Shown here in pieces: positions 1 to 64,000 of a stretch of 64,000 bases of DNA. The DNA is taken from contig JAJHOH010000001.1 in NCBI GenBank assembly GCA_021651055.1, positions 1,054,001 through 1,118,000 on the forward strand. Direction: 5' to 3'. Numbering within the stretch: the first letter of the stretch is position 1; the number at the start of each line of letters is the position of its first letter. Position numbers and translations under genes: made by a program. The DNA comes from Candidatus Manganitrophus morganii (lineage in GTDB: Bacteria > Nitrospirota > Nitrospiria > SBBL01 > Manganitrophaceae). The notes beneath the pieces were generated by a model, which had not been told where the DNA came from, made no database searches, and worked only from the letters and a program-made list of their open reading frames with translations.

Positions 1-706
1 AATAGGTGATCGCTGGCTTTGTTCCCAGCTCCTCCAGCAGGCCGAAGCCGCGGTCGCTCTCGGCGAGCTTGGAGACCCGGCTCTCGGGGTCGTTCCGGTC
101 GCCGAAGACGAGCGCCTCGGTGGGGCAGCTCTGGACGCAGGCCGGGGTCACCTCGCCGTCTTTCACCCTTCGCCCCTCTTTTTGGGCGGTCTGTTGTCCG
201 GCCCGAATCCGCTGGACGCAGAAGGTGCACTTTTCCATCACGCCGACCGAGCGGACCGTGACATCGGGATTGAGCTGCTCGTTGAGCGGCTCGTCCCAGT
301 GCGGCTCGAACCAGTTGAAGTAGCGGACGGTGTAGGGGCAGTTGTTCCCGCAGTAGCGGACGCCGACGCAGCGGTTGTAGACCTGGGCGTTCAGCCCGTC
401 CGGCGTGTGATAGGAGGCGTAGACCGGACAAACCGGCTCGCAGGGGGCGTTGCCGCAGTGCTGGCAGAGGACCGGCATGAATTTGAGCTGCGCGTTCGGG
501 TACTCCCCCTCCCAGTAACGCTCGATCCGAATCCAGGAGACCGCCCGCCCCTTGGCCGCTTCATCCTCCCCGGCGATCCGGACGTTGTTCTCCGCTTTGC
601 AGGCGACCATGCACGCCTCGCAGCCGGTGCAGCGGTCAAGGTCGATCACCATTCCCCATTGATACGGTCCTCCCGGCGGCGCATTCTGATCCCGATATTC
701 CACCAT
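1..706 (-). CDS. ActB2-like 4Fe-4S electron-transfer subunit (partial)
   Basis: Iron-sulfur subunit of a membrane oxidoreductase, cut by the left window edge after about 235 codons. It starts at an ATG at 706, directly after the upstream stop with no gap. The cysteine groups in order are CTGCEACMVAC (residues 26-36), CQHCGNAPCEPVCP, CVGVRYCGNNCPY, CTFCVQRI and a final CVQSCP. In the third group a Val replaces one Cys of the usual four. From family knowledge this is the pattern in the ActB iron-sulfur domain of alternative complex III, where that site holds a [3Fe-4S] cluster. The genes upstream (pentaheme cytochrome, then MopB-fold subunit) fit ActA-ActB1-ActB2 order. An NrfD-like quinol-oxidising membrane subunit would be expected beyond the edge. 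A PsrB or TtrB role is the main alternative. Confidence 0.85.
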   Translation of the reverse strand, partial: MVEYRDQNAPPGGPYQWGMVIDLDRCTGCEACMVACKAENNVRIAGEDEAAKGRAVSWIRIERYWEGEYPNAQLKFMPVLCQHCGNAPCEPVCPVYASYHTPDGLNAQVYNRCVGVRYCGNNCPYTVRYFNWFEPHWDEPLNEQLNPDVTVRSVGVMEKCTFCVQRIRAGQQTAQKEGRRVKDGEVTPACVQSCPTEALVFGDRNDPESRVSKLAESDRGFGLLEELGTKPAITY

Positions 707-2884
707 TTAAGCCTCTCCTTCTTCAGTATGTCGCTTTGCTCCCTGTCCCGTCTGGTCGACCAGGACCGGCCTTCCCCTCTTTCCGGTCCGCTCGATCCGG
801 ACGCGTGTGGCCCCGGTTGCCAGCCCCCCGGAGGGGGGATCGATGAGCGGCGCCAGCAGGGTGAGTGGATTGACCCCCCGCTCCCTCGCATAACGGCCGT
901 AGAAGGTATGACCCTGCCCGAGCGGCATGCTGATCAGATCGGGCGGATTTCCCGGGAAAAAGATCACCGGCGCCTCGATCACGCCGTACGGAGAGATCAC
1001 CCGGACCAGATCCCGCTCCGCCAATCCATATTCCTGCGCGGTTTTCGGGTTGATCTCCACCCAGCTTCCCCAGACGACCGTCGTCAACGGGTCGGGAAGC
1101 TCCTGAAGCCAGGGGCGGTTGGCCCCCTCTCCTTGATGGAGACCCATCGACGGAAAGGGATAGAAGTGGAACGGAAACTCCTTCTCGCTCCCCTCGAACC
1201 GGGCCGGCTCCGGCGCGGTCGGCGCCCCCCGTTGAGAAATCGGGACCGGCTTCCCCTCCGGTTTCCACCAGCCCCCTCTTTGAAGCGCCTCGACCCACGC
1301 GGCATCGAACGGCTGCGCCGGTTGCCGGAGGGCGAAGAAATCTTGCCACTGCTCCCGGACCATCGTTCTGAAATCGGTCCAGGAAAGCCGCTCTTTCAAC
1401 CCTCCCCCGAAACGGTTCGCGGCGCTCAGGAAAAGGTCGCCGACCGGACGGGTATCGTATCGCGGAATCACCACCGGTTGCGCCAGCCCCACCGCCGGAG
1501 CGATTCCCTCGGTGACATGATCCCCCCACGACTCCAGAAAGAAATGGTCGGGGAGAATCAGATCGGCCATGGCGGTCGATTCATCGAGGAACGGGCTGAA
1601 GCTGACGATGAAGTCGGCCTCCTCGAAAACCTGCCGGAATTGCGTCGAGGGAGGAAGGGTATAGAGAGGATTGGATTGATAGAGCATCAAGAGGGCGCGG
1701 GAGGGTTTCTGAGTCCGATTCTTCAGATCGAGAAGCGCCTGCTCCCCGACGACCTCCGCGCTCGAAGCGGGAAAGCCGGAAGGCTGGAAGAAATGGATTC
1801 CTCCCGGTTGATTGATGTTCCCGACCAAGAGATTGAGAGCATTGATCGCGACCAAGGTGTCGGTCCCGTTGGTCTGCTCCGAGGCGATCCCCCCGCCGAT
1901 CGCCAGGGGGGAGGCGGCGGTGTAGAACTCGCGCGCCAGCCGGACGATCTCCTCTTCGGCCACCCCCGTTTCGTTGGCGATCCGGTCGATTGAAAAGGGA
2001 TCATAAAATTTCTCAAAGCGGCAGCGGTCTTCCCTCGATAATTTCGCCCGCCCCTCTTTCAAAATGAGCCGGCCGATCGCAACCGCGAGGAGCCCTTCGG
2101 TTCCGGGACGGATCGGGACCCAACGGTCGGCGCTGGCGGCCGTCATCGAAAGACGCGGCTCCACCTGAACGAACCGGCCCCGGACCGCCGGCCGGCCCTG
2201 GCGCATCTCTCCGTAGGCGATGCCGAAATGAACCGGGGAGAGCCAATGAGAGAGAAACGGCGCCCCGAAGGAGAGAAGATAGGTCGTGTTCGCCAGATCG
2301 TAGTCGGGGAGAAAATCGATCCCGAAACTTTTCCGATTCGCCGCCCGCAAAGGCCGCTCCGCCGACGGCTCATAAAATAAAACCGTTCCCGAAATTTCCT
2401 TCATGAAGGTGGAGAAGAGACCGGCCAGCGTTCCCGGGACCGGCCGGCTGATCAGGACGGCGCCGCCCGGATGTTTTTGAAGCGCCGCCACCCAGCGCGA
2501 CATGGCATCTTCCCAAGGGATCGGCTTGAAACGTCCCTCGCCCCGTTCGCCGTCGCGCTGGAGCGGGCCGCGGATCCGATCGGGGTTGTAGAGACCTTGC
2601 AGGCTCGCCTGCCCCCGGGCGCAGAGCTTTCCCCGATTCAACGGATGGTCGGGATTCCCCTCGATCTTCTTCGCCCGTCCCTCCATCACCCGGACGATGA
2701 TGCCGCACCCCGCCTCGCATTCCCGGCAGACCGAGGCGTACCAGTTGGCCACCCCCGGAACGATTTCCTCATCCGGCAAGACAGCGGGGATCAGCTTCGC
2801 CGTCTCTCCCCCGCATCCGGGAAGCGCCGACCCCGCCGCGCCCAAACCGATGACCTTCAAGAAATCGCGCCGATTTAAATCCAT
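707..2884 (-). CDS. ActB1-like MopB-fold (molybdopterin oxidoreductase family) subunit
   Basis: A 725-residue MopB-superfamily protein of the periplasmic face. I place the start at the ATG at 2884 because it begins with the twin-arginine signal NRRDFLKVIGLG followed by LPGC, a possible lipobox. The open frame continues upstream to 3073 but runs into the cytochrome gene. A CxxCxxxC motif (CRECEAGC) plus a later Cys (KLCARG) form a plausible [4Fe-4S] site. The stretch around DLANTTYLLSFGAPF and FVQVEPRLS resembles ActB of alternative complex III more than catalytic Mo enzymes, and I see no obvious Cys/Sec ligand to molybdenum. In typical ActB this domain is fused to the iron-sulfur domain; here the two are separate, adjacent genes. 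The start lies 13 bp after the cytochrome gene. Confidence 0.8.
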   Translation of the reverse strand: MDLNRRDFLKVIGLGAAGSALPGCGGETAKLIPAVLPDEEIVPGVANWYASVCRECEAGCGIIVRVMEGRAKKIEGNPDHPLNRGKLCARGQASLQGLYNPDRIRGPLQRDGERGEGRFKPIPWEDAMSRWVAALQKHPGGAVLISRPVPGTLAGLFSTFMKEISGTVLFYEPSAERPLRAANRKSFGIDFLPDYDLANTTYLLSFGAPFLSHWLSPVHFGIAYGEMRQGRPAVRGRFVQVEPRLSMTAASADRWVPIRPGTEGLLAVAIGRLILKEGRAKLSREDRCRFEKFYDPFSIDRIANETGVAEEEIVRLAREFYTAASPLAIGGGIASEQTNGTDTLVAINALNLLVGNINQPGGIHFFQPSGFPASSAEVVGEQALLDLKNRTQKPSRALLMLYQSNPLYTLPPSTQFRQVFEEADFIVSFSPFLDESTAMADLILPDHFFLESWGDHVTEGIAPAVGLAQPVVIPRYDTRPVGDLFLSAANRFGGGLKERLSWTDFRTMVREQWQDFFALRQPAQPFDAAWVEALQRGGWWKPEGKPVPISQRGAPTAPEPARFEGSEKEFPFHFYPFPSMGLHQGEGANRPWLQELPDPLTTVVWGSWVEINPKTAQEYGLAERDLVRVISPYGVIEAPVIFFPGNPPDLISMPLGQGHTFYGRYARERGVNPLTLLAPLIDPPSGGLATGATRVRIERTGKRGRPVLVDQTGQGAKRHTEEGEA

Positions 2885-2897
2885 CAAATGATCCGTT

Positions 2898-3410
2898 CTA
2901 ATAGTGACAGGTAAAACAGTCGAGCGAGGCCCCGTTGCGCTCGTGGCAGTCGATGCACCACCCCATTTCAAAGGTGGCGGCCCGGGGTGTTTGAGACATC
3001 CGCTCGACCTCCCCGTGGCAGTCGGCGCACTGGAAGCCGGCATCCAGGTGCATTTCATGCGTGAATTGGACAAAATCAGGAAGACGCTGAAGCCGAATCC
3101 AGGGGATCGGCTCCTTGTCGTTCCAATAGGCCAGCAGCTTTTCCGTCTCCGGGGTCTGCTCTCTCAGGGAGCGATGGCAGGTCATGCAGAGGTAAACGGA
3201 AGGGACCGACGCGGCGGGAGAGATGCGGGCGCCGCGATGGCAGAAGAGACAATCGATCTGCAGCTCCCCCGCGTGACGCTGATGACTGAATGCGATCGGC
3301 TGACGATCCTGACCGGTGAAGTCGGCGGTTGTCTGAGCGTAGATCGCACCCAAAACAACCGCCGCCCCGATCACCAAAAACGCCAACAGCATTCCAACCC
3401 GCTTCCGCAT
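2898..3410 (-). CDS. ActA-like pentaheme cytochrome c
   Basis: A 170-residue cytochrome with an N-terminal hydrophobic segment (about residues 5-25) that acts as signal or anchor. It has exactly five CxxCH heme sites: CLFCH, CMTCH, CADCH, CIDCH and CFTCH, the last one residue from the C-terminus. Five hemes plus the following MopB-type and ferredoxin-type genes match ActA, which passes electrons from the quinol-oxidising complex to a periplasmic acceptor. It heads the minus-strand operon. A NapC/NrfH-type or tetraheme c3 protein is less likely given the heme count and the neighbours. Confidence 0.85.
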   Translation of the reverse strand: MRKRVGMLLAFLVIGAAVVLGAIYAQTTADFTGQDRQPIAFSHQRHAGELQIDCLFCHRGARISPAASVPSVYLCMTCHRSLREQTPETEKLLAYWNDKEPIPWIRLQRLPDFVQFTHEMHLDAGFQCADCHGEVERMSQTPRAATFEMGWCIDCHERNGASLDCFTCHY

Positions 3411-3494
3411 GATGGCCGATCCGTCCTCTCTTCAGAATAGGTCAACCTCTCCCTTTACAAAGTATTACCTTTCAAGATACGACGCTCGGTTCTC

Positions 3495-3584
3495 CGGCGG
3501 CAATTCCGCCGTTGGAGGTAGCCCTCTCTCCTTCCGTTGGGTGACAACAACATCTCTGTGAAGCGGTTTGCAATTCGTTTGCAA
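3495..3584. promoter_or_regulatory. Hairpin and tandem GTTTGCAA repeats between divergent genes
   Basis: The divergent region between the cytochrome gene (minus) and the lipoprotein gene (plus) holds a CGGCGG-caatt-CCGCCG inverted repeat at 3495-3511. It also holds two direct copies of GTTTGCAA at 3566-3573 and 3577-3584, spaced 11 bp start to start, about one helical turn. These could be operator sites. No convincing -35/-10 pair was found for either gene. Confidence 0.25.
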
Positions 3585-3732
3585 AAGAGGGGGAATCATT
3601 CTTGGAGAGAAACAAACAATCGCTTCTTTTCGGCGTTTATCAACGGCACCGTCCTTGCTCTTTCTCAACCGTGAGTCTTGCTCACGGCAGCGTTACGACC
3701 CGAATGTAAACTTTCTTCCGAGGGAAAAAATC

Positions 3733-4698
3733 GTGAACCGATTCGGCCTGCTTCACTCGATGAGATCGCTCCGGACCGCCGCTCCCCTGGTCCTTTTATT
3801 GTTTCTCATCGGCTGCGGCGAGGACTCCTCCCCCCGGCCCGCCCCCTTGCAGGAGCTGGCCCCCCCGGACATTGCGAAGATTCAAATTACGCCGAATTCG
3901 GCCATTCTCGGTATCGGCGCCGAAGAACAATTCTTGGCGACCATCCTCAATGGCCAGGGTGAAGTGCTGACCGGGATCAACCTGGTCTGGAAGATCGACA
4001 ACCCGACGGCTGCGACCGTTTCCTCCGACGGTTGGGTAACGGGACTCCAAGAAGGGACGGCGACGCTGACGGCCTCTTTTGGCGACGACGTCAGCAACCC
4101 CGCCGAGATCACGGTCGTCGTCCCGCCCGAAGCCCCCCCCATCGCCTCGATCGAGGTGACCAGCACACACCGGATCCTCTTCGTCGGAAACCAGGCCCGG
4201 TTCACCGCGACGGCGAAAGATCCCAACGGCAGGACGCTCCACGGCATTCTCTTCTCCTGGAGTTCGAGCGCCCCGGAAATCGTCTCGGTCGATCCGCGCG
4301 GGCTCGCCACCGCGCTGGCGCCCGGAGAGGCCGCCGTCACAGTGACGGTCGCGCCTCCCGATCCTCCCGTCTTCACGCCATTGGACGATGCTCCCCCCAG
4401 CCAGTCGGCGATCCTGACCGTCACCGACGACAATTCGCCGCCGACCGCTCAAATGGCGACCACCGCGAGAAGAGGGGAGGCGCCGTTCACAGTCGCCTTC
4501 AGCGGCACGAGATCGGAAGACCCCGACGGGTGGATCACTTTTTATACTTGGAATTTCGGGGACGGCTCCCCGCCGTTCTACGCGCCGACCGCCCGCCATA
4601 CCTATGAGCGCCCCGGCGAGTTTATCGCCACGTTGACCGTCACCGACCCGGACGGCGCGACGGCGATCGCGTCGGCCACCATCACGGTCGATCCGTGA
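3733..4698 (+). CDS. Lipoprotein with two BIG2-like Ig domains and a PKD domain
   Basis: A secreted lipoprotein of about 321 residues. The preferred start is GTG at 3733, with GAGGG eight bases upstream; an in-frame ATG at 3760 has no ribosome site. The signal peptide ends in LFLIGC, a lipobox. Two bacterial Ig-like (BIG2-type) domains follow, each opening with I-x-I-x-V/I-T and closing with a GxAT(L/V)T strand. The last 85 residues form a PKD domain with the typical WNFGDGS core and the ending FIATLTVTDPDG. These are extracellular beta-sandwich adhesion or spacer modules with no enzymatic residues. It stands alone, convergent with the histidine kinase gene. Confidence 0.75.
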   Translation: MNRFGLLHSMRSLRTAAPLVLLLFLIGCGEDSSPRPAPLQELAPPDIAKIQITPNSAILGIGAEEQFLATILNGQGEVLTGINLVWKIDNPTAATVSSDGWVTGLQEGTATLTASFGDDVSNPAEITVVVPPEAPPIASIEVTSTHRILFVGNQARFTATAKDPNGRTLHGILFSWSSSAPEIVSVDPRGLATALAPGEAAVTVTVAPPDPPVFTPLDDAPPSQSAILTVTDDNSPPTAQMATTARRGEAPFTVAFSGTRSEDPDGWITFYTWNFGDGSPPFYAPTARHTYERPGEFIATLTVTDPDGATAIASATITVDP

Positions 4699-4823
4699 GA
4701 GGGATCGTGAAATGAAAAAAACGCTATTCGCGATACGTTAAACGGAAGATTTACGATTCACGGGTAGCCTAGGAAAAGAAGGGGCCACCTGTAACGATTT
4801 ACGAAGAACGTCTTTTGAATGGA

Positions 4824-7046
4824 CTATGCGGCTTGAAGCCGGGGGAAGGAGACGCGGAAGGTCGTTCCGATGCCAACCCGGCTCTCTACGTTGATCTCGC
4901 CGTGGTTCGCCTCGATATACTGCTTGGCGAGCGGAAGTCCCAAACCGACCCCGCGCGCTTTGGTGGTGAAGAGAGGCTCGAAGATCCGCCTCATGTTCTC
5001 CGGCGCAATTCCCTCTCCGGAATCATGAATAACGACTTCCACCGACTTGCGCGTCAGGTGGGTGGCGACCTCGAGCGTTCCCCCTTGTGTCATCGCCTGA
5101 ATCCCGTTGAGAATAAAATTACCCAAGGCGCGCGAGACCTGAATCGGGTCGATAAACACCATCGGGATCTTTCGGCTGAAGCGCCGCTTGATCCGGACCG
5201 TCTCCGGAAGGGGGGCCCGCTGAAGGAGACTCTCCAGAAGCTGGTTCAGATCGACCCGGATCGACACCGCTTCCTTTTTGCGCGTGAAGTCGAGCAGCTC
5301 GTTCACCAGATCGGTCGCCGACTGGCACTCATCCGAAATAATCGTGAGAAACCGCTCGAACTCCTTTTTGATCGGCCCGATCTCATTCCGATCGAGCTGC
5401 ATTTTAAGATAATAGGCGGCGTTGGTGATCACCTCGAGCGGCTGCCGGAGCTCGTGATTCACATTTCCGACAATCTGCCCCAAGGCGGCCATTTTTTCCT
5501 TCCGGGCCAGCTCCTCCTGGAGCAGGTTCAACTCCTCCAGACGCGCCTCCAAATCCCGCCGATACTGTTCCTTCTCGCCGCGAAGCGACTCGAAAAGCGA
5601 AACGTTCGCCAGGGCGGGCGCTGCGTGCTGGCAGAGCGCTTCTACCGTTTTACGCGCCTGCGGTAAAATGCGCCGATCCGGGTCCCGCGTGCCGAGACAG
5701 AAGGCGCCGAGGATTCTCTTTTTCCAGAGAATGGGGGCCGCAATGGCCGATTCCAAGGAGAGCTGGCGGGTCGCTTCACAAAGCGGCTCCCCTCCCTTTA
5801 GACCGGGATCGACGAAGAGGACCTTCCGTTCCTGAACCGCCCTTCCGACCAGCCCCTCCCCGATCTTGATTTTTTTCCCGAGAAGGGCCGGGGGAAGATG
5901 AACCCCCTTCTCGATCTTCAGACATCCCTGCTCAGAATCCCAGAGAGCGATCCAACCGATGTCCAAACCGGAAAGTGATAGAGCCCGATGTAAGATCGTC
6001 TCCAAGAGCCGTGAGCGATCCAACCCGGCGCTCAGTTCGATCCCGGTCTTCCGAAGCATCTCCGCCTCGGCCAGTTCCTTTTGATTCAAATCGAGAGACC
6101 GCGCATTCTCAACGGCGATGGCCGCCTGATCCGCCAGGGCCTCCAGGAAAAATCGGTCCTGATCCGAAATGCGCTTTGCGGCCGATTTGGCTTGGAGGCT
6201 GAGCGATCCGAGGGTGCGTCCTCCGATTCGGAGCGGCGAGGCGACCTTGATTTGATATGGCGGCGCCTTTGCGCCCTTGGCCAGGGAGGAGGAAGCGCGT
6301 TCCCGATGTAAGACAATCGTCCTTCCGGTCCGGGCGGCCATTCCGTTGATCCCTTCTCCCATTCGGAACGTCGCCTTCTCGGAACCGGCCGGCATGTTCA
6401 CAGCAGCCTGAACGATGAGGCGGCTCTGGGCCGGATCCCAAAGGACGATTTCGCCCGAATCGAATCCCAAAAACGCAATCCCCTGCCGGACGATCTTTGT
6501 AAAAAGGGATGTCGGCTGCCGCTCCGCAGAAACTTCCGCAACGATCCGTCGGAAACGATCCCATCGGAGGAGGGCCCGTTCTTTCTCTCTTAATTGGCGT
6601 AGGGTCTGAATCGCCGTCCCGGCCTGCCAGGCGATTTCCGACGCGGCCGCAAAATCGGCGCGATTCCAGACCGCCCGCTCGAGAATGAGGCAGAAAATGC
6701 CGAAAGGAACGATTTTTCGGGAAAGTGGAATTAAAACAGAGGGGGCCTTCGGGTCGGCCCGGAAGATCGGCTTTCTTTTCTTTTGGAGTTGATCGATGAG
6801 CGACGCGTCGGCCAAGATGCGCTTCGCCGCCCGCCTCGCGTTGAGAGGAGAACCCGACGCAATCCAAAGGGGACCCGACTGTTCGGAGTCAAAGGTCATA
6901 AAGAACCCGAACGCGACTCCCCATCGTCCATCGGCGACTCTCACCGCTTTCTCCAGGATCTCCTCTTCTGAATACCCTCTTTGAGGAGAGGTTCCTGGGA
7001 CCAGACTAAAAGCGGAGGTCGATCTGCTCGGATGGGATTTCTTCAT
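4824..7046 (-). CDS. Cytoplasmic hybrid-free sensor histidine kinase with GAF domains
   Basis: A histidine kinase of about 740 residues without membrane segments. The N-terminal three-quarters hold two or three GAF-like domains: a weak one at about 30-160, then clear ones with RMGEGINGMAA and KIGEGLVGRA. A coiled-coil linker leads to the HisKA H-box NHELRQPL. The HATPase_c domain has N-box NFILNGIQAM, G1 HDSGEGI and G2 GVGLGLPLAKQ. It should autophosphorylate on that His and pass phosphate to an unlinked response regulator, since none is adjacent. I start at the ATG at 7046; an in-frame TTG at 7055 is possible, and neither has a strong ribosome site. The ligand is unknown; GAF domains often bind cyclic nucleotides, hemes or small molecules. 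Confidence 0.85.
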   Translation of the reverse strand: MKKSHPSRSTSAFSLVPGTSPQRGYSEEEILEKAVRVADGRWGVAFGFFMTFDSEQSGPLWIASGSPLNARRAAKRILADASLIDQLQKKRKPIFRADPKAPSVLIPLSRKIVPFGIFCLILERAVWNRADFAAASEIAWQAGTAIQTLRQLREKERALLRWDRFRRIVAEVSAERQPTSLFTKIVRQGIAFLGFDSGEIVLWDPAQSRLIVQAAVNMPAGSEKATFRMGEGINGMAARTGRTIVLHRERASSSLAKGAKAPPYQIKVASPLRIGGRTLGSLSLQAKSAAKRISDQDRFFLEALADQAAIAVENARSLDLNQKELAEAEMLRKTGIELSAGLDRSRLLETILHRALSLSGLDIGWIALWDSEQGCLKIEKGVHLPPALLGKKIKIGEGLVGRAVQERKVLFVDPGLKGGEPLCEATRQLSLESAIAAPILWKKRILGAFCLGTRDPDRRILPQARKTVEALCQHAAPALANVSLFESLRGEKEQYRRDLEARLEELNLLQEELARKEKMAALGQIVGNVNHELRQPLEVITNAAYYLKMQLDRNEIGPIKKEFERFLTIISDECQSATDLVNELLDFTRKKEAVSIRVDLNQLLESLLQRAPLPETVRIKRRFSRKIPMVFIDPIQVSRALGNFILNGIQAMTQGGTLEVATHLTRKSVEVVIHDSGEGIAPENMRRIFEPLFTTKARGVGLGLPLAKQYIEANHGEINVESRVGIGTTFRVSFPRLQAA

Positions 7047-7208
7047 CTTTATCAATCACGCCAACCGTTTAAAACGGGCTGACTTTAGCATATCTCCCCC
7101 GGAATAACAAGGGAGGCAGCCAGGATGAATTGCGGCCCTTCCTCTTGTCGGCCCACTTTAAAAAGGAGTATATTGAATCTGACCATGATTGAATAACGCG
7201 AGAGCGCG

Positions 7209-7607
7209 ATGGCTCTTTTTCAGCAAGAACATTCCCAAAAATCACGCCGATGGGCCCTCCCCGTTGTGATCTTCCTGATCCTCTGCCAGGTCGATCTCCC
7301 GGTCTGGGGGGCTCCCCCGGCAGAACCGGAGCCGCCTCCCTCCGAAACAGAGCGGCTCGAGCGGGCGCTGGATGAAGCGTTGAACGCCCTTGCCACCGGC
7401 ATGCAGACCCTGGTCGGTCTGGCCGAAAAGAGCAAGGGAAAATGGGAGCAGTGCCAATCGGGCGAATCGAAAGAGGAGTGGTGCGTCAAGATGAAAGACG
7501 CCTTGGCCCAGCTGGAACGCTTGGATGAAAAAGAATCTCCCGCGCCGCCGGAATCCGAATCGTCCACCCCTGATCCGAAACCAACACCGGACGAAGAGAG
7601 CCGCTGA
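7209..7607 (+). CDS. Small secreted hypothetical protein
   Basis: A 132-residue protein with a signal peptide (basic start, hydrophobic core ALPVVIFLILCQV, cleavage near VWGA). The mature part is a Pro/Glu-rich linker, a short helical section with two cysteines (QC and WC, about 11 apart) and a Pro-rich acidic tail. It is probably periplasmic. No family recognised. The ribosome site is poor, and the gene lies just before the sigma-54 activator on the same strand. Confidence 0.5.
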   Translation: MALFQQEHSQKSRRWALPVVIFLILCQVDLPVWGAPPAEPEPPPSETERLERALDEALNALATGMQTLVGLAEKSKGKWEQCQSGESKEEWCVKMKDALAQLERLDEKESPAPPESESSTPDPKPTPDEESR

Positions 7608-7703
7608 CGCTCGTCGATCCGATCAACCCCCCTTTGATCTTTCCCTCCCGCCGACCGCGACTTGACTGCTCGCGGAGGATTTAAAAAACGGCATCTTATT
7701 TCA

Positions 7704-7733
7704 TTGACAAATGATCCAATTTTGAGGTAGCTT
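7704..7733 (+). promoter_or_regulatory. Possible sigma-70 promoter for the sigma-54 activator gene
   Basis: A perfect -35 TTGACA (7704-7709) is followed after 18 bp by TAGCTT, a poor -10. It sits about 60 bp before the ATG at 7793, which suits a promoter for the activator gene, but the -10 match is only half of consensus. Confidence 0.25.
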
Positions 7734-7792
7734 CACGCCAACACACCTTAAGTATTTCGTAGGTATTTTCCATATCCTTACAACAGAGCTTC

Positions 7793-9859
7793 ATGATGGA
7801 CCAAGAAACCCCCTGGACAACCTGTCTTCTCACCCGAATGCTCATTCTTCATCTGGAGCGGATCGGGAAGGGGGACGATATCGACTACCACGAGATCCTG
7901 TCGGGGGAGAATCGCCTCAATCCGATTGCCGACCCAAAGGCATTTCTGTCGGACCACAACAACTGGGTTCCTCATCACATCCTCAAGAATTTAATTTTCG
8001 CAGCCGAAAATGCCGGCGGGACAAAAGAGATCACCTACCTGGCGGCCAAAGAGTATTTCCAAGCGGGCTACGGCCCCTCCGTCCTGGAGATCATTGCGAA
8101 GCTTCAAAATCAGATGGAGCAGGCGCTCTACTGCTCCAATCTTTGGGCCACCGGCTTCGCCAACTACTTCAAGCTGCAGTATCTTCCCCCTTCCGAAACC
8201 CAGCGCCCCGAGGCGATCTTGCTCTCCCAATTCGGACCGAATGTCGAGCCGATTCTCGGCAACTTCGGGTTTATCCGCGGGAACTACGAGGGACTCACAA
8301 AGCTCTTTCCGGTCGTCGAGGAGGCCCGCTGCATCGAGGAGGTTTCTCAACTCAAGCTCCAGAACCTTGTTCGAGAATTCGGAGGATACCAGATTCAAAA
8401 AAGGGACGGCCGGCTCGCCGTCATCGAAAGCGCTTCGAAAAGGGAAGTGGTTATTGCCAGGGCGGTCTCTCTTAGAACGGAGATCTCGACATCACCCAAC
8501 AATCCGACGATACCGGAAGGGTTGATTCTCCATCCTCAGGGGGGAGCGCTCAAGGTCCTCGTCCCCAAGGTGGAGGAGGACCCGGAACGGTATCAAAAGG
8601 AAAACAGCGCCTACGAGATCGTCAAGGGGGGAACCCTTCAGGCCGGTCCGTTGACCGTCACCCTGGAACGCGGGCAATTCTTCAACGCCCCTTATTCCCG
8701 CTACCGCTTCACCTGGAAGTCGAAACCCTCGCGGAAGGAATCGCCGGAAATGGTCCAGGCGCGCCTGGAGATGATCCCCCCCCTCTTCAATCATGTCCGC
8801 GAATTGCGGGAGACCCATCGCCAGCTCCTCCGCTATACGATGGAGAACAAGGCGCTGGCCCAGGCGAATGAAGAGCTGAAGGGGGCGATCCAGAAAGAAT
8901 CGGACTTCCACGGCATTATCGGGAAGAGCCCCAAGATGCAGCTCCTCTTCGAGCAGATCGAACGGGTTGCGCCTGTCGATTCGACGATCCTCATTATCGG
9001 CGAAACCGGCACCGGGAAAGAGCTCTTCGCCAAGGCGATCCACCAATGCAGCCTGCGACGGGATCAAAAGTTCTACGCCATCAACTGCGCCGCCCTCTCC
9101 GAGAGCCTTCTGGAGGCCGAACTCTTCGGCTACGAAAAAGGGGCCTTCACCGGCGCCCTCTCTCAGAAGAAAGGGATCTTCGAGACGGCGAGCGGCGGCA
9201 CCCTCTTCTTGGACGAGATCGGAGAGGTCTCCCCCACGATGCAGGCAAAGCTCCTTCGGGTGTTGGAAGAGCGGGAGGTGCAGCGCGTCGGCGGGCGGGA
9301 AGCGATTCCGATCGACGTGCGCATCGTCTCCGCAACCAATCGAGATTTAAAAAAGGAGATCGCTTCCGGCAAATTCCGGAGCGATCTTTTCTACCGCCTC
9401 CATGTCATCTCCCTCGTCCTTCCACCCCTCTCGGAGCGCCTCGACGACCTTCCCCTGCTGGTCGACCAGTTCCTCAATTTCTTCAGCATGAAATGCAAAA
9501 AAGAAAAACCGGCGATCACCCGGGAGGCGATTACCCTCCTGGCCGATTACAGCTGGCCGGGAAACATCCGCCAGTTAAAGAACGTCATCGAGCGCGCGGT
9601 CGTCTTGGATCGAGACCAGATCATTACCCCCGACGATATTATTCTGCCGGAGGAGGAGTCGACCGCCAAGGTTCTGATGGGGGGGCCGCAAGACTTTCAT
9701 GAAGCCCTGGAGCGATACAAACGGTCGGTCATCCAGGACGCCCTTCACAAAACCGGCGGCAATCAGACCAAAGCCGCCGAGATATTGGGACTTCAACGCA
9801 CCTATCTGGCCCGGCTCATCCGGACCATGAATTTACGGACCGGGCGCGACATCCGTTAG
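7793..9859 (+). CDS. Sigma-54 enhancer-binding protein with an unrecognised N-terminal domain
   Basis: A transcription activator of 688 residues. Residues 1 to about 290 are a novel-looking sensory region with no receiver, PAS or GAF signature that I can place; residues 310-370 look like a helical linker. The AAA+ domain has Walker A GETGTGKE (403-410), an intact sigma-54 contact loop GAFTGA (450-455) and Walker B TLFLDEIGE. A Fis-type helix-turn-helix closes the protein (NQTKAAEILGLQRTYLARLI). It should bind upstream sites and use ATP to open sigma-54 promoters. The nearest target is the strong sigma-54 promoter at 10166, 300 bp downstream, so control of the following fibre-like operon is the obvious inference. 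Confidence 0.9.
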   Translation: MMDQETPWTTCLLTRMLILHLERIGKGDDIDYHEILSGENRLNPIADPKAFLSDHNNWVPHHILKNLIFAAENAGGTKEITYLAAKEYFQAGYGPSVLEIIAKLQNQMEQALYCSNLWATGFANYFKLQYLPPSETQRPEAILLSQFGPNVEPILGNFGFIRGNYEGLTKLFPVVEEARCIEEVSQLKLQNLVREFGGYQIQKRDGRLAVIESASKREVVIARAVSLRTEISTSPNNPTIPEGLILHPQGGALKVLVPKVEEDPERYQKENSAYEIVKGGTLQAGPLTVTLERGQFFNAPYSRYRFTWKSKPSRKESPEMVQARLEMIPPLFNHVRELRETHRQLLRYTMENKALAQANEELKGAIQKESDFHGIIGKSPKMQLLFEQIERVAPVDSTILIIGETGTGKELFAKAIHQCSLRRDQKFYAINCAALSESLLEAELFGYEKGAFTGALSQKKGIFETASGGTLFLDEIGEVSPTMQAKLLRVLEEREVQRVGGREAIPIDVRIVSATNRDLKKEIASGKFRSDLFYRLHVISLVLPPLSERLDDLPLLVDQFLNFFSMKCKKEKPAITREAITLLADYSWPGNIRQLKNVIERAVVLDRDQIITPDDIILPEEESTAKVLMGGPQDFHEALERYKRSVIQDALHKTGGNQTKAAEILGLQRTYLARLIRTMNLRTGRDIR

Positions 9860-9951
9860 CCCCATTTAGCAAAAATCCTAAGGAGACCTTCGACAGATGA
9901 AAGAGGGCCTTCCTTTTTAGGCTCGTGATCGTAATGAGGATGAACATCTTC

Positions 9952-9966
9952 AGATACACTGTATCT
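9952..9966. promoter_or_regulatory. Inverted repeat AGATAC-ACT-GTATCT
   Basis: A perfect 6-bp-arm inverted repeat in the intergenic region 9860-10288, about 200 bp upstream of the sigma-54 promoter. It could be a second regulator's operator. No other copy was noticed in the window. Confidence 0.3.
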
Positions 9967-10034
9967 TCTGTGCCAAGTGGAAACCGACGCGCGACCGCTT
10001 TCCCTGATCCTCTTCCTCTCCCCTCTCTTCTTTT

Positions 10035-10064
10035 TTCCGGAATCCATAATTTTTCTTCCAGGAA
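10035..10064. promoter_or_regulatory. Paired TTCCGGAA-type upstream activator sites
   Basis: TTCCGGAA at 10035-10042 and TTCCAGGAA at 10056-10064, about 21 bp centre to centre, lie roughly 127 and 106 bp before the -24 element of the sigma-54 promoter at 10166. Palindrome pairs about two helical turns apart at this distance are typical enhancer sites for sigma-54 activators. A stricter pair stands before the second sigma-54 promoter at 31497. Confidence 0.55.
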
Positions 10065-10165
10065 CCAGAAAACCCAAGCCGGGATGGACGCGATAGACGG
10101 AACCGGAAAGTCGAGACGCCCCATTTTTCGCGTCCCTTTCACAAAAAAGGCATCTTCAAAAAACT

Positions 10166-10181
10166 TGGCACACCCCTTGCT
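10166..10181 (+). promoter_or_regulatory. Sigma-54 (-24/-12) promoter
   Basis: TGGCAC-ACCCC-TTGCT matches the sigma-54 consensus TGGCAC-N5-TTGCW at every fixed base. The expected start of transcription is about 10192, giving a leader near 95 nt before the ATG at 10289. It drives the small Asn-rich protein genes and probably the CsgG-family genes behind them. Confidence 0.85.
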
Positions 10182-10288
10182 ATACCCCCTGCCCGTGAAC
10201 GCAAAAAGAAAGTGAATGAGGAATCGGCGGATGGGCCGCCGGCACTCTTCACAAGATCAACCAAAACATCCACAGGGGGGATACAAAA

Positions 10289-10672
10289 ATGAAGAAGTCA
10301 ACGTTGGTAGCAGCTGCGATGGGATTGGCTTTAGTATTCGGAACCGCGATGGAGAGCAAGGCGATTTGCCTCATCGGATGCGATGACAGCACCACCGTGA
10401 ATCAGACCGCCAAAGGGGCCGGCCGCGACATTCGCGAAGCAAGCGACAACGTCAACGGCGACCAGGCCAAGGGAATCGGCAACCAGGTGATCAAGGACAT
10501 CAAAGACAGCGCCGTCGTGACCGGCAACACCACGGTCCAGAGCAACTCGGTCGGCAGCGTCTTCTTCAACAAGGGCGACATCACTCAATCGAACTCCGCC
10601 AACATCACCGGCAAGACCGAAATCAACAACAGCGATCTGAGCACGGACAACCGCAACAGCAACAACAAATAG
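10289..10672 (+). CDS. Small secreted Asn/Ser-rich protein, curlin-like candidate (copy 1)
   Basis: A 127-residue protein after a strong ribosome site (GGGGGG). The signal peptide ends near MESKA, so the mature protein begins ICLIGCDD, with two close cysteines. The remainder is rich in Asn, Ser, Thr, Gln and Gly with beta-prone repeats such as QSNSANITGKTEINNS and a tail NRNSNNK. The second gene at 10768 is a full-length paralogue. Composition, secretion, the sigma-54 promoter and the CsgG-type genes downstream suggest a fibre or amyloid subunit exported through a CsgG-like pore. This is inference; I do not recognise a named family and the strict curlin repeat SX5QXGX2NX is not evident. Confidence 0.7.
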   Translation: MKKSTLVAAAMGLALVFGTAMESKAICLIGCDDSTTVNQTAKGAGRDIREASDNVNGDQAKGIGNQVIKDIKDSAVVTGNTTVQSNSVGSVFFNKGDITQSNSANITGKTEINNSDLSTDNRNSNNK

Positions 10673-10682
10673 TCCGGTGCGG

Positions 10683-10705
10683 GACCCGGGCGGGGCGCCC
10701 GGGTC
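10683..10705 (+). other. GC-rich hairpin between the two small-protein genes
   Basis: GACCCGGGC (10683-10691) and GCCCGGGTC (10697-10705) form a perfect 9-bp stem with a 5-base loop, just after the first small gene. No T-tract follows, so it is more likely an mRNA-stabilising or attenuating structure than a full terminator. Confidence 0.6.
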
Positions 10706-10767
10706 TCTCCGATCAAGCGGAAACGACAACCTAAAACAACGACTTCCAAATAAAGGGGGAAATGAAA

Positions 10768-11145
10768 ATGAAGACATTCGTAGCGACCGTGATGGGATTG
10801 GCCCTGGTTTTCGGGACGGCAATGGAAAGCAAAGCGATCTGCCTCTTCGGCTGCGATGACAGCAAAGAGGTCAATCAAACCGTCAAGGCGGCCGGCCGGG
10901 ACGTTCGGGAGCATAGCGACAACGTCGGCGGCGATCAAGCCAAGGGAATCGGCAACCAGGTGATCAAAGACGTTCAAGACAGCGCCGTCGTCACCGGCAA
11001 CAAGACCTTCCAGAAAAACTCCGTCGGAAGCGTCGTCGGAAACAGCGGGGATATCGCGCAATCGAACTCGGCGAACATCACCGGCAAAACTGAAATCAAC
11101 AACAGCGATCTGAGCACCACCAACGTCAACAGCAACAACAAGTAG
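10768..11145 (+). CDS. Small secreted Asn/Ser-rich protein, curlin-like candidate (copy 2)
   Basis: Paralogue of the preceding gene over its whole length: same signal peptide end (MESKA), same ICLFGCDD start of the mature protein, and nearly identical KGIGNQVIKD, DSAVVTGN and SNSANITGKTEINNS segments. I choose ATG at 10768 because the GGGGGA ribosome site is then 8 bases away and the start aligns with copy 1; ATG at 10762 sits too close. The two differ mostly in charged and polar positions in the middle, as expected for two subunits of one assembly or major and minor forms. Function is inferred from context only. Confidence 0.7.
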   Translation: MKTFVATVMGLALVFGTAMESKAICLFGCDDSKEVNQTVKAAGRDVREHSDNVGGDQAKGIGNQVIKDVQDSAVVTGNKTFQKNSVGSVVGNSGDIAQSNSANITGKTEINNSDLSTTNVNSNNK

Positions 11146-11154
11146 GAACCGAGG

Positions 11155-11180
11155 GGGGCGTGGGACCAATCCCACGCCCC
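11155..11180 (+). other. GC-rich hairpin after the second small-protein gene
   Basis: GGGGCGTGGGA and TCCCACGCCCC form a perfect 11-bp stem with a CCAA loop, again without a T-tract. Together with the hairpin at 10683 it brackets copy 2 and may set high expression of the small proteins against lower expression of the export genes. Confidence 0.6.
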
Positions 11181-11203
11181 TTCGGACGCGGGAGGGGAAT
11201 CTC

Positions 11204-11680
11204 ATGGAAACGAAAAAAATCATCGCCTCGCTCGGATTTACGCTGATCGCCCTGCTGCTCGGGGGGGAGATCGGACCGACGCACGGAGCCCCTCCCATCC
11301 AGAGCGAAGAGACGGCGCGGGAAGAGGCAAAAAAAGAGGCGGAAGAGAAACAACCGAAAACGGCCGACCAGGAACAAAAGGAAAAAGAAGAAGAGGAATT
11401 GAAGGCGACCATCCGCGACATCAAAAAGCGCCAGCAAAGAGACGAGGAGTCGATCCGGGTCCGGGCGAACATCTTCCCCTCCGAGATCCCGGAACAGGAG
11501 TGCACGGCGGCCGACCGGGCCCGAAGCCGGCTGGAGAAGGTCACCGACGACGGCGGTCTGATCATCGCGGGGGATATCTTGATCGACTCGAGCAACGAAG
11601 CGAACGTGGAAAACAACAAGGGGAGCATCAACAGCCAGGTCAACGTCAACATCATCAACGAATCGAACAAGCGATGCTAA
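11204..11680 (+). CDS. Secreted coiled-coil protein with Asn-rich tail
   Basis: A 158-residue protein with a good ribosome site (GGGAGGGG) and a signal peptide ending near THGA. Residues 30-90 are a highly charged Glu/Lys coiled coil. The C-terminal third (from about 115) has GGLIIAGDILIDSSNEANVENN and an Asn-rich end with NESNKRC, compositionally like the two small proteins upstream. A linker, chaperone or nucleator for the fibre is possible. No named family recognised. It is followed within 35 bp by the first CsgG-type gene. Confidence 0.65.
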   Translation: METKKIIASLGFTLIALLLGGEIGPTHGAPPIQSEETAREEAKKEAEEKQPKTADQEQKEKEEEELKATIRDIKKRQQRDEESIRVRANIFPSEIPEQECTAADRARSRLEKVTDDGGLIIAGDILIDSSNEANVENNKGSINSQVNVNIINESNKRC

Positions 11681-11712
11681 GCGCTGCGGCGTTTCCAAAG
11701 GGAGAGATCATC

Positions 11713-12774
11713 ATGAAGACCGGACATCATTTTAAATCCTTCATCGTCGCCATCCTCTGCTCCCTCAGCCTGGGCCTTCCGACGGCCTGGGCCGAGCCGG
11801 TCGCGGCGGGCCCCGCGGGGAAGGTCCGCGTCGCGGTCGCCCGGTTCGGCGCCACCGACCGGTTTGCTCAGGTGTATGGAGGATGGGACATCGGCGGGGG
11901 GCTGGCCGCCCAGGTGGTCACCGAGCTGATCAACACCGGAAAAGTAGTGGTTGTCGAGCGGGCGATCCTCTCCCAGATCATGCGGGAGCAGGAGCTCTCC
12001 GCTTCCAAGCTGGTGACGAAGGAGACGGCGGCCCAGGTCGGTCAGCTTCTTGGAGTTGATTATCTGATCGTCGGAGAAGTCACCGAGTTCGAGCAGAAGG
12101 CGGTCGGGGTCGGCGGACGGGCCGGCTTCTTGACCTGGCTCTTTCCAAAGGCGTCGGCGGAGTTCACCGCGGCGCACGTGGCGATCGACCTTCGGATCAT
12201 CGACACCTCCACCGGGGAGATCCTTCACTCCTACCGCTCGGAAGGGCGGGCCTGGGAGAAGGCGGTCGCCATCGATATCAATTTCCCGACGCTGACCTTC
12301 GGCGGGGACGCCTTTCACAAAACGCCCCTCGGCAAAGCAACCCGGCAGACGATCCAAGACTCCCTCGGCTTCATCCTCGGAGCGGTCCAAGAGCGGCTCC
12401 GGACCCATTCGACCGGCCTCGGAAAGGTGATTCACCTGGAAGAGAATTTGGTCTACATCAACGCCGGCGCCAATGCGCAGGTCCACGTGGGCGATCGGCT
12501 CTCGATCTTCTCGGTCAAGAAGGTCCTGACCGACCCGGAGACGAATCAGGTCGTCGGCGTCATCGAGAATCCGATCGGAGAACTGTCGGTCGTCTTCGTC
12601 TCGGAAAAGTTCTCCAAAGCGCGCGTCTTGGGAAACACCCTCCCGCATAAAGGGGACATCGTCCGATTCTCCGACAAGAACCCCCGCTTCGGGAGCCAGG
12701 GAGAAGAGACCATCCCTTACGGCGATGTGAAAGGGTTAACCGTCGCCAAATCGGGTTACCCGATCTTGGATTAA
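11713..12774 (+). CDS. CsgG-family secretion/assembly protein
   Basis: A 353-residue protein with a cleavable signal (ending TAWAEP) and no lipobox Cys, unlike E. coli CsgG. The CsgG domain spans about 35-230: VRVAVARFGA, then a nucleotide-binding-like helix with VVTELINTGKVVVVERAIL, QLLGVDYLIVGEVTEFEQ and the strand IDLRIIDTSTGEIL. CsgG family members form outer-membrane pores for curlin export. The C-terminal 100 residues (VYINAGANAQVHVGDRLSIF) form a beta domain also found in FlgT-like proteins. The start is ATG at 11713 after GGAGAG. It is the first and best-preserved of four CsgG-domain genes in the operon. Confidence 0.8.
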   Translation: MKTGHHFKSFIVAILCSLSLGLPTAWAEPVAAGPAGKVRVAVARFGATDRFAQVYGGWDIGGGLAAQVVTELINTGKVVVVERAILSQIMREQELSASKLVTKETAAQVGQLLGVDYLIVGEVTEFEQKAVGVGGRAGFLTWLFPKASAEFTAAHVAIDLRIIDTSTGEILHSYRSEGRAWEKAVAIDINFPTLTFGGDAFHKTPLGKATRQTIQDSLGFILGAVQERLRTHSTGLGKVIHLEENLVYINAGANAQVHVGDRLSIFSVKKVLTDPETNQVVGVIENPIGELSVVFVSEKFSKARVLGNTLPHKGDIVRFSDKNPRFGSQGEETIPYGDVKGLTVAKSGYPILD

Positions 12775-12787
12775 AAAGGTGAAATTG

Positions 12788-14299
12788 ATGATGGAACGAC
12801 GCTTCAAGAACGCCCTTCTCTTCTTTTCCGTCTGGATCCTCTTTGCCGGATGCAGCCGACAGCTTCGGCCCGACGCGGTCGGACCGACCCACCTCGAAGA
12901 GGGACTGATCGCCTACGATCAAAATCGGCTGGACGACGCCCTCAAGTCGCTCGACGCCGCCCTCAAGCTCGATCCGCAGAACACCGAGGCGCTTTTCCGA
13001 CGAGGGGTCATTCTCCAGAAACAGAACAAGGTTGAAGAGGCGGTCGCCTCCTACCGGGAGGTGGTCCGGATCGATCCGAACCATTTCAAGGCCCACCACA
13101 ACCTGGCCAACATCTACTCCTATGAAAAAGCCAACAACGTTCAGGCGATTTTTCACTATCGCCGCTTCCTCAGCCTCGCACCGACCCACCCCCTCGCCCC
13201 CCGGGCGCAGATGCGGCTCGCCGAATTGACCGACGTTCCGGGGGACAAGCTGGCGCGGGGGAAAGGAATCGCGGAAGAGGAGGGGGACGGCGACATTCAC
13301 CTCACCGGAGAGCTGGCCGGACCGCCCCTTCCCCTCCCCATGCCTCCCGCGCCGGTCGCTTTGGCCCCCTCTCTTCCGGCGGGGCAGATGGCTCGGACGC
13401 CCCCCCCGGAACCGGCCCTCTCTTTCCCTCAGGTGGTCTGCGTTCAAGGCGAAACGTCACAGGGGAAGATCGAAGGAAGCGGCTTCATCGTCGGGGGGGG
13501 GTATATCCTGGCGAGCGGTCATCAGGCCAATCAGGCAAACCGCCTGACGGTCCAATTCCAAAACGGCGCCAAATATCCTGCGTCGGTGATATCGGTCAGC
13601 AGCGCGCTCGACCTGGCCCTCCTTCAGATTGCGTTTCAAGAAACGGAACCGCTCTCTTTCGCTCCGTCCGACAACCCCAAGGCCGGCGCGTCCGTGATGG
13701 CGGTCGGCTGTCCCTTCGGTCTCAACCACTCGGCCTCGCAAGGGATCATCAGCGCGCCGGAGCGGGTCCTCGGGGATCGCCCGGTCCTTCAGACCGATGT
13801 GGCGATCAACCCCGGAAACAGCGGCGGCCCGCTTCTAAACAAGCAGGGAGAGGTCGTCGGGGTGGTGTTGGGAACGCTCCAGGACGCGCGGGGAATCGCT
13901 TTCGCCGTCCCCAGCCGGGAGGTGAAACGATTCCTTGGAGAAACCTTCTTTCAGATGGGAACCCTCCTCGCCGAAGCAAAGCGGTATCCCGAAGCGTCCG
14001 ATCTTCTGGCGCAGAGCATTCGGTTCTGGCCCCAATCGGCGAAGGCCCACAACAACCTGGGTGAAGTCTTTCGGAGGATGAAAGAGATGAAGAAAGCCGA
14101 GCAGGCCTACGTCAAGGCATTGGAGGTGAATCCCAAATATGCCGATGCCCACTTTAATATTGGCACTTTTTATGATAGTGTCCTCCGGAATCCTCAAAAG
14201 GCGGCGCTGCACTACAAAAGATATCTCGAATTAAAACCGACCTCCCCGGAGGCGGTTCAAGTGGCCCAGTGGCTGAAAGCCATTGAAGGGAACAATTAA
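12788..14299 (+). CDS. TPR - HtrA-like serine protease - TPR lipoprotein
   Basis: A lipoprotein (lipobox LFAGC) of about 503 residues. N-terminal TPR repeats (about 30-140) are followed by a Pro-rich linker and a trypsin-like domain with all three catalytic residues: His245 (ILASGHQAN), Asp275 (ALDLALLQI) and Ser345 (NPGNSGGPL). Another set of TPRs lies at the C-terminus (AKAHNNLGEVFRRM, ADAHFNIGTFYDS). There is no PDZ domain. TPRs on both sides suggest a scaffolded quality-control or processing protease acting in the periplasm on secreted partners, perhaps the small Asn-rich proteins. I start at ATG 12788; GTG 12779 is an in-frame alternative. It lies 13 bp after the CsgG gene. Confidence 0.85.
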   Translation: MMERRFKNALLFFSVWILFAGCSRQLRPDAVGPTHLEEGLIAYDQNRLDDALKSLDAALKLDPQNTEALFRRGVILQKQNKVEEAVASYREVVRIDPNHFKAHHNLANIYSYEKANNVQAIFHYRRFLSLAPTHPLAPRAQMRLAELTDVPGDKLARGKGIAEEEGDGDIHLTGELAGPPLPLPMPPAPVALAPSLPAGQMARTPPPEPALSFPQVVCVQGETSQGKIEGSGFIVGGGYILASGHQANQANRLTVQFQNGAKYPASVISVSSALDLALLQIAFQETEPLSFAPSDNPKAGASVMAVGCPFGLNHSASQGIISAPERVLGDRPVLQTDVAINPGNSGGPLLNKQGEVVGVVLGTLQDARGIAFAVPSREVKRFLGETFFQMGTLLAEAKRYPEASDLLAQSIRFWPQSAKAHNNLGEVFRRMKEMKKAEQAYVKALEVNPKYADAHFNIGTFYDSVLRNPQKAALHYKRYLELKPTSPEAVQVAQWLKAIEGNN

Positions 14300-14310
14300 C
14301 GGATCAAACA

Positions 14311-15561
14311 ATGAAATCACTCGGACGTTATGAAATTTTAATCGAAATCGGACGGGGCGCCATGGGAATCGTCTACCTTGGCAGCGATGCCAAGATCCAC
14401 CGGCAGGTCGCTCTCAAGTGCCTCCGCCCGGAGCTGTTCGAAGCATCGGAGGAGACCCGCAAGCGCTTCCAGGGGGAGATCCTCGCCTTGGGAAGGCTGG
14501 TCCATCCGAACATCGTCACCATCTTCGATACCGGGGAGGACACCGCCACCGGCACCGCCTACATTGTCATGGAATATGTCGAGGGGACTTCGCTCGGCCA
14601 GCTTCTCAAAAAAGGAACGCCGCTGACCGCCGACCAGATCGTCCGGATCGGAATCGACATCTGCCGCGCCCTCGACTTTGCCCATTCCAAAGGGGTGATC
14701 CATCGGGATATCAAACCGGGAAATATTCTTTTGACTTCGGAGCAGCAGACGGTTAAAGTGACAGACTTCGGGATCGCGCGACTGGACGGAGGGGGCCACA
14801 CACAGACCGACCACCTCCTCGGCACGCCGCAGTACATGTCCCCGGAGCAATGCAAGGGAGAGCGGGTCGACGGACGCTCCGATCTTTTCTCCGTCGGCGC
14901 CCTCCTTTACGAGCTTCTGACCCGTCAAAAGCCCTTTCCGGGGGACAATGTCGCCGCCATCATGCACCAGGTGTTGACCAAAAACCCCGCTCCGCCGGCG
15001 AGCCTCTCCCCCGACATCCCAAAACCGCTCAGCGACATCGTGATGAAGGCGATGGAGAAGGAACCGGGTCAACGCTTCTCCACCGGGGCGGAGATGGCCG
15101 ATGCGCTTGCCGCGCTGTCGACGCATCGGGAGCAGGCCGCAGAGGAGCGTCCGACCATGGCCCTCTCCGGGAGCCAAGAGGCGCCCCTCCCAACGCCTGC
15201 GGGCCAGGGCCGGTATTGGGTTTGGGCGCCCATCGCCGTCATCGGGCTTATGGCTCTGATCGGTTGGTGGCGTTTAGCCCCCAATCAAGCGCCGGCAGAT
15301 CCGATAAGCGCCGGCGCCAAGGCGGTCTCCACCCCTCAGATCGGCCAGGTCGATCTGACGACGACGCCGATCGGCGCGGAGGTGCTCATCGACGGCGAAC
15401 CGAAGGGGCTTACCCCGCTGATGCTCGATCTCCCCGCCGGCTCGCATGAATTGGTCTTGAGGAAAGAAGGGCACCACCCGCTGGAGGCGACGATCACCGT
15501 CGTCTCCGGGGAGAAGGTCCCGGTCGATTTAAAACTCACAGAAGAGGAGAAGACTCCATGA
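14311..15561 (+). CDS. Transmembrane Ser/Thr protein kinase with PEGA domain
   Basis: A PknB-type kinase of 416 residues. The kinase domain (7-265) has the glycine loop IGRGAMGIVY, the ATP lysine in ALKCLRP, catalytic HRDIKPGN (131-138), DFG (152-154) and APE-equivalent MSPEQ; all key residues are present. One membrane helix (about 301-319) leads to an extracytoplasmic PEGA domain (345-410) opening VDLTTTPIGAEVLIDG. It could sense an envelope cue and phosphorylate cytoplasmic targets. The FHA-domain regulator at 29620 is a natural candidate because FHA domains bind phosphothreonine. Its last 4 bp overlap the next start (ATGA), so it is part of the operon. Confidence 0.9.
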   Translation: MKSLGRYEILIEIGRGAMGIVYLGSDAKIHRQVALKCLRPELFEASEETRKRFQGEILALGRLVHPNIVTIFDTGEDTATGTAYIVMEYVEGTSLGQLLKKGTPLTADQIVRIGIDICRALDFAHSKGVIHRDIKPGNILLTSEQQTVKVTDFGIARLDGGGHTQTDHLLGTPQYMSPEQCKGERVDGRSDLFSVGALLYELLTRQKPFPGDNVAAIMHQVLTKNPAPPASLSPDIPKPLSDIVMKAMEKEPGQRFSTGAEMADALAALSTHREQAAEERPTMALSGSQEAPLPTPAGQGRYWVWAPIAVIGLMALIGWWRLAPNQAPADPISAGAKAVSTPQIGQVDLTTTPIGAEVLIDGEPKGLTPLMLDLPAGSHELVLRKEGHHPLEATITVVSGEKVPVDLKLTEEEKTP

Positions 15562-17492
15562 AGACAATCAATAGAATCGTCGTGGGGGGGATGGCCGCGG
15601 TCTTCCTCTTTCTGATCGGAGTGACCGGAATCGCCGAAGCCGCCCTAAAGAAGGGGGAGACCGCCCCGGGCTTCACCGCATTGGAATCGGTAAAGAAAAA
15701 GCCGATGGTCCTGGTTTACTTCTTCAAGCTCGACTCCAAGCCAGCTCGGGAAGGGCTCGACCATCTCAAAGATCTCTACGTGCAGTACGAGACGGCGGGG
15801 ATCGCCATCCTCGCCGTGACGCAAGACAACGCCAAGACGCTCGATCCTTATCTGAAACAACATTCCCTCCCCTTCCCGGTGGTGAAAGATGACGGAAAAG
15901 TCTTCGGCGCGTATGAAGTAAAGGTGATCCTTCCGACGACCTATATCCTCGGTCCCGGCGCCCGGATCACCGATGTCCTGGAAGGAGGGGGCCCCTCCTC
16001 TACCCGGTTCGTCACCACCGTGGCGCAACGGGGACTTCAGGCGAAAAAAACCACGCTGGCAAAGGCGCTTTTTGAAACCGCGCTCAAGGCAAACCCGAAG
16101 GATGCGCAGGCGGCGGCCGGCCTGGGACATGTTTTCCTCAAAGAGGGAAAATTTGATCGCGCCGAGAGCGAATTTTCTAAAATCGCCCAGCTGAAATCAC
16201 CGGAGGCGATCCTCGGAAAAGAGGGGCTCGCCGAAATTCATCTTCAAAAGGGGGAGACCGACAAAGCGCTCTCGATCGCCGAAGAGGTCGAAAAAGACGA
16301 CCCGAACAACGGCCTGGTTCATCTGGTAAAGGGGAATGTGCTCGCCATGCAGGGGAATCAGCAGGAGGCGTTGACCGAGTTCACCCGCGCCGCCGAGGGA
16401 AAACTCTCCAGCGACTGGCAGCGGGCGACCGCTTTCAACAACGCGGGGCGGATTCACTCCGAGCAAGGACAATATGCGATGGCCGAGAAGATGTATCAAG
16501 AGGCGGTCGTCCACAACCCCTACTCCCCCGAAATCCTCTCCAACCGCGGCGTTCTTTACGAGAAGCAGGGACAGCCTCAGAAGGCGCTCGCCCTCTATCA
16601 GGAAGCGTTGAGCGTCGATCCGGAAGACGAGATCGCAAAACACCTGATGAAGCGGATGGAGCAACACCTCGCCTTCAAAGAGGATATGGAACGGCAGAAG
16701 CGGGTCGACGGGTTGGTCGCCGATCTGGCCGAGCGGTTTAAGAAAGGGAAGGTCTCGGAGGTTCCGCCGACCGATCCCTGGTCGTCCAAACCGATGACGG
16801 TGGCTTTCCTCGGGATGAAGCTGATGGGAGGGGGGCTCCTCCGCGAGGGAATGACGGAGGTCCTCCAAGCCGAGATGACACAGCGGCTCTCCGCCGGCGG
16901 ACGGGTCGCGGTGGTGGAAAGGGAGATGCTCGATAAACTTTTGACCGAATTGAATCTCGGCTCCTCCGAACTGGCCGATCCCGAAACGGCCCTCAAGCTC
17001 GGGAAGCTCCTCTCGGCCCGGCTGATCGTCACCGGTAGCCTGGTGCAGATTCCGGAGGGGGTCCGGCTGAGCCTTCGGCTGATCGATCCGGAGACCTCCG
17101 CGATCAAGATCACCCACGCCGACGAGATGGGCCCGCAGAAGAATCTGTTGGCCCTCGCCGATCAGACGGCGCAGGCGCTCGGCAAAAAGATCAAGGAGCA
17201 ATATCCTCTGAAAGGGAAGATCGCCTCCGTCGAGGAGGGGAACCAGGTCATCATCAACCTCGGAACCCGCCACGGGATCAAACCGGGAACCAAATTGAAG
17301 ATCATCGATGAAGGGGAGGCGATCGTGGTCGATGGGAAGACGATCGGCCACAAGAAAAAGCGGGTCGGCCTTCTCGAAATCGTGGAGGTGGAAGAGGGGC
17401 TTTCTTATGGAAAGCTGACGGAGCGCACGTCGGCTGTCCAGAAAGATCAAAAAGTGTTAGAGGAAGTAGGGGGAAATGAAACGGCGTTTTGA
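15558..17492 (+). CDS. Cysteine-less redoxin - TPR - CsgG domain fusion protein
   Basis: A 644-residue periplasmic protein with a signal peptide ending AEAA. Residues 30-155 are a TlpA/AhpC-like redoxin fold (APGFTALESVKKKPMVLVYFF, then VILPTTYILGP), but the redox Cys positions read KLDSKPAREG, so no thiol chemistry is expected. Several TPRs follow (160-370). A CsgG-like domain spans about 400-540 (EVLQAEMTQRLSAGGRVAVVEREMLDKLL, KLLSARLIVTGSLVQ). The C-terminal beta domain (IINLGTRHGIKPGTKLKII) parallels that of the CsgG-family protein at 11713. It overlaps the kinase gene by 4 bp and the next gene by 17 bp. The fusion suggests an assembly or scaffold factor. Confidence 0.8.
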   Translation: MKTINRIVVGGMAAVFLFLIGVTGIAEAALKKGETAPGFTALESVKKKPMVLVYFFKLDSKPAREGLDHLKDLYVQYETAGIAILAVTQDNAKTLDPYLKQHSLPFPVVKDDGKVFGAYEVKVILPTTYILGPGARITDVLEGGGPSSTRFVTTVAQRGLQAKKTTLAKALFETALKANPKDAQAAAGLGHVFLKEGKFDRAESEFSKIAQLKSPEAILGKEGLAEIHLQKGETDKALSIAEEVEKDDPNNGLVHLVKGNVLAMQGNQQEALTEFTRAAEGKLSSDWQRATAFNNAGRIHSEQGQYAMAEKMYQEAVVHNPYSPEILSNRGVLYEKQGQPQKALALYQEALSVDPEDEIAKHLMKRMEQHLAFKEDMERQKRVDGLVADLAERFKKGKVSEVPPTDPWSSKPMTVAFLGMKLMGGGLLREGMTEVLQAEMTQRLSAGGRVAVVEREMLDKLLTELNLGSSELADPETALKLGKLLSARLIVTGSLVQIPEGVRLSLRLIDPETSAIKITHADEMGPQKNLLALADQTAQALGKKIKEQYPLKGKIASVEEGNQVIINLGTRHGIKPGTKLKIIDEGEAIVVDGKTIGHKKKRVGLLEIVEVEEGLSYGKLTERTSAVQKDQKVLEEVGGNETAF

Positions 17493-18180
17493 TTTTCTGA
17501 TTCCACTCTTGTTTGCGTTCACCGCCTGCGTTTCTCCCTCGACGTCTCCGGTCCGTCCGGAGGCGTCTCTCCTTCCGGAACGACATCTGCTGACCGTGGC
17601 CGTCCTGGAATTCGAAGACCATGGGATCGGCCAAACCGTCGCCACGCAGGGACTCGGCCGCACCCTCGCCGATCGGATTTCGGAGCAGCTCTCGGGACGC
17701 CCCGACCTTCGGTTGATCGATCGGGAGTCGCTCCAAAAAATCTTGGAAGAGCTCTCCATCGCCAGCCTCGACATCGCCGACCGGGACAGCCAACTTCGCC
17801 TCGGGAAATTGCTCGGGGCCCAATACCTGATCATGGGGGGATATACCTCTTTGGCGGGGGGGCTCCGGATCGACGGCCGGATCGTAGAGGTCGAACGAGG
17901 GATCGCCGAGGGAAGCGCGCTCGAAGGCCGCGCCGCCGAACGGGCGATTCTGGAAAAAAACTTCTCGAAACAGATGGCCGATTTAATTATTTCCAAGGTA
18001 GGGGCGACGCAGGCGTCGCCCAAGTCGAGCCACGATTTTTTTCTGCAAGGGTTGGCCCTTGAACAATCCAACAACAATCAGAAGGCCTTAGAGATGTATC
18101 AAAAGGCCCTCGCCATCGACGCCCGGCATCAGGAAGCGCGGGAGCGGATGGAGAACCTCCTACTAAAGGAACTGCAATGA
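17476..18180 (+). CDS. CsgG-domain lipoprotein with TPR
   Basis: A lipoprotein of 234 residues (lipobox FTAC, Cys18). The CsgG-like domain spans about 38-172: VAVLEFEDHG, TLADRISEQLSGRPDLRLIDRESLQKIL, KLLGAQYLIMGGYTSL. A single TPR-like pair (NNQKALEMYQKALAI) ends the protein. Between the two domains residues 175-182 (VGATQASP) are encoded by a REP palindrome at 17998-18021, so a mobile palindrome has been accepted in frame as a linker. The gene overlaps the previous one by 17 bp and the next by 4 bp. Confidence 0.8.
   Translation: MKRRFDFLIPLLFAFTACVSPSTSPVRPEASLLPERHLLTVAVLEFEDHGIGQTVATQGLGRTLADRISEQLSGRPDLRLIDRESLQKILEELSIASLDIADRDSQLRLGKLLGAQYLIMGGYTSLAGGLRIDGRIVEVERGIAEGSALEGRAAERAILEKNFSKQMADLIISKVGATQASPKSSHDFFLQGLALEQSNNNQKALEMYQKALAIDARHQEARERMENLLLKELQ
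17998..18021. repeat. REP palindrome inside coding sequence
   Basis: GTAGGGGCGACGC-AG-GCGTCGCCC. It differs by one centre base from the copy at 19398. It is located in frame in the CsgG-domain lipoprotein gene and belongs to the RAYT-associated family described at 19398, 19713, 27522, 29511 and 51162. Confidence 0.85.
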
Positions 18181-19388
18181 GACGACAACTGATCTTGTTC
18201 GTGTTTTTCATATGGGTAATGCCGATGCTTGGATGGGCCGAGGAGATCGGCCGGCCGGAGTCGGCGGCGAAGACCCTCTACCAAGAGGGGCGCTATGCCG
18301 AGATCATCCAGGCCTACGAGGGGAAAGAAGCCGGCGCGCAAGAGGCGCTTTATCTCGGTCTCAGCCATCTGCGGGCCGGGGACCCGTCCAAAGCGATCGC
18401 CGCCTGGAAACAATATGTCCGGCTCGATCCGGGAAGCGAGGGAAACCGCGAGGTCTCGAAATATCTGACGCTGCTCTTGCAAGAAGAGGCCAAACGGACC
18501 GCCCGGGAAATCCTGCAGCAGGAAAAGGAGCTTACCGGAAAGATCGACGCCAGGGCGATTGCAGTCTCCCCCTTCCAGAATTTGGGGCAGCAGACCTACG
18601 CCCCTCTTTCAAAGGGATTGGCGGCGATGATCATCACCGACCTCTCCAAGGTCAAGACGCTGAAGGTGGTCGAACGGGTCCAGCTCAAAGCGCTTCTCGA
18701 TGAGTTGAAGCTCTCGCAGTCGGGATTGGTCGATGCCAAGAGCGCTCCCCGCGTCGGGAAACTCCTCGGCGCCGGGAAAATCACCACCGGCAGCTTCCTC
18801 GATCTCGATCAGGAGAAGATCCGCCTCGACGCCGCCGTTACGCAGACGGAGAGCGGGAAGTCGCTGACGAATCCGGAAGTCCAGGGAGATCTGCCGGCCT
18901 TCTACCAGCTGGAAAAAGAATTGGTCTTCAAAATCCTTTGCGGGATCGGCCACTGCCCGGAAAGCCTCGACAGCCAGACCAAGGCGGCGGTCGGGACGAT
19001 CCATACGAAAAACTTCAAAGCGTTCCGTCTCTACTCCCAGGGACTCGAATACCTCGACCAAAACAAATATCGGGAAGCCTCCCGCGCCTTCTTCCTGGCA
19101 GTGGAAGAAGATCCCGAATTCGAGCTGGCCCGCAAAGCGCTTCTCGACACCCCCCTCTTTCCGCTCGATATGACCGCGATGATCTCGGGGGCCGAGGCGA
19201 TCGGCGACGGCGGCGCGGCGATTCTTTCGACCGGGACGTTTTTCGCCGCTCCGCAGCTTCCGCAGGGCTCCGCCGGACATCAGGTGATGGCCCCGTCGAT
19301 GGGAATGTTGGTCCCTCCGACCCCTTCCGGATCTGCGGGCGCGCCGCCACCTGTCCCGGTTCGGATTGATGTGAATTTTCCGAATTAG
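18177..19388 (+). CDS. TPR - CsgG-domain periplasmic protein
   Basis: A protein of 403 residues with a signal peptide (ending LGWAE). Short TPRs (28-90) are followed by a CsgG/FlgO-like domain (about 125-250): AIAVSPFQNLG, MIITDLSKVKTLKVVERVQLKALLDEL and KLLGAGKITTGSFLDLD. A later TPR (FRLYSQGLEYLDQNKYREAS) and a Gly/Pro-rich tail end the protein. It is the fourth CsgG-domain protein in a row and overlaps the previous gene by 4 bp (ATGA). Such tandem paralogues may form one hetero-oligomeric outer-membrane assembly, or adaptors of a single pore. Confidence 0.8.
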   Translation: MRRQLILFVFFIWVMPMLGWAEEIGRPESAAKTLYQEGRYAEIIQAYEGKEAGAQEALYLGLSHLRAGDPSKAIAAWKQYVRLDPGSEGNREVSKYLTLLLQEEAKRTAREILQQEKELTGKIDARAIAVSPFQNLGQQTYAPLSKGLAAMIITDLSKVKTLKVVERVQLKALLDELKLSQSGLVDAKSAPRVGKLLGAGKITTGSFLDLDQEKIRLDAAVTQTESGKSLTNPEVQGDLPAFYQLEKELVFKILCGIGHCPESLDSQTKAAVGTIHTKNFKAFRLYSQGLEYLDQNKYREASRAFFLAVEEDPEFELARKALLDTPLFPLDMTAMISGAEAIGDGGAAILSTGTFFAAPQLPQGSAGHQVMAPSMGMLVPPTPSGSAGAPPPVPVRIDVNFPN

Positions 19389-19397
19389 AGTAGACGT

Positions 19398-19421
19398 GTA
19401 GGGGCGACGCATGCGTCGCCC
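19398..19421. repeat. REP palindrome upstream of RAYT gene 1
   Basis: GTAGGGGCGACGC-AT-GCGTCGCCC lies 12 bp before the RAYT start. RAYT enzymes recognise such flanking palindromes. Confidence 0.85.
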
Positions 19422-19432
19422 GACGGAAAAAT

Positions 19433-20005
19433 ATGGCGAGGATGTATCATCCAGACCTACACCACCGACATTCGATTCGATTAAGGGGATTTGATTATAC
19501 ACAGACGGGAATTTATTTCCTAACGATCTGCACATATAACAGGGAATGCTTGTTTGGAGAGGTCACAGGTGGGATGGTGACATTGAATGACTTCGGGAAA
19601 ATGGTCCAAACGGTATGGGATGAATTGCCGCACCATTTCCAGAAAATTGAATTAGATGCATTTGTAATCATGCCCAACCATCTCCACGGAATCCTGGTCA
19701 TCACCGATTCCCTAGGGGCGACGCATGCGTCGCCCCTACCAACGCAACCACCCCACGGGCCAAAACCTGGATCTGTCGGGGTTGTCATCGGATCTTTTAA
19801 ATCAGCCGCGACCAAAGAGATCAATAAGTCGCGGGGAACCACAGGCCTTCCGGTGTGGCAACGCAATTACCACGAACACATCATCCGGAACGAGAACGAT
19901 TTGAATCGCATCCGCGAATACATTGCCTTTAACCCAGCCCGCTGGGCGGAAGACGAAGAGAATCCACTCAATGTTAAGACTTCTCTAAAACTCACTAAAC
20001 CATAA
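19433..20005 (+). CDS. RAYT: REP-associated tyrosine transposase 1
   Basis: A TnpA-REP / Y1 HUH-type protein of 190 residues (IS200/IS605 fold). The metal-binding HUH motif is MPNHLHGI; the catalytic Tyr is in WQRNYHEHIIRNENDLNRIREYI; the N-terminal DYTQTGIYFLTICT strand is typical. It sits between the CsgG-domain genes and a lipoprotein gene, in line with the operon, so it appears to be a domesticated or recent insertion rather than a full IS. A REP palindrome lies just upstream and another, at 19713, lies within the coding sequence, encoding the loop right after the HUH strand (SLGATHASPLP). Such enzymes process and spread REP sequences. Confidence 0.9.
   Translation: MARMYHPDLHHRHSIRLRGFDYTQTGIYFLTICTYNRECLFGEVTGGMVTLNDFGKMVQTVWDELPHHFQKIELDAFVIMPNHLHGILVITDSLGATHASPLPTQPPHGPKPGSVGVVIGSFKSAATKEINKSRGTTGLPVWQRNYHEHIIRNENDLNRIREYIAFNPARWAEDEENPLNVKTSLKLTKP
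19713..19738. repeat. Perfect 26-bp REP palindrome within RAYT gene 1
   Basis: The full palindrome has both TAGGGG and CCCCTA ends; its centre GCGACGCATGCGTCGC is the same as in the copy at 19398. It is translated in frame in the transposase. Confidence 0.9.
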
Positions 20006-20020
20006 GGACTCGACTTCATC

Positions 20021-22009
20021 ATGAACAAGACACGACTTAACGCAAGGATTAATTGGCTATTGGTGGCCGTGCTTTCTCTTTTTTTCACCGGTTGCCAAGG
20101 CGGAGAAGAAAACGGAACCGCATCGGTTCGTCTCTCCTTCAACCTCTCTTCATCTAAAACGGGGGCCGCGAAGACCGCTTCCGCCCCCGCCCCCAGCGGG
20201 ATCACTTCGGTCCGAATCGACGTGACCGGTCCGGGGATGGAACTTCTTTCCGACTCGGTGGCGGTCAATTCGGAGGAAGAGACGGTGGTAGATCTGGAGA
20301 TCCCCGCCGGACCGGCGCGGCATTTTGTGGTGACCGCGTTCGACTCGGAAGAGCAGCCCCGCTTTATCGGGGAGACCACGGTCGATCTGGAGCCGGGAAC
20401 CTCGCCGACCATTCGGATTGCGATGGTCGAGATCGACGTGGAGGTTCCGCCGATTCTAGCCATTCAGATCACTCCCCCCAGTACCATTCTGACGAGAAGC
20501 GAACCGGAGAACCCGCAAACTGAGACCTTCACGTTGGCGAACGCCACGACGGCCGAGGTGAGCCTTTCAATTGTTGGAGAAACTTCGGAAGAAGCCCCCG
20601 ACCTGGGCCAGATTACAGATGGCGAAACCCCGAATAATTTCACCTACACCGCACCCGATACGATTCCCATCGATCGAACGCAGACGCAGATCGGTGTGCC
20701 TATTCCGATCACGATTGAAGCGGTCGACAACATCGATCCCGATCGGCGTGCTCAGGCAACCGTGAAGATGGTAACCGAACCGGTTCTCTTCTTTCCGGAA
20801 AACATTCCCTTAACTTCCCTTGCTTCATTCTTTCGGCCCGCCTCGACCGATTCCTCCGGCCAACGAAGTGTTGCCTTTCACCAAGGAAGGGTCTATGCGG
20901 TCTGGACAGAGTTCATCAATCAAGAGGAGCGAGAAATTGTCCAATTCTCCGAAACCAGTGATGGAAGAGTTTGGGTAGCTCCGATCCCCGTTTTCCCAAG
21001 CGGTTCTCAAGAAGAATCCGAACCGACAATCGTGATCGGACCCGACGGTTCGATCTATGTTGCATTCATTGAATGCTGCAATCCCCCTAATGTTCGAGTA
21101 GTCGTCCGTCGCCCTGGAGGACAGACTTTCCAACCGTTTTACGTAGGAATAGGTGGACTGTCACCTCAAAATCCGACCCTCAGTGTTTTTTCCAACGGAG
21201 TCGTCTCTCTTGCTTGGTCCGCTCAGCAGCCAAATACAGGACTCGATATTGTTTTTCGAAGAATCCGCTCGGACGGCACACCCATAGACCCTCAGCCAAT
21301 CAATTTGATCGATTTGTTGGATCCAGACAGCGGCGATGCCAATCAAACTCAGCCGGTCCTTTCCATCGGGGCCGCCGGAGAGATTTTTCTCGGCTGGATG
21401 GACGAGGGACAACTCTTCTTAACCGCCTCTACAAATGGAGGGGATAATTTCATCTCCCCCGTTCCCGTTTCTGATTCCACCTTTTCAAACACAAATCCAA
21501 CACTGGTCGCAGGGACGGATGGAAAAGTTTATGTGGCCTGGGACACCTCGAATTGTGACTGCAACGACTACTTTGTCTTCTTTAATTCGGGAAGACTCAA
21601 TGGGAGTTCACTCAATTTTAATGAAAACCGACCCATTGGAACGTTTCTGGCAAACTCCGAAAACCAATCACATCCCAGCATCGCCTTAGACGGGGCAGAG
21701 AATATCTACATCGCCCTTGTCGAAACGTTCTTCGGTTTTGACGAGAACGAGATCCTTCTTGCCAAGAGCATCGATGGCGGTCTGAATTATTCTTTTTCTC
21801 AAATTAGCAAACGGGACATCCGACCGAACAAATCCTATCCCTCCCTCGCCGTAGACGGCGCAGGACGCTCCTTCGCTATCTGGGAGAGGATAGATTTTCT
21901 ATCAGAGGGAACCATCAACGATGTTTTCTTCTCCATGGGGGACGATTTTCCGTTCTTCAGTAACGAAACCGCACTCCTTACACGGAGTGCGAGCATCTCT
22001 CAAGAATGA
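20021..22009 (+). CDS. Large lipoprotein with N-terminal Ig-like module and beta-propeller-like repeats
   Basis: A lipoprotein of 662 residues (lipobox LFFTGC). The N-terminal 130 residues (SGITSVRIDVTGPGMELL, then IPAGPARHFVVTAFDS) form a module closely related to the N-terminus of the next gene product. An Ig-like section follows (150-250). Residues 270-660 are repeated blades with SxDGxxW or STNGGDNF Asp-box-like turns and YVAW/YVAF strands, as in sialidase-type propellers; no catalytic set is visible. It is likely a surface or periplasmic binding protein. It follows RAYT 1 by 15 bp and probably belonged to the operon before the insertion. Confidence 0.7.
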   Translation: MNKTRLNARINWLLVAVLSLFFTGCQGGEENGTASVRLSFNLSSSKTGAAKTASAPAPSGITSVRIDVTGPGMELLSDSVAVNSEEETVVDLEIPAGPARHFVVTAFDSEEQPRFIGETTVDLEPGTSPTIRIAMVEIDVEVPPILAIQITPPSTILTRSEPENPQTETFTLANATTAEVSLSIVGETSEEAPDLGQITDGETPNNFTYTAPDTIPIDRTQTQIGVPIPITIEAVDNIDPDRRAQATVKMVTEPVLFFPENIPLTSLASFFRPASTDSSGQRSVAFHQGRVYAVWTEFINQEEREIVQFSETSDGRVWVAPIPVFPSGSQEESEPTIVIGPDGSIYVAFIECCNPPNVRVVVRRPGGQTFQPFYVGIGGLSPQNPTLSVFSNGVVSLAWSAQQPNTGLDIVFRRIRSDGTPIDPQPINLIDLLDPDSGDANQTQPVLSIGAAGEIFLGWMDEGQLFLTASTNGGDNFISPVPVSDSTFSNTNPTLVAGTDGKVYVAWDTSNCDCNDYFVFFNSGRLNGSSLNFNENRPIGTFLANSENQSHPSIALDGAENIYIALVETFFGFDENEILLAKSIDGGLNYSFSQISKRDIRPNKSYPSLAVDGAGRSFAIWERIDFLSEGTINDVFFSMGDDFPFFSNETALLTRSASISQE

Positions 22010-22050
22010 ACCAACACAATCGGTGTGCGTGAGACAAAAAGAAAACCTTC

Positions 22051-25000
22051 ATGAAAAAGAAAATCCTTCCAAGATATTTTTACTCTCTCTCCCTGCTCGC
22101 CCTTCTCTTCCTCACCGCCTGCGGCGGCGGGGGAGGCTCCAGCAGCAGCGGAGGAATGACGCCGGTCGGGATCAAGCTCAAAATCCCCGCCGCCGGAAAT
22201 CCGTCTTCGAGCAAAGCCGCCCACGCTCCCTCTCCTTCCGGTGTGGCGCAGGTGCGTCTGAGTGTGACCGATGCCGAAGGGAGATCCCTCGCTTCCACTA
22301 CCGTCGGCGTCACCCCCGGCCAGGAAGTGACGATCACACTGGAGGTCCCGGCGGGCCGCGCCCGTCTGTTTATCATTGAAGCCCTCGACAGCGAAGGGAC
22401 AGTACTCTTTCGGGGTGAAGCGAGTTCCGATTTATCGCCCGATACACCGGCCACGATCACCGTTCAAATGGTTGCCGTTGAAGCGCCGCCCCTTCCAACC
22501 CTGAGCCTCTCACCACCGTCGGCCTTTGTCTTACTCAATAACAGTGAAACGTTCACCGCAACCCTGACCGGGCTGGAAGACACCAGTGTAATCTGGAGCG
22601 TCGACAACATCGACAGTGGAAACCCATCGGTCGGGAGGATCACGCAGACGAACCCGGCGACCTACACCGCCCCCGCGACCCTTCCCGAATCAAGCGTCGT
22701 CACCGTCAAAGCCACCAGCAATGCCGACCCTACTCTCTTCGCGACGGCGACCGTAACGATCCTGACCCCGGAGACGACCGTCTTCATCGACGAAAACGGT
22801 GTAGACGGCGCCGAATGCGGAACGGAGAGCAGCCCGTGCCGGAGCATCACGCGCGCACTAGCGCAGGCGAATCCGGGCCAGACGGTGCGCGCCGCCGCGG
22901 GAACTTACGATGATTCTACCGAGACCTTCCCGATTCGGATGAAGCCGGGGGTCAACCTGATCGGCGAAGATGTCGCTGAGACGGTGATTACCTCGGGACG
23001 TTCGATTCCGGTGGCCGTCATCGCCGCCGACAATACCGTCCTCTCCGGTTTCAAATTCGATCCGAATAATGGGACGATCGACACATTAATCGAAATCGCC
23101 TCTGGCGGGCCTATTATTAGCGATAATCGATTTATTGATGAGCAAAACCGATGCGAAGGGATATGCCAAAACAGCCATACCGCCATTGAAGTCAACGGTG
23201 GATCACCGCTGATTCAAGGCAACGAATTCCGCGGCTTTGGCTTTACTTCCACTGAAGAGCCGATCACGGCGGCCATCCTGGTCCAAAACGACGCCGCTCC
23301 AACCATTGACCAGAACACGCTTCGTGAAAACCGGCTGGGCATCGCTCTGCTGGACGGCGCGGCGCCGTCGATCGAGCGGAACACGATCACGAACAATCAG
23401 ACCGGCATCTCAGTCGCCGGCAGCGCCGCTCCCTACCTCGGCGGAACGACGCAGGAAAACAGCGGCGGGAATGTCCTCAGTTGCAATACCACCGTCGATC
23501 TTACTGTGGCCGATACGGTTCAACCCTTCTATGCGCGGCGAAATCAATGGGATCATCTTCCCCCGACCGTCTCTTCGCAACCCGGCAGTGGAATCGACAT
23601 CGTCGCCAATGAAAATGTGGACATCGACGGGGCGACGGCCGTCACGCCCCACTGTCTAACGGAACCTCCGACAGTGCCTGCCGGATTGCTCGCCACCGCC
23701 ATGAGCCAAAACCTTATCAGACTCTCTTGGACCGCATCGATTGATAACTTTGGAGAGGTCACCTACCAAATTGAGCGCTGCCCAGGAACCAACTGTACCA
23801 GTTTCGAGCATATTGCCCAGACGACAGAAACGACCTTCGATGATATAGGACGCTCGCCCGCTACCTCGTACACCTATCGCATCCGCGCCATGGATGTAAA
23901 CGAAAATCTCAGCACCTACTCCAACATTTCGAGTGCGACCACACCGGATCAGGATGCGCCGACAGCGCCCTCGAATTTAACGGCGAACACTGACAGCGAG
24001 ACTGAAATTAACCTCTCCTGGGGGGCCTCCGCCGACGATGTCGCCGTCGCCGGATATCGGGTCGAGCGATGCCAGGGAGCCGGTTGCACCAACTTTGTTG
24101 AAATCGCTCAGCCGATTGCGCCGAACTTTAACAACGCGGGGCTCTCCCCTGGCGTCTCTTACAGCTATCGTGTCCGCGCCGTCGATGCAGCCAATAACTT
24201 CAGCGGGTATTCCAATACGGCAACCGATACCACACTCGACACCTCCGATCCCACAGCGCCAACCGGCCTCACCGCTGCGGCGGTGAGCGAAACTCAGATC
24301 AACCTCTCTTGGCAAGCCTCCACCGACAACGTCGGCGTAACCGAGTATCGATTGGAGCGATGTTCTGGGGCAAGCTGCACCAATTTCGCTGAAATCGGCC
24401 GGCCAACCGCCACGACCTTCAATGATGGAGGCCGTTCCGTCGCCACGGCTTACAGGTATCGTGTACGCGCTTCGGATGCCGCCGGAAACTTCAGCGGTTA
24501 TTCCAACATCGCAACCGCCACCACCCCCGACAACACCGCACCGACGCCCCCGGCCAATCTCGCGGCAACCCCCGTCAGCGGAACGCAGATCAATCTCTCC
24601 TGGAATGCCTCCACCGATAACGTCGGAGTTACGGAGTACCGTATCGACCGTTGCCAAGGAGTCAACTGCGCCAACTTCGCACAGATTGCAACCAGCCCTA
24701 CGACCAGCTTCAACAACACGGGGTTGTCGCCGGCGGTCTCCTACAGCTACCGCGTCCGCGCCGTCGATGCGGCCACCAACTTGGGCGGCTTTTCCAACAC
24801 CGCGACGGCCGTCACCCGCGATACAATTGCTCCAACAGCACCGACAAATCTGACCGCTACCCCCGCCGGCGAAACTCAAATTAACCTCTCCTGGGGAGCC
24901 TCTTCCGATAATATCGGTGTGGCGGGCTACCGGGTGGAGCGCTGCCAAGGAACAACCTGCGCCAACTTCGTCGAAGTCGCTCAACCGACCGGTGCAACCT

Positions 25001-27189
25001 TCAACGACACGGGACGCTCCGCCGGCGCTTCTTATGTTTATCGCGTTCGCGCCGTCGACGCCGCGGGCAATCTCAGCGGGTACTCCAGCACCGCCGGGGC
25101 AACGACTCCCGATAATTCCGCCCCAACAGCGCCGACGAACCTGACGGCCGCGACGGTGGGTGAAACTCAGATAAATCTCTCCTGGACCGCCTCGACCGAC
25201 AATGTCGGCTTGGCCGGATATCGGGTGGAACGATGCCAAGGGAGCAACTGCACCAATTTCGCTGAAATCGCTCAACCCACCGCGACGACCTTCAACGACC
25301 CCGGTCGCTCTGCCGGAACCCTCTACTCTTATCGAGTCCGAGCGATTGATACCGCCAACAACTTCAGCGGCTTCTCCAACATAGCCACGGCAGCAACCCA
25401 AGATACCACTGCCCCCACGGCACCGACCAACCTGGCCGCGAACCCAGTCAGCGGAAGTCAAATCAACCTTTCTTGGGGAGCTTCCACGGACAATGTCGGC
25501 GTAACAGGGTATCGCGTCGAGCGATGTCAGGGAGCCACCTGCTCCAACTTTGCTGAAATCTCCCAGCCAACCACGACAAGCTTCAACGACACGGGTCGTT
25601 CCCCCGGCGTTTCCTACCGCTATCGCGTCCGCGGCGTCGATGCGGGCAACAATTTCAGCGGCTATTCGAATATCGCATCCGCCACAACACCTGATACGAC
25701 CGCCCCTACCTCGCCGACCAATCTCGCGGCAAGCCCCGTCAGCGGAACGCAGATCAATCTCTCCTGGAATGCCTCCACCGATAACGTCGGGGTGACGGAA
25801 TATCGGATCGAGCGCTGCCAAGGAGCCAACTGCGCCAACTTTGCTCAGATTGCGACCAGCGGGACAAACAGCTTCAACAACACAGGGCTGTCACAGGCGA
25901 CCCTCTACAGTTACCGTGTGCGCGCCGTCGATGCAGCGGGCAATTTAAGCGGCTTCTCCAACACCGCCACCGCCGCAACGCGGGACATCACTTCCCCGAC
26001 AGCGCCGAGCAATTTGACCGCCAGGGTCGTGAGTGAAGTGCAAATCAATCTCTCCTGGGGTGCTGCAACGGATAACGTCGGCGTGACAGGGTATCGGGTG
26101 GAGCGCTGTCAAGGAGCAAATTGCACGAATTTCGTTGAAATCGGCCAGCCGGCTGCCACCAGTTTTAACAACACAGGATTGACCGCCGGCATACTCTATC
26201 GATATCGTGCCCGTGCAATCGATGCGGCCGGAAATTTCAGCGGCTACTCGAACATCGCCGCGGGCTTCACAGACGTGACCCCGCCAACCACCCCGACCGG
26301 TCTTTCGGGGAGAGGACTGAACCAAAGCGAGATCGGCCTCTCCTGGGGCGCTTCCACGGATAATGTCGGGGTTGTCGGCTATCGGCTCGAACGTTGCTTG
26401 GCAACAGGAGCAAGTTGCGTCGAAATCGATACCGGTTCTGCGATCGACCCTACCAAGCCAAGCTTCAACGACACAGGGTTGGCAACGGCCACCGCCTACA
26501 CCTATCGCATTCGGGCCTATGATGCGGCGGGCAACCTGAGCCTTTATTCTCAATCGGCCGGCGCGTCAACCGGCCGGATTCTCTTCCGCGCTAGCTTCGA
26601 TATCGGCAACTTAGATCAGCCGCCTGAGACCACCTTGATCGGAGATCCCGTCGGCGACTCGCTCTCCCTAAGCACTTCGGCCGGCACTATTTTGGTTCGC
26701 TCTTTCGTCGGCAATATGGACACGAGGCCGGTGGAATTAAACCAGATCGCCGAGAGAACAGGCGGTGTTGATCTTCGTGGAACAGTGGCAGGCACACCTC
26801 CCAAGAGCGGCATTTATACAGCCCGGTGGCGTTCTCTGGTCGCCTCGCGCGAGGTCGGTTTTGCCGCCATCGTCCTGCGAGATTCCGCGGGAAGAATCGT
26901 TGCCTCTTTGGCTTATCGCCCCAACAACATTCTCGACTATAACGATCGGACCCCATCGAACGGCATCGGTGTATTCTGGAGACAAAACTTTGCCCAAACG
27001 TTCGAAATCGAGGTGGATCTGAATCGGAAAACGACGCTCCTGCGCATCGATGGAAGAATCGTCATGGAGAGCGTTCCTTTCTATGAAGCGGCCGCGGCCG
27101 ACTTGGCGCGGATTTCGATGGAGTTGGGAATGACCAGCGCACAAACCCTAGCATGGGACGACATTGATATTACCGCAACGGTTCCCTGA
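22051..27189 (+). CDS. Giant lipoprotein: beta-helix plus ten fibronectin III repeats
   Basis: A lipoprotein of 1712 residues (lipobox LTAC, Cys24, then a Gly/Ser-rich linker). In order: a module shared with the previous gene product (about 50-150); an Ig-like domain; a DUF1565-type right-handed beta-helix (about 243-520) with PCRSITRALAQANPGQTV at its start; ten tandem fibronectin III domains of about 97 residues (538-1508), each with a W in LSWxAS, an ERCQGxxC cysteine pair and YRVRAVDAAGN; and a C-terminal jelly-roll-like domain (1509-1712). It is probably an extracellular adhesin or matrix protein. The repeats are similar enough at DNA level to allow recombination. Confidence 0.85.
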   Translation: MKKKILPRYFYSLSLLALLFLTACGGGGGSSSSGGMTPVGIKLKIPAAGNPSSSKAAHAPSPSGVAQVRLSVTDAEGRSLASTTVGVTPGQEVTITLEVPAGRARLFIIEALDSEGTVLFRGEASSDLSPDTPATITVQMVAVEAPPLPTLSLSPPSAFVLLNNSETFTATLTGLEDTSVIWSVDNIDSGNPSVGRITQTNPATYTAPATLPESSVVTVKATSNADPTLFATATVTILTPETTVFIDENGVDGAECGTESSPCRSITRALAQANPGQTVRAAAGTYDDSTETFPIRMKPGVNLIGEDVAETVITSGRSIPVAVIAADNTVLSGFKFDPNNGTIDTLIEIASGGPIISDNRFIDEQNRCEGICQNSHTAIEVNGGSPLIQGNEFRGFGFTSTEEPITAAILVQNDAAPTIDQNTLRENRLGIALLDGAAPSIERNTITNNQTGISVAGSAAPYLGGTTQENSGGNVLSCNTTVDLTVADTVQPFYARRNQWDHLPPTVSSQPGSGIDIVANENVDIDGATAVTPHCLTEPPTVPAGLLATAMSQNLIRLSWTASIDNFGEVTYQIERCPGTNCTSFEHIAQTTETTFDDIGRSPATSYTYRIRAMDVNENLSTYSNISSATTPDQDAPTAPSNLTANTDSETEINLSWGASADDVAVAGYRVERCQGAGCTNFVEIAQPIAPNFNNAGLSPGVSYSYRVRAVDAANNFSGYSNTATDTTLDTSDPTAPTGLTAAAVSETQINLSWQASTDNVGVTEYRLERCSGASCTNFAEIGRPTATTFNDGGRSVATAYRYRVRASDAAGNFSGYSNIATATTPDNTAPTPPANLAATPVSGTQINLSWNASTDNVGVTEYRIDRCQGVNCANFAQIATSPTTSFNNTGLSPAVSYSYRVRAVDAATNLGGFSNTATAVTRDTIAPTAPTNLTATPAGETQINLSWGASSDNIGVAGYRVERCQGTTCANFVEVAQPTGATFNDTGRSAGASYVYRVRAVDAAGNLSGYSSTAGATTPDNSAPTAPTNLTAATVGETQINLSWTASTDNVGLAGYRVERCQGSNCTNFAEIAQPTATTFNDPGRSAGTLYSYRVRAIDTANNFSGFSNIATAATQDTTAPTAPTNLAANPVSGSQINLSWGASTDNVGVTGYRVERCQGATCSNFAEISQPTTTSFNDTGRSPGVSYRYRVRGVDAGNNFSGYSNIASATTPDTTAPTSPTNLAASPVSGTQINLSWNASTDNVGVTEYRIERCQGANCANFAQIATSGTNSFNNTGLSQATLYSYRVRAVDAAGNLSGFSNTATAATRDITSPTAPSNLTARVVSEVQINLSWGAATDNVGVTGYRVERCQGANCTNFVEIGQPAATSFNNTGLTAGILYRYRARAIDAAGNFSGYSNIAAGFTDVTPPTTPTGLSGRGLNQSEIGLSWGASTDNVGVVGYRLERCLATGASCVEIDTGSAIDPTKPSFNDTGLATATAYTYRIRAYDAAGNLSLYSQSAGASTGRILFRASFDIGNLDQPPETTLIGDPVGDSLSLSTSAGTILVRSFVGNMDTRPVELNQIAERTGGVDLRGTVAGTPPKSGIYTARWRSLVASREVGFAAIVLRDSAGRIVASLAYRPNNILDYNDRTPSNGIGVFWRQNFAQTFEIEVDLNRKTTLLRIDGRIVMESVPFYEAAAADLARISMELGMTSAQTLAWDDIDITATVP
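23663..26575 (+). repeat. Ten tandem ~291-bp fibronectin III coding repeats
   Basis: Ten in-frame units within the giant lipoprotein gene. Units 4 and 8 are the most alike (both ANLAA or TNLAA, VSGTQINLSWNASTDNVGVTEYRI), pointing to internal duplication or gene conversion. Long antisense open frames over this array are a by-product of the repeated sequence. Confidence 0.85.
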
Positions 27190-27238
27190 TGCATCGGCGA
27201 ATTCATCATGATTGTGAAGACATCCGGGAGAATCATCG

Positions 27239-27898
27239 ATGGTTCCCAAATACAATCCGGAGATCCACCATCGCCGGTCGATTCGACTGAAAGGACACGA
27301 TTATTCCAAGACCGGAGCCTATTTCGTAACGGTCTGCACGCAGAATCGGGAATGCCTGTTCGGAGATGTGATCGAGAAGGAAATGCGGTTGAACGAAGCG
27401 GGAAAGATGATCGAATCGATTTGGGAAAATCTGTCAAATCGATATCCAGGCATACAGGAAGACGCGTTCGTGGTGATGCCCAATCATATACATGGGATTA
27501 TTGTCTTGTCCGATCTCAATCGTAGGGGCGAATCTTGTATTCGCCCGCATTCCCACCATCATCCCCGTTCAAACCGCACCATCCGGAATGGCAAGGGCGA
27601 TCACAAGGATCGCCCCTACGGAACCCTGGACAGAACCGTCGGCCGCATCCTTCAGGGATTCAAATCGATTTCAACACATGAATACATCAGTGCCATTCGG
27701 ATGCAGGGCTGGCTCCCTTTTCCCGGAAAACTCTGGCAACGCAATTACCATGAACGCATCATCCGTGATGAAAATGAATTAAACCGCATCCGGGAATACA
27801 TCGCCCTTAACCCGACCCGTTGGATGGAGGACGAAGAAAACCCGATGAATCTGAAAAAGACACACAGTTCGCCCACTTTCACAACAATTCGAACATAG
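27239..27898 (+). CDS. RAYT: REP-associated tyrosine transposase 2
   Basis: A second Y1 HUH-type RAYT, 219 residues: HUH motif MPNHIHGI, catalytic Tyr in WQRNYHERIIRDENELNRIREYI, strand DYSKTGAYFVTVCT. It is clearly homologous to RAYT 1 but diverged. An inverted pair of REP palindromes (27522-27619) lies inside the gene, right after the HUH strand, at the same protein position as the REP in RAYT 1, and lengthens this loop. It sits between the giant lipoprotein and the TPR/beta-barrel gene, ending just before the latter's ribosome site. Confidence 0.9.
   Translation: MVPKYNPEIHHRRSIRLKGHDYSKTGAYFVTVCTQNRECLFGDVIEKEMRLNEAGKMIESIWENLSNRYPGIQEDAFVVMPNHIHGIIVLSDLNRRGESCIRPHSHHHPRSNRTIRNGKGDHKDRPYGTLDRTVGRILQGFKSISTHEYISAIRMQGWLPFPGKLWQRNYHERIIRDENELNRIREYIALNPTRWMEDEENPMNLKKTHSSPTFTTIRT
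27522..27619. repeat. Inverted REP pair (REPIN/BIME-like) inside RAYT gene 2
   Basis: GTAGGGGCGAAT...ATTCGCCC (27522-27546) and GGGCGATC...GATCGCCCCTAC (27595-27619) face each other across about 48 bp. Arm sequences differ (GAAT/ATTC, GATC/GATC) but each stays self-complementary. Confidence 0.8.
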
Positions 27899-27907
27899 GA
27901 GACACCC

Positions 27908-29449
27908 TTGAAGAACACCTTCCTTCTCGGCATATTCATTCTCACCCTGCTCTTTGGCGCCAACCTCGCTTGGTCCGCCGAGCCGCAAGGCTACCACGAC
28001 CGGCTCTCGGCGGGGATCGTCCGGTTGAATCAGAACGATCTCGGCGGCGCGATGAAGCACTTCAAACAAGCGCTCGACGAGAATCCGCAGGGGGTGGAGG
28101 CTTTCTACTACATCGGCGTCACCCAGGCGCGGGCCGGCCAGCTCGGCGAGGCGGAGAAGAGCTTCAAAGAAGCCCTCGCGCGGGACGCCGCCTTCATCCC
28201 CGCCCATTTTGACCTGGGAGCGCTCTATTATCAGCAGGATAAAGACGACGAAGCGCTCAAAGAGTTCGATCTCGTCCAACGGGTCGACCCCAGCCGGGCG
28301 CGGGTCTACTACTATCAAGGATTGATCCTGCGGCGGATGGGAAAACCGAAAGAAGCGGCGGCGAAGATGGAAAAGGCCGCCTCGCTCGATCCGGAGATCG
28401 CGCTGGAGGCGAACTATCACGCCGGATCGGCCCACTTCGAAGCAGGAGAGATGGGACCGGCCCGGAAGTCGTTTCAAAACGTCCTGACCCTTCTCCCCGA
28501 AGGGGAAACGGCCCAATCGGCCAGCGACTATCTGGAGCGGATCGATCAGCAGGCAAGACATCAAAAACGATGGGACCTCTCTTTCTCCGCCGGGGTTCAG
28601 TATGACGACAACGTCATTCTGGAGCCGAGCCGGACGATTCCGTCCTCTCCCCAAGCGATCACGGAAGAGAGCGACCTGCTCGCCCTTTTGTTTCTGCGCG
28701 GCCGTTATCAGTGGCTCAATACCCCCGAGTGGACCGGCCGGGCCGAGTACAGTTTTTATCAAAATTTCCATAAAGACGATCTGTTGAACGACTTCAACAT
28801 CCAGAGCCATAACGTGATCGTGAACGCCGGAAGGCGGTTCGGCGCGGCGGAGATTCTCTTGCAGTATGAATTGCAATTCGCGACGCTGGGGGGAGACCGC
28901 TACCTTCTCCGGCAGAACGTCGGACCCCGTTTGATTCTTCAGGAGACCAAACGGAATGTGACCGAGTTTTTATACCAGTTCGGGGCAAAGGAGTTCGACG
29001 ATATCGAGCCGCTCTTTCCGGACAATTCCGACCGGGACGTTCAGACACACAAAGCCGGGTTCACCCACTACTTCGTCTTCCGGCCGAAAGCGAATCTCCA
29101 TGTCGGCTACTACTTCGAAAGGGAAGAAGCGGGCGACCGGCCCGCCGAGGACGACTGGACCTTCAACGGCCATCGGTTCAGCGCCGGGGTGGTCCTTCCT
29201 CCCTGGAACAAAATCACCTTTGCGGCCGACACCGAATATGTGATCCGCCGGTTCGATGAGGAAAATCAGCAGCCCCCCGGCGAAGAGCGAGAGGATGACG
29301 AGTGGCTGGCAATCGTCACCCTTTCTAGAACAATAACCCGGAATGTCGATTTTGCGCTGCAGTATCTGCACCAACAAAATGACTCGAACATCCCACTCTT
29401 CGAGTACAGGAGGAATATTTACGGCGGCATTGTTACCGTGCGGTTTTAA
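27908..29449 (+). CDS. TPR - outer-membrane beta-barrel protein
   Basis: A 513-residue protein starting at TTG 27908, 7 bases after AGGAG. The signal peptide ends LAWSAE. Residues 30-215 are TPRs (GAMKHFKQALDENPQG, AEKSFKEALARDAAFIPAHFDLGALYY). Residues 220-513 are amphipathic beta-strands ending in VTVRF, a terminal Phe as in barrel proteins inserted by BamA. The overall design resembles surface lipoprotein assembly modulator (Slam)-type or TPR-porin exporters. It could export or display the large lipoproteins encoded just upstream; this is inference from context. It is the last plus-strand gene of the cluster. Confidence 0.75.
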   Translation: MKNTFLLGIFILTLLFGANLAWSAEPQGYHDRLSAGIVRLNQNDLGGAMKHFKQALDENPQGVEAFYYIGVTQARAGQLGEAEKSFKEALARDAAFIPAHFDLGALYYQQDKDDEALKEFDLVQRVDPSRARVYYYQGLILRRMGKPKEAAAKMEKAASLDPEIALEANYHAGSAHFEAGEMGPARKSFQNVLTLLPEGETAQSASDYLERIDQQARHQKRWDLSFSAGVQYDDNVILEPSRTIPSSPQAITEESDLLALLFLRGRYQWLNTPEWTGRAEYSFYQNFHKDDLLNDFNIQSHNVIVNAGRRFGAAEILLQYELQFATLGGDRYLLRQNVGPRLILQETKRNVTEFLYQFGAKEFDDIEPLFPDNSDRDVQTHKAGFTHYFVFRPKANLHVGYYFEREEAGDRPAEDDWTFNGHRFSAGVVLPPWNKITFAADTEYVIRRFDEENQQPPGEEREDDEWLAIVTLSRTITRNVDFALQYLHQQNDSNIPLFEYRRNIYGGIVTVRF

Positions 29450-29510
29450 CGAATCGTTGAGAATCTTCCCTGTGTTTGATCCTCTCTCCCCCGTGGAATC
29501 ATTCCCCTTA

Positions 29511-29601
29511 TAGGGGCGGACGCTGTGTCCGCCCTCACCTCACTGCACAGAATCAAACGGAACGGAAACAAAATGGGGCGCACACGCCGGTGCGCCCCTA
29601 C
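29511..29601. repeat. Inverted REP pair downstream of the cluster
   Basis: GGGGCGGAC...GTCCGCCC (29513-29534) and GGGGCGCACACGCCGGTGCGCCCC plus CTAC (29575-29601) face each other between convergent genes. It may act as a bidirectional transcript end. The loops and arms differ from other copies while pairing is kept. Confidence 0.8.
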
Positions 29602-29619
29602 GAAGGAAGGGAAAGAATT

Positions 29620-31236
29620 TTAATCGGCAATCTGATGGCGTTTTATTTTTTCATAGAGGGTAGAGAGGGCAATCCCGAGGACCTGGGCGGCGGCCTTCTT
29701 GTCTCCCTGGTGGGTTTTGAGCGTTCGCTGGATAACCTGTTTTTCGATCTCTTCCAGCGATCCGGTCGGCGGGGTTGTTTTTTGGTCTTCCCAAGACATC
29801 CGCGGCCCCTCCCGCTCCGGCGACTGAAGGAAGAGGAGATCCTCCGGACTCAGAAGGCTTCCCTCCATCATGACGACGGCCCGCTCGATGACATTCCTCA
29901 GCTCCCGGACGTTGCCGGGCCAGGTATGGGCAAGGAGCTTCTCCATCGCCGCGGGGACCACCTGCACCGATCTTCCCTTCAGGAAGTGCTCGATGAGGAG
30001 AGGGATGTCGTCTTTTCTTTCCCGGAGCGGGGGGAGAAAAATCGGCAAAACATAGAGCCGGAAATAGAGATCCTGCCGGAAACGCCCCTGGAGCACCTCT
30101 TGATCGAGCCAACGGTTCGTCGCGGCGATAATTCGGAAATCGGAGCGGAGGGTTTCATTGCCGCCGACCCGCTTGAAGGTCCGCTCTTCGAGCACTCGCA
30201 GCAGTTTCGGCTGCATTTCCAACGGCAGTTCCCCGATCTCGTCGAGGAAGATCGTTCCGCCGCGGGCCAGCTCGAACGCCCCCTTCCGCTGGGCGACGGC
30301 GGTCGTAAAGGCCCCCTTCTCATGTCCGAAGAGCTCCGATTCGATCAGCTCCTTCGGGATGGCGCTGCAATCGAGGGTGATGAAGGGGCCCTGGGCGCGG
30401 GGGCTCAAGCGGTGGATCTCCTGTGCGACCAGCTCTTTTCCACAGCCGGTCTCGGCCTGGACGAGGACGGCGACCTCTCCCTTTGCCCCCCGCTGGATCA
30501 TTCGGAAGACATCTTGCATCTTCGGGCTCTGTCCGATGAGGCGGCCGAGGAAAGGGGGAGCGATCGGCTCGGTCGGCTCTTCCGGATGAATCTTCAGCTT
30601 GGTCTGGCCGACCTGAATCTCGGAGCCGATCTCTGCGACGGAGCTTTGAATCCGCTGCCCGTTGATCCGTGTTCCGTTCGTGCTCCCCAAATCACGCACC
30701 TGGATCGCAGACGGACCGGCCTCGATCTCCAGATGCAGGCTCGAGACCGACGGATCGGAGAGAACCACATTGTTTCGGCCGCTTCGACCGATTCGGGTCA
30801 CCCCTTCCGGGAGGGGAAAGACCTTCCCCTCATCGGGCCCCGATACGATATGGATCTGGCAGCGGACGATCCCCTTCTCTTTTTGACGGGCCGCGCCGGG
30901 AAGATTGAGGGTCGGCTCGCGCGTGATCGTTTCGGTGAACGGCTCTTCGTGCTCGTCCAGCTCATAAATGAGACGATAGGAACCGACCCGCAGGACATCC
31001 CCATGACGGAGCGGGGCCTCGCTCACTGTCTGGAAATTGAGGTCGATCCCCCGGCCGCTTTTGTCCTCCACGATAAACCTTTTCCCGTCGCGGCGGAGAA
31101 AAGCATGCTGGCGCGACACCTCCGGCTGGGGAAGGACGATATGATTCTCATGGCTTCGCCCGATCCGGATCTCCTTTTCCAGGAGAGTAAAGACCCAGCG
31201 AAATTCATCTTTAAGGTAGATCCTCAAGCTTGGCAT
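29620..31236 (-). CDS. FHA-FHA sigma-54-type AAA+ regulator with altered GAFTGA loop
   Basis: A regulator of 538 residues with a clear ribosome site (GGGAGTGAAGT). Two FHA domains (about 20-95: IRIGRSHENHIVL, VSRQH; and about 125-215: TRIGRSGRNNVVL, GSTNGTRING) precede the AAA+ domain and a Fis-type HTH (DKKAAAQVLGIALSTLYEKIKRH). FHA domains bind phosphothreonine, so the Ser/Thr kinase at 14311 is a plausible partner. Two departures stand out: Walker A reads AETGCGKE (261-268) with Ala for the first Gly, and the sigma-54 contact loop reads GAFTTA (308-313) with Thr for Gly. The second change would be expected to weaken sigma-54 contact. It is divergent from the LuxR-type gene. Confidence 0.9.
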   Translation of the reverse strand: MPSLRIYLKDEFRWVFTLLEKEIRIGRSHENHIVLPQPEVSRQHAFLRRDGKRFIVEDKSGRGIDLNFQTVSEAPLRHGDVLRVGSYRLIYELDEHEEPFTETITREPTLNLPGAARQKEKGIVRCQIHIVSGPDEGKVFPLPEGVTRIGRSGRNNVVLSDPSVSSLHLEIEAGPSAIQVRDLGSTNGTRINGQRIQSSVAEIGSEIQVGQTKLKIHPEEPTEPIAPPFLGRLIGQSPKMQDVFRMIQRGAKGEVAVLVQAETGCGKELVAQEIHRLSPRAQGPFITLDCSAIPKELIESELFGHEKGAFTTAVAQRKGAFELARGGTIFLDEIGELPLEMQPKLLRVLEERTFKRVGGNETLRSDFRIIAATNRWLDQEVLQGRFRQDLYFRLYVLPIFLPPLRERKDDIPLLIEHFLKGRSVQVVPAAMEKLLAHTWPGNVRELRNVIERAVVMMEGSLLSPEDLLFLQSPEREGPRMSWEDQKTTPPTGSLEEIEKQVIQRTLKTHQGDKKAAAQVLGIALSTLYEKIKRHQIAD

Positions 31237-31376
31237 ACTTCACTCCCGTGCAGATTGTAATGATAATTTCGAAAAGTTTCAACGTAGAAATGAGTAGGAG
31301 AGATCACGCGCGTCCGGTTTTGTTTTTCGTTTTGTGAAGATTAGAACATAAATGGATACTTTTTTTTGTTCCTGTT

Positions 31377-31406
31377 TTCCGGAAATCAAAACCGAATTCC
31401 GGAAAT
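31377..31406. promoter_or_regulatory. Tandem TTCCGGAAATC activator sites
   Basis: Two exact copies of TTCCGGAAATC start at 31377 and 31397, exactly 20 bp apart. Each contains the palindrome TTCCGGAA. They lie about 117 and 97 bp before the -24 element at 31497, matching the pair before the other sigma-54 promoter. The surrounding divergent region 31237-31567 is AT-rich and otherwise shows no gene. Confidence 0.65.
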
Positions 31407-31496
31407 CGGAAAGATCAGAGACGCAGATATCGAGCGTAGCTTTAAAAAAACCAATATTTCTTTATTAAAAAGAGCTATCGGCTGTATTCAGGAATA

Positions 31497-31512
31497 TGGC
31501 ATCCCCTTTGCT
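31497..31512 (+). promoter_or_regulatory. Sigma-54 (-24/-12) promoter of the LuxR-type gene
   Basis: TGGCAT-CCCCT-TTGCT has one mismatch (T for C) to TGGCAC-N5-TTGCW. It lies about 55 bp upstream of the ATG at 31568, with upstream activator sites at the right distance. Confidence 0.7.
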
Positions 31513-31567
31513 TTGTATAGCAACAGGATTCACGTTAGAGCAAAGAAATCGCAAGAAGGGGGAAGCA

Positions 31568-32257
31568 ATGGCGCACGAAGTGAAGCATGAGATGGATTAT
31601 CTGGCCGCATTCCCGTTCATAGAAGAAACGCCGCCCCAAACCGGGCCTTCCGATGCCCCCGAGATCATGTCGTTGATCAACCGGCGCTCCTCCCCCGGCG
31701 TCGTGGTGATGGGGCCGAGAGGAGAGATCCTCCTGATGAACCAACAGGCGGACGACATTTTGAAAAAGATCCGGGGCGGACGGGGATCCTCTTCCAGAGC
31801 GGAAGAGGGAAAACTGGTCAAGCAACTTCACCAGCTCCGAGCCAAGATTCTCGATGCGCTTTCGAAGCCGAACGGTCAAAATCAAGGAACGCCGGTCTGC
31901 GAGCTTCTTCCCCTTCGGGGAACGACCTTTTCCCTCCGGGGAATCGTCCTGGAAGGGGCCGGACAAGAAGCGGCGCCGGTGATGATCCTGATCGAGCCGA
32001 TACAGGAGCGGGCGGGGTCCTCTTCTTCCGCCCCGGCCGATGAAGTCAAATTGACAAAGCGCGAGGAAGAGATCTGCAATCTGATCAGCCGGGGATTGAT
32101 CAACAAGGAGATCGCATCGGAGCTCGGCATCGGCGTCCATACAGTGAAGGATCACGTCAAAAATATCATGAAGAAACTGAAGGCCAGCTCACGGGCGGGC
32201 ATTGTTGCAAAGATCGCGGCCGGAAACCAGACGAACGGAAAGGGTCGGGCAAGATAA
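31568..32257 (+). CDS. LuxR-family transcription regulator with PAS-like domain
   Basis: A 229-residue protein starting at the ATG at 31568 after AAGGGGGAAG. The N-terminal part (35-135) looks PAS-like (SPGVVVMGPRGEILLMNQQADDIL). The C-terminal LuxR HTH spans about 164-220: KLTKREEEICNLISRGLINKEIASELGIGVHTVKDHVKNIMKKL. There is no receiver domain with a phospho-Asp. It is transcribed from a sigma-54 promoter that shares enhancer motifs with the fibre operon, so it is probably a second tier of the same response. Confidence 0.85.
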   Translation: MAHEVKHEMDYLAAFPFIEETPPQTGPSDAPEIMSLINRRSSPGVVVMGPRGEILLMNQQADDILKKIRGGRGSSSRAEEGKLVKQLHQLRAKILDALSKPNGQNQGTPVCELLPLRGTTFSLRGIVLEGAGQEAAPVMILIEPIQERAGSSSSAPADEVKLTKREEEICNLISRGLINKEIASELGIGVHTVKDHVKNIMKKLKASSRAGIVAKIAAGNQTNGKGRAR

Positions 32258-32318
32258 GGGCAGGCTCCTGTGTCTCCGCCCTGCTTCGTTTTTCGCAACG
32301 GGCCGCCCCCACAAAATC

Positions 32319-33158
32319 TCAATCGAGTTCTTGTGTCACCTGAATGATCTCCTCCCCTCGTAATCCCAAATAAGAAATCCGTCCGGGGCCGTTTTTTCTT
32401 TCGAAATGAAACCGGACCGGACCGATCGTATCAAATTCGGAACCCGGCCGGCCGTCGACGAACACCCTCTTTTTTTTCTTCTCGGTCGAATAATAGACGA
32501 GATGCCGATGATCGGGACTAAAGCCTGAGATGAAAACATCCTCGAAAGGAGGTCCCGGAACCCCATCCAAAACGATAAATCGCTTTCCTTCCTTCTGCGC
32601 CGCATACGCAAAACGCCGGCTGTCTCCGCTGAAGGTCAGATGGCCGATCAATTCATAATCGGGTCCGGCGACTCCGTCCAAGATCACCCGATACTTCTCC
32701 TGCAGCACGGCGCCGTAGGCGATTCGACGGCCGTCCGGACTGAACATCGGCGTTCCTGAAAGGATCTTTTCGTATTCCGGGCCCGCGGTTCCGTCCACGA
32801 CGACCGAGAGATGACCGCTCTCCTTATTCTCCACCAAATAAGCCAGGCGCCGGCCGTCGGGACTTAAGACCACCGGCCCTTTGGCGATACTGTCGAACGG
32901 CGGTCCTGCAACCCCATCCAACACCACCTGAAATTGCCCGCCGGTCCGGTTAATCCAGACGGCATGTTGTCCATCCGGACTGAAGAAGAGCGGCGGCACC
33001 GCCACAGCGGGGTCCACCGCCGCCACCCGCTTCTCCTCCAGACGGTTTTTCTCCTCCGCGACTCCCTTTACGGGAAGCTCGGCGCACCCGGTGAGAAACC
33101 AAATCACCCATACGACAAGAATCTTCCATCCCCTTCGATTGCGCTTCTTGTTGATCAA
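32319..33158 (-). CDS. Lipoprotein with WD40/TolB-like beta-propeller repeats
   Basis: A lipoprotein of about 280 residues. I choose the TTG start at 33158, 4 bases after GGGAGGG, because it puts a basic region and WVIWFLTGC lipobox right at the N-terminus; an ATG at 33242 would add 28 unlikely residues. Repeats of about 45 residues each carry FSPDGRRxAY and VxLDGVxGPxYxxI, typical of TolB/WD40-like propellers. Function unknown; probably envelope binding. Confidence 0.75.
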   Translation of the reverse strand: MINKKRNRRGWKILVVWVIWFLTGCAELPVKGVAEEKNRLEEKRVAAVDPAVAVPPLFFSPDGQHAVWINRTGGQFQVVLDGVAGPPFDSIAKGPVVLSPDGRRLAYLVENKESGHLSVVVDGTAGPEYEKILSGTPMFSPDGRRIAYGAVLQEKYRVILDGVAGPDYELIGHLTFSGDSRRFAYAAQKEGKRFIVLDGVPGPPFEDVFISGFSPDHRHLVYYSTEKKKKRVFVDGRPGSEFDTIGPVRFHFERKNGPGRISYLGLRGEEIIQVTQELD

Positions 33159-33257
33159 GGCATCCCTCCCGGAAATAAAATCAGGTAGAACGTTCCGAAC
33201 GGAAAATCGGTTTATCCTACCATAGGATCTCTCCTCCAACAATCCAATTTCGAGGGC

Positions 33258-33387
33258 GGTAGTGGGTCAGTTTGGGTTGAGCGGTTACTTTTTGGTCGTC
33301 ATTCCCGCGAAAGCGGGAATCCAGTGCTCTTAAACCTCTGGATGCCCGCTTCCGCGAGCATGACAAAATTTAAACTGACCCACTACC
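33258..33387. mobile_element. 130-bp MITE with 16-bp terminal inverted repeats
   Basis: Ends are GGTAGTGGGTCAGTTT (33258-33273) and AAACTGACCCACTACC (33372-33387), a perfect 16-bp inverted pair. The element is flanked by TCGAGGGC on both sides (33250-33257 and 33388-33395), an apparent 8-bp target duplication. Inside, ATTCCCGC-GAAA-GCGGGAAT forms a hairpin, and the segment CTGGATGCCCGCTTCCGCGA further right is nearly its reverse complement, so the whole element can fold into one long hairpin. It is non-coding; a transposase elsewhere in the genome must have moved it. Confidence 0.8.
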
Positions 33388-33429
33388 TCGAGGGCGGCCT
33401 CGATCCATTATCGAATTCGCCGACCCGGC

Positions 33430-33927
33430 TCACTTCTTTCTATCTAAAAGAACGATCGAATGGGTAAAGAGAGTGGCATTGGGAATCAGGATTCTCTTGT
33501 CTTCTCCTTGAAGGGTGGTGTAGCGGAGGTCGGTTTCAATAACGATTCCCTCAAACCCGGCGACGGAGATCCGGTCGTGACGCTTGAAGGGGCGGTAGAT
33601 GAGGATCAATATCCCCGCAAGGAGATTGGAAAGTGCATCCCTGAGGGCGAACCCGAGGGCGAAACCGGTCAGCCCCAAACCGGCGACCAGCGCCGAAACG
33701 TTCACCCCCGCCGTTCCCAACGCCGTGATCACCCCCATCACAATCAGGAAGGTCGAACCGGTCCGTCCGATGAGGACCAAAATGTCGTTTCTGACATCCG
33801 CCCGCTCGCCGATCCGGCGCGTCAGCTTCCGGAGGAGGAGACCGGCGACATAAAAGGCGATCAAAACGAGCAGCGCCACCCCTGCCCTCGGCGCAAAATA
33901 AGAGAGCTGATCGAGAAATTCGTCCAT
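33430..33927 (-). CDS. MscS-like mechanosensitive channel, short form
   Basis: A small-conductance mechanosensitive channel homologue of about 165 residues. Two membrane helices precede the pore-lining helix with the Gly/Ala pattern SALVAGLGLTGFALGFALRDALSNLLAGILI, then the beta domain start RPFKRHDRISVAGFEGIVIETDLRYTTL and IPNATLFT. It lacks the C-terminal alpha/beta vestibule of full MscS (about 286 residues). Start at ATG 33927, 8 bases after AGGTGA; ATG 33939 is too close to it. Confidence 0.85.
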   Translation of the reverse strand: MDEFLDQLSYFAPRAGVALLVLIAFYVAGLLLRKLTRRIGERADVRNDILVLIGRTGSTFLIVMGVITALGTAGVNVSALVAGLGLTGFALGFALRDALSNLLAGILILIYRPFKRHDRISVAGFEGIVIETDLRYTTLQGEDKRILIPNATLFTHSIVLLDRKK

Positions 33928-34039
33928 GATCGCATTCACCTATTTCAAAATAACAAGGGCGGAATTCTGTTGTCAAACAGGGCCGGGATTGATAATCGAA
34001 GAGAGATCAACTAAGATCTCTCCAAAGAGAGGAGGAACA

Positions 34040-34633
34040 ATGCGTCCGGAGCAAGAAGCGTATCTTATCGGTTTTTTGCATGCCGCGCGGGTTCCCGGTC
34101 ATCCGACGATTCGCCATCGGGATCGGGAGGTGATGGAGGAGACCGCCGTTCTTCTCGATTTAGCCTGCCGCTACCGAAAGATCCCGCATGTCCGGCTCCA
34201 TCATCCGGAACAACCCCTTCATGGAACACAAACCGAAGCGATCCTGACCCTCCCAGAAGAAATTCTCCGGGAGATCGACCGGCCGCTTTCGGCGGTTTTC
34301 GATCGGTATCGACCTGATCAACCGCACCTGGAACGGGGAATTCTGGAGGGATGCGGCACCCTCTGCTACAAAAAATCGACCCGCGGCATCGGAATCAGTT
34401 TCACCTCTTTCGATCCGGAATGGCTTTCGGCGCTGCGCGATGAAATCCGGAAGCACCATCCGTGCGGGCCGATCGCGGAAACGGAGCGTGGAAGCCGCTG
34501 GTTCAGCATTGAGGATGAAGCGACCCGATCCTATGCCGATCGGCTTTACGGCGATCCGGCCGCCCCGCACTCCAGGACCCGGCGGAGAAAACTCCGCCGG
34601 GTCCTGGGGCAGATCGGAGCATCCGCGACATAA
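34040..34633 (+). CDS. Degenerate LAGLIDADG-like protein
   Basis: A 197-residue protein with a very strong ribosome site (GAGAGGAGGAACA). Two halves recall the LAGLIDADG fold: YLIGFLHAARV near residue 10, and ERGILEGCGTLCYK near 95 followed by ISFTSFDPEWLSALRDEIRK, WFSIED, ADRLYGD and a basic RRRKLRR end, the order seen in single-chain homing endonucleases. The catalytic acidic residues of the motifs are missing in the first copy and altered in the second, so it is probably a non-cleaving DNA-binding derivative (as WhiA is). A perfect hairpin lies in its last codons. I offer the fold as likely, not certain. Confidence 0.5.
   Translation: MRPEQEAYLIGFLHAARVPGHPTIRHRDREVMEETAVLLDLACRYRKIPHVRLHHPEQPLHGTQTEAILTLPEEILREIDRPLSAVFDRYRPDQPHLERGILEGCGTLCYKKSTRGIGISFTSFDPEWLSALRDEIRKHHPCGPIAETERGSRWFSIEDEATRSYADRLYGDPAAPHSRTRRRKLRRVLGQIGASAT
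34572..34607. repeat. Perfect 16-bp stem, AAAA-loop hairpin in the gene end
   Basis: CCAGGACCCGGCGGAG and CTCCGCCGGGTCCTGG flank AAAA, with no mismatch. It falls within the last 20 codons of the LAGLIDADG-like gene, and no T-tract follows on either strand. It could end transcription weakly or be an inserted palindrome. Confidence 0.8.
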
Positions 34634-34669
34634 CCCTTTCCATGCCAGGGATCTCCCAGTAGATCCCGG

Positions 34670-34909
34670 CTATCCCGATCCGACCGATGAATAATCCATC
34701 GACCAGAGGACCCATCCGAAGTAGGTCAGCGACCCGAACAGAAGCAATGGGAGACCGAGTCGATAGAGAAACTCATAAAACAGATCGAGACCTGTCTTGA
34801 AGGGTGACAGGGCTCTCCTCTTTTGGAATGGAGCGGTCCCTGATACCGCCTCTCCAGGATGGCCGGCACGACCGGCGCCGGCAGATGAGGCTGCCATTTT
34901 TCGCCACAT
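34670..34909 (-). CDS. Small single-span membrane protein
   Basis: A 79-residue protein from ATG 34909, preceded by AAGGAGGGG. The N-terminal half is basic and Gly/Ala-rich; one membrane helix (LGLPLLLFGSLTYFGWVLW) lies near the C-terminus. It is convergent with the LAGLIDADG-like gene. No family recognised, but the ribosome site and helix argue that it is real. Confidence 0.55.
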   Translation of the reverse strand: MWRKMAASSAGAGRAGHPGEAVSGTAPFQKRRALSPFKTGLDLFYEFLYRLGLPLLLFGSLTYFGWVLWSMDYSSVGSG

Positions 34910-35117
34910 AACTCTCCCCTCCTTAAAAAATGAGGTTAACATCCCTGACCGCGGCGTCTACCCCATGGCTCCGCTTCGGTCAAGCCCCCAATTTTCTTAT
35001 TTTCCTTCATTTCAGAAACAATTTATGTAAGGACGATTACATTCGGGGATGCTCTGAATATTGCGGAGGAAAGAGGTGCACCGGCATGAATTTCCATGCC
35101 GATGCACCGAAGAGAAA

Positions 35118-36542
35118 CTACGGAATGGAAAGGAGAACGACTTCCGCCGCCTCCATCGTCGGCGGGGTGGTCCCGGTGTCGAGGGTTCCCTCAACACGGA
35201 CCCGCTGATTGAGAAGGGCATTCGGCGCAACCGGATCTCCGTTTTGATCCTTGATCTCGGTCTGAGCGTCGATTGTGATGGTATACGACTGGCCGCCGTC
35301 GGCCTCCAGAACAAACCCGGTGACCTCCGTTCCGGTCACATTAACCGATTCCACCGTCCCCGCCACGCGGGTCGGCATGGAAACAGGGGCCTCGGGCAAA
35401 AGGGTGATTTCGGCGGCGATGACCTGATTATTCTCCACCTTCCCCGCCACCTCGATCCGCTTCTGAACCGCCTCGCTCAATCGCTCGCAAACCTCCGCCG
35501 CCGGAACCGCTTCGTCGTCGGCCGTGAAGAGTTTTGTCTCCGGAAGGAGGGTCGCCTCGATCTCCCCGCCGCTGAAGGTAACGCCGAATGTCTGTTGGTC
35601 GCAATCGACCTCCAGGAGGGTTCCGGTGAATTCGAGACGGTGTGAAGCCGGCTCCTCCGTTTTGATCAACACCAAAGAAGCGTGAATCATCCCTTCCTCG
35701 TCGTTGCTGCCGACCACCTCGATAAATTGTCCTTCTTCAAGCTGCTGACAGGAAGCAATTTGCGCCGCCCTTTTTCTGCGCTCGTCGTCGCCGTGATCGT
35801 CTCCTTCGCTAAAGAAGGAGCCGTCTTTCAGAACGATCAGCGCATCCTCCAGGTGAACGGTCATCGGCTCGCCATGTCGTGGATCGAGGGTCAGCTGATT
35901 TTCGTTACAATCGACCGAGACGATTTGCCCCTCGATCTTAACGAAATCGGTCACCTCTTCCCCAAGAACCCGCACCCGGACCACCGGCCGGAGGATAAAC
36001 TTGCCGCTTCCGGTTTCGATCAGATGAATCGATTTACCCGGGACGAAGTCAAAGAGGACCTCGGTCTCATCATTGGCTCGGATAATGAGGTGACGTTTAA
36101 ACTTGATCGTCACCTTCCCGGAAGGGACGATCACATCATGCCGAACCCCCTCCGCATCGATAAACCAAGCGCTCTCGATTTTGATGCGTGCTTTATCATA
36201 AGCCCCCGCCGGAAGATCGACTACATCGATCAGATCGGCCTTCCCCTGAAGCGCCAACAGGTTGACCGATATATCGGGCGGTCCGCTGAAGACCGAAACC
36301 CACGGCCCTTTCACCGGCTTTAGAGCCATTTGGCTAAAGGTTACCCAGATCTCCTGTGCGGTGGTAATAACATTCCCCTCATGATCGGTAATCTTCTCTT
36401 CAGCTCGGTCGGTGAGAAGAATGGCGGCCTTTCCTGTACCGGAATCAGACGAAGCCCCTCCCCCACCGCCGCAGGAAGTCATGAATGACATCAACAGAAA
36501 AAGTGACAGAACAAAACGAATCGGTTGCAGCATGTGAAACAT
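35118..36542 (-). CDS. DUF4382 / DUF5666 lipoprotein
   Basis: A lipoprotein of about 474 residues (lipobox FMTSC then Gly-rich). The first domain (about 35-205) matches DUF4382: KAAILLTDRAEE, LLALQGKADLIDVVDLPAGAYDKARIKI. Three to four DUF5666-type small beta domains follow (EGQIVSVDCNENQLTL; GTLLEVDCDQQTFGV; GTVESVNVTGTEVTGF). Such proteins are common envelope lipoproteins of unknown role. Start taken at ATG 36542; a TTG four codons upstream is closer to the GAGGAG ribosome site and is a fair alternative. Confidence 0.75.
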   Translation of the reverse strand: MFHMLQPIRFVLSLFLLMSFMTSCGGGGGASSDSGTGKAAILLTDRAEEKITDHEGNVITTAQEIWVTFSQMALKPVKGPWVSVFSGPPDISVNLLALQGKADLIDVVDLPAGAYDKARIKIESAWFIDAEGVRHDVIVPSGKVTIKFKRHLIIRANDETEVLFDFVPGKSIHLIETGSGKFILRPVVRVRVLGEEVTDFVKIEGQIVSVDCNENQLTLDPRHGEPMTVHLEDALIVLKDGSFFSEGDDHGDDERRKRAAQIASCQQLEEGQFIEVVGSNDEEGMIHASLVLIKTEEPASHRLEFTGTLLEVDCDQQTFGVTFSGGEIEATLLPETKLFTADDEAVPAAEVCERLSEAVQKRIEVAGKVENNQVIAAEITLLPEAPVSMPTRVAGTVESVNVTGTEVTGFVLEADGGQSYTITIDAQTEIKDQNGDPVAPNALLNQRVRVEGTLDTGTTPPTMEAAEVVLLSIP

Positions 36543-36939
36543 TCGAGACAAATACTCCTCTCTTAAATACAGTGCCCCACCGGGCCCATCCCGGTCGGCC
36601 AATTCATGCTAACCGAAAGCGTCTGAGCAGTTCAAGAACAAAATAGGTGTTTTTTTGGATTACCTGTTACCGATTCGGGTTTGTTTTCTGTGCTTTGACG
36701 GAGCATGAAAGTGGGGTAAAGTGATGCCGACGGCCTGGTTAAGAAAGGGCTCTTCGAGAAATCTCAGAGGATGTATCATCAGTAGCCAATCATTGAAAAC
36801 GCCCTTGAAATATTGTAGATTGCATCTATAAACAAACAGAAGCTCTGAAAAGCTTCCGCCCTATGTAGGTCTTTGTTCTAGGAACGGCTGGTTGGTCTCC
36901 TTTTCCAGACAAACAAAATAAACTGATAGGTGATTCACG
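36543..36939. other. Intergenic, AT-richer, no gene seen
   Basis: The roughly 400 bp between the DUF lipoprotein and the next genes is visibly AT-richer than the rest of the window. I see no RNA gene, strong hairpin or clear promoter. Confidence 0.4.
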
Positions 36940-37299
36940 TTGAGCACTGACGAACACCCCTTGTTCTTTTGCGATATGAACGCCATCCCTCTTGCGAATA
37001 GAGAACAACACACAGCGACTACAAAAAGCGTCTTTGGATTGGTGCAAGCAATACACGACTTGCCAAACGGGTATGCGTTCAAGCTGCCAAATGAAAAGGG
37101 GCTCCTAATCAAAGCAGCAGAATTTGTCGAAAATGAGAGACTTTGTTGCCCGTTTTTCTCATTCAGGCTTGAAGTAGAGTCGTCAAGCGAATCAATCTGG
37201 TTACAGATCACAGGCCCCGACGGCGTTAAACCCTTCGTCCAAGCAGAGATAGGCGAAACACTCAATCAAGTTGTTGCAAGGGCTTCAAACTTCCGTTAA
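36940..37299 (+). CDS. Conserved hypothetical protein with ERLCCPF motif
   Basis: A protein of about 119 residues from TTG 36940 (AGGTG 7 bases upstream), or 107 residues from the ATG at codon 13. It has an early FFCDMNAI and a central ENERLCCPFFSFRLEV; the paired cysteines and family shape match hypothetical proteins I associate, from memory, with mobile metal-resistance loci. Codon use and base content differ from the neighbours. It probably forms a two-gene unit with the YnfA gene 39 bp downstream. Confidence 0.6.
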   Translation: MSTDEHPLFFCDMNAIPLANREQHTATTKSVFGLVQAIHDLPNGYAFKLPNEKGLLIKAAEFVENERLCCPFFSFRLEVESSSESIWLQITGPDGVKPFVQAEIGETLNQVVARASNFR

Positions 37300-37338
37300 A
37301 AGCGGATTCATACCTTTTTCGCATCTAGGGGGCTAGAC

Positions 37339-37662
37339 TTGCTTATCGCCAAAACACTTGGACTCTTTATCGTTACAGCGCTCGCGGAGATTGTGGGCTG
37401 CTATCTGCCCTATCTCTGGCTCAAGAAGAACGCTTCAGTCTGGCTACTTCTGCCCGCCGCTGCAAGCCTTGCATTATTTTCTTGGTTGTTGTCGCTACAT
37501 CCGACGGCGGCGGGCCGCGTGTATGCTGCTTATGGCGGGGTCTATGTCTCGGTTGCGATCCTATGGCTATGGCTCGTTGATTCCGTGCAGCCTACGACAT
37601 GGGATTTGGTCGGGGTTGCTGTTTGTCTTGTCGGAATGACAATTATCATTTTAGGAACATAA
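37339..37662 (+). CDS. ynfA: YnfA/UPF0060 family membrane protein
   Basis: A 107-residue, four-helix membrane protein of the UPF0060 family, related in fold to small multidrug transporters. Typical landmarks are [16 protein letters not shown] near residue 20, [23 protein letters not shown] and the closing [20 protein letters not shown] start after AGGGGG. Full length for the family. Function is not well established. Confidence 0.9.
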
Positions 37663-37755
37663 CGATTATTTGCGCTGATCCTTTCCTTCGCTCTCGCACA
37701 AATATTTAAGGATTTTATCTTTTCGAAATTGCCACTTTGCAGGTGAAACCTTTCG

Positions 37756-38973
37756 CTAGTCGTACCGAAGCGCCTCGATCGGATCGAGCGACGCGGCGCG
37801 CCGGGCGGGGTAAAGCCCGAAGAAGATCCCGATGGCGATCGAGAATGCCGAAGCGAGGAAGATCGATTGGAGGGAGACGATCGTCGGCCACTGGACGACG
37901 GTGGAGATGATCTTGGAGCCGGCCATCCCGAGGGCGATGCCGAGCAGTCCGCCGGTCAGCGAGAGGACGACCGCCTCCATCAGAAACTGAAGGAGGATGT
38001 CGCGCCCGCGCGCGCCGACCGCCATCCGGATGCCGATTTCTCGGGTCCGCTCGGTCACCGAAACGAGCATAATGTTCATAATCCCGATCCCGCCGACGAT
38101 CAATGAGACCGAGGCGATGCTGCCGAGCAGCAGGGTCATCACCTCCGAGGATGATTCCGCGGCGCTGGCGATCTCGGTCATATTGCGGACGCGGAAATCG
38201 TCTTCCTCTCCGGAGAGAATGCGATGGCGCTGCCGGAGCAGAAGGCGGGTTTCTTCTTCCGCGACCGCCGTCTCTTCCGGAGAATTCGCGGAGACCAGGA
38301 TCATCCCGATATGAGTGACCCCCATGATCCGTTTCTGAAGCGTCGAGAGGGGAATCACGACAGTGTCATCCTGATCTTGCCCCTGCGTCGATTGCCCCTT
38401 GGGAGAGAGGACGCCGACCACTTTGAACGGAACATTCCCGATTCGGATCGTCTCTCCCACCGGATCTTGCATGCCGAAAAGATTCAGAGCGACTGTCTTT
38501 CCGATGACCGCCGCCTTCGCCGCGCCGCTGAGCGCCGATTGGGTAAAAGCGCTCCCCGACTCAAACGACCAATCTCGAATAATAAAGTAGTCGGGGGTGC
38601 TCCCGATGATCCCCGTCGACCAGTTCTGGTTTCCGCTGACCACCTGGGCCGAGGTGCGAAGCGACGGGGCGGCCCATCGGACGGCCGATACCTCCTCCTC
38701 GATCGCCTTCGCATCCGCTTCGGTGAGGGTCGTCATCGTCCCCGATCCGCCGCGGACCGCGCCTTGCCGCGTGCTTCCGGGAAAGATCATCAGCATATTC
38801 GACCCGATCGTGGCGATCTGCGCTTCGACCTGCGCTTTGGCCCCCTGGCCGATCGAAACCATGGTGATCACCGCGCCGACCCCGATGATCATTCCGAGCA
38901 TCGTGAGCGCCGATCTCATCGTGTTTCGGGCCAGGGCCCGGCCTGCAATCTTCAATGCGCTTGCCGAAGTCAT
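37756..38973 (-). CDS. MacB-like ABC transporter permease
   Basis: A FtsX/MacB permease of 405 residues: one N-terminal helix (TMLGMIIGVGAVITMVSIGQGAKAQ), a large periplasmic MacB_PCD domain, and three C-terminal helices (VSLIVGGIGIMNIMLVSVTERTREIGIRMAVGA). The ATPase is a separate gene 43 bp upstream, unlike E. coli MacB where both are fused. With the adaptor gene it forms a tripartite pump likely exporting peptides, lipids or macrolide-like compounds; no TolC partner is in the window. Confidence 0.9.
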   Translation of the reverse strand: MTSASALKIAGRALARNTMRSALTMLGMIIGVGAVITMVSIGQGAKAQVEAQIATIGSNMLMIFPGSTRQGAVRGGSGTMTTLTEADAKAIEEEVSAVRWAAPSLRTSAQVVSGNQNWSTGIIGSTPDYFIIRDWSFESGSAFTQSALSGAAKAAVIGKTVALNLFGMQDPVGETIRIGNVPFKVVGVLSPKGQSTQGQDQDDTVVIPLSTLQKRIMGVTHIGMILVSANSPEETAVAEEETRLLLRQRHRILSGEEDDFRVRNMTEIASAAESSSEVMTLLLGSIASVSLIVGGIGIMNIMLVSVTERTREIGIRMAVGARGRDILLQFLMEAVVLSLTGGLLGIALGMAGSKIISTVVQWPTIVSLQSIFLASAFSIAIGIFFGLYPARRAASLDPIEALRYD

Positions 38974-39016
38974 TCAATTTCCCTATGGAATGGAGCCGAC
39001 CGACGACGGCGCGGCC

Positions 39017-39754
39017 TCATGCGAGATCTCCCGCCATCGACGTTAACGCCTCCCGCGCGCTCGCCCGCCCTTCGACCGGCTGATCGCTCTGAATCTGCCC
39101 GTCCCGGAAACGGATGATCCGGGAGGCATATTGCGCGATATCCTGTTCGTGCGTCACCAGAAGAAGGGTCATCCCCGCTTCATTCAGCTCCTGAAAAAGC
39201 GACATGATTTCGATCGAGGTGCGGGTATCGAGATTTCCGGTCGGCTCATCGGCCAAAATGAGAGGAGGGCGCATCACCAGCGCCCGGGCGATCGCCACCC
39301 GCTGCTGCTGCCCGCCGGAAAGCTGATTCGGATAGTGATAAATCCGATCCGCCAGCCCCACCCCCTCCAACGCCTCCCGAGCCCGCACCTGCCGCTCTTT
39401 TCCGGAGGACTCCTCATACAACATGGGAAGTTCCACATTTTCGAGCGCGGTGGTCCGGGAAAGAAGATTGAATCCTTGAAAGACAAAACCGATCTTCCGG
39501 TTTCGAATTCGGGCCAGCTCGTTTGGTTTCAGGCCGCCGACCTCCACCCCGTCGAGCAGATAACGCCCCCGGGCCGGACGATCGAGACAGCCCAATAAAT
39601 GCATCAAGGTCGATTTCCCCGAGCCCGACGGCCCCATCAACGCGACAAACTCTCCCCGGGAGACGGAGAACGACACCCCCTTTAAAGCGGCCAGTTCCAT
39701 TTCGCCGGTCCGGTAGACCTTCCAGAGCGCATCGATCTGAATCAACGGATCCAT
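39017..39754 (-). CDS. MacB/LolD-like ABC transporter ATPase
   Basis: A 245-residue ABC ATPase with Walker [11 protein letters not shown]-loop VFQGFNLL, signature LSGGQQQR, Walker [13 protein letters not shown] and the switch His in VTHEQ. It belongs to the MacB/LolD/FtsE group and powers the permease downstream. It starts 7 bp after the adaptor gene. Confidence 0.92.
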
Positions 39755-39761
39755 CTTCGGA

Positions 39762-40955
39762 TTAAAACCTCATCGAGGGAGCCCTGCGGCCGCCGGGAGC
39801 GGCGGTGGCGCCTCCGAGCCTTTCGGTGATCACCCGATCCCCCGGTTTGAGGTCGCCCGAGAGGACCTCCGTAAAACTCCCGTCGCTCAATCCGAGGGTC
39901 ACCGGCACCGCGAGCTCTTTTCCCTCCCGCAGCACCCAAACGTCGGTCGTTCGCCCTCCCCCCTTTTTTACGGGAACGGACCGGCCCGATTCACCCTCAG
40001 GCCGGTAACGAAGGGCCGCGTTCGGCAGCTTGAGTACATTCTCTTTATGCGCGACCCGGATCGTGACGTTGGCGGTCATCCCCGGCCGGAGCTTCAATTC
40101 GGGATTCTTCACGCGGATGATGGCGGCATAGGTGACGACGTTTTGGAGCACGACCGGCTGATTGTAGATATCTTGGACCGTCCCGCGGAAGGGGGTGTCG
40201 GGGTAGGCATCGACGGTGAACTCCGCCTCCTGTCCGATCGCGACCCTTCCGATGTCGGCTTCATCCACGCTGGTATCCACCTTCATCTCCGTGAGGTCCT
40301 GAGCGATGGTGAAGAGGGTCGGCGCTTGAAGCGAGGCGGCCACGGTCTGTCCTACGGAGACATTCCGGGAGATGACGATTCCATCTACCGGTGAAAGGAT
40401 CGTGGCATAGCGGAGGTTCGCCTCAGAAAGTTTGAGAGAGGCCCGGTCTTGCGCGATCTGGGTCTCGGCCGCCTTCAAATTGGCAACGGCCGAATCATGG
40501 GCGCTCTGCGCCGCCTCCTTTTCGCTCTCGGAGACGAAGTCGCGGGCGAAAAGGGTCTCCATTCTTTTAAGGGCGCGTTTTGCATCCGCCAGGAGAACGC
40601 GCGCTTTTTCTGTATTCGCTTCATCGTTGGCCAATTTCGCCCGCGCCTGTTCGACCTGCGCCTCAAAAAGGGACGGATCGATTTGAGCGACCACCTGTCC
40701 TTTCTCGACGCGCGAGTTAAAATCGGCAAAGAGCTTCTGCACCCTCCCGGAAACCTGGCTCCCCACCTCCACGGTGACGACGGCGTCGACCTTGCCGGTG
40801 GCCGAAACGCTGGTCGTGATCTCCCCTTGCTCGACCTTCGCCGTCCGGTACTCCGCTGCTTTTTCCCCCCCGCGGAAAAGGGTCACCCCTGCGATGATTG
40901 CGACCAGAACCGCAATCCCGAGGAGACCTTTTCTCCATTCCTGGGATATTGCCAT
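39762..40955 (-). CDS. MacA-like periplasmic adaptor (HlyD family)
   Basis: A membrane-fusion protein of 397 residues: N-terminal anchor (GIAVLVAIIAGVTLF), biotinyl-lipoyl halves (SATGKVDAVVTVEVGSQVSG and ILSPVDGIVISRNVSVGQTV), a long coiled-coil hairpin (about 95-180), then beta-barrel and membrane-proximal domains. It is the first gene of the three-gene efflux operon, bridging the inner-membrane pump to an outer-membrane channel. Confidence 0.9.
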   Translation of the reverse strand: MAISQEWRKGLLGIAVLVAIIAGVTLFRGGEKAAEYRTAKVEQGEITTSVSATGKVDAVVTVEVGSQVSGRVQKLFADFNSRVEKGQVVAQIDPSLFEAQVEQARAKLANDEANTEKARVLLADAKRALKRMETLFARDFVSESEKEAAQSAHDSAVANLKAAETQIAQDRASLKLSEANLRYATILSPVDGIVISRNVSVGQTVAASLQAPTLFTIAQDLTEMKVDTSVDEADIGRVAIGQEAEFTVDAYPDTPFRGTVQDIYNQPVVLQNVVTYAAIIRVKNPELKLRPGMTANVTIRVAHKENVLKLPNAALRYRPEGESGRSVPVKKGGGRTTDVWVLREGKELAVPVTLGLSDGSFTEVLSGDLKPGDRVITERLGGATAAPGGRRAPSMRF

Positions 40956-41076
40956 TGAATTTGTCCCTATTTAATTGCGAACAATTGATTATAGGGGGAG
41001 GGGTCCGCTCTGTCAATCAAGCCAACCTTGCGATGCCCCCCCCGAGAGACGCTGATTTTATTTTTACCGTGCGGAT

Positions 41077-41123
41077 AAAAAATGGCATCTACAGCGCGCT
41101 TAAGCAGCTGGTAGATGCCATTT
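41077..41123 (-). terminator. Intrinsic terminator of tRNA-Glu
   Basis: On the minus strand AAATGGCATCTAC pairs perfectly with GTAGATGCCATTT (13 bp) and is followed by six T's. It begins 14 nt past the encoded CCA end of the tRNA. Confidence 0.85.
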
Positions 41124-41136
41124 CGAGTATTTAAAT

Positions 41137-41212
41137 TGGTGGTCCCAACGGGGTTCGAACCCGTGTTTTCGGCGTGAGAGGCCAACGTCCTAGGCCACTA
41201 GACGATGGGACC
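41137..41212 (-). tRNA. tRNA-Glu (CUC anticodon)
   Basis: A 76-nt cloverleaf including an encoded CCA. The acceptor GGTCCCA pairs with TGGGACC, the T-arm contains GGTTCGAACC, and the anticodon stem TTGGC/GCCGA encloses loop CTCTCAC with anticodon CTC. D-arm GTCTAGTGGCCTAGGAC is typical of tRNA-Glu. Confidence 0.95.
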
Positions 41213-41255
41213 ATGATTTGATTTTAGCGGATCAACCGCAGGGCCGGATGAAGGC

Positions 41256-41564
41256 CTACCCGGCGACCTCCACCTCGTAAAGCAGGCGGTCTTCCGCAGA
41301 GAATTTCCAGCCGTACCGGCATTCGAATTCGATCGAATACCGCCCGGACTTTACGGGGACGAACTCAAAATAATGCATCCCGATGTCGTTGGTCCGGACG
41401 TGCCGCGTCCGCTCGTATTCGTCACTGATGAGCTTGAGAACGGCGGCGTCGAACGTCGGTACATACCGGCTTCCTCGGGTACGATCTTCCCAGATACGGA
41501 TTTTGAACGGCTCTCCGACCTTGGCATGGATCTTTTTGATTTCGGTTTGGATTTGCTCCGCCAT
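41256..41564 (-). CDS. Small beta-rich hypothetical protein
   Basis: A 102-residue protein without signal peptide or membrane segment. It is beta-strand rich, with a central MHYFEFVPVKSGRYSIEFECRYGW. The G-x-Y-F-x-F plus late aromatic loop faintly recalls chagasin/immunoglobulin-type small inhibitors, but the diagnostic NPTTG loop is absent. It lies 43 bp upstream of the tRNA on the same strand. Confidence 0.55.
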   Translation of the reverse strand: MAEQIQTEIKKIHAKVGEPFKIRIWEDRTRGSRYVPTFDAAVLKLISDEYERTRHVRTNDIGMHYFEFVPVKSGRYSIEFECRYGWKFSAEDRLLYEVEVAG

Positions 41565-41849
41565 CTTCGTCGTCCACTCGAATAAACGATCAACTGAGCG
41601 GTACTTTAAACGAAATTGCTTTCCTTTGTCAACGGCTTTTCTCCTGAAGCCTCGGATGGATGTATAAACTCTGCTCAGTCGTTTCCGGCCCTTCTTGTCG
41701 GTTTGCGCAGAAAGTCGGCACTCTTACACATCCAGATTCCGTCGTTCCCAAAAAACCTCAAAAGAAGCGCTCCCAGACATGGCCCTCTTCTTGCTCTTTC
41801 ATTGTTCTATCAATTTTATGTCCAGACACTGTAGAGAAAGGAATGCAGA

Positions 41850-42446
41850 ATGAGAAAAAGTGCTTTGTTCCTACTTTTGCTTTTGCTTAGCGCGGCACCG
41901 TCGTTTGCGCAAATGGAGGACCGGGGAGGACCGGGCGATTTCAGTACCCCTCCCGGAACCGATTCGGATCCGTTCGGCACCCCGCCATCGACTGCTCCGG
42001 ATCCCGGAGATCGAGGCGGCGTGGATCCCTGTCCTCCCGGATCAACGGCGCCCGATGTCAATCCAGGCGACCGAGGCGGTCTGGGAGAGCCGGGGGCACC
42101 GGGCGACCGCCAGCTCGAACAACGCGAATTGCCGCCGGGAAGCGTTCCTCCGAACCCGCCCGGAAGTGTCCCGTCCGACCCTCCAGGAAGTCTTCCCTCC
42201 AACCCGCCGGGGAGCATTCCGCCAAACCCGCAAGGGAGTGTGCCCGGAGATCAGGGAGGGAGCTTCGGTCAGCCGGACCCCGGAAATCAGGATCAATTTG
42301 GAATGACCGATTGTCCTCCGGGAACCGATCAGGGAGGAGGACTGGATCAGCGCGACGGATTGGGTGGCCAGCCCGGCCAGGATATTCCGGGGTCTGAACG
42401 AGAGACCCCGCCCCCGCTTCTTCCTCCTGCGGGCGGAGTCCAGTAG
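41850..42446 (+). CDS. Secreted Pro/Gly-rich repeat protein
   Basis: A 198-residue protein with a clear signal peptide (ending PSFAQ) after AGAAAGGAATGCAG. The mature part is almost all Pro, Gly, Ser, Asp and Gln, including five tandem units of the type PPGS(V/L/I)P-x-x-P (about 95-135). It is expected to be disordered or extended, possibly a wall or matrix component. No enzymatic motif. Confidence 0.65.
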   Translation: MRKSALFLLLLLLSAAPSFAQMEDRGGPGDFSTPPGTDSDPFGTPPSTAPDPGDRGGVDPCPPGSTAPDVNPGDRGGLGEPGAPGDRQLEQRELPPGSVPPNPPGSVPSDPPGSLPSNPPGSIPPNPQGSVPGDQGGSFGQPDPGNQDQFGMTDCPPGTDQGGGLDQRDGLGGQPGQDIPGSERETPPPLLPPAGGVQ

Positions 42447-42455
42447 ACCTAAATA

Positions 42456-42528
42456 CGTGAGGCGTCGGAGGCAGGTCAGAAGATCTTAAAATCTTCTACC
42501 CCCCAAGCCTGCCACCCGACGCCTCACG
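42456..42528. terminator. Long bidirectional hairpin between convergent genes
   Basis: CGTGAGGCGTCGG (42456-42468) pairs with CCGACGCCTCACG (42516-42528), extended by GGCAGG/CCTGCC, with an inner AGAAGAT/ATCTTCT hairpin. It separates two convergent genes and probably ends both transcripts, though T-tracts are weak. Confidence 0.65.
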
Positions 42529-42536
42529 CTTTCGAA

Positions 42537-43154
42537 TTATCTGTCCGAGACCGCTTCGATCGGCGCCTGTGGGACAAGGTTCCGATCCGACTGGGAGCGA
42601 AGCCACCCCTCGACAACGAAGAGCTCTCCCCCGGCCTTTCGATTCTCCACCCGATTCGTGACCGGGTTGTATGCCAATTGGCCTCTACCTGCCGGGGAGA
42701 AATTCTGTTCGACAAATTCGATATGATCTTCGGCCACCCGTGTGATAATCGCGACATGGCCGTAAGGGCCTCCCTGGAAAGCGAGAATGTCGTCCGGCCT
42801 CGGCGCCACCTGCCCGCCGTTCTCGAAGGCGTCGAGCCCCTTTTTGTCGGCAGTCTTAAAATAAGTATTCGCATTGCCGTTCCAACGTTTTCCCATCATC
42901 CCTTCCCGGGTCTCCATTCCCTTCACCAGATGATAGAAGCGCCTGACATATTCCACGCACTGATACTGTAATCCGTAAGTCGCCCGACCGCCGCAGCTCT
43001 CGTCGGGAGTCATAATATTCGACCGGGCGGGGACGCCGGCATGAGTGGCAAGGGTGGTCCCGCAGGGAGCGACTTCCATGCTCCCGCCGGTGGACGCCAT
43101 TCCTGCCGTCAAGATAACCAGGGTGGAGAAGGTCAAGATCGAGCGCTTCATCAT
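42537..43154 (-). CDS. Secreted CHAP-domain peptidase/amidase
   Basis: A protein of 205 residues with a signal peptide, starting at ATG 43154 seven bases after GGAGG. The CHAP domain has the catalytic Cys in YQCVEYVRRFY and the His in GPYGHVAIITRV, followed by VEQNFS. Such domains cleave peptidoglycan peptides or glutathionyl amides. It is likely a periplasmic cell-wall amidase. Confidence 0.85.
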   Translation of the reverse strand: MMKRSILTFSTLVILTAGMASTGGSMEVAPCGTTLATHAGVPARSNIMTPDESCGGRATYGLQYQCVEYVRRFYHLVKGMETREGMMGKRWNGNANTYFKTADKKGLDAFENGGQVAPRPDDILAFQGGPYGHVAIITRVAEDHIEFVEQNFSPAGRGQLAYNPVTNRVENRKAGGELFVVEGWLRSQSDRNLVPQAPIEAVSDR

Positions 43155-43294
43155 CAATGTTCCTCCGATATGGATGTTCTCGGAACATTAAAAAAGAAGT
43201 ATCGAAATATTGCAATGGGGAAAGATGTCTTCGGGGAATAATTTCAGGAAATTAAGGAGGGGAGAGGGGCGATCTAGGGTGGTTTCCCAATCGG

Positions 43295-43627
43295 TCAGGA
43301 AGGCTGTCGGGGACGCATCATCAGGAAGTTGACCGCGATGAAGCCCCCCATCGCCCCCCCGGTCGCCGCCCCGATCAATCCCTGTTCGGGACCGGCGATC
43401 AAAAGGGCCAGCAGTCCCCCCAACAACGCGCCGACGACGATGAAAAGGAAGAAACGCCGGCCGCCGAGACGCCAGACGACCATGCCAATGAGGGCGCCGA
43501 TCGTGGCGGCGAGGATGATCCAGAACGGTCCGCCGATGAACGATCCGATCAACCCTCCGGTGACGCCGGTAACCAGCATCCCGGGAAAGGAGGTATGAAG
43601 CGTATTTAAAACAGTCTTGGCCAACAT
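43295..43627 (-). CDS. Gly-zipper membrane protein
   Basis: A 110-residue membrane protein with three or four hydrophobic segments rich in GxxxG (VTGGLIGSFIGGPFW, GALLGGLLALLI, GAATGGAMGGFIA). No family recognised. It sits 32 bp after the acyltransferase gene on the same strand. Confidence 0.6.
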   Translation of the reverse strand: MLAKTVLNTLHTSFPGMLVTGVTGGLIGSFIGGPFWIILAATIGALIGMVVWRLGGRRFFLFIVVGALLGGLLALLIAGPEQGLIGAATGGAMGGFIAVNFLMMRPRQPS

Positions 43628-43659
43628 AGGCGCAGGTTATCAAATCGACGAGGGGTGAG

Positions 43660-44367
43660 TCAATTTGTTTTTACGGAAACCGACGCGGTTCGATCGACTC
43701 CGAAATGACCCTCCGAAACGGCGGCCATTTCGTTGAGCCGCTTCTCGACTTCCAGACGGTATTCCTCCAGCTCCTGGCGGCGCGACTCCCTTGAAACCGC
43801 CATGGGGGTGTCCGACCAAACGGTCACCCGCGAGAAAGGAAAAACCAACGCAAGCTTGCACCAGCTCTTTTGAAAAAGATGTTGCCGCGATCCCCATGAG
43901 CGAATCTTGATGATCGGATAGCCGGTCTTTCGGGCAAGGAGGATGATCCCCGGCTTGGCGATCCGTCCCGGCGGGCGAGGGCCGTCGCAGACGATGATCC
44001 CGACCGCCTTTTCTTTAAGGACGAAATCGGTCAGCAGATCGAGCGCCTCTTTTCCCCCTTTGGAGCTGGAGCCGCGAAGAACGGTGAAGCCGAATTTTTC
44101 GATCAGATACGCGGCGAGCGCCCCGTCTTTGCTTTGGCTGACGATCGTCGCGATTTTCCGTCTTTTGGCGAACGAGATCAGAAAATAGAAATTGAACAGC
44201 ATATCCTGATGCCACCAGGTCAGCAGGACCGGCCGGTCGTCATTCAGACAATCGAGGAGAGGGCCCTTCACCTCCACCCGGCAGGTCCAGCGATAGAGAT
44301 GGACGAAGAACCAGGCGAAGCAATAGGCCAGACGGAAAAGGATTTTCTCAAGAAACAATTTCGGCAC
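43660..44367 (-). CDS. Lysophospholipid acyltransferase family protein (DUF374)
   Basis: A 235-residue inner-membrane-associated protein. It contains RPVLLTWWHQDML (the DUF374 form of the acyltransferase HxxxxD box, here H then D two apart), SQSKDGALAAYLIEKFG, RGSSSKGGKEAL and VCDGPRPPGRIAKPGIILLA, all hallmarks of DUF374 proteins related to lipid A acyltransferases. Role in lipid or lipid A modification is inferred. Confidence 0.8.
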   Translation of the reverse strand: MPKLFLEKILFRLAYCFAWFFVHLYRWTCRVEVKGPLLDCLNDDRPVLLTWWHQDMLFNFYFLISFAKRRKIATIVSQSKDGALAAYLIEKFGFTVLRGSSSKGGKEALDLLTDFVLKEKAVGIIVCDGPRPPGRIAKPGIILLARKTGYPIIKIRSWGSRQHLFQKSWCKLALVFPFSRVTVWSDTPMAVSRESRRQELEEYRLEVEKRLNEMAAVSEGHFGVDRTASVSVKTN

Positions 44368-44460
44368 GAAGGCTCCCGGAGTTTGTTCAATCGCCGTGTC
44401 ATTCTACAAGATCAATGCGAAGAACTCAAACAAGATTGCGCGTTGCTCCTTACCCTCCCT

Positions 44461-46542
44461 TCATTGAAATCCCCTCAGCCGGAGGCTGTTCCAAATCACC
44501 AGCAAGCTGCTGGCAATCATCGCCAGAGCGGCGAGGACCGGTTGGAGCATCCCGGCCATCGCAAAGCCGACGCCGATGATGTTGTAGAAGAAAGCCCAGA
44601 AAAGATTTTGTTTGATCGTGCGTGAAGCCCTTTTTGTAAAACGGATCAGCCAGGCGATTCTTCGAAGATCGGTCTGGACGAGGCTGACGTCGGCGGTTTC
44701 TTTCGCAACATCGCTCCCCGATCCGATGGCGACGCCGATGTCGGCCTCGGCAAGGGCGGCGGCATCGTTGATTCCATCGCCGACCATCGCGACGGCCGCT
44801 CCTCTTTTTTTCACCCGGCCGATCTCTTCGCATTTTTCATGGGGAAGCCGCTCGGCATGGATGGCGCACCCGGGGAGACGTTTTCCGATCTCTTCGGCTG
44901 CTTGTTTTTGATCTCCGCTCAACAGGTGGACGGAAAAGCCCTCCTTCCGGAGAAGAGAGACCGCCTCCGCCGACTCCGTGCGAAGACGATCACCAAAAAC
45001 GAAAGCCCCATGAACCCTTCCCTCCCATCCGCAAAAGACGAGACTCTTCCCCGCCGAAGCGGCGCAGCGGCTCTCTTCCTCCAGGAGTGAGTCGAAGAGA
45101 AGGCCATTCTCCTTCATCCACCGCCGGCTTCCGAGCCAAACCCATTTCCCGTCGCCGTCGATCTTCACCTGGCCCGTTATGCCGAGGCCGGGGTGGTTTT
45201 TGAATCCGGCCGTCGGATAGAGCGGGATCCCCCGCTCCATGCCGGCGGCAGCAAGCGATCGGGCCAGCAGATGCTCCGACGGCTGCGCCAAGGAGGCGCC
45301 GACGGCCAGAAGGGGCTCCGGACGGACGCTCCCCCACGCGGGAAGGAGAATCGAGAGAAGAATCGGCTTTCCCTCGGTGAGGGTTCCGGTTTTATCGAAG
45401 AAAAGGGTAGATACCTTCGGCAAGACTTCAAAGACACGGCTCGACCGGATCAAAATCCCCTCTCGCGCCGCCCGGCCGATTCCGACCGAGATCACCATCG
45501 GCGTCGCCAACCCCAAGGCGCAGGGACAGGCGACGAGGAGAACGGCGAGTGAATTGAAGAGGGCCGCCGTCCCACCGGCCCGCCGCCACCAGAACAGGGC
45601 GGTTCCGGCCGCGCAGAGGAGCACCACCGGGATGAAGAACGAGGAGATGCGATCGGCCATCCGCGCCATCTCCCCGCGCGCCTGCTGCGCCTTTCCCATC
45701 AAAGAGATCATCTGGCTGAAAAGTGACCCGGCCAGCGGGGCGGTCGCGCGGATCATCAGAGGGGCCTCTCCATTCAGCGTGGCGGCATAAACCCGGTCTC
45801 CTATCCCCTTCTCGACCGGGCGCGCCTCGCCGGTCAGCATCGACTCATCGACCAGCGCCCCTTCCGTCGCGCCTCCTTCGATCACCGCTCCATCAACCGG
45901 GATCTGTTCTCCCGGACGGACCCGGAGGATCTCTCCCATTTGGACGGCTTCGGCCGGCTTTCGAATTTCTCTGCCGCCGATCAGAACCGTTGCCGTCGGC
46001 GGGGAAAGGGAGAGGAGCCGCTTGATCCCGTCGGCCGCCTGCGCGCGGGCGGTCGCTTCGAGAAACCGGCCGAGGGTCACCAGTACCAGAATCATCGCTC
46101 CGATATCGAAATAGACCCCTTCCTCTCCGGTCAGCCAGGCGAAGGTCGAGTAGAGGTACGCCGCGCCGGCCCCCAGGGCGATCAGGCTATCCATCCCGAA
46201 CGCGAGGCGCTTCGCCTCTTGAAGAAGGCCCCTGAAAAAAGGAACCCCGAGAAGAAACGTCAACGGCGTTGCGTGAAGAAAAAGAAGAAGATGAAACGAA
46301 GGGATCACCTCCCGCGGGATCGCTTTTCCGTAGAGGAGAAGACTGAAGGTCATGATGTTCATGGAGAGGAGCGCGCCGAGCGCCAGCCGGGCAAGGAGAA
46401 AAGCGGCTTCGCCCCCCTCCCCCTGCTCGCCGACGATCCGGAAAGCAAGCCGGCAGCCGTAACAACAAAAGGGGTCGGGATCGGATCGGCCGGAGCGGAT
46501 CGGCAGCCGGCAATGCCGGCAATGGAGCGGTCTCTTCATCAA
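44461..46542 (-). CDS. CcoI/CopA-like copper-transporting P-type ATPase
   Basis: A P1B-type ATPase of 693 residues. The N-terminus has CRHC and CCYGC cysteine pairs (a metal-binding domain typical of FixI/CcoI-type pumps) instead of a GMTCxxC domain. The membrane CPC motif is [10 protein letters not shown], the phosphorylation site DKTGT, the hinge [10 protein letters not shown], and the HP dipeptide appears as SEHLLA. CcoI-type pumps supply copper for cbb3 oxidase assembly. The overlapping upstream TauE/DsbD-like gene (4 bp, ATGA) is the usual companion in cco clusters; no oxidase genes lie in the window. Confidence 0.88.
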
Positions 46543-47192
46543 AACCTCCCCTCATGTCCGGGATGAAACGGGATGAATGCACGCAATAGTGTGATCACCC
46601 CCAGGATCAACAGGAAGAGGGTTCCCGCCGAGATGAATCGGGCGCGAACAGCGGGAGAAAAAAAAGAGAGCAGCTTGGCCGAAAAGAGAAGCGCCGGGAC
46701 GGTTCCCAATCCGAAGCTGATCATCGTGAAGAGCCCGGCCGAAACCGATCCGGTGCTCGCCGCCTTTGCGGCGAAAGCGTAGACCAATGAGCAAGGGAGA
46801 AGACCATGAAAGATCCCAAAGCAGAAGGAGGCCGCCCACCCCTCTCTCCCCTTCACCCACCCGAAGAGCGAAGCGAAGATCCCCGCCAGAAACGGGAGCC
46901 CCTTTCCCGGGGAGAAAAAAAGCGCCATCACCGAAATCCAGATGATCACACTCCCGGTCATGAGCGACAGCAGCCGCTGCGTCCCGAGCAGCAAGGTTCC
47001 AAACGCCCCGAACAGCGCGCCGACGGAGAGGTAGGTTCCAATCCGCCCGCCATGGTAGAGGAGGAGGTGAACCGTCCGACCGCGAGAACTTCCCATCCAT
47101 GCATGGTGCATCCCCGCGATGCCGCCGCACATCCCGACGCAATGGAAAGAGGCGGCCAGGCTGATCAGGAACAATGCCAGGTATTCGATCAC
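46539..47192 (-). CDS. TauE/SafE - DsbD-like membrane protein of cytochrome oxidase biogenesis type
   Basis: A six-helix membrane protein of about 217 residues from a GTG at 47192 (GGGAG 5 bases before); an ATG at 47216 would add eight residues. It has the conserved [10 protein letters not shown] near the first helix and [14 protein letters not shown] in the fourth, the paired cysteines of the DsbD_2/CcoH-like group. Overlap with the P-type ATPase suggests joint copper handling. Confidence 0.8.
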
Positions 47193-47305
47193 TTTTTCTC
47201 CCAAAGAACGGTGCACGGCAGCGGAAGATCAAACCGGAGAACGGTCCCTCGACGCGCCGAACGGACGACCGTATGAAAACGCAACTTTCGTACCGCTTTT
47301 CTTGA

Positions 47306-47363
47306 GCACGTGTCGACGTGCCGTGGGACAGGGATTGAATAAAAAAAAGAGCTATGCTACGAT
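47306..47363 (+). promoter_or_regulatory. Operator-like palindrome and sigma-70 promoter of the GGDEF gene
   Basis: GCACGT-GTCG-ACGTGC (47306-47321) is a perfect palindrome. Just downstream TTGAAT (47335-47340), a 17-bp A-rich spacer and TACGAT (47358-47363) form a plausible promoter about 105 bp before the ATG at 47475. Confidence 0.5.
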
Positions 47364-47474
47364 CTGCCTGGACGTTTTAAGAAGTGGTGGTTCTGCCTCG
47401 GTTTTTCCTCTGTATTTTCGCTCTTTGTTTCCTCGTTCGTACGTCAGCTTGATTACATTTCCAGGAATCCGCCG

Positions 47475-48236
47475 ATGCAATTAGACAGATCGGAAACAAG
47501 CTTGGAGACTCTCTTTGTTCTCGTGAGTCTCTTCCTCATTCTCTTGATCGGAGCCACCCCTTGGTGGGTTGATCTCTATCAAACCGGATCTTTCTTCCAA
47601 TCAAGAAGAGACCTCTTCTCGAATATTGTAAGCACCTCTTTAAATCTGGTCATGGTCTTTCTTCTGATTTATCTCTTTATCCAGCGGACCAAGCTGCAGC
47701 AATCCCGAACGATGGAGCTGCAACGGCTCTCCATGACCGACCACCTGACGGAAATCTACAACTCCCGCTTCTTCCATCACCGGCTCGGGAAAGAGGTGGA
47801 GCGGGCCAATCGCCAAAAAGAGGTCTTCTCCCTTCTCTTTCTCGATATCGACGGCTTTAAGAAATATAACGATTCTTATGGGCACGCGGCCGGCGATTCC
47901 GTTTTGAAAGAGGCCGGCCAGATTATCTTGCGGATGATCCGGGAGGGGGTCGATTGCGGGGCGCGCTACGGCGGGGATGAGTTCTCTGTGATCTTGATCG
48001 ATACCGATCTGGAGGCGGCGATGGAGATCGGCGAGCGGATCCGGCTCGCCTTCCATCAACATCGAAACGGGAACATCTCATTAAGTATGGGGGTGGCGGT
48101 TTTCAAACGGGGGGATACCCCCGAGCGGCTCTTGAAACGGGCCGACGACGCGATGTACCGGGCCAAGCGGAAGGGGGGGAATCGCATCGAGTCCGAATCG
48201 GGATGGACCTACTCCCGCTACGATAAAACCGCTTAA
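47475..48236 (+). CDS. Membrane diguanylate cyclase (GGDEF)
   Basis: A 253-residue protein: two membrane helices (14-33 and 53-70), then a GGDEF domain with DIDGFKKYNDSYGHAAGD and the active site RYGGDEF. The guanine-contacting Asn (KKYND) and Asp (GHAAGD) are canonical, so the product should be c-di-GMP rather than the hybrid cGAMP made by Hypr-type GGDEF proteins, which carry Ser at the latter position. The inhibitory I-site RxxD is absent (EGVD). RBS AGGAA. Confidence 0.88.
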   Translation: MQLDRSETSLETLFVLVSLFLILLIGATPWWVDLYQTGSFFQSRRDLFSNIVSTSLNLVMVFLLIYLFIQRTKLQQSRTMELQRLSMTDHLTEIYNSRFFHHRLGKEVERANRQKEVFSLLFLDIDGFKKYNDSYGHAAGDSVLKEAGQIILRMIREGVDCGARYGGDEFSVILIDTDLEAAMEIGERIRLAFHQHRNGNISLSMGVAVFKRGDTPERLLKRADDAMYRAKRKGGNRIESESGWTYSRYDKTA

Positions 48237-48291
48237 GAGAGGACCGCCCCCGAGAGATCGGGCCGATTCCCCTCCCCCGCAATGCCTTCCC

Positions 48292-49026
48292 TCAGGCCGC
48301 CTCGGATATCTCCCCCGTCACAATGAGCCGTTTGAACTGGTTGAGGCTTCGCTCCAACGCCTCCTCCGGGACATCACCGAACAGGCGGGCAAACGCCGCC
48401 CCCAAGAGGCTGTGCGCCGGATCATATTTGAGGAAGAGCCGGACACGCGTCCCGGCCCCGTTCGGGTCGGCTTCAAAACGAACCGAGATGATCTCCGCCT
48501 CTCCCCCTTCGCCCGCCCCCCAGCTGATCGCCGCGTTCGGATGATCTTCGATCAAATGCGCTTCCCATTCCAATTGGGTGCCGGTGCCGGGTCCGGCCAC
48601 CCAGTAGGAACGGCCGTTGTTCTCCTCGCGGACCGACTCAATCGTATCGAAAAATCGAGGGAGGTTTTGCAGGTTCTTCCATAGCGGATAAAGCGTCTCC
48701 GGCGGCAGATCGATGGTGATGCTCTTCTCCACTTCGATTGCACCACCGGCCGATTCCTCTTCTTTGAATCCCGCTCCTCCCCTCTCCTTCTCCGTCAGCT
48801 GTCGCTTCCCTGCCGTGTTCGCCCCGATCGCTTGATAGGCGTAACAGTGCCCCGTGACCCCGCGGTGCACCAGCGCCCCGCCGACAAGGGCCAATGCGAA
48901 ACCGGGCCACGTGCGACGTTTCAAGCCATAGGCAATGAGTCCTCCGCCGCCGACCGCCGAGAGCCATCGCTCCACCTTCCCGACATTGATATCATTGTTC
49001 ACCTGCTCCTCCGGATGTTCCGACAT
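48292..49026 (-). CDS. DUF2892 - SRPBCC protein
   Basis: A protein of 244 residues: an N-terminal DUF2892-like part with two short membrane helices (ERWLSAVGGGGLIAYGL, PGFALALVGGALVHRG), then an SRPBCC (polyketide-cyclase-like) domain (about 95-240) with EKSITIDLPPETLYPLWKNLQNLPRFF and SWGAGEGG. This fusion is common in stress-related loci; the ligand is unknown. It lies 59 bp after the SDR gene. Confidence 0.8.
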   Translation of the reverse strand: MSEHPEEQVNNDINVGKVERWLSAVGGGGLIAYGLKRRTWPGFALALVGGALVHRGVTGHCYAYQAIGANTAGKRQLTEKERGGAGFKEEESAGGAIEVEKSITIDLPPETLYPLWKNLQNLPRFFDTIESVREENNGRSYWVAGPGTGTQLEWEAHLIEDHPNAAISWGAGEGGEAEIISVRFEADPNGAGTRVRLFLKYDPAHSLLGAAFARLFGDVPEEALERSLNQFKRLIVTGEISEAA

Positions 49027-49085
49027 GCCATTCCTCCTCTGAACGAGATCGATTTTGTGAACCCTTCCGAAAATAGAATATTGCT

Positions 49086-49952
49086 TCAGGCATTGACCAC
49101 GACGCCGCCGTTGGGATGGAGCACCTGCCCCGCATAATACGAGGCGTCCTCCGAGGCGAGAAAGACATAACTCGGCGCCACTTCATCCGGCTCGCCGGCC
49201 CGCTCCATCGGCACATTGCTCCCGAATTCAGCGACATGCTGGGGCGATTTCGCCTCTGCCGGGATCAGCGGCGTCCAGATCGGACCGGGGGCGACCCCGT
49301 TGACCCGAATCCCCCGCGCGATGAGCGCCTGAGAGAGCGACCGAGTGAAAGCGACGATCGCCCCTTTTGTCGCCGAATAGTCGAGCAGGTGCGGGCTCCC
49401 TTTGTAGGCGGTGACCGAGGTGGTGTTGATGATGGCGCTCCCTTCTCTCAGGTGCGGGAGGGCCGCCTTGGTCACAAAAAAGTATGAAAAGATATTCGTC
49501 CGGAAGGTCCGCTCGAGTTGTTCGGCGCTGATCTTCTCGATCCCCTCCTGCGGGTGCTGTTCGGCGGCATTGTTCACCAGAATATCGAGATGGCCGAACC
49601 CCTTCACCGTTTCATCGACGATCCGACGGCAGAAGGCCTCCTCCCCGATATCCCCGGCCATCGTGATACAGCGGCGCCCTTCTTTTTCGATCAGGCGCCG
49701 GGTCTCCTCCGCATCTTGATGTTCGTTGAGATAGCTGATGGCGACATCGGCTCCTTCCTTCGCGTAGGCGATCGCCACCGCCCGGCCGATTCCGCTGTCG
49801 CCGCCGGTGATCAACGCCGCTTTCCCCTGCAGCTTGCCGCTTCCGCGATAACCCCGTTCCTTTGATTTCGGTTGCGGCGTCATCTCCGCTTCAATCCCCG
49901 GCTGGCGCTCCTGGCGCTGCGCCGGACGTTGCACTTTCCTTTTCTCTTCCAT
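49086..49952 (-). CDS. SDR oxidoreductase, YghA-like
   Basis: A 288-residue short-chain dehydrogenase: nucleotide site TGGDSGIG, NNAA motif, catalytic Ser/Tyr/Lys in TTSVTAYKGSPHLLDYSATKGA. The long polar N-terminal extension (1-45) is as in YghA/general-stress SDRs. Substrate not predictable. It is clustered with the SRPBCC and LigD-polymerase genes. Confidence 0.88.
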   Translation of the reverse strand: MEEKRKVQRPAQRQERQPGIEAEMTPQPKSKERGYRGSGKLQGKAALITGGDSGIGRAVAIAYAKEGADVAISYLNEHQDAEETRRLIEKEGRRCITMAGDIGEEAFCRRIVDETVKGFGHLDILVNNAAEQHPQEGIEKISAEQLERTFRTNIFSYFFVTKAALPHLREGSAIINTTSVTAYKGSPHLLDYSATKGAIVAFTRSLSQALIARGIRVNGVAPGPIWTPLIPAEAKSPQHVAEFGSNVPMERAGEPDEVAPSYVFLASEDASYYAGQVLHPNGGVVVNA

Positions 49953-50011
49953 CGCTCACTCCTCAAAAATTTCCAACGACGTAGTGTATGAGATAGATCA
50001 TTTGGATCCGA

Positions 50012-51070
50012 TCAGGCCGCCTGTTTTCCTTTCCTCATCGGACGGCCCGGAAGTCGTTGCCGATGATCGAAGAATCCGCTCCACCGATCCCTTTCGGTCT
50101 TCAATCGTTTCGGCACATTTCGAATTGTGAAATCGGCGATTCGCACCTCCTGATTGATCTCCTCCCAGGTGACCGGCATCGAAACCGTCGCCCCCCCTTT
50201 GGCCCGAGCGCTATAAGGTGCGATCACCGACTTCCCCCGCGCGTTCTGAAGCCAATCGACATAGACTTGTCCTTTTTTACGCGCCGACGGGGTCCGCGCG
50301 ACCGTCGCAATTTCCGGAACACGGAGGGCTACTTCGTTTGCAACCACTTCGGCGAACAATGCCACCGTATCGTAGTCGTAAATCGGCTCCAAAGGAAGAT
50401 AGAGATGGATCCCCGACGACCCGGAGGTCTTTGGATAAACGGAAAGGCCCCAGCCGCCGAAAACCGCGCGCGTCACCCGCGCCGTCCTCAATACGCTCTC
50501 CCAGGGAGCGCCGCCCGGATCGAGATCGATCACCAACCAATCGGGACGGTCGATTCGATCAACCGTCGAATGCCAGGGGTGATGCTCGATCGTCCCGAGA
50601 TTCACCAGGTGAAGGAGCGAGGCAAGCCCGGAGTAAACGGCGTAGTCGATCTCTCTCCCCTCTTCGTTCCGCATCCGGGCGCTCCGCAAGTAGCTCGGTG
50701 CGCTTTGAAGATCATGTTGGAAAAATTTCGGCGCGGCGATGCCGCGGGGATACCGCTGCAAAATGGCGGGCCGGTTTTGAAGAAAAGGATCGATGAACGG
50801 AAAAACGCGAATGTAATAGCAAAGCAACTCGAATTTGGTGATTCGCTCCGCCGGCCAGTAGACCCGCTCGAGATGGGTGAGGGCGACACGGGCGCCGTCG
50901 ATCTCGACGATCACATCGCCGGTGGGATTCTTCATGGAGAGAAATTCTTCAACCGTCAAAGGGGACCCTTCTGGAGGGGGGGTCCGCTTGATCCGGGCCG
51001 GCTTCACGGCAGGGACCGGCTCGGGCGTTTTTTCGAAATTTCGCTTTTTTCGGTAAGGCTTGAGTCCCAT
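50012..51070 (-). CDS. Stand-alone LigD-type DNA polymerase/primase
   Basis: A LigD polymerase-domain protein of about 352 residues from ATG 51070. The N-terminus GLKPYRKKRNFEKTPEP is the typical opening of a LigD phosphoesterase domain, but only this short stretch remains before a Pro-rich linker. The AEP polymerase domain has the metal-binding IDLDPG, SGSSGIHLYLPL and VYVDWLQNARGKSVIAPYSAR. No ligase domain follows. It should fill or prime double-strand break ends in NHEJ with a separate ligase and Ku, neither in the window. Confidence 0.85.
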   Translation of the reverse strand: MGLKPYRKKRNFEKTPEPVPAVKPARIKRTPPPEGSPLTVEEFLSMKNPTGDVIVEIDGARVALTHLERVYWPAERITKFELLCYYIRVFPFIDPFLQNRPAILQRYPRGIAAPKFFQHDLQSAPSYLRSARMRNEEGREIDYAVYSGLASLLHLVNLGTIEHHPWHSTVDRIDRPDWLVIDLDPGGAPWESVLRTARVTRAVFGGWGLSVYPKTSGSSGIHLYLPLEPIYDYDTVALFAEVVANEVALRVPEIATVARTPSARKKGQVYVDWLQNARGKSVIAPYSARAKGGATVSMPVTWEEINQEVRIADFTIRNVPKRLKTERDRWSGFFDHRQRLPGRPMRKGKQAA

Positions 51071-51161
51071 GGCGACCCGCTCAGAATGGTTGGACCGGAT
51101 GAAATCTTCCTTACATCCAGGATAGACCAAAGCAAGATCGGGGGGCAAGAGGAGGAAAACG

Positions 51162-51188
51162 GTAGGGGCACAACATTTGTGCCCCTAC
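51162..51188. repeat. Single REP palindrome
   Basis: GTAGGGGCACAA-CAT-TTGTGCCCC followed by TAC: the same outer ends as the other REP copies, with a different but still self-complementary inner arm. It lies between two co-oriented genes. Confidence 0.85.
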
Positions 51189-51202
51189 GTTGTCAGGATC
51201 GT

Positions 51203-52654
51203 TTAAGGTCTCACCCAGAGTTCGACGTCGTCGTAGAGGACGGTTCCCTCGTAGTGGGTGATGTGGGGATCGCCGAACATGAAGTAATCGGGGTAAGCGG
51301 AATCGGCCGGCCAGGCGTTCCAGTCGATTCCCATGCTTTTCAGCGGCTGGCTGTTTTTGTCGCGCGGGGCGTCTTCGGGGGTGTTGTTGTAGTGCCAGAC
51401 CGGGGTCTTTCGAAAATCGATCGCGCCGCGGTAGGTCGTCACCCCGCCGTATTGGAACCGGCCGGAGACCTCCAGGATATAGTGGGTCGCATTCCGTTCG
51501 ATCGTGACGGTGTAGGTCTCGCCGTTGATGTAGGCGTCGGCCGCCGTATGGCCGGTCGGCCCGCAGCCGCGAAAAGCGCCGTTATAGAAACAATGAAAGG
51601 GATTGCCGGTCCAGACGCTGCCGAAGTTGTTGCCGTCGAGGGCCAGCATGGAAACCGGATGCGATCCTTCGGTGATCCGACCCCGCGGCGTCCAGATCGT
51701 CGACCAGGCATTCCCCGGAAGGTCGTCGTAGAAATTATTGTCGGAGTCGATGACGACTTTCCGATGGTGATGGATCCAGACGTTGTTGTGCGGCATCGGT
51801 TTTGTGTCGAGGATGGCGAGGAAGTAGAAGCCGTTCTCCCGCCACGCCTCCAGCGGCGCGGTCGATTGATTGGAGAATCGCCATGGATCGGCGGTCTCCG
51901 TTTTATCCGAGTAGCCGTTCTTCCGCCAGACGCCGTCGTCATCGCGCCCGCCGGCGGAGACCGGGGTGACTTTGAGCCGGATTCGGTATTCGGACGGAAG
52001 CGGCTCGGTGCTTCGCACTTCGGCACCGTCGTAATGAACCGTGTCGTTCAGTTGCAGGACGCGGTTCCCGTCTCCCAGTTGAGAGATCAAGAACTCTCCC
52101 CCATGCTCGTTCAGATCGAGGGTGCCGCTTGCATTGGCATCTCTTCCGTAGAGCTCGAAAGTCAGCCAACCGTTTTCGCTATAAGGAAACGACTTTCGGA
52201 AGGAGAGGAATTTTCCAAGCGCATCGGCAAAATTCTTCCCGAACGACTCATATTTTTTGAAGAAGAATGAACCATCCTCATCCCAGGGATCTTCGGGCTG
52301 GCCGTACGCGTCCCGTTCCCAGGGAAGATTCGCCGGAAGGGGGGTATCGAACGTCTCTTTATGTTTTAACATCCAACCGTCTACAATCAGAGGTGGATTC
52401 GAGGTGATGGGAGGATTGGCAGGAGGAGGATCAATGGGGGCCGGAGTGTCCTCTCCAGGAGGGGGCGCATCTGCTGAAGGCGGAGGCGGGGTTGGTTCCT
52501 CCCCTTCTGGAATTTCGACCGAAACAACCTCTCCTGATGGGAGGGGGACCCCTGGACCCGAAGCGGAGGAGCCCCCGCCGCTGCAGCCGAAGAGGAGCGC
52601 TGCGGACAAGAGGATCGACCCGATCGATTTGATTCCATTTTTCAAACAGGGCAT
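51203..52654 (-). CDS. Secreted lipoprotein with probable concanavalin-like domain
   Basis: A lipoprotein of 483 residues (lipobox LLFGC), strong ribosome site AAAGGAGGG. A Pro/Ser-rich linker (about 25-90) leads to a beta-sandwich-like region with many aromatic strands (NGWLTFELYGRDANASG, SEYRIRLKVTPVSAGG, GETYTVTIERNATHYILEVSG, VLYDDVELWV). The shape recalls LamG/GH16-like jelly rolls, but no catalytic ExDxxE is seen. It may bind or modify a polysaccharide. Confidence 0.6.
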   Translation of the reverse strand: MPCLKNGIKSIGSILLSAALLFGCSGGGSSASGPGVPLPSGEVVSVEIPEGEEPTPPPPSADAPPPGEDTPAPIDPPPANPPITSNPPLIVDGWMLKHKETFDTPLPANLPWERDAYGQPEDPWDEDGSFFFKKYESFGKNFADALGKFLSFRKSFPYSENGWLTFELYGRDANASGTLDLNEHGGEFLISQLGDGNRVLQLNDTVHYDGAEVRSTEPLPSEYRIRLKVTPVSAGGRDDDGVWRKNGYSDKTETADPWRFSNQSTAPLEAWRENGFYFLAILDTKPMPHNNVWIHHHRKVVIDSDNNFYDDLPGNAWSTIWTPRGRITEGSHPVSMLALDGNNFGSVWTGNPFHCFYNGAFRGCGPTGHTAADAYINGETYTVTIERNATHYILEVSGRFQYGGVTTYRGAIDFRKTPVWHYNNTPEDAPRDKNSQPLKSMGIDWNAWPADSAYPDYFMFGDPHITHYEGTVLYDDVELWVRP

Positions 52655-52763
52655 ACATCCCTCCTTTCGTCTAAAAGCCTAAGCATAGCCGAATTAGAAA
52701 AAAGGAGGGATTGGGGAAAAAGTGTAGATTCTCGAGAAAGGAGCCCTAAGGAATTGGGGAAAT

Positions 52764-53780
52764 CTAAGGACGTTCAGACCGATAGTAGCCGCGATACCAA
52801 TCAACGAAGCGTCGGACCCCTTCTTCAATCGGGGTCGCCGGCTTGAATCCGACCTCCTTCATCAGATCATCGACATCGGCATAGGTCGCCGGAACATCTC
52901 CCGGCTGAATCGGAACCAGCCGCCGCTCCCCTTTTTTCCCCAGACACTGTTCAAGCGTATCGAGGAGTTTGAGAAGTGCAACCGGGTTATTGTTTCCGAT
53001 ATTGAAGATTCGATATGGGGCGGAACTGGTGGCCGGATCGGGGTTTCGGCTGCTCCAGTTCGGATCGGGGGCCGGAATTTTCTCCCCCACGCGAACCACC
53101 CCTTCAATGATGTCATCGATGTAGGTAAAATCGCGCTCCATCTTTCCGAAGTTGAAGAGCTCGATCGGCTTTCCCGTCAGGATCGCCTTGCTGAAAAGAA
53201 AGAGCGCCATATCGGGCCGTCCCCACGGACCGTAGACGGTGAAAAAGCGAAGACCGGTGGTCGGAATACGATAGAGGTGAGAATAAGTATGGGCCATCAA
53301 CTCGTTTGCCTTCTTGGTAGCGGCATAAAGCGAAACCGGGTGATCGACCCGGTCGTGGACCGAAAATGGCATCTGTGTGTTGGCGCCGTAAACTGAGCTG
53401 GAAGAGGCATAAATCAGGTGGGGGACCTGCGCTTGGCGGCACCCCTCCAGGATATGGAGAAATCCAACCAGGTTGCTTTCGATATAGACATGCGGGTTAG
53501 TGAGGCTGTAGCGGACCCCCGCTTGGGCCGCGAGATGGAAGACCCGCTCATATCGGTCGTTCCGGAATACCTCTTCCATCTTGGGCCGATCCGCCAGATC
53601 GGCCTTTACCAACCGAAAGTTCGAATGGCCTTCAAGCTGCTTGAGCCGGGCCTGTTTCAGAGAAACATCATAATAATCGTTTAAGTTATCGAGGCCGACC
53701 ACCTCGTGCCCTTGGGAGAGGAGCCGCGATGAGAGATGGAAGCCGATGAACCCGGCCGCGCCGGTAACTAGAACTTTCAA
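52764..53780 (-). CDS. NAD-dependent epimerase, UDP-glucuronate 4-epimerase type
   Basis: An extended SDR of 338 residues: [10 protein letters not shown] nucleotide site, D(N)[19 protein letters not shown] and YAATKKANE (catalytic Tyr/Lys) match UDP-glucuronate 4-epimerases (CapI/LspL group). It gives UDP-galacturonate or related sugars for surface polysaccharide. It follows the nucleotide-sugar dehydrogenase gene by 12 bp. Confidence 0.85.
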
Positions 53781-53792
53781 TGGTGAACTCCT

Positions 53793-55079
53793 TTACAACC
53801 GTCCATCGACCCAGGACCGATCCCAGAGATGTTTCACATCGTAAATGACCCGCCGCTCCTTGGCATATCGATTCAGGTCGTCCACCGTCCACTTTTTGAA
53901 TTGCTGATGGGCTACCGACAAGATGATGGCATCATAGTAGTGCTCATGCAGGGTCTCGTCCAGTTTGAGGGCGTATTCATGCTCCACTTCCTGAACATCG
54001 GCCCAGGGATCATAGATGTGCACATGGGCATTGTACTGTTTTAATTCTTGGATAATATCGACGACGCGCGTGTTCCGGATGTCGGGACAGTTCTCTTTGA
54101 ACGTCAGCCCGAGGATGAGGATGTCGCTCCCGACCACCGGAATTCCCTTTTTCGTCATCAACTTCACGACCTGCTCCGCAACATGGCTTCCCATACCGTC
54201 ATTGATCCGCCGTCCGGCGAGGATCACCTCGGGGTGATAGCCGACCTCCTGTGCTTTGTGCGTCAGATAATACGGATCGACGCCGATGCAATGCCCGCCG
54301 ACCAGTCCCGGAGAGAACTTGAGAAAATTCCATTTCGTCCCGGCGGCCCTCAACACCGCCTCCGTGTCGATCCCCAAACGACTGAAGAGCAGAGCCAGCT
54401 CATTGATGAGTGCGATATTCACATCGCGCTGGGTATTTTCGATCACCTTCGCCGCCTCGGCCACACGGATCGATTCCGCACGATGGGTCCCCGCAATAAT
54501 GATCGATCTGTAGACGGCATCCACTATCTCCAAGGTCTCCGGCGTCGAGCCGGAGACGACCTTGAGGATTTTGGTGACGGTATGTTCTTTATCTCCCGGA
54601 TTGATCCGCTCCGGAGAATACCCGGCAAAGAAGTCGTGGTTGAATTTCAGACCCGACTTCTCCTCCAGAATCGGCACGCAGATCTCCTCGGTCACCCCGG
54701 GATAAACGGTCGATTCATAAACGACAATGTCCCCCTTTTTCAAAACCGCCCCGACACTCTCAGTGGCTTTGACCACGGGGGTGAGATCGGGACGTTTATG
54801 CGCATCGATCGGCGTGGGAACGGTTATGATGAAAAAGTTGCACGCTTTGATCCCCTGCCGGTCGGTTGTGTAGACGAGTTTTTCGGCTGCGCGAAGAGCC
54901 TCTTCCGAAACTTCCAGGGTGGCATCGAATCCCTTCTCGAGCGCTTCGATCCGCTTTGCGTTGATATCAAATCCGATTGTCTTAAATTTTTTTCCGAATT
55001 CAACCGCCAGAGGAAGGCCGACATAGCCCAAGCCGATAATTGCAATGGTGATCCGATCTTCTAATTTCGTCGCCGTCAT
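53793..55079 (-). CDS. Nucleotide-sugar dehydrogenase (TviB/WbpA-like)
   Basis: A UDP-glucose/GlcNAc dehydrogenase family protein of 428 residues: [50 protein letters not shown] and the active-site Cys in [16 protein letters not shown]. The TviB/WbpA group oxidises UDP-N-acetylhexosamines at C6 to uronic acids. With the epimerase it makes a charged sugar for capsule, O-antigen or exopolysaccharide. Confidence 0.88.
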
Positions 55080-55178
55080 CGATTTCCCTCTACATTTTTT
55101 CGGAGAAGTGTATCAAACTTTAAAGACCTTGTCCAAAAAGAGGATGCTTTAATCTCATCCATATCGGTCTACATCGGT

Positions 55179-56978
55179 CTATCCTTTGTTTTTCTCGACA
55201 AGATGTTCCGCCTCTTCCACCATTTGCTCCAGGAAACGGAGTCCTCCTTGCCAGAAGTCACGCTTCGTAATATCCAGTCCGATTTTTTCCTGGATTAATT
55301 GATTAGGCGGTTGCGAGCCTCCGGCCGAGAGAAGCTCGAGATATTTCGGGACGAAGGTCTCTCCCTCTTCCCTATATTGATGATACAAAGCGAGGACAAG
55401 CAGGTGTCCGAAAGCGTAGGCGTAGGTATAAAAAGGGGAGTGAATGAAATGGGAGATGTACATCCACCACCATCGATAATCATCGGTCAGCGTCAACGCG
55501 TCGCCGAACATCGCACGGTTCTCCGAGAGCCAAAGTTGATTGATTCGATCCGGGCCGAGTTCTCCCTCCGTCCTTCGCGCCGCATGCGCCCTCTGCTCAA
55601 ATCGGCAGAGGACCACTTGCCGGAAAATCGTTGCAAAACTCTCTTCGAGTTTTTCCATCAGGAGCGCCAACCTCTTTTTCGGGTCTTGTTCTTCGCTCTG
55701 CAATCGATGAAAGACAAGCATCTCGGCGAAGACGCTGGCGGTCTCTGCGGTGGTGAGCGGCGTATCGAAGTTGAAGTAATTTTGCCGGCGCGACACCCAC
55801 TGATGCACCCCATGCCCGAGCTCGTGCGCGAGGGTCATCACATCACGGGGGTTCCCGAGATAATTGACGAAGACATACGGATGGACGCTCGGAACGGTGC
55901 CGTGGCTGAAAGCCCCTCCCCGCTTACCGGGGCGAACGGGGGCATCGATCCAATGTTTCTCGAAGAAAAGAGAGGCGATTTCAGCCACCTGAGGCGAGAA
56001 GTCGGTAAAAGCCGAGAGAACCTGTCCCTTTGCCTTATCGAACGGGATCGGCTCCGACCTGGCAGTCATCGGAGCATAACGGTCGTAGTCGTAGAGCTGA
56101 TCCAGACCGAGTTGCGCTTTCTTCAATCGATAATAGCGAGCGACCAAGCCGTAGAAGGATTCGCAGGCGGCGAGAAGCGCATCGACCGCGGCAGGCTCGA
56201 TTTCGTTCGATAAATTCCGGGAGGCCATCGGGTCGGGGAAACGGCGCAGCCGGTCATCGCTGGCATGATCGGCCACAATTTGATTGAAGATGAATGTAAA
56301 GAGGGAGGCGTTTCGCTCCAACCCCTCGGTCAACCCTTTCGCCGCCGCTCGCCGGACCTCGCGCTGCGGCTCGTAAAGCAAGGCGAGCGCCTCTTGCTCG
56401 GCGAGTAAACGGCGCTCTCCGCCGATGTCGACCTGAAATTGAATCTGATTGATCGTTTCATCAAAGAGCCGCTGGAAGGCGCGGATGCCGGTGTTCGCCT
56501 TTTCCTCCAAGATTTTTTCTTCGGCCTCCGAGAGCCGATGCGGCGCCCATTTTCGGATCGACTCTAAAAAGTGACGATACCTCGATAGCTCGGGCGCTTG
56601 CATCCCTTCCTCGGCTTTCTTCTCCGGAACCGCGGTCCATTCCAATTCAAAAAAGAGGAGATGACGCTGAAGTTCGGTAAAACGCTCCTGCGTTCGCTGA
56701 AGCAGCGCCCCATGTTTAGGATTCTGCGTGTCGGCGGCAAAAACAAGGTAAGCATAAGCAAGAACCCGATCGACCCGCTCCCGAATCGATTCCAACTCTT
56801 CCAGCGCTTCGAAAAAACGCTTTCCGGTCATCTCGCCCGAAAGAATGCGGCCCCGATATTGTTGCTCGAACCGCTCGGCCTGCTGGAGCGAATCGCGGAG
56901 ATCGGCCTCGATTTTGAGATCATCGATCCCTTGATACAAATCGCTCAAATTCCAAGTCGGCAATCCGGACTCTTTCAA
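55179..56978 (-). CDS. pepF: Oligoendopeptidase F (M3 family)
   Basis: A zinc metallopeptidase of 599 residues, the usual length for PepF. The zinc site is LAHELGHGVHQW with the third ligand Glu in TAETASVFAEM. The C-terminal HSPFYTYAYAFGHLLVLALY is also typical. Cytoplasmic peptide turnover. It is upstream of the sugar genes on the same strand (99-bp gap). Confidence 0.93.
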   Translation of the reverse strand: MKESGLPTWNLSDLYQGIDDLKIEADLRDSLQQAERFEQQYRGRILSGEMTGKRFFEALEELESIRERVDRVLAYAYLVFAADTQNPKHGALLQRTQERFTELQRHLLFFELEWTAVPEKKAEEGMQAPELSRYRHFLESIRKWAPHRLSEAEEKILEEKANTGIRAFQRLFDETINQIQFQVDIGGERRLLAEQEALALLYEPQREVRRAAAKGLTEGLERNASLFTFIFNQIVADHASDDRLRRFPDPMASRNLSNEIEPAAVDALLAACESFYGLVARYYRLKKAQLGLDQLYDYDRYAPMTARSEPIPFDKAKGQVLSAFTDFSPQVAEIASLFFEKHWIDAPVRPGKRGGAFSHGTVPSVHPYVFVNYLGNPRDVMTLAHELGHGVHQWVSRRQNYFNFDTPLTTAETASVFAEMLVFHRLQSEEQDPKKRLALLMEKLEESFATIFRQVVLCRFEQRAHAARRTEGELGPDRINQLWLSENRAMFGDALTLTDDYRWWWMYISHFIHSPFYTYAYAFGHLLVLALYHQYREEGETFVPKYLELLSAGGSQPPNQLIQEKIGLDITKRDFWQGGLRFLEQMVEEAEHLVEKNKG

Positions 56979-57168
56979 TTTCTTCCCCTTATCCGTGGGT
57001 ACGCTCTCAAATCTGTCAGAATTACAATATCATAAACGATGAATTCCCTGGAACATAAAAATATCAGTCTGCTCAAATGGACCCACAATCCGACCTCTTT
57101 CTTTCGAACCCGATCTTCATTAACAAGTTTGACAGATTTCCGGTCGAGAGATAATCTTTTAAATACCG

Positions 57169-58614
57169 ATGGAACTCTCATTTCTCATACCGGATCGGCT
57201 ATTTCGCCGATCCATCTTTACTCGACTTCCCCTCTGTTTAGGGGTATTCTTATCCGTCTTCGTCGCCGCTTGCGGCGGTGGCGGCGGAGGAGGGGGGGGC
57301 ACGGATCCTCCTCTCCCGGTCATCGCCGAGATTGAAGTCTCCCCGACGGCCGTGACCATCTCAAAAACAGGTTCCCTACAGTTCAGTGCAACCGCACGGG
57401 ATGCGGACGGAACATCGATCTCCAGTGTGACGTTTACCTGGTCTTCGGACAATCCGGATATTGTCAGCATCGACGCCAACGGCCTCGCCTCCGGCATCGC
57501 GGAAGGAACGGCGACCATCACCGCCTCCGCGGATGGGGTCTCCGGAACAACGGCGGTGGAAGTGACTTTCCGCCTCTTCTCCAGCCCGACCACTTATCCT
57601 GTGGGAACCACCCCTTCAGCAGTCGCTGCCGGCGACTTTAATAATGACAGTTCCGTGGACTTAGTCGTCGCAAATGTAGACGACAACTCCATTTCACTCT
57701 TGAAAGGGATGGGGAACGGACTATTCTCGGCCGCCGAGACTTTCTCGGTCGGCGTTTTTCCTCAATCGCTTGTTATGGGACGTTTTGGGCCCGATTCATT
57801 TGACGATCTGGCCGTTGTGAATTTCGGAGATTCATCCATCTCTCTTTTCCTGGGGATTCATACCGGAATCGGCCCAACCACGGAAATTCCTTCCTCCGGA
57901 AACGGTCCCATTGCAATCGTGACAGCCGACTTCGACAACGACGGCGACCCAGACCTCGCCACCGCCAATCTCTCCACAAGCGATATTTCTTTGTTCCTCG
58001 GAAACGGAGACGGGACTTTCCAATCTCCGCTTTCTTTCCCGAGCGAAGGGAGCGGGCCCATCGCGCTTCTTGCCGCCGACCTGGATAAAGACGGAAGAAC
58101 CGATCTGGCCGTCGTGCTCGGATCAGACGACAAGGTTGCGATTTTGCTCAATGACGGCGCAAGCGGTTTTGATAGCCCGGAGCCGCCGATTTCCGTCGGA
58201 ACAGGTCCCAATGCAATTATCTCCGGAGACTGGGACAGCGATGGGAATATCGATCTGGCTGTCGTCAACAGTGTCAGTGCCGATCTGACGCTGTTGTTTG
58301 GAGATGGCGCCGGGAACTTTTCAGTCCAAACATTACCGCTCCCCGGGGGAGGACGCCCCGAATTTGCCGCAACGGGAGATTTTGACGACGACGGAAATCC
58401 CGATATTGCTGTCTCAAACAGCAACAATAATGTCATTTCGATTTTATTGAATACAGGCAACGGTCTTTTCTCCGATCCGATCCAACAATCAACCGACAAT
58501 CAGCCCCTGGCGATCGTGGCCGAAGATCTGAACAGCGATGGAACAGACGATCTGGCTGTAACCCATGCCGGGGACAACACGCTTTCCGTTTTTTTTCACG
58601 CAGATCCCAACTAA
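57169..58614 (+). CDS. Lipoprotein with BIG2 and FG-GAP/VCBS repeats
   Basis: A lipoprotein of 481 residues (lipobox FVAAC then poly-Gly). A BIG2 domain (50-135) with IAEIEVSPTAVTIS precedes about seven FG-GAP/VCBS-type blades (140-480), each with a calcium-binding DFDNDGDPDLA-type loop and a hydrophobic strand. It is a probable surface beta-propeller similar to integrin-alpha-like proteins. The ribosome site is weak. Confidence 0.8.
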   Translation: MELSFLIPDRLFRRSIFTRLPLCLGVFLSVFVAACGGGGGGGGGTDPPLPVIAEIEVSPTAVTISKTGSLQFSATARDADGTSISSVTFTWSSDNPDIVSIDANGLASGIAEGTATITASADGVSGTTAVEVTFRLFSSPTTYPVGTTPSAVAAGDFNNDSSVDLVVANVDDNSISLLKGMGNGLFSAAETFSVGVFPQSLVMGRFGPDSFDDLAVVNFGDSSISLFLGIHTGIGPTTEIPSSGNGPIAIVTADFDNDGDPDLATANLSTSDISLFLGNGDGTFQSPLSFPSEGSGPIALLAADLDKDGRTDLAVVLGSDDKVAILLNDGASGFDSPEPPISVGTGPNAIISGDWDSDGNIDLAVVNSVSADLTLLFGDGAGNFSVQTLPLPGGGRPEFAATGDFDDDGNPDIAVSNSNNNVISILLNTGNGLFSDPIQQSTDNQPLAIVAEDLNSDGTDDLAVTHAGDNTLSVFFHADPN

Positions 58615-58655
58615 ATTACCATCCCACATCATACAAAATTGGAATACTATTCCCC

Positions 58656-58684
58656 TTGACGCAATGACATCCCCGCCGTATAGT
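58656..58684 (+). promoter_or_regulatory. Sigma-70 promoter upstream of the riboswitch
   Basis: TTGACG (58656-58661), 17-bp spacer, TATAGT (58679-58684). The start of transcription would be near 58691, so the transcript begins just before the aptamer at 58708. Confidence 0.8.
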
Positions 58685-58707
58685 TATGCTTACATAAAGA
58701 AACCATT

Positions 58708-58810
58708 GATGCCACCGACAAGAGCTACCCTTCTCGAAAGAGCAGGGGCGCAAAGTCCTTGACCTAAGTCTGATAAAGATAGGGTTGCAAGGATTACCGA
58801 AGCGGCTATC
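58708..58810 (+). promoter_or_regulatory. GEMM-I cyclic-dinucleotide riboswitch (A20, cGAMP-type candidate)
   Basis: P1 GATGCC/GGCTATC closes the aptamer. P2 carries CTC-GAAA-GAG with the conserved tetraloop, then GGGGCGCAAAG containing the ligand-stacking A47 equivalent. P3 pairs TCCTTG (58756-58761) with CAAGGA (58788-58793), and the 3' strand ATTACCGA contains the expected C92 position. Aligned on P2, the residue equivalent to Vc2 G20 is A (GACAAGAGC), as in Geobacter GEMM-Ib RNAs that prefer 3',3'-cGAMP. It sits between a sigma-70 promoter and an intrinsic terminator. Confidence 0.85.
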
Positions 58811-58815
58811 GCTCG

Positions 58816-58851
58816 AAGCTCATCCACAAAGGTGGTATGAGCTTTTTTTTT
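58816..58851 (+). terminator. Intrinsic terminator, riboswitch expression platform
   Basis: AAGCTCAT-CCAC pairs with GTGG-(T)-ATGAGCTT and is followed by nine T's. It starts 6 nt after the aptamer, so ligand binding can control read-through into the giant secreted protein gene. Confidence 0.9.
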
Positions 58852-58862
58852 GGGGGATGCGA

Positions 58863-59102
58863 ATGAAAACCACCAAGTCGGCGCTCACGATAAATTTAGA
58901 TCAGCAGGCGATGTGGAAGCGACACAACCGACATCATTGTGTCATGATTCCTGTTGACTGTGAGCGGGGCAACGATATACTTGATTTAGGATATACCGTT
59001 AGTAAATTTTATTCATCCGGCGGACGGAACCGGAGAACAGAAAACCCGGCACGTCGGCAAGTACGTTTGGCAAGAATTTATCAAAGGAAGGGCAATCCGT
59101 GA
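58863..59102 (+). CDS. Possible small leader ORF
   Basis: A 79-codon frame from ATG 58863 ends in a TGA that overlaps the GTG of the next gene (GTGA), which would allow translational coupling. The product is basic, has no recognised domain, and an alternative ATG at 58857 follows GGGGG. Codon use is unconvincing, so it may be just leader RNA between riboswitch and gene. Confidence 0.25.
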   Translation: MKTTKSALTINLDQQAMWKRHNRHHCVMIPVDCERGNDILDLGYTVSKFYSSGGRNRRTENPARRQVRLARIYQRKGNP

Positions 59103-62100
59103 GGAAACGAACACCATTCGGAAAAAGAACATCTTTCCTCCGACTTTGCCCTATTTTTATCGCCGGCTTACTCCTCCTCGCAGCGATTCTTCTCAATGCC
59201 ACGAACAGCCTTGCTGACACCCTCACGCTGCACCCCAGCGGCCAAAACGCCACTTTCAGCACAACGGGGACTTGGACGGTTGTCGGCGGCGGGTTCACCT
59301 ATGCCAACGTCTGGGACGCCAACGACAGCGATGCAAGCTATATCCAAAACAGCGCTTTGAGCAACAAAATCTACATGGATTTGGACGACACTACCCACGT
59401 CGGATTCGTGATCAACGATGTTCAGGTTTTTGCCATGGCCCGGGTCACCGGGTCGTCGAGCACCGGCATTCAGTTGGGATTTCGGGCCGGGCCGACCGAC
59501 ACAACCGACCGTCTCGGCAGCACCAGAACGGTCCGAAGCACCTCTTACCGAAGTTATTCCGGGAACCTCTATACAACCAATCCGAGAACCAGCGCCCCCT
59601 GGACCTGGGACGACATCAACTCATTGATTCCGATCGTGCAGCATTCAACCGACTCCGACGCCCTTCGGGTCACCGAACTTTTTGTGAGAGTCAATTTTAC
59701 AAAGGCCCTCTCCCCTTCCGGGAAGAATGCGCTATCCACAGGATGGACCTTCACTCCCGGCGGGTCAGAGGCCACCGCTCTTGACACCTCCAATGGCGAC
59801 ACTTCCTACGCGGCAAGCACCGTACTTGACGAAACGCTCTATATGGATTTGGACAACTTCCCCGCTGCAACAACAATGATCACCGGCGTCCGGCTGAACG
59901 TGGTGGCGCGCTGTGCCACCATCCCATGCAATCTGCAGATCGGAATCCGGACCAACGGCATCGATTTCCTTAAAAGCTTTGATGAGGTGCCGGGCTCCGG
60001 GACCATCTACTCCATCGGGGCCACCAGCATCCATGGAAACGCCACCAGTTTTAACACCCAGCTGGCAGCCGGAAGTCAGATTACGGCGATGGGACAGACC
60101 CGAACGGTTTCTACTGTGACCGACCGGAATGATCTTACGGTCAGTTCCGCCTTTAGCCCGCAGTTGCCGAACGACGATGATTTGGCGGTGCCGTTCACCT
60201 TCCTCGGCGGAACGACCAGTTATCAAACGTTTAGCGGCGATTTTTACACCCATAACCCGGCGACGCTGGCCCCCTGGAGCTGGAGCGACATCAATAATAT
60301 GATGGGGGTCGTTAAACATGTGACCAATGCAAACGGCCTCCGGGTCACCCAGATGTATCTCTCGATCAATTACATCGCTCCGATGGCCCTCTCCTATAGT
60401 CCGGATACCGGTTTCGGATCGACCGGCGGCGTCTTTCCCAAAGGGGGCGGGGCTTCCACTCCATTTACGTATAAAGTCGTCTATACCAATTTAAACAACA
60501 ATGCGCCGACCTTGATCAAAGTTCATATCGACGGCGACGGCGGACATGACATGGTCCGGGATACCAGCGCGGAACAGCCCGAATTTAGGGATGGCGACTT
60601 TGAAAACGGCGAACAATACACCTACACGGCTGCTTCCCTCTCCTCCGGTCAGCATACCTATTACTTCGCCGCCTCGGACGGATCGGACAGCACCCAAAAA
60701 CCGACCATCGGCACGCTTGCCGGACCCGGAGTACAGATCCCCGCGGGGACCGACACCATCCTGCCGTCCGGCGAAAATGAACTGAGCATCGGGGACTGGG
60801 GCTTTAACGGGGCGGATGCGACGACCGCTCTCGACACCAGCGACGCAAACACCAGCTACGCCGACCTTAATGCCTCGGTCAAGGGAGAGGTCCTCTATAT
60901 CGACATGGATGACTCCGCTCTGACCGGTTCGATCACCTCGGTCCAGGTTTCGGCGGTGATGTGCTCGGTAACCACCTCATTGGCAAACGTTCGGATCGGC
61001 CTGCGATTGAACGGCACCGACTATGTCAGCACCGCCTTCAACGTCGCCAATAGCTCCAGTTGCGGAACTTATACCACGTACACCCCGGCCAGCGCCCTCT
61101 ACAAAATCAACCCCGACACGGGAAAAGGGTGGACCTGGGACGATCTCAATGAGATGATCGGCGTGGTCCTCAATGAAAACACCAACGACCTTCGGATCAC
61201 CCGATTCAGCGTTGCGGTCGTCCATACACCGGTCATCCTCTCCTTCGCGGAAGATGCCGGCTACAATTCCCTCGACGGGGTCAGTCCCGACTCCGGAAAA
61301 AGCACCACCGCTTTCACCTATAAAGTCATTTATAGCCAGGCCAACGGCACAGCGCCGGCCGCCAACAACCCTAAGGTCCATATCGACGGCAACGCGACCG
61401 GCGTCGCCATGACCCTTGACACCGGCGCCTCCGACCCATCTCTCTATAACGGCGACTACCTCGACGGCGAACAATACACCTACACCGCCCCTGCCGGCTA
61501 TTCCACCGGAACCCACACCTATTATTTCAGCGTCTCCGACGGCACCAACAGTGTCCTCTTTCCGGTTACGGGAAACTTCAGCGGCCCCGCCGTTTCCCTT
61601 CCGGCCGGGAGCTTCACCCTCTTTCCAACCGATGTGGCCGATGGAACCGCCGGGTTCAGCTTCTGCAATTCCGGATTTAGGCGCTCCGACTGCTTCAATT
61701 CCGAGACCGCCCTCGACACCAACGATGGGGATTCGAGCTATGCCCGGGGGAGACGCAGCAGCGACCTTTTATTTATGACGATGGATGACGCCCAAGACAA
61801 CGGCCAATTCATCACGCAGGTCCAGGTCAGCGCGGTGGTCAAAAGCGAATCGGGCACGATCAACTTTACCCTCGGGCTCTCCTCCGCCGACAACCACATC
61901 GAAGGATCGGTCCTGAGCACCTCTTCAACGAGTTATGTCACGTTATCGGGGACCGCCTATGGATTCAATCCCCTGACCGGCGCCCCCTGGACCTGGGTCG
62001 ACATCAAAAACCTGGTCGCGGTCGTGAATCACACCAATAACACCCGGATGCGGATCACACAACTCTATGTCGTCGTCAGCTACGGCCCGGTCCGTTTGCA

Positions 62101-64000
62101 AAACTCCATCGAGGCCGGCTACATCAGCGACGGGGTCAGCCCAAACCTCGGAAATACGACAACGTCATTTAAATTCAAAACGGTTTATTATCAGGTGAAT
62201 AACGTCGCTCCCGCCGCAGGCAACCCCAAGATCCATCTCGACGGCAATGCCACCGGCGTCGCCATGACCCTCGACGCAACGGCCGCCGCGGCCCTCCGCG
62301 ACGGCGACTACGCCAACGGTGAACAATACATCCACACCGCCACCCTTGCGCAGGGAACCCATAATTACTACTTTTCCGCCACCGATGGAACCAACACCGC
62401 CCGGCTGCCGGCCGGCACGGCGACCTACAGCGGCCCCGATGTCGCCCTCAACGGCGCCGCCCCGAACCTGGCCCCATCCGGAAAAGCGACGATCGTGGCC
62501 TCTACCGGATGGACCTTCTGCAACGCGACCCCGACTTGCAGCACCAACGGTACCAGCACCTACGCCAATACCGTCGCGCTTGACACCAATGATGGGGACA
62601 CCTCCTTTGCCAGAAGCACCGTCAACGGCGACCGGCTCTATATGGAGCTCGACGATCCGGCCGCCCTTTCCGACGCCCTTACGATTACCTCCATTCAGTT
62701 GTTTGCCGTCGCCCGGGATACCTCCAGCTCGACGACCACCGGGTTTGATTTCGGTTTGCGGCTCGGCAGCGACGATTACCTCTCGGGAACAACCCAAGTC
62801 CCCCCTAATGCTTATGGAACGGCTATCGCCGGCGCCATCTATACCACCCATCCGGCGACCGGAGAAAACTGGAGCTGGAACGACATCAAAGGGATGAGAG
62901 CGGTCATCGTGCATCAGACCAACTCCAATGAAATCCGAGTGACACAACTTTATCTGACCGTCAGCTACTCCCCGATCCGGCTCACCTATTCAACCGATCC
63001 CAGGTACTTTGACGACGGGGTCGACCCGAACGGGGGGATTACGACGACGCAATTCAAGTACCGGATTGTTTATACGCAAGCGTACGGCCTCGCCCCCGCA
63101 GCGGGCTATCCCAAAGTTCACATCGACGGCAGCGTCGGCGGCGTCGCCATGACCCTCGATACGGAAGCCCCCGCAGAGCTGCAAGATGGGGATTATACCA
63201 ACGGCGAGCAGTATCTCTCTACCACGACGCTGGGTGCACAGGGAACGCCGCACGACTACTATTTCGACGTCTCGGACGGCACGAATACCGTGCGAACGCC
63301 CCTCTCCGGAACCTTGATCGGCCCGGTCGTCTCCGCCAACGCGCCGACCCTCTCTTTTGCAAGCCAGACGGGATATGCCCTTACGTCGGCAGGCACCGGC
63401 ACCCTGACAACCTCGGGAACCAGCACCGTCACCGGAACAGGCACGAGCTTCACGACCCAACTCCAGGTCGGCACCACCATCACTTCAGCCAGCGGACAGA
63501 CGCGAACAGTCACCGCCATCACAAACAATACCAGTCTCACGGTCGATACCCCCTTCTCCCCCAATCTCTCCGGGGTCGCGTTCACCTATTCCGTCTGGTC
63601 GGGCACCGGCACCTTAACGACCTCGGGGACAACAACCGTCACCGGCAGCGGGACCAGCTTCACCACCCAGCTCCAGGTTGGAAGCACGATCACCGCCTCC
63701 GGCCAAACCCGGACGGTGACGGCCATCGCGAGCAATACTTCATTAACCGTCGATATGGCTTTTTCTCCCAATCTCTCCGCGGCTTCATTCACATTCGCGA
63801 ACGATCTCCCGCTCAGGGGGGTGGAGCCGAACAGCGGAACGGTCAATTCTCAGTTCACTTATAAAATTATTTACACAGACGCCGATAACAATCCCCCGGT
63901 GACCGGTTACCCCCGGCTCCTCCTCGATTACAATACGGTCGTCCATGCCATGTCGCTCGACACCGGCGCCGCGGCGAGCCTGCGGGATGGAAACTACACG
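59099..64000 (+). CDS. Giant secreted modular repeat protein (partial)
   Basis: The frame is open from GTG 59099 (ribosome site AAGGAAGGG) to the window edge: 1634 codons without a stop. The signal peptide ends NSLAD. The rest alternates two module types. Type A (about 150 residues; five copies from about 59230) has ALDTNDGDTSYA, LYMDLDD, a Y-x-T-x-P turn, WTWDDIN and a closing RITQLYVxVxY. Type B (about 100-120 residues; four full copies and a partial fifth) has FTYKVVYT, PKVHIDGN, GVAMTLD, DGDYxNGEQY and GTHTYYFSxSDGTN. A third type of about 60 residues appears three times. It is likely an extracellular or surface-attached beta-sandwich filament under riboswitch control. Confidence 0.85.
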   Translation, partial: MRKRTPFGKRTSFLRLCPIFIAGLLLLAAILLNATNSLADTLTLHPSGQNATFSTTGTWTVVGGGFTYANVWDANDSDASYIQNSALSNKIYMDLDDTTHVGFVINDVQVFAMARVTGSSSTGIQLGFRAGPTDTTDRLGSTRTVRSTSYRSYSGNLYTTNPRTSAPWTWDDINSLIPIVQHSTDSDALRVTELFVRVNFTKALSPSGKNALSTGWTFTPGGSEATALDTSNGDTSYAASTVLDETLYMDLDNFPAATTMITGVRLNVVARCATIPCNLQIGIRTNGIDFLKSFDEVPGSGTIYSIGATSIHGNATSFNTQLAAGSQITAMGQTRTVSTVTDRNDLTVSSAFSPQLPNDDDLAVPFTFLGGTTSYQTFSGDFYTHNPATLAPWSWSDINNMMGVVKHVTNANGLRVTQMYLSINYIAPMALSYSPDTGFGSTGGVFPKGGGASTPFTYKVVYTNLNNNAPTLIKVHIDGDGGHDMVRDTSAEQPEFRDGDFENGEQYTYTAASLSSGQHTYYFAASDGSDSTQKPTIGTLAGPGVQIPAGTDTILPSGENELSIGDWGFNGADATTALDTSDANTSYADLNASVKGEVLYIDMDDSALTGSITSVQVSAVMCSVTTSLANVRIGLRLNGTDYVSTAFNVANSSSCGTYTTYTPASALYKINPDTGKGWTWDDLNEMIGVVLNENTNDLRITRFSVAVVHTPVILSFAEDAGYNSLDGVSPDSGKSTTAFTYKVIYSQANGTAPAANNPKVHIDGNATGVAMTLDTGASDPSLYNGDYLDGEQYTYTAPAGYSTGTHTYYFSVSDGTNSVLFPVTGNFSGPAVSLPAGSFTLFPTDVADGTAGFSFCNSGFRRSDCFNSETALDTNDGDSSYARGRRSSDLLFMTMDDAQDNGQFITQVQVSAVVKSESGTINFTLGLSSADNHIEGSVLSTSSTSYVTLSGTAYGFNPLTGAPWTWVDIKNLVAVVNHTNNTRMRITQLYVVVSYGPVRLQNSIEAGYISDGVSPNLGNTTTSFKFKTVYYQVNNVAPAAGNPKIHLDGNATGVAMTLDATAAAALRDGDYANGEQYIHTATLAQGTHNYYFSATDGTNTARLPAGTATYSGPDVALNGAAPNLAPSGKATIVASTGWTFCNATPTCSTNGTSTYANTVALDTNDGDTSFARSTVNGDRLYMELDDPAALSDALTITSIQLFAVARDTSSSTTTGFDFGLRLGSDDYLSGTTQVPPNAYGTAIAGAIYTTHPATGENWSWNDIKGMRAVIVHQTNSNEIRVTQLYLTVSYSPIRLTYSTDPRYFDDGVDPNGGITTTQFKYRIVYTQAYGLAPAAGYPKVHIDGSVGGVAMTLDTEAPAELQDGDYTNGEQYLSTTTLGAQGTPHDYYFDVSDGTNTVRTPLSGTLIGPVVSANAPTLSFASQTGYALTSAGTGTLTTSGTSTVTGTGTSFTTQLQVGTTITSASGQTRTVTAITNNTSLTVDTPFSPNLSGVAFTYSVWSGTGTLTTSGTTTVTGSGTSFTTQLQVGSTITASGQTRTVTAIASNTSLTVDMAFSPNLSAASFTFANDLPLRGVEPNSGTVNSQFTYKIIYTDADNNPPVTGYPRLLLDYNTVVHAMSLDTGAAASLRDGNYT
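63388..63790 (+). repeat. Two near-identical 60-residue modules in tandem
   Basis: Two units, each opening GTGTLTTSGT and containing TSFTTQLQVG, SGQTRTVTAI and SFSPNLS-type ends, lie side by side; a diverged third copy is inserted in a type A module near 59993-60200. Similar short units are seen in phage tail proteins. Confidence 0.75.

Follow-up and report, generated by a model that had tools for sequence, protein, structure and literature searches.

In Geobacter, it is established how 3′,3′-cGAMP signals by way of Hypr enzymes and A20 riboswitches; for Bdellovibrio, this holds for the enzyme. The c-AMP-GMP (GEMM-Ib) riboswitches of Geobacter are reportedly those of Kellenberger 2015 and Nelson 2015. 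They combine the GEMM-I fold with an A at the G20 position, and a Hypr GGDEF protein is found in the same genome. Outside Geobacter, a cluster-3 aptamer from Desulfobacca acetoxidans, which forms a tandem with an adenosylcobalamin riboswitch and has been studied by in-line probing, represents an A-form with close relatives of the G-form (PMC9481103).

Here, we describe a riboswitch of the same kind in Candidatus Manganitrophus, a genus of manganese-oxidizing chemolithoautotrophs (PMC9040806). It lies in a 64,000-nucleotide stretch of genomic DNA, which is referred to as the window throughout. With the Geobacter switches it shares the fold, the A at the G20 position, and a Hypr GGDEF in the genome; it differs from them in its Nitrospirota host, in a giant secreted target without heme motifs, and in the predicted direction of the response, which is OFF rather than ON. 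Like the Desulfobacca aptamer, it is an A-form whose close relatives are G-forms. The explanation that we favor on balance, with some reserve, is a transcription-terminating, A20 (GEMM-Ib, cGAMP-selective) GEMM-I riboswitch, for which cGAMP made by Hypr enzymes would be the OFF signal, with a second promoter, PB, acting independently of it.

The aptamer and its selectivity base

Scanning the whole window with Rfam 15 yielded two matches above the curated cut-offs, including one to RF01051 (c-di-GMP-I) with a score of 47.2 bits and an E-value of 4.3e-6, the curated gathering score of this family being 35 bits. Model position 11, at which the consensus is G, aligns to A58723 with high posterior probability, and the register at this nucleotide is set by the flanking P2 pairs G58724–C58751 and C58725–G58750. 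Model position 11 is equivalent to G20 of Vc2, the other ligand contacts being A18, A47, and C92 (Vc2 numbering). The window bases equivalent to these three retain the consensus letters, so that the difference from Vc2 and from the RF01051 consensus lies in an A in place of the G at position 20. The aptamer, including this A, is kept in three further Manganitrophus assemblies (G002, G004, and G005), and A20 is therefore no sequencing error.

Among nine members of the aptamer's subclass, 95.7% of the cells in helices P1, P2, and P3 are paired, as compared to 34–52% in slid controls, and changes on both sides were observed in 8 of the 24 pairs. Both the membership in GEMM-I and the A at the G20 position, as put forward in an initial annotation of this DNA, are thus borne out, the former by the covariance search and by helix covariation, the latter by the alignment and by its recurrence in four assemblies. 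The window aptamer does have the lowest score among the full-length aptamers of the genome (47.2 versus 56–71 bits), as might be expected had it decayed or lost its function; given the compensatory changes and the conservation of the promoter and terminator on either side of it, this is very improbable.

Outside the genus, the aptamers most closely related to that of the window are found in family f5 (G011, G012, and G013) and in genomes G024 and G027; they display G20 and have other downstream genes. Within this subclass, a single base at the selectivity position therefore separates the two forms. At the G20 loci L242, L229, and L243 in family f5, the downstream gene encodes a small secreted protein that, as judged by eye, resembles spore-coat-U or fimbrial proteins. 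At L243 (G013), moreover, complementarity exists between the terminator arm, ACUUAGGUC, and the P3 strand, GACCUAAGU, of the locus' own aptamer, which represents another candidate antiterminator in the subclass of the window aptamer.

Hypr enzymes and the likely ligand

Hypr proteins are defined by Ser348 (GacA numbering) together with GGDE[F/Y] (eLife 2019); we counted as members proteins with Ser or Thr at GacA position 348 and GGDE[F/Y], not GGEEF. A PF00990 profile search of the genome returned 33 GGDEF matches. In nearly all of those typed, which leaves out three matches (L035, L038, and L043), the residue following GHxxG is Asp; in two it is Ser, accompanied by a GGDEF motif. These two, P0001 (C1:2559919-2561067, behind secA) and P0002 (C1:673007-674107), contain the motifs GHLMG-S and GHLTG-S, respectively, and both have a GAF-GGDEF domain make-up. 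Their best match among solved structures is 6d9m, a Geobacter Hypr GGDEF. When compared by sequence, they resemble GacA (PDB 6d9m, PMC6456294) in the Ser that replaces the Asp following GHxxG, in the GGDEF motif, and in the GAF and GGDEF domains; unlike in GacA, a response-receiver domain was not found in either protein. We regard P0001 and P0002 as candidate cGAMP synthases. The initial annotation would have counted the absence of a Hypr-type GGDEF or other cGAMP synthase from the genome against its cGAMP proposal; two Hypr-type GGDEF proteins are present.

The nearest named relatives of the Hypr protein come from Candidatus Manganitrophaceae and Candidatus Manganitrophus sp. GAC4. In the latter (G004), the P0001 orthologue (C1:1813052-1814205; L166/L184) is split into two overlapping pieces with one TGA, and is either broken or misassembled; the second Hypr family member of this assembly, L069, retains the signature.

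In a sample of 31 genomes from close relatives, 23 encode a P0001 orthologue, and all those read combine Ser with GGDEF. We extended the comparison to 246 Nitrospirota genomes, using E-value cut-offs of 1e-75 or better for P0001 and 1e-60 or better for P0002. Hypr orthologues were found in 80 of these genomes, A20 aptamer patterns in 47, and G20 patterns in 53. Fifty-nine orthologue sequences were read at these cut-offs, and Ser with GGDE[FY] was present in all 58 that were typed. Hypr orthologues are present in 33 of the 47 A20 genomes versus 47 of the 199 others (Fisher p 4e-9), and, among the carriers of GEMM-I patterns, in 33 of 47 A20 genomes versus 8 of 32 with G20 only (p 1e-4); both p-values are nominal because the genomes are related. 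Exceptions are the nine genomes of family f18 and the close relative G030, which have A20 aptamers and no orthologue of P0001 or P0002. In one f18 genome (G035), two GGDEF proteins (L368 and L372) have Ser after GHxxG but a GGEEF motif, a combination described as inactive in GacA and as not found in nature (eLife 2019). According to the published rule, GGDE[F/Y] is the only motif of natural enzymes with Ser; these two proteins do not follow it.

The two Hypr-type GGDEF proteins and the tracking of A20 with Hypr enzymes lend independent support to cGAMP as the most likely ligand of the window aptamer. Should the aptamer respond mainly to c-di-GMP despite its A20, or to both messengers, this would agree with the view of position 20 as a selectivity factor and not a hard filter (PMC9262584), and with the A20 aptamer of Desulfobacca, in which the A raises the affinity for cGAMP and only slightly weakens the binding of c-di-GMP (PMC9481103). 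It would also agree with the canonical Asp of most GGDEF proteins in the genome, with the G20 of the close relatives in family f5, and with the A20 aptamers of f18 and G030, which lack the two orthologues. Such a response is nevertheless unlikely, since A20 is kept in all four Manganitrophus assemblies, whose genomes contain G20 switches as well, and since A20 tracks the Hypr enzymes across the phylum.

Expression platform and control of the downstream gene

The features of the leader and of the gene behind it are listed in Table 1. As the initial annotation had proposed, the aptamer is preceded by a promoter (PA) and followed by an intrinsic terminator, both of which are conserved in the three other assemblies. 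The terminator hairpin, 58815–58845, with its U-run has a folding energy of −17.5 kcal/mol (z −5.5), which no shuffled sequence equals. The 79-aa ORF was considered as a coupled upstream gene and ruled out, as neither its frame nor its start is conserved in the four Manganitrophus assemblies. Upstream of the leader, positions 57169–58614 encode a 481-aa lipoprotein-like secreted protein in which FG-GAP-like repeats can be recognized by eye.

Table 1. Features of the riboswitch leader and the gene downstream (window coordinates).
Feature	Position	Strand	Remarks
Leader promoter PA, TTGACG-17-TATAGT	58656..58684	+	Hexamers kept in four Manganitrophus assemblies
GEMM-I aptamer	58708..58810	+	P1, 58708-58713 with 58804-58810; RF01051 core, 58713-58801
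Antiterminator strand 1, AUGCCACC	58709..58716	+	Predicted; partner 58831-58838; overlaps P1 5′ strand
Antiterminator strand 2, GAGCU	58722..58726	+	Predicted; partner 58817-58821; includes A20 and P2
A at Vc2 G20 ligand-selectivity position	58723..58723	+	RF01051 alignment; kept in G002, G004, G005
Intrinsic transcription terminator (expression platform)	58815..58851	+	Folding energy; conserved in four assemblies
79-aa leader ORF, probably no gene	58863..59102	+	Frame not conserved
Inverted repeat CACAA-N9-TTGTG, possible operator	58923..58941		A short distance 5′ of PB; ACAA/TTGTG in four assemblies
Second promoter PB, TTGACT-16-TATACT	58954..58981	+	3′ of terminator, 5′ of giant gene; kept in four assemblies
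Giant secreted protein gene, 2487 aa	59099..64000, continuing beyond the window to G000:C1:1120562	+	GTG start at 59099

In the window, the terminator does not begin until 58815, whereas P1 has ended by 58811; the two are therefore mutually compatible, and an ON mechanism based on competition between P1 and the terminator, which do not overlap, is unsupported.

Before the terminator is completed, the unconstrained best fold of the leader is a nested antiterminator, not the aptamer, both in the window and in the orthologues from G002 and G005. In these three distinct orthologues, this predicted fold lies 9–10 kcal/mol below the aptamer form; it would disrupt P1 and P2, A20 included, and sequester both arms of the terminator. 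In the full-length leader, the antiterminator comes within about 1–3 kcal/mol of the best fold, which contains the terminator. As the ligand-bound aptamer would exclude the antiterminator, binding is predicted to favor termination, and the modeling suggests that the ligand here is most likely an OFF signal for transcription. The prediction is suggestive only, because the energy gap is equaled by 22 of 500 shuffled tails; the antiterminator is without covariation. The sequence of events would then be as follows. The Hypr enzymes would make 3′,3′-cGAMP, the putative ligand of the window aptamer, and its binding would stabilize P1 and P2. The stabilized helices would release both terminator arms from the nested antiterminator, and the terminator that could then form would end read-through from PA into the gene for the 2487-aa secreted protein.

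A switch in which the ligand promotes read-through would be in line with Geobacter, where deletion of gacA lowered the transcription of genes behind GEMM-Ib switches. It would also be in line with the other A20 switches of the Manganitrophus genome, in which the 3′ end of the aptamer doubles as the 5′ arm of the terminator; judging from this terminator layout, these look like ON switches. We consider an ON response of the window switch rather improbable, however, in view of the compatibility of its P1 with the terminator and of an antiterminator that is predicted to exclude P1 and P2 instead.

The 2487-aa protein has a signal-like N terminus, and its sole Pfam domain is one fn3 domain; no heme motif was found in it. 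Its orthologues in G004 and G002 are 91–95% identical. With this single domain and no heme motif, the description of the protein as filament-like in the initial annotation is not supported. The notion that the riboswitch alone controls the protein is weakened by the conserved promoter PB past the terminator. Because PB lies between the terminator and the giant gene, control by the riboswitch would be partial, covering one of two likely transcripts, and PB would supply riboswitch-independent expression. Most of the transcription of the giant gene may in fact originate from PB.

The PB hexamers and the inverted repeat are kept in the four assemblies although the spacer and the 79-aa ORF vary. 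This conservation would also be expected if the riboswitch hardly affected the giant protein, with the gene being driven by PB, perhaps regulated by a factor at the CACAA-N9-TTGTG repeat, and with the leader RNA being a short attenuated transcript. PA, the aptamer, and the terminator are conserved just as well, however, which suggests that they are important for the downstream gene and makes so minor a role of the riboswitch doubtful. We retain partial OFF control by the riboswitch as the preferred reading.

Other switches in the genome and the Nitrospirota pathway

The genome contains 11 GEMM-I matches, three with G20 (L001, L004, and L005) and eight with A20 (L002, L003, and L006–L011). The targets of the switches outside the window are mostly secreted proteins, several of them with fibronectin-III repeats. 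Four of the A20 aptamers (L008–L011; G000:C1:3245511, 603577, 3250517, and 1017949) have an insert of about 100 nt in the P3 loop, which belongs to a dispersed G-rich repeat family that also occurs elsewhere in the genome. These four do not reach the cut-off of RF01051; their match is to RF03167, with a long insert.

At G000:C1:1017732-1018071 (L004/L009), a G20 aptamer with its terminator is followed by an A20 aptamer with its terminator, and then by the gene for a secreted protein with FN3 repeats. This G20-then-A20 arrangement is conserved in the four Manganitrophus assemblies and present in family f7; further instances involve L214, L221, L208, L244, and L212. Such tandems are possible two-messenger gates for c-di-GMP and cGAMP, a pairing that is absent from the consulted entries of the tandem-riboswitch table in PMC9481103. 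Since G20 and A20 aptamers occur side by side in the same genomes, and even in series, the separation of two messengers by one scaffold becomes directly testable.

The window switch itself is a GEMM-I riboswitch and, as such, of a known kind; its wider interest lies in the Nitrospirota pathway, because the pathway as a whole appears to run through this phylum. We found no earlier report of a pairing of Hypr enzymes with A20 aptamers across Nitrospirota in a search that did not extend to the founding 2015 PNAS papers or the 2016 Hypr survey, so an earlier mention is possible. Judging from the window switch and the two Hypr-type enzymes of its genome, the Nitrospirota are probably a further phylum through which the cGAMP pathway, best known from Geobacter, extends. 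Taken together, a phylum-wide cGAMP network comprising A20 GEMM-I riboswitches together with two families of Hypr GGDEF proteins can be tentatively proposed, although as a whole it falls short of being probable: in Manganitrophus, cGAMP would turn surface proteins with FN3 repeats ON and the giant secreted protein OFF, and serial G20-then-A20 switches would act as two-messenger gates at some surface-protein genes. The joint occurrence of enzymes and aptamers across Nitrospirota, conserved and co-distributed, would by itself bring the cGAMP pathway into a new phylum and link it to control of the cell surface, not of cytochromes.
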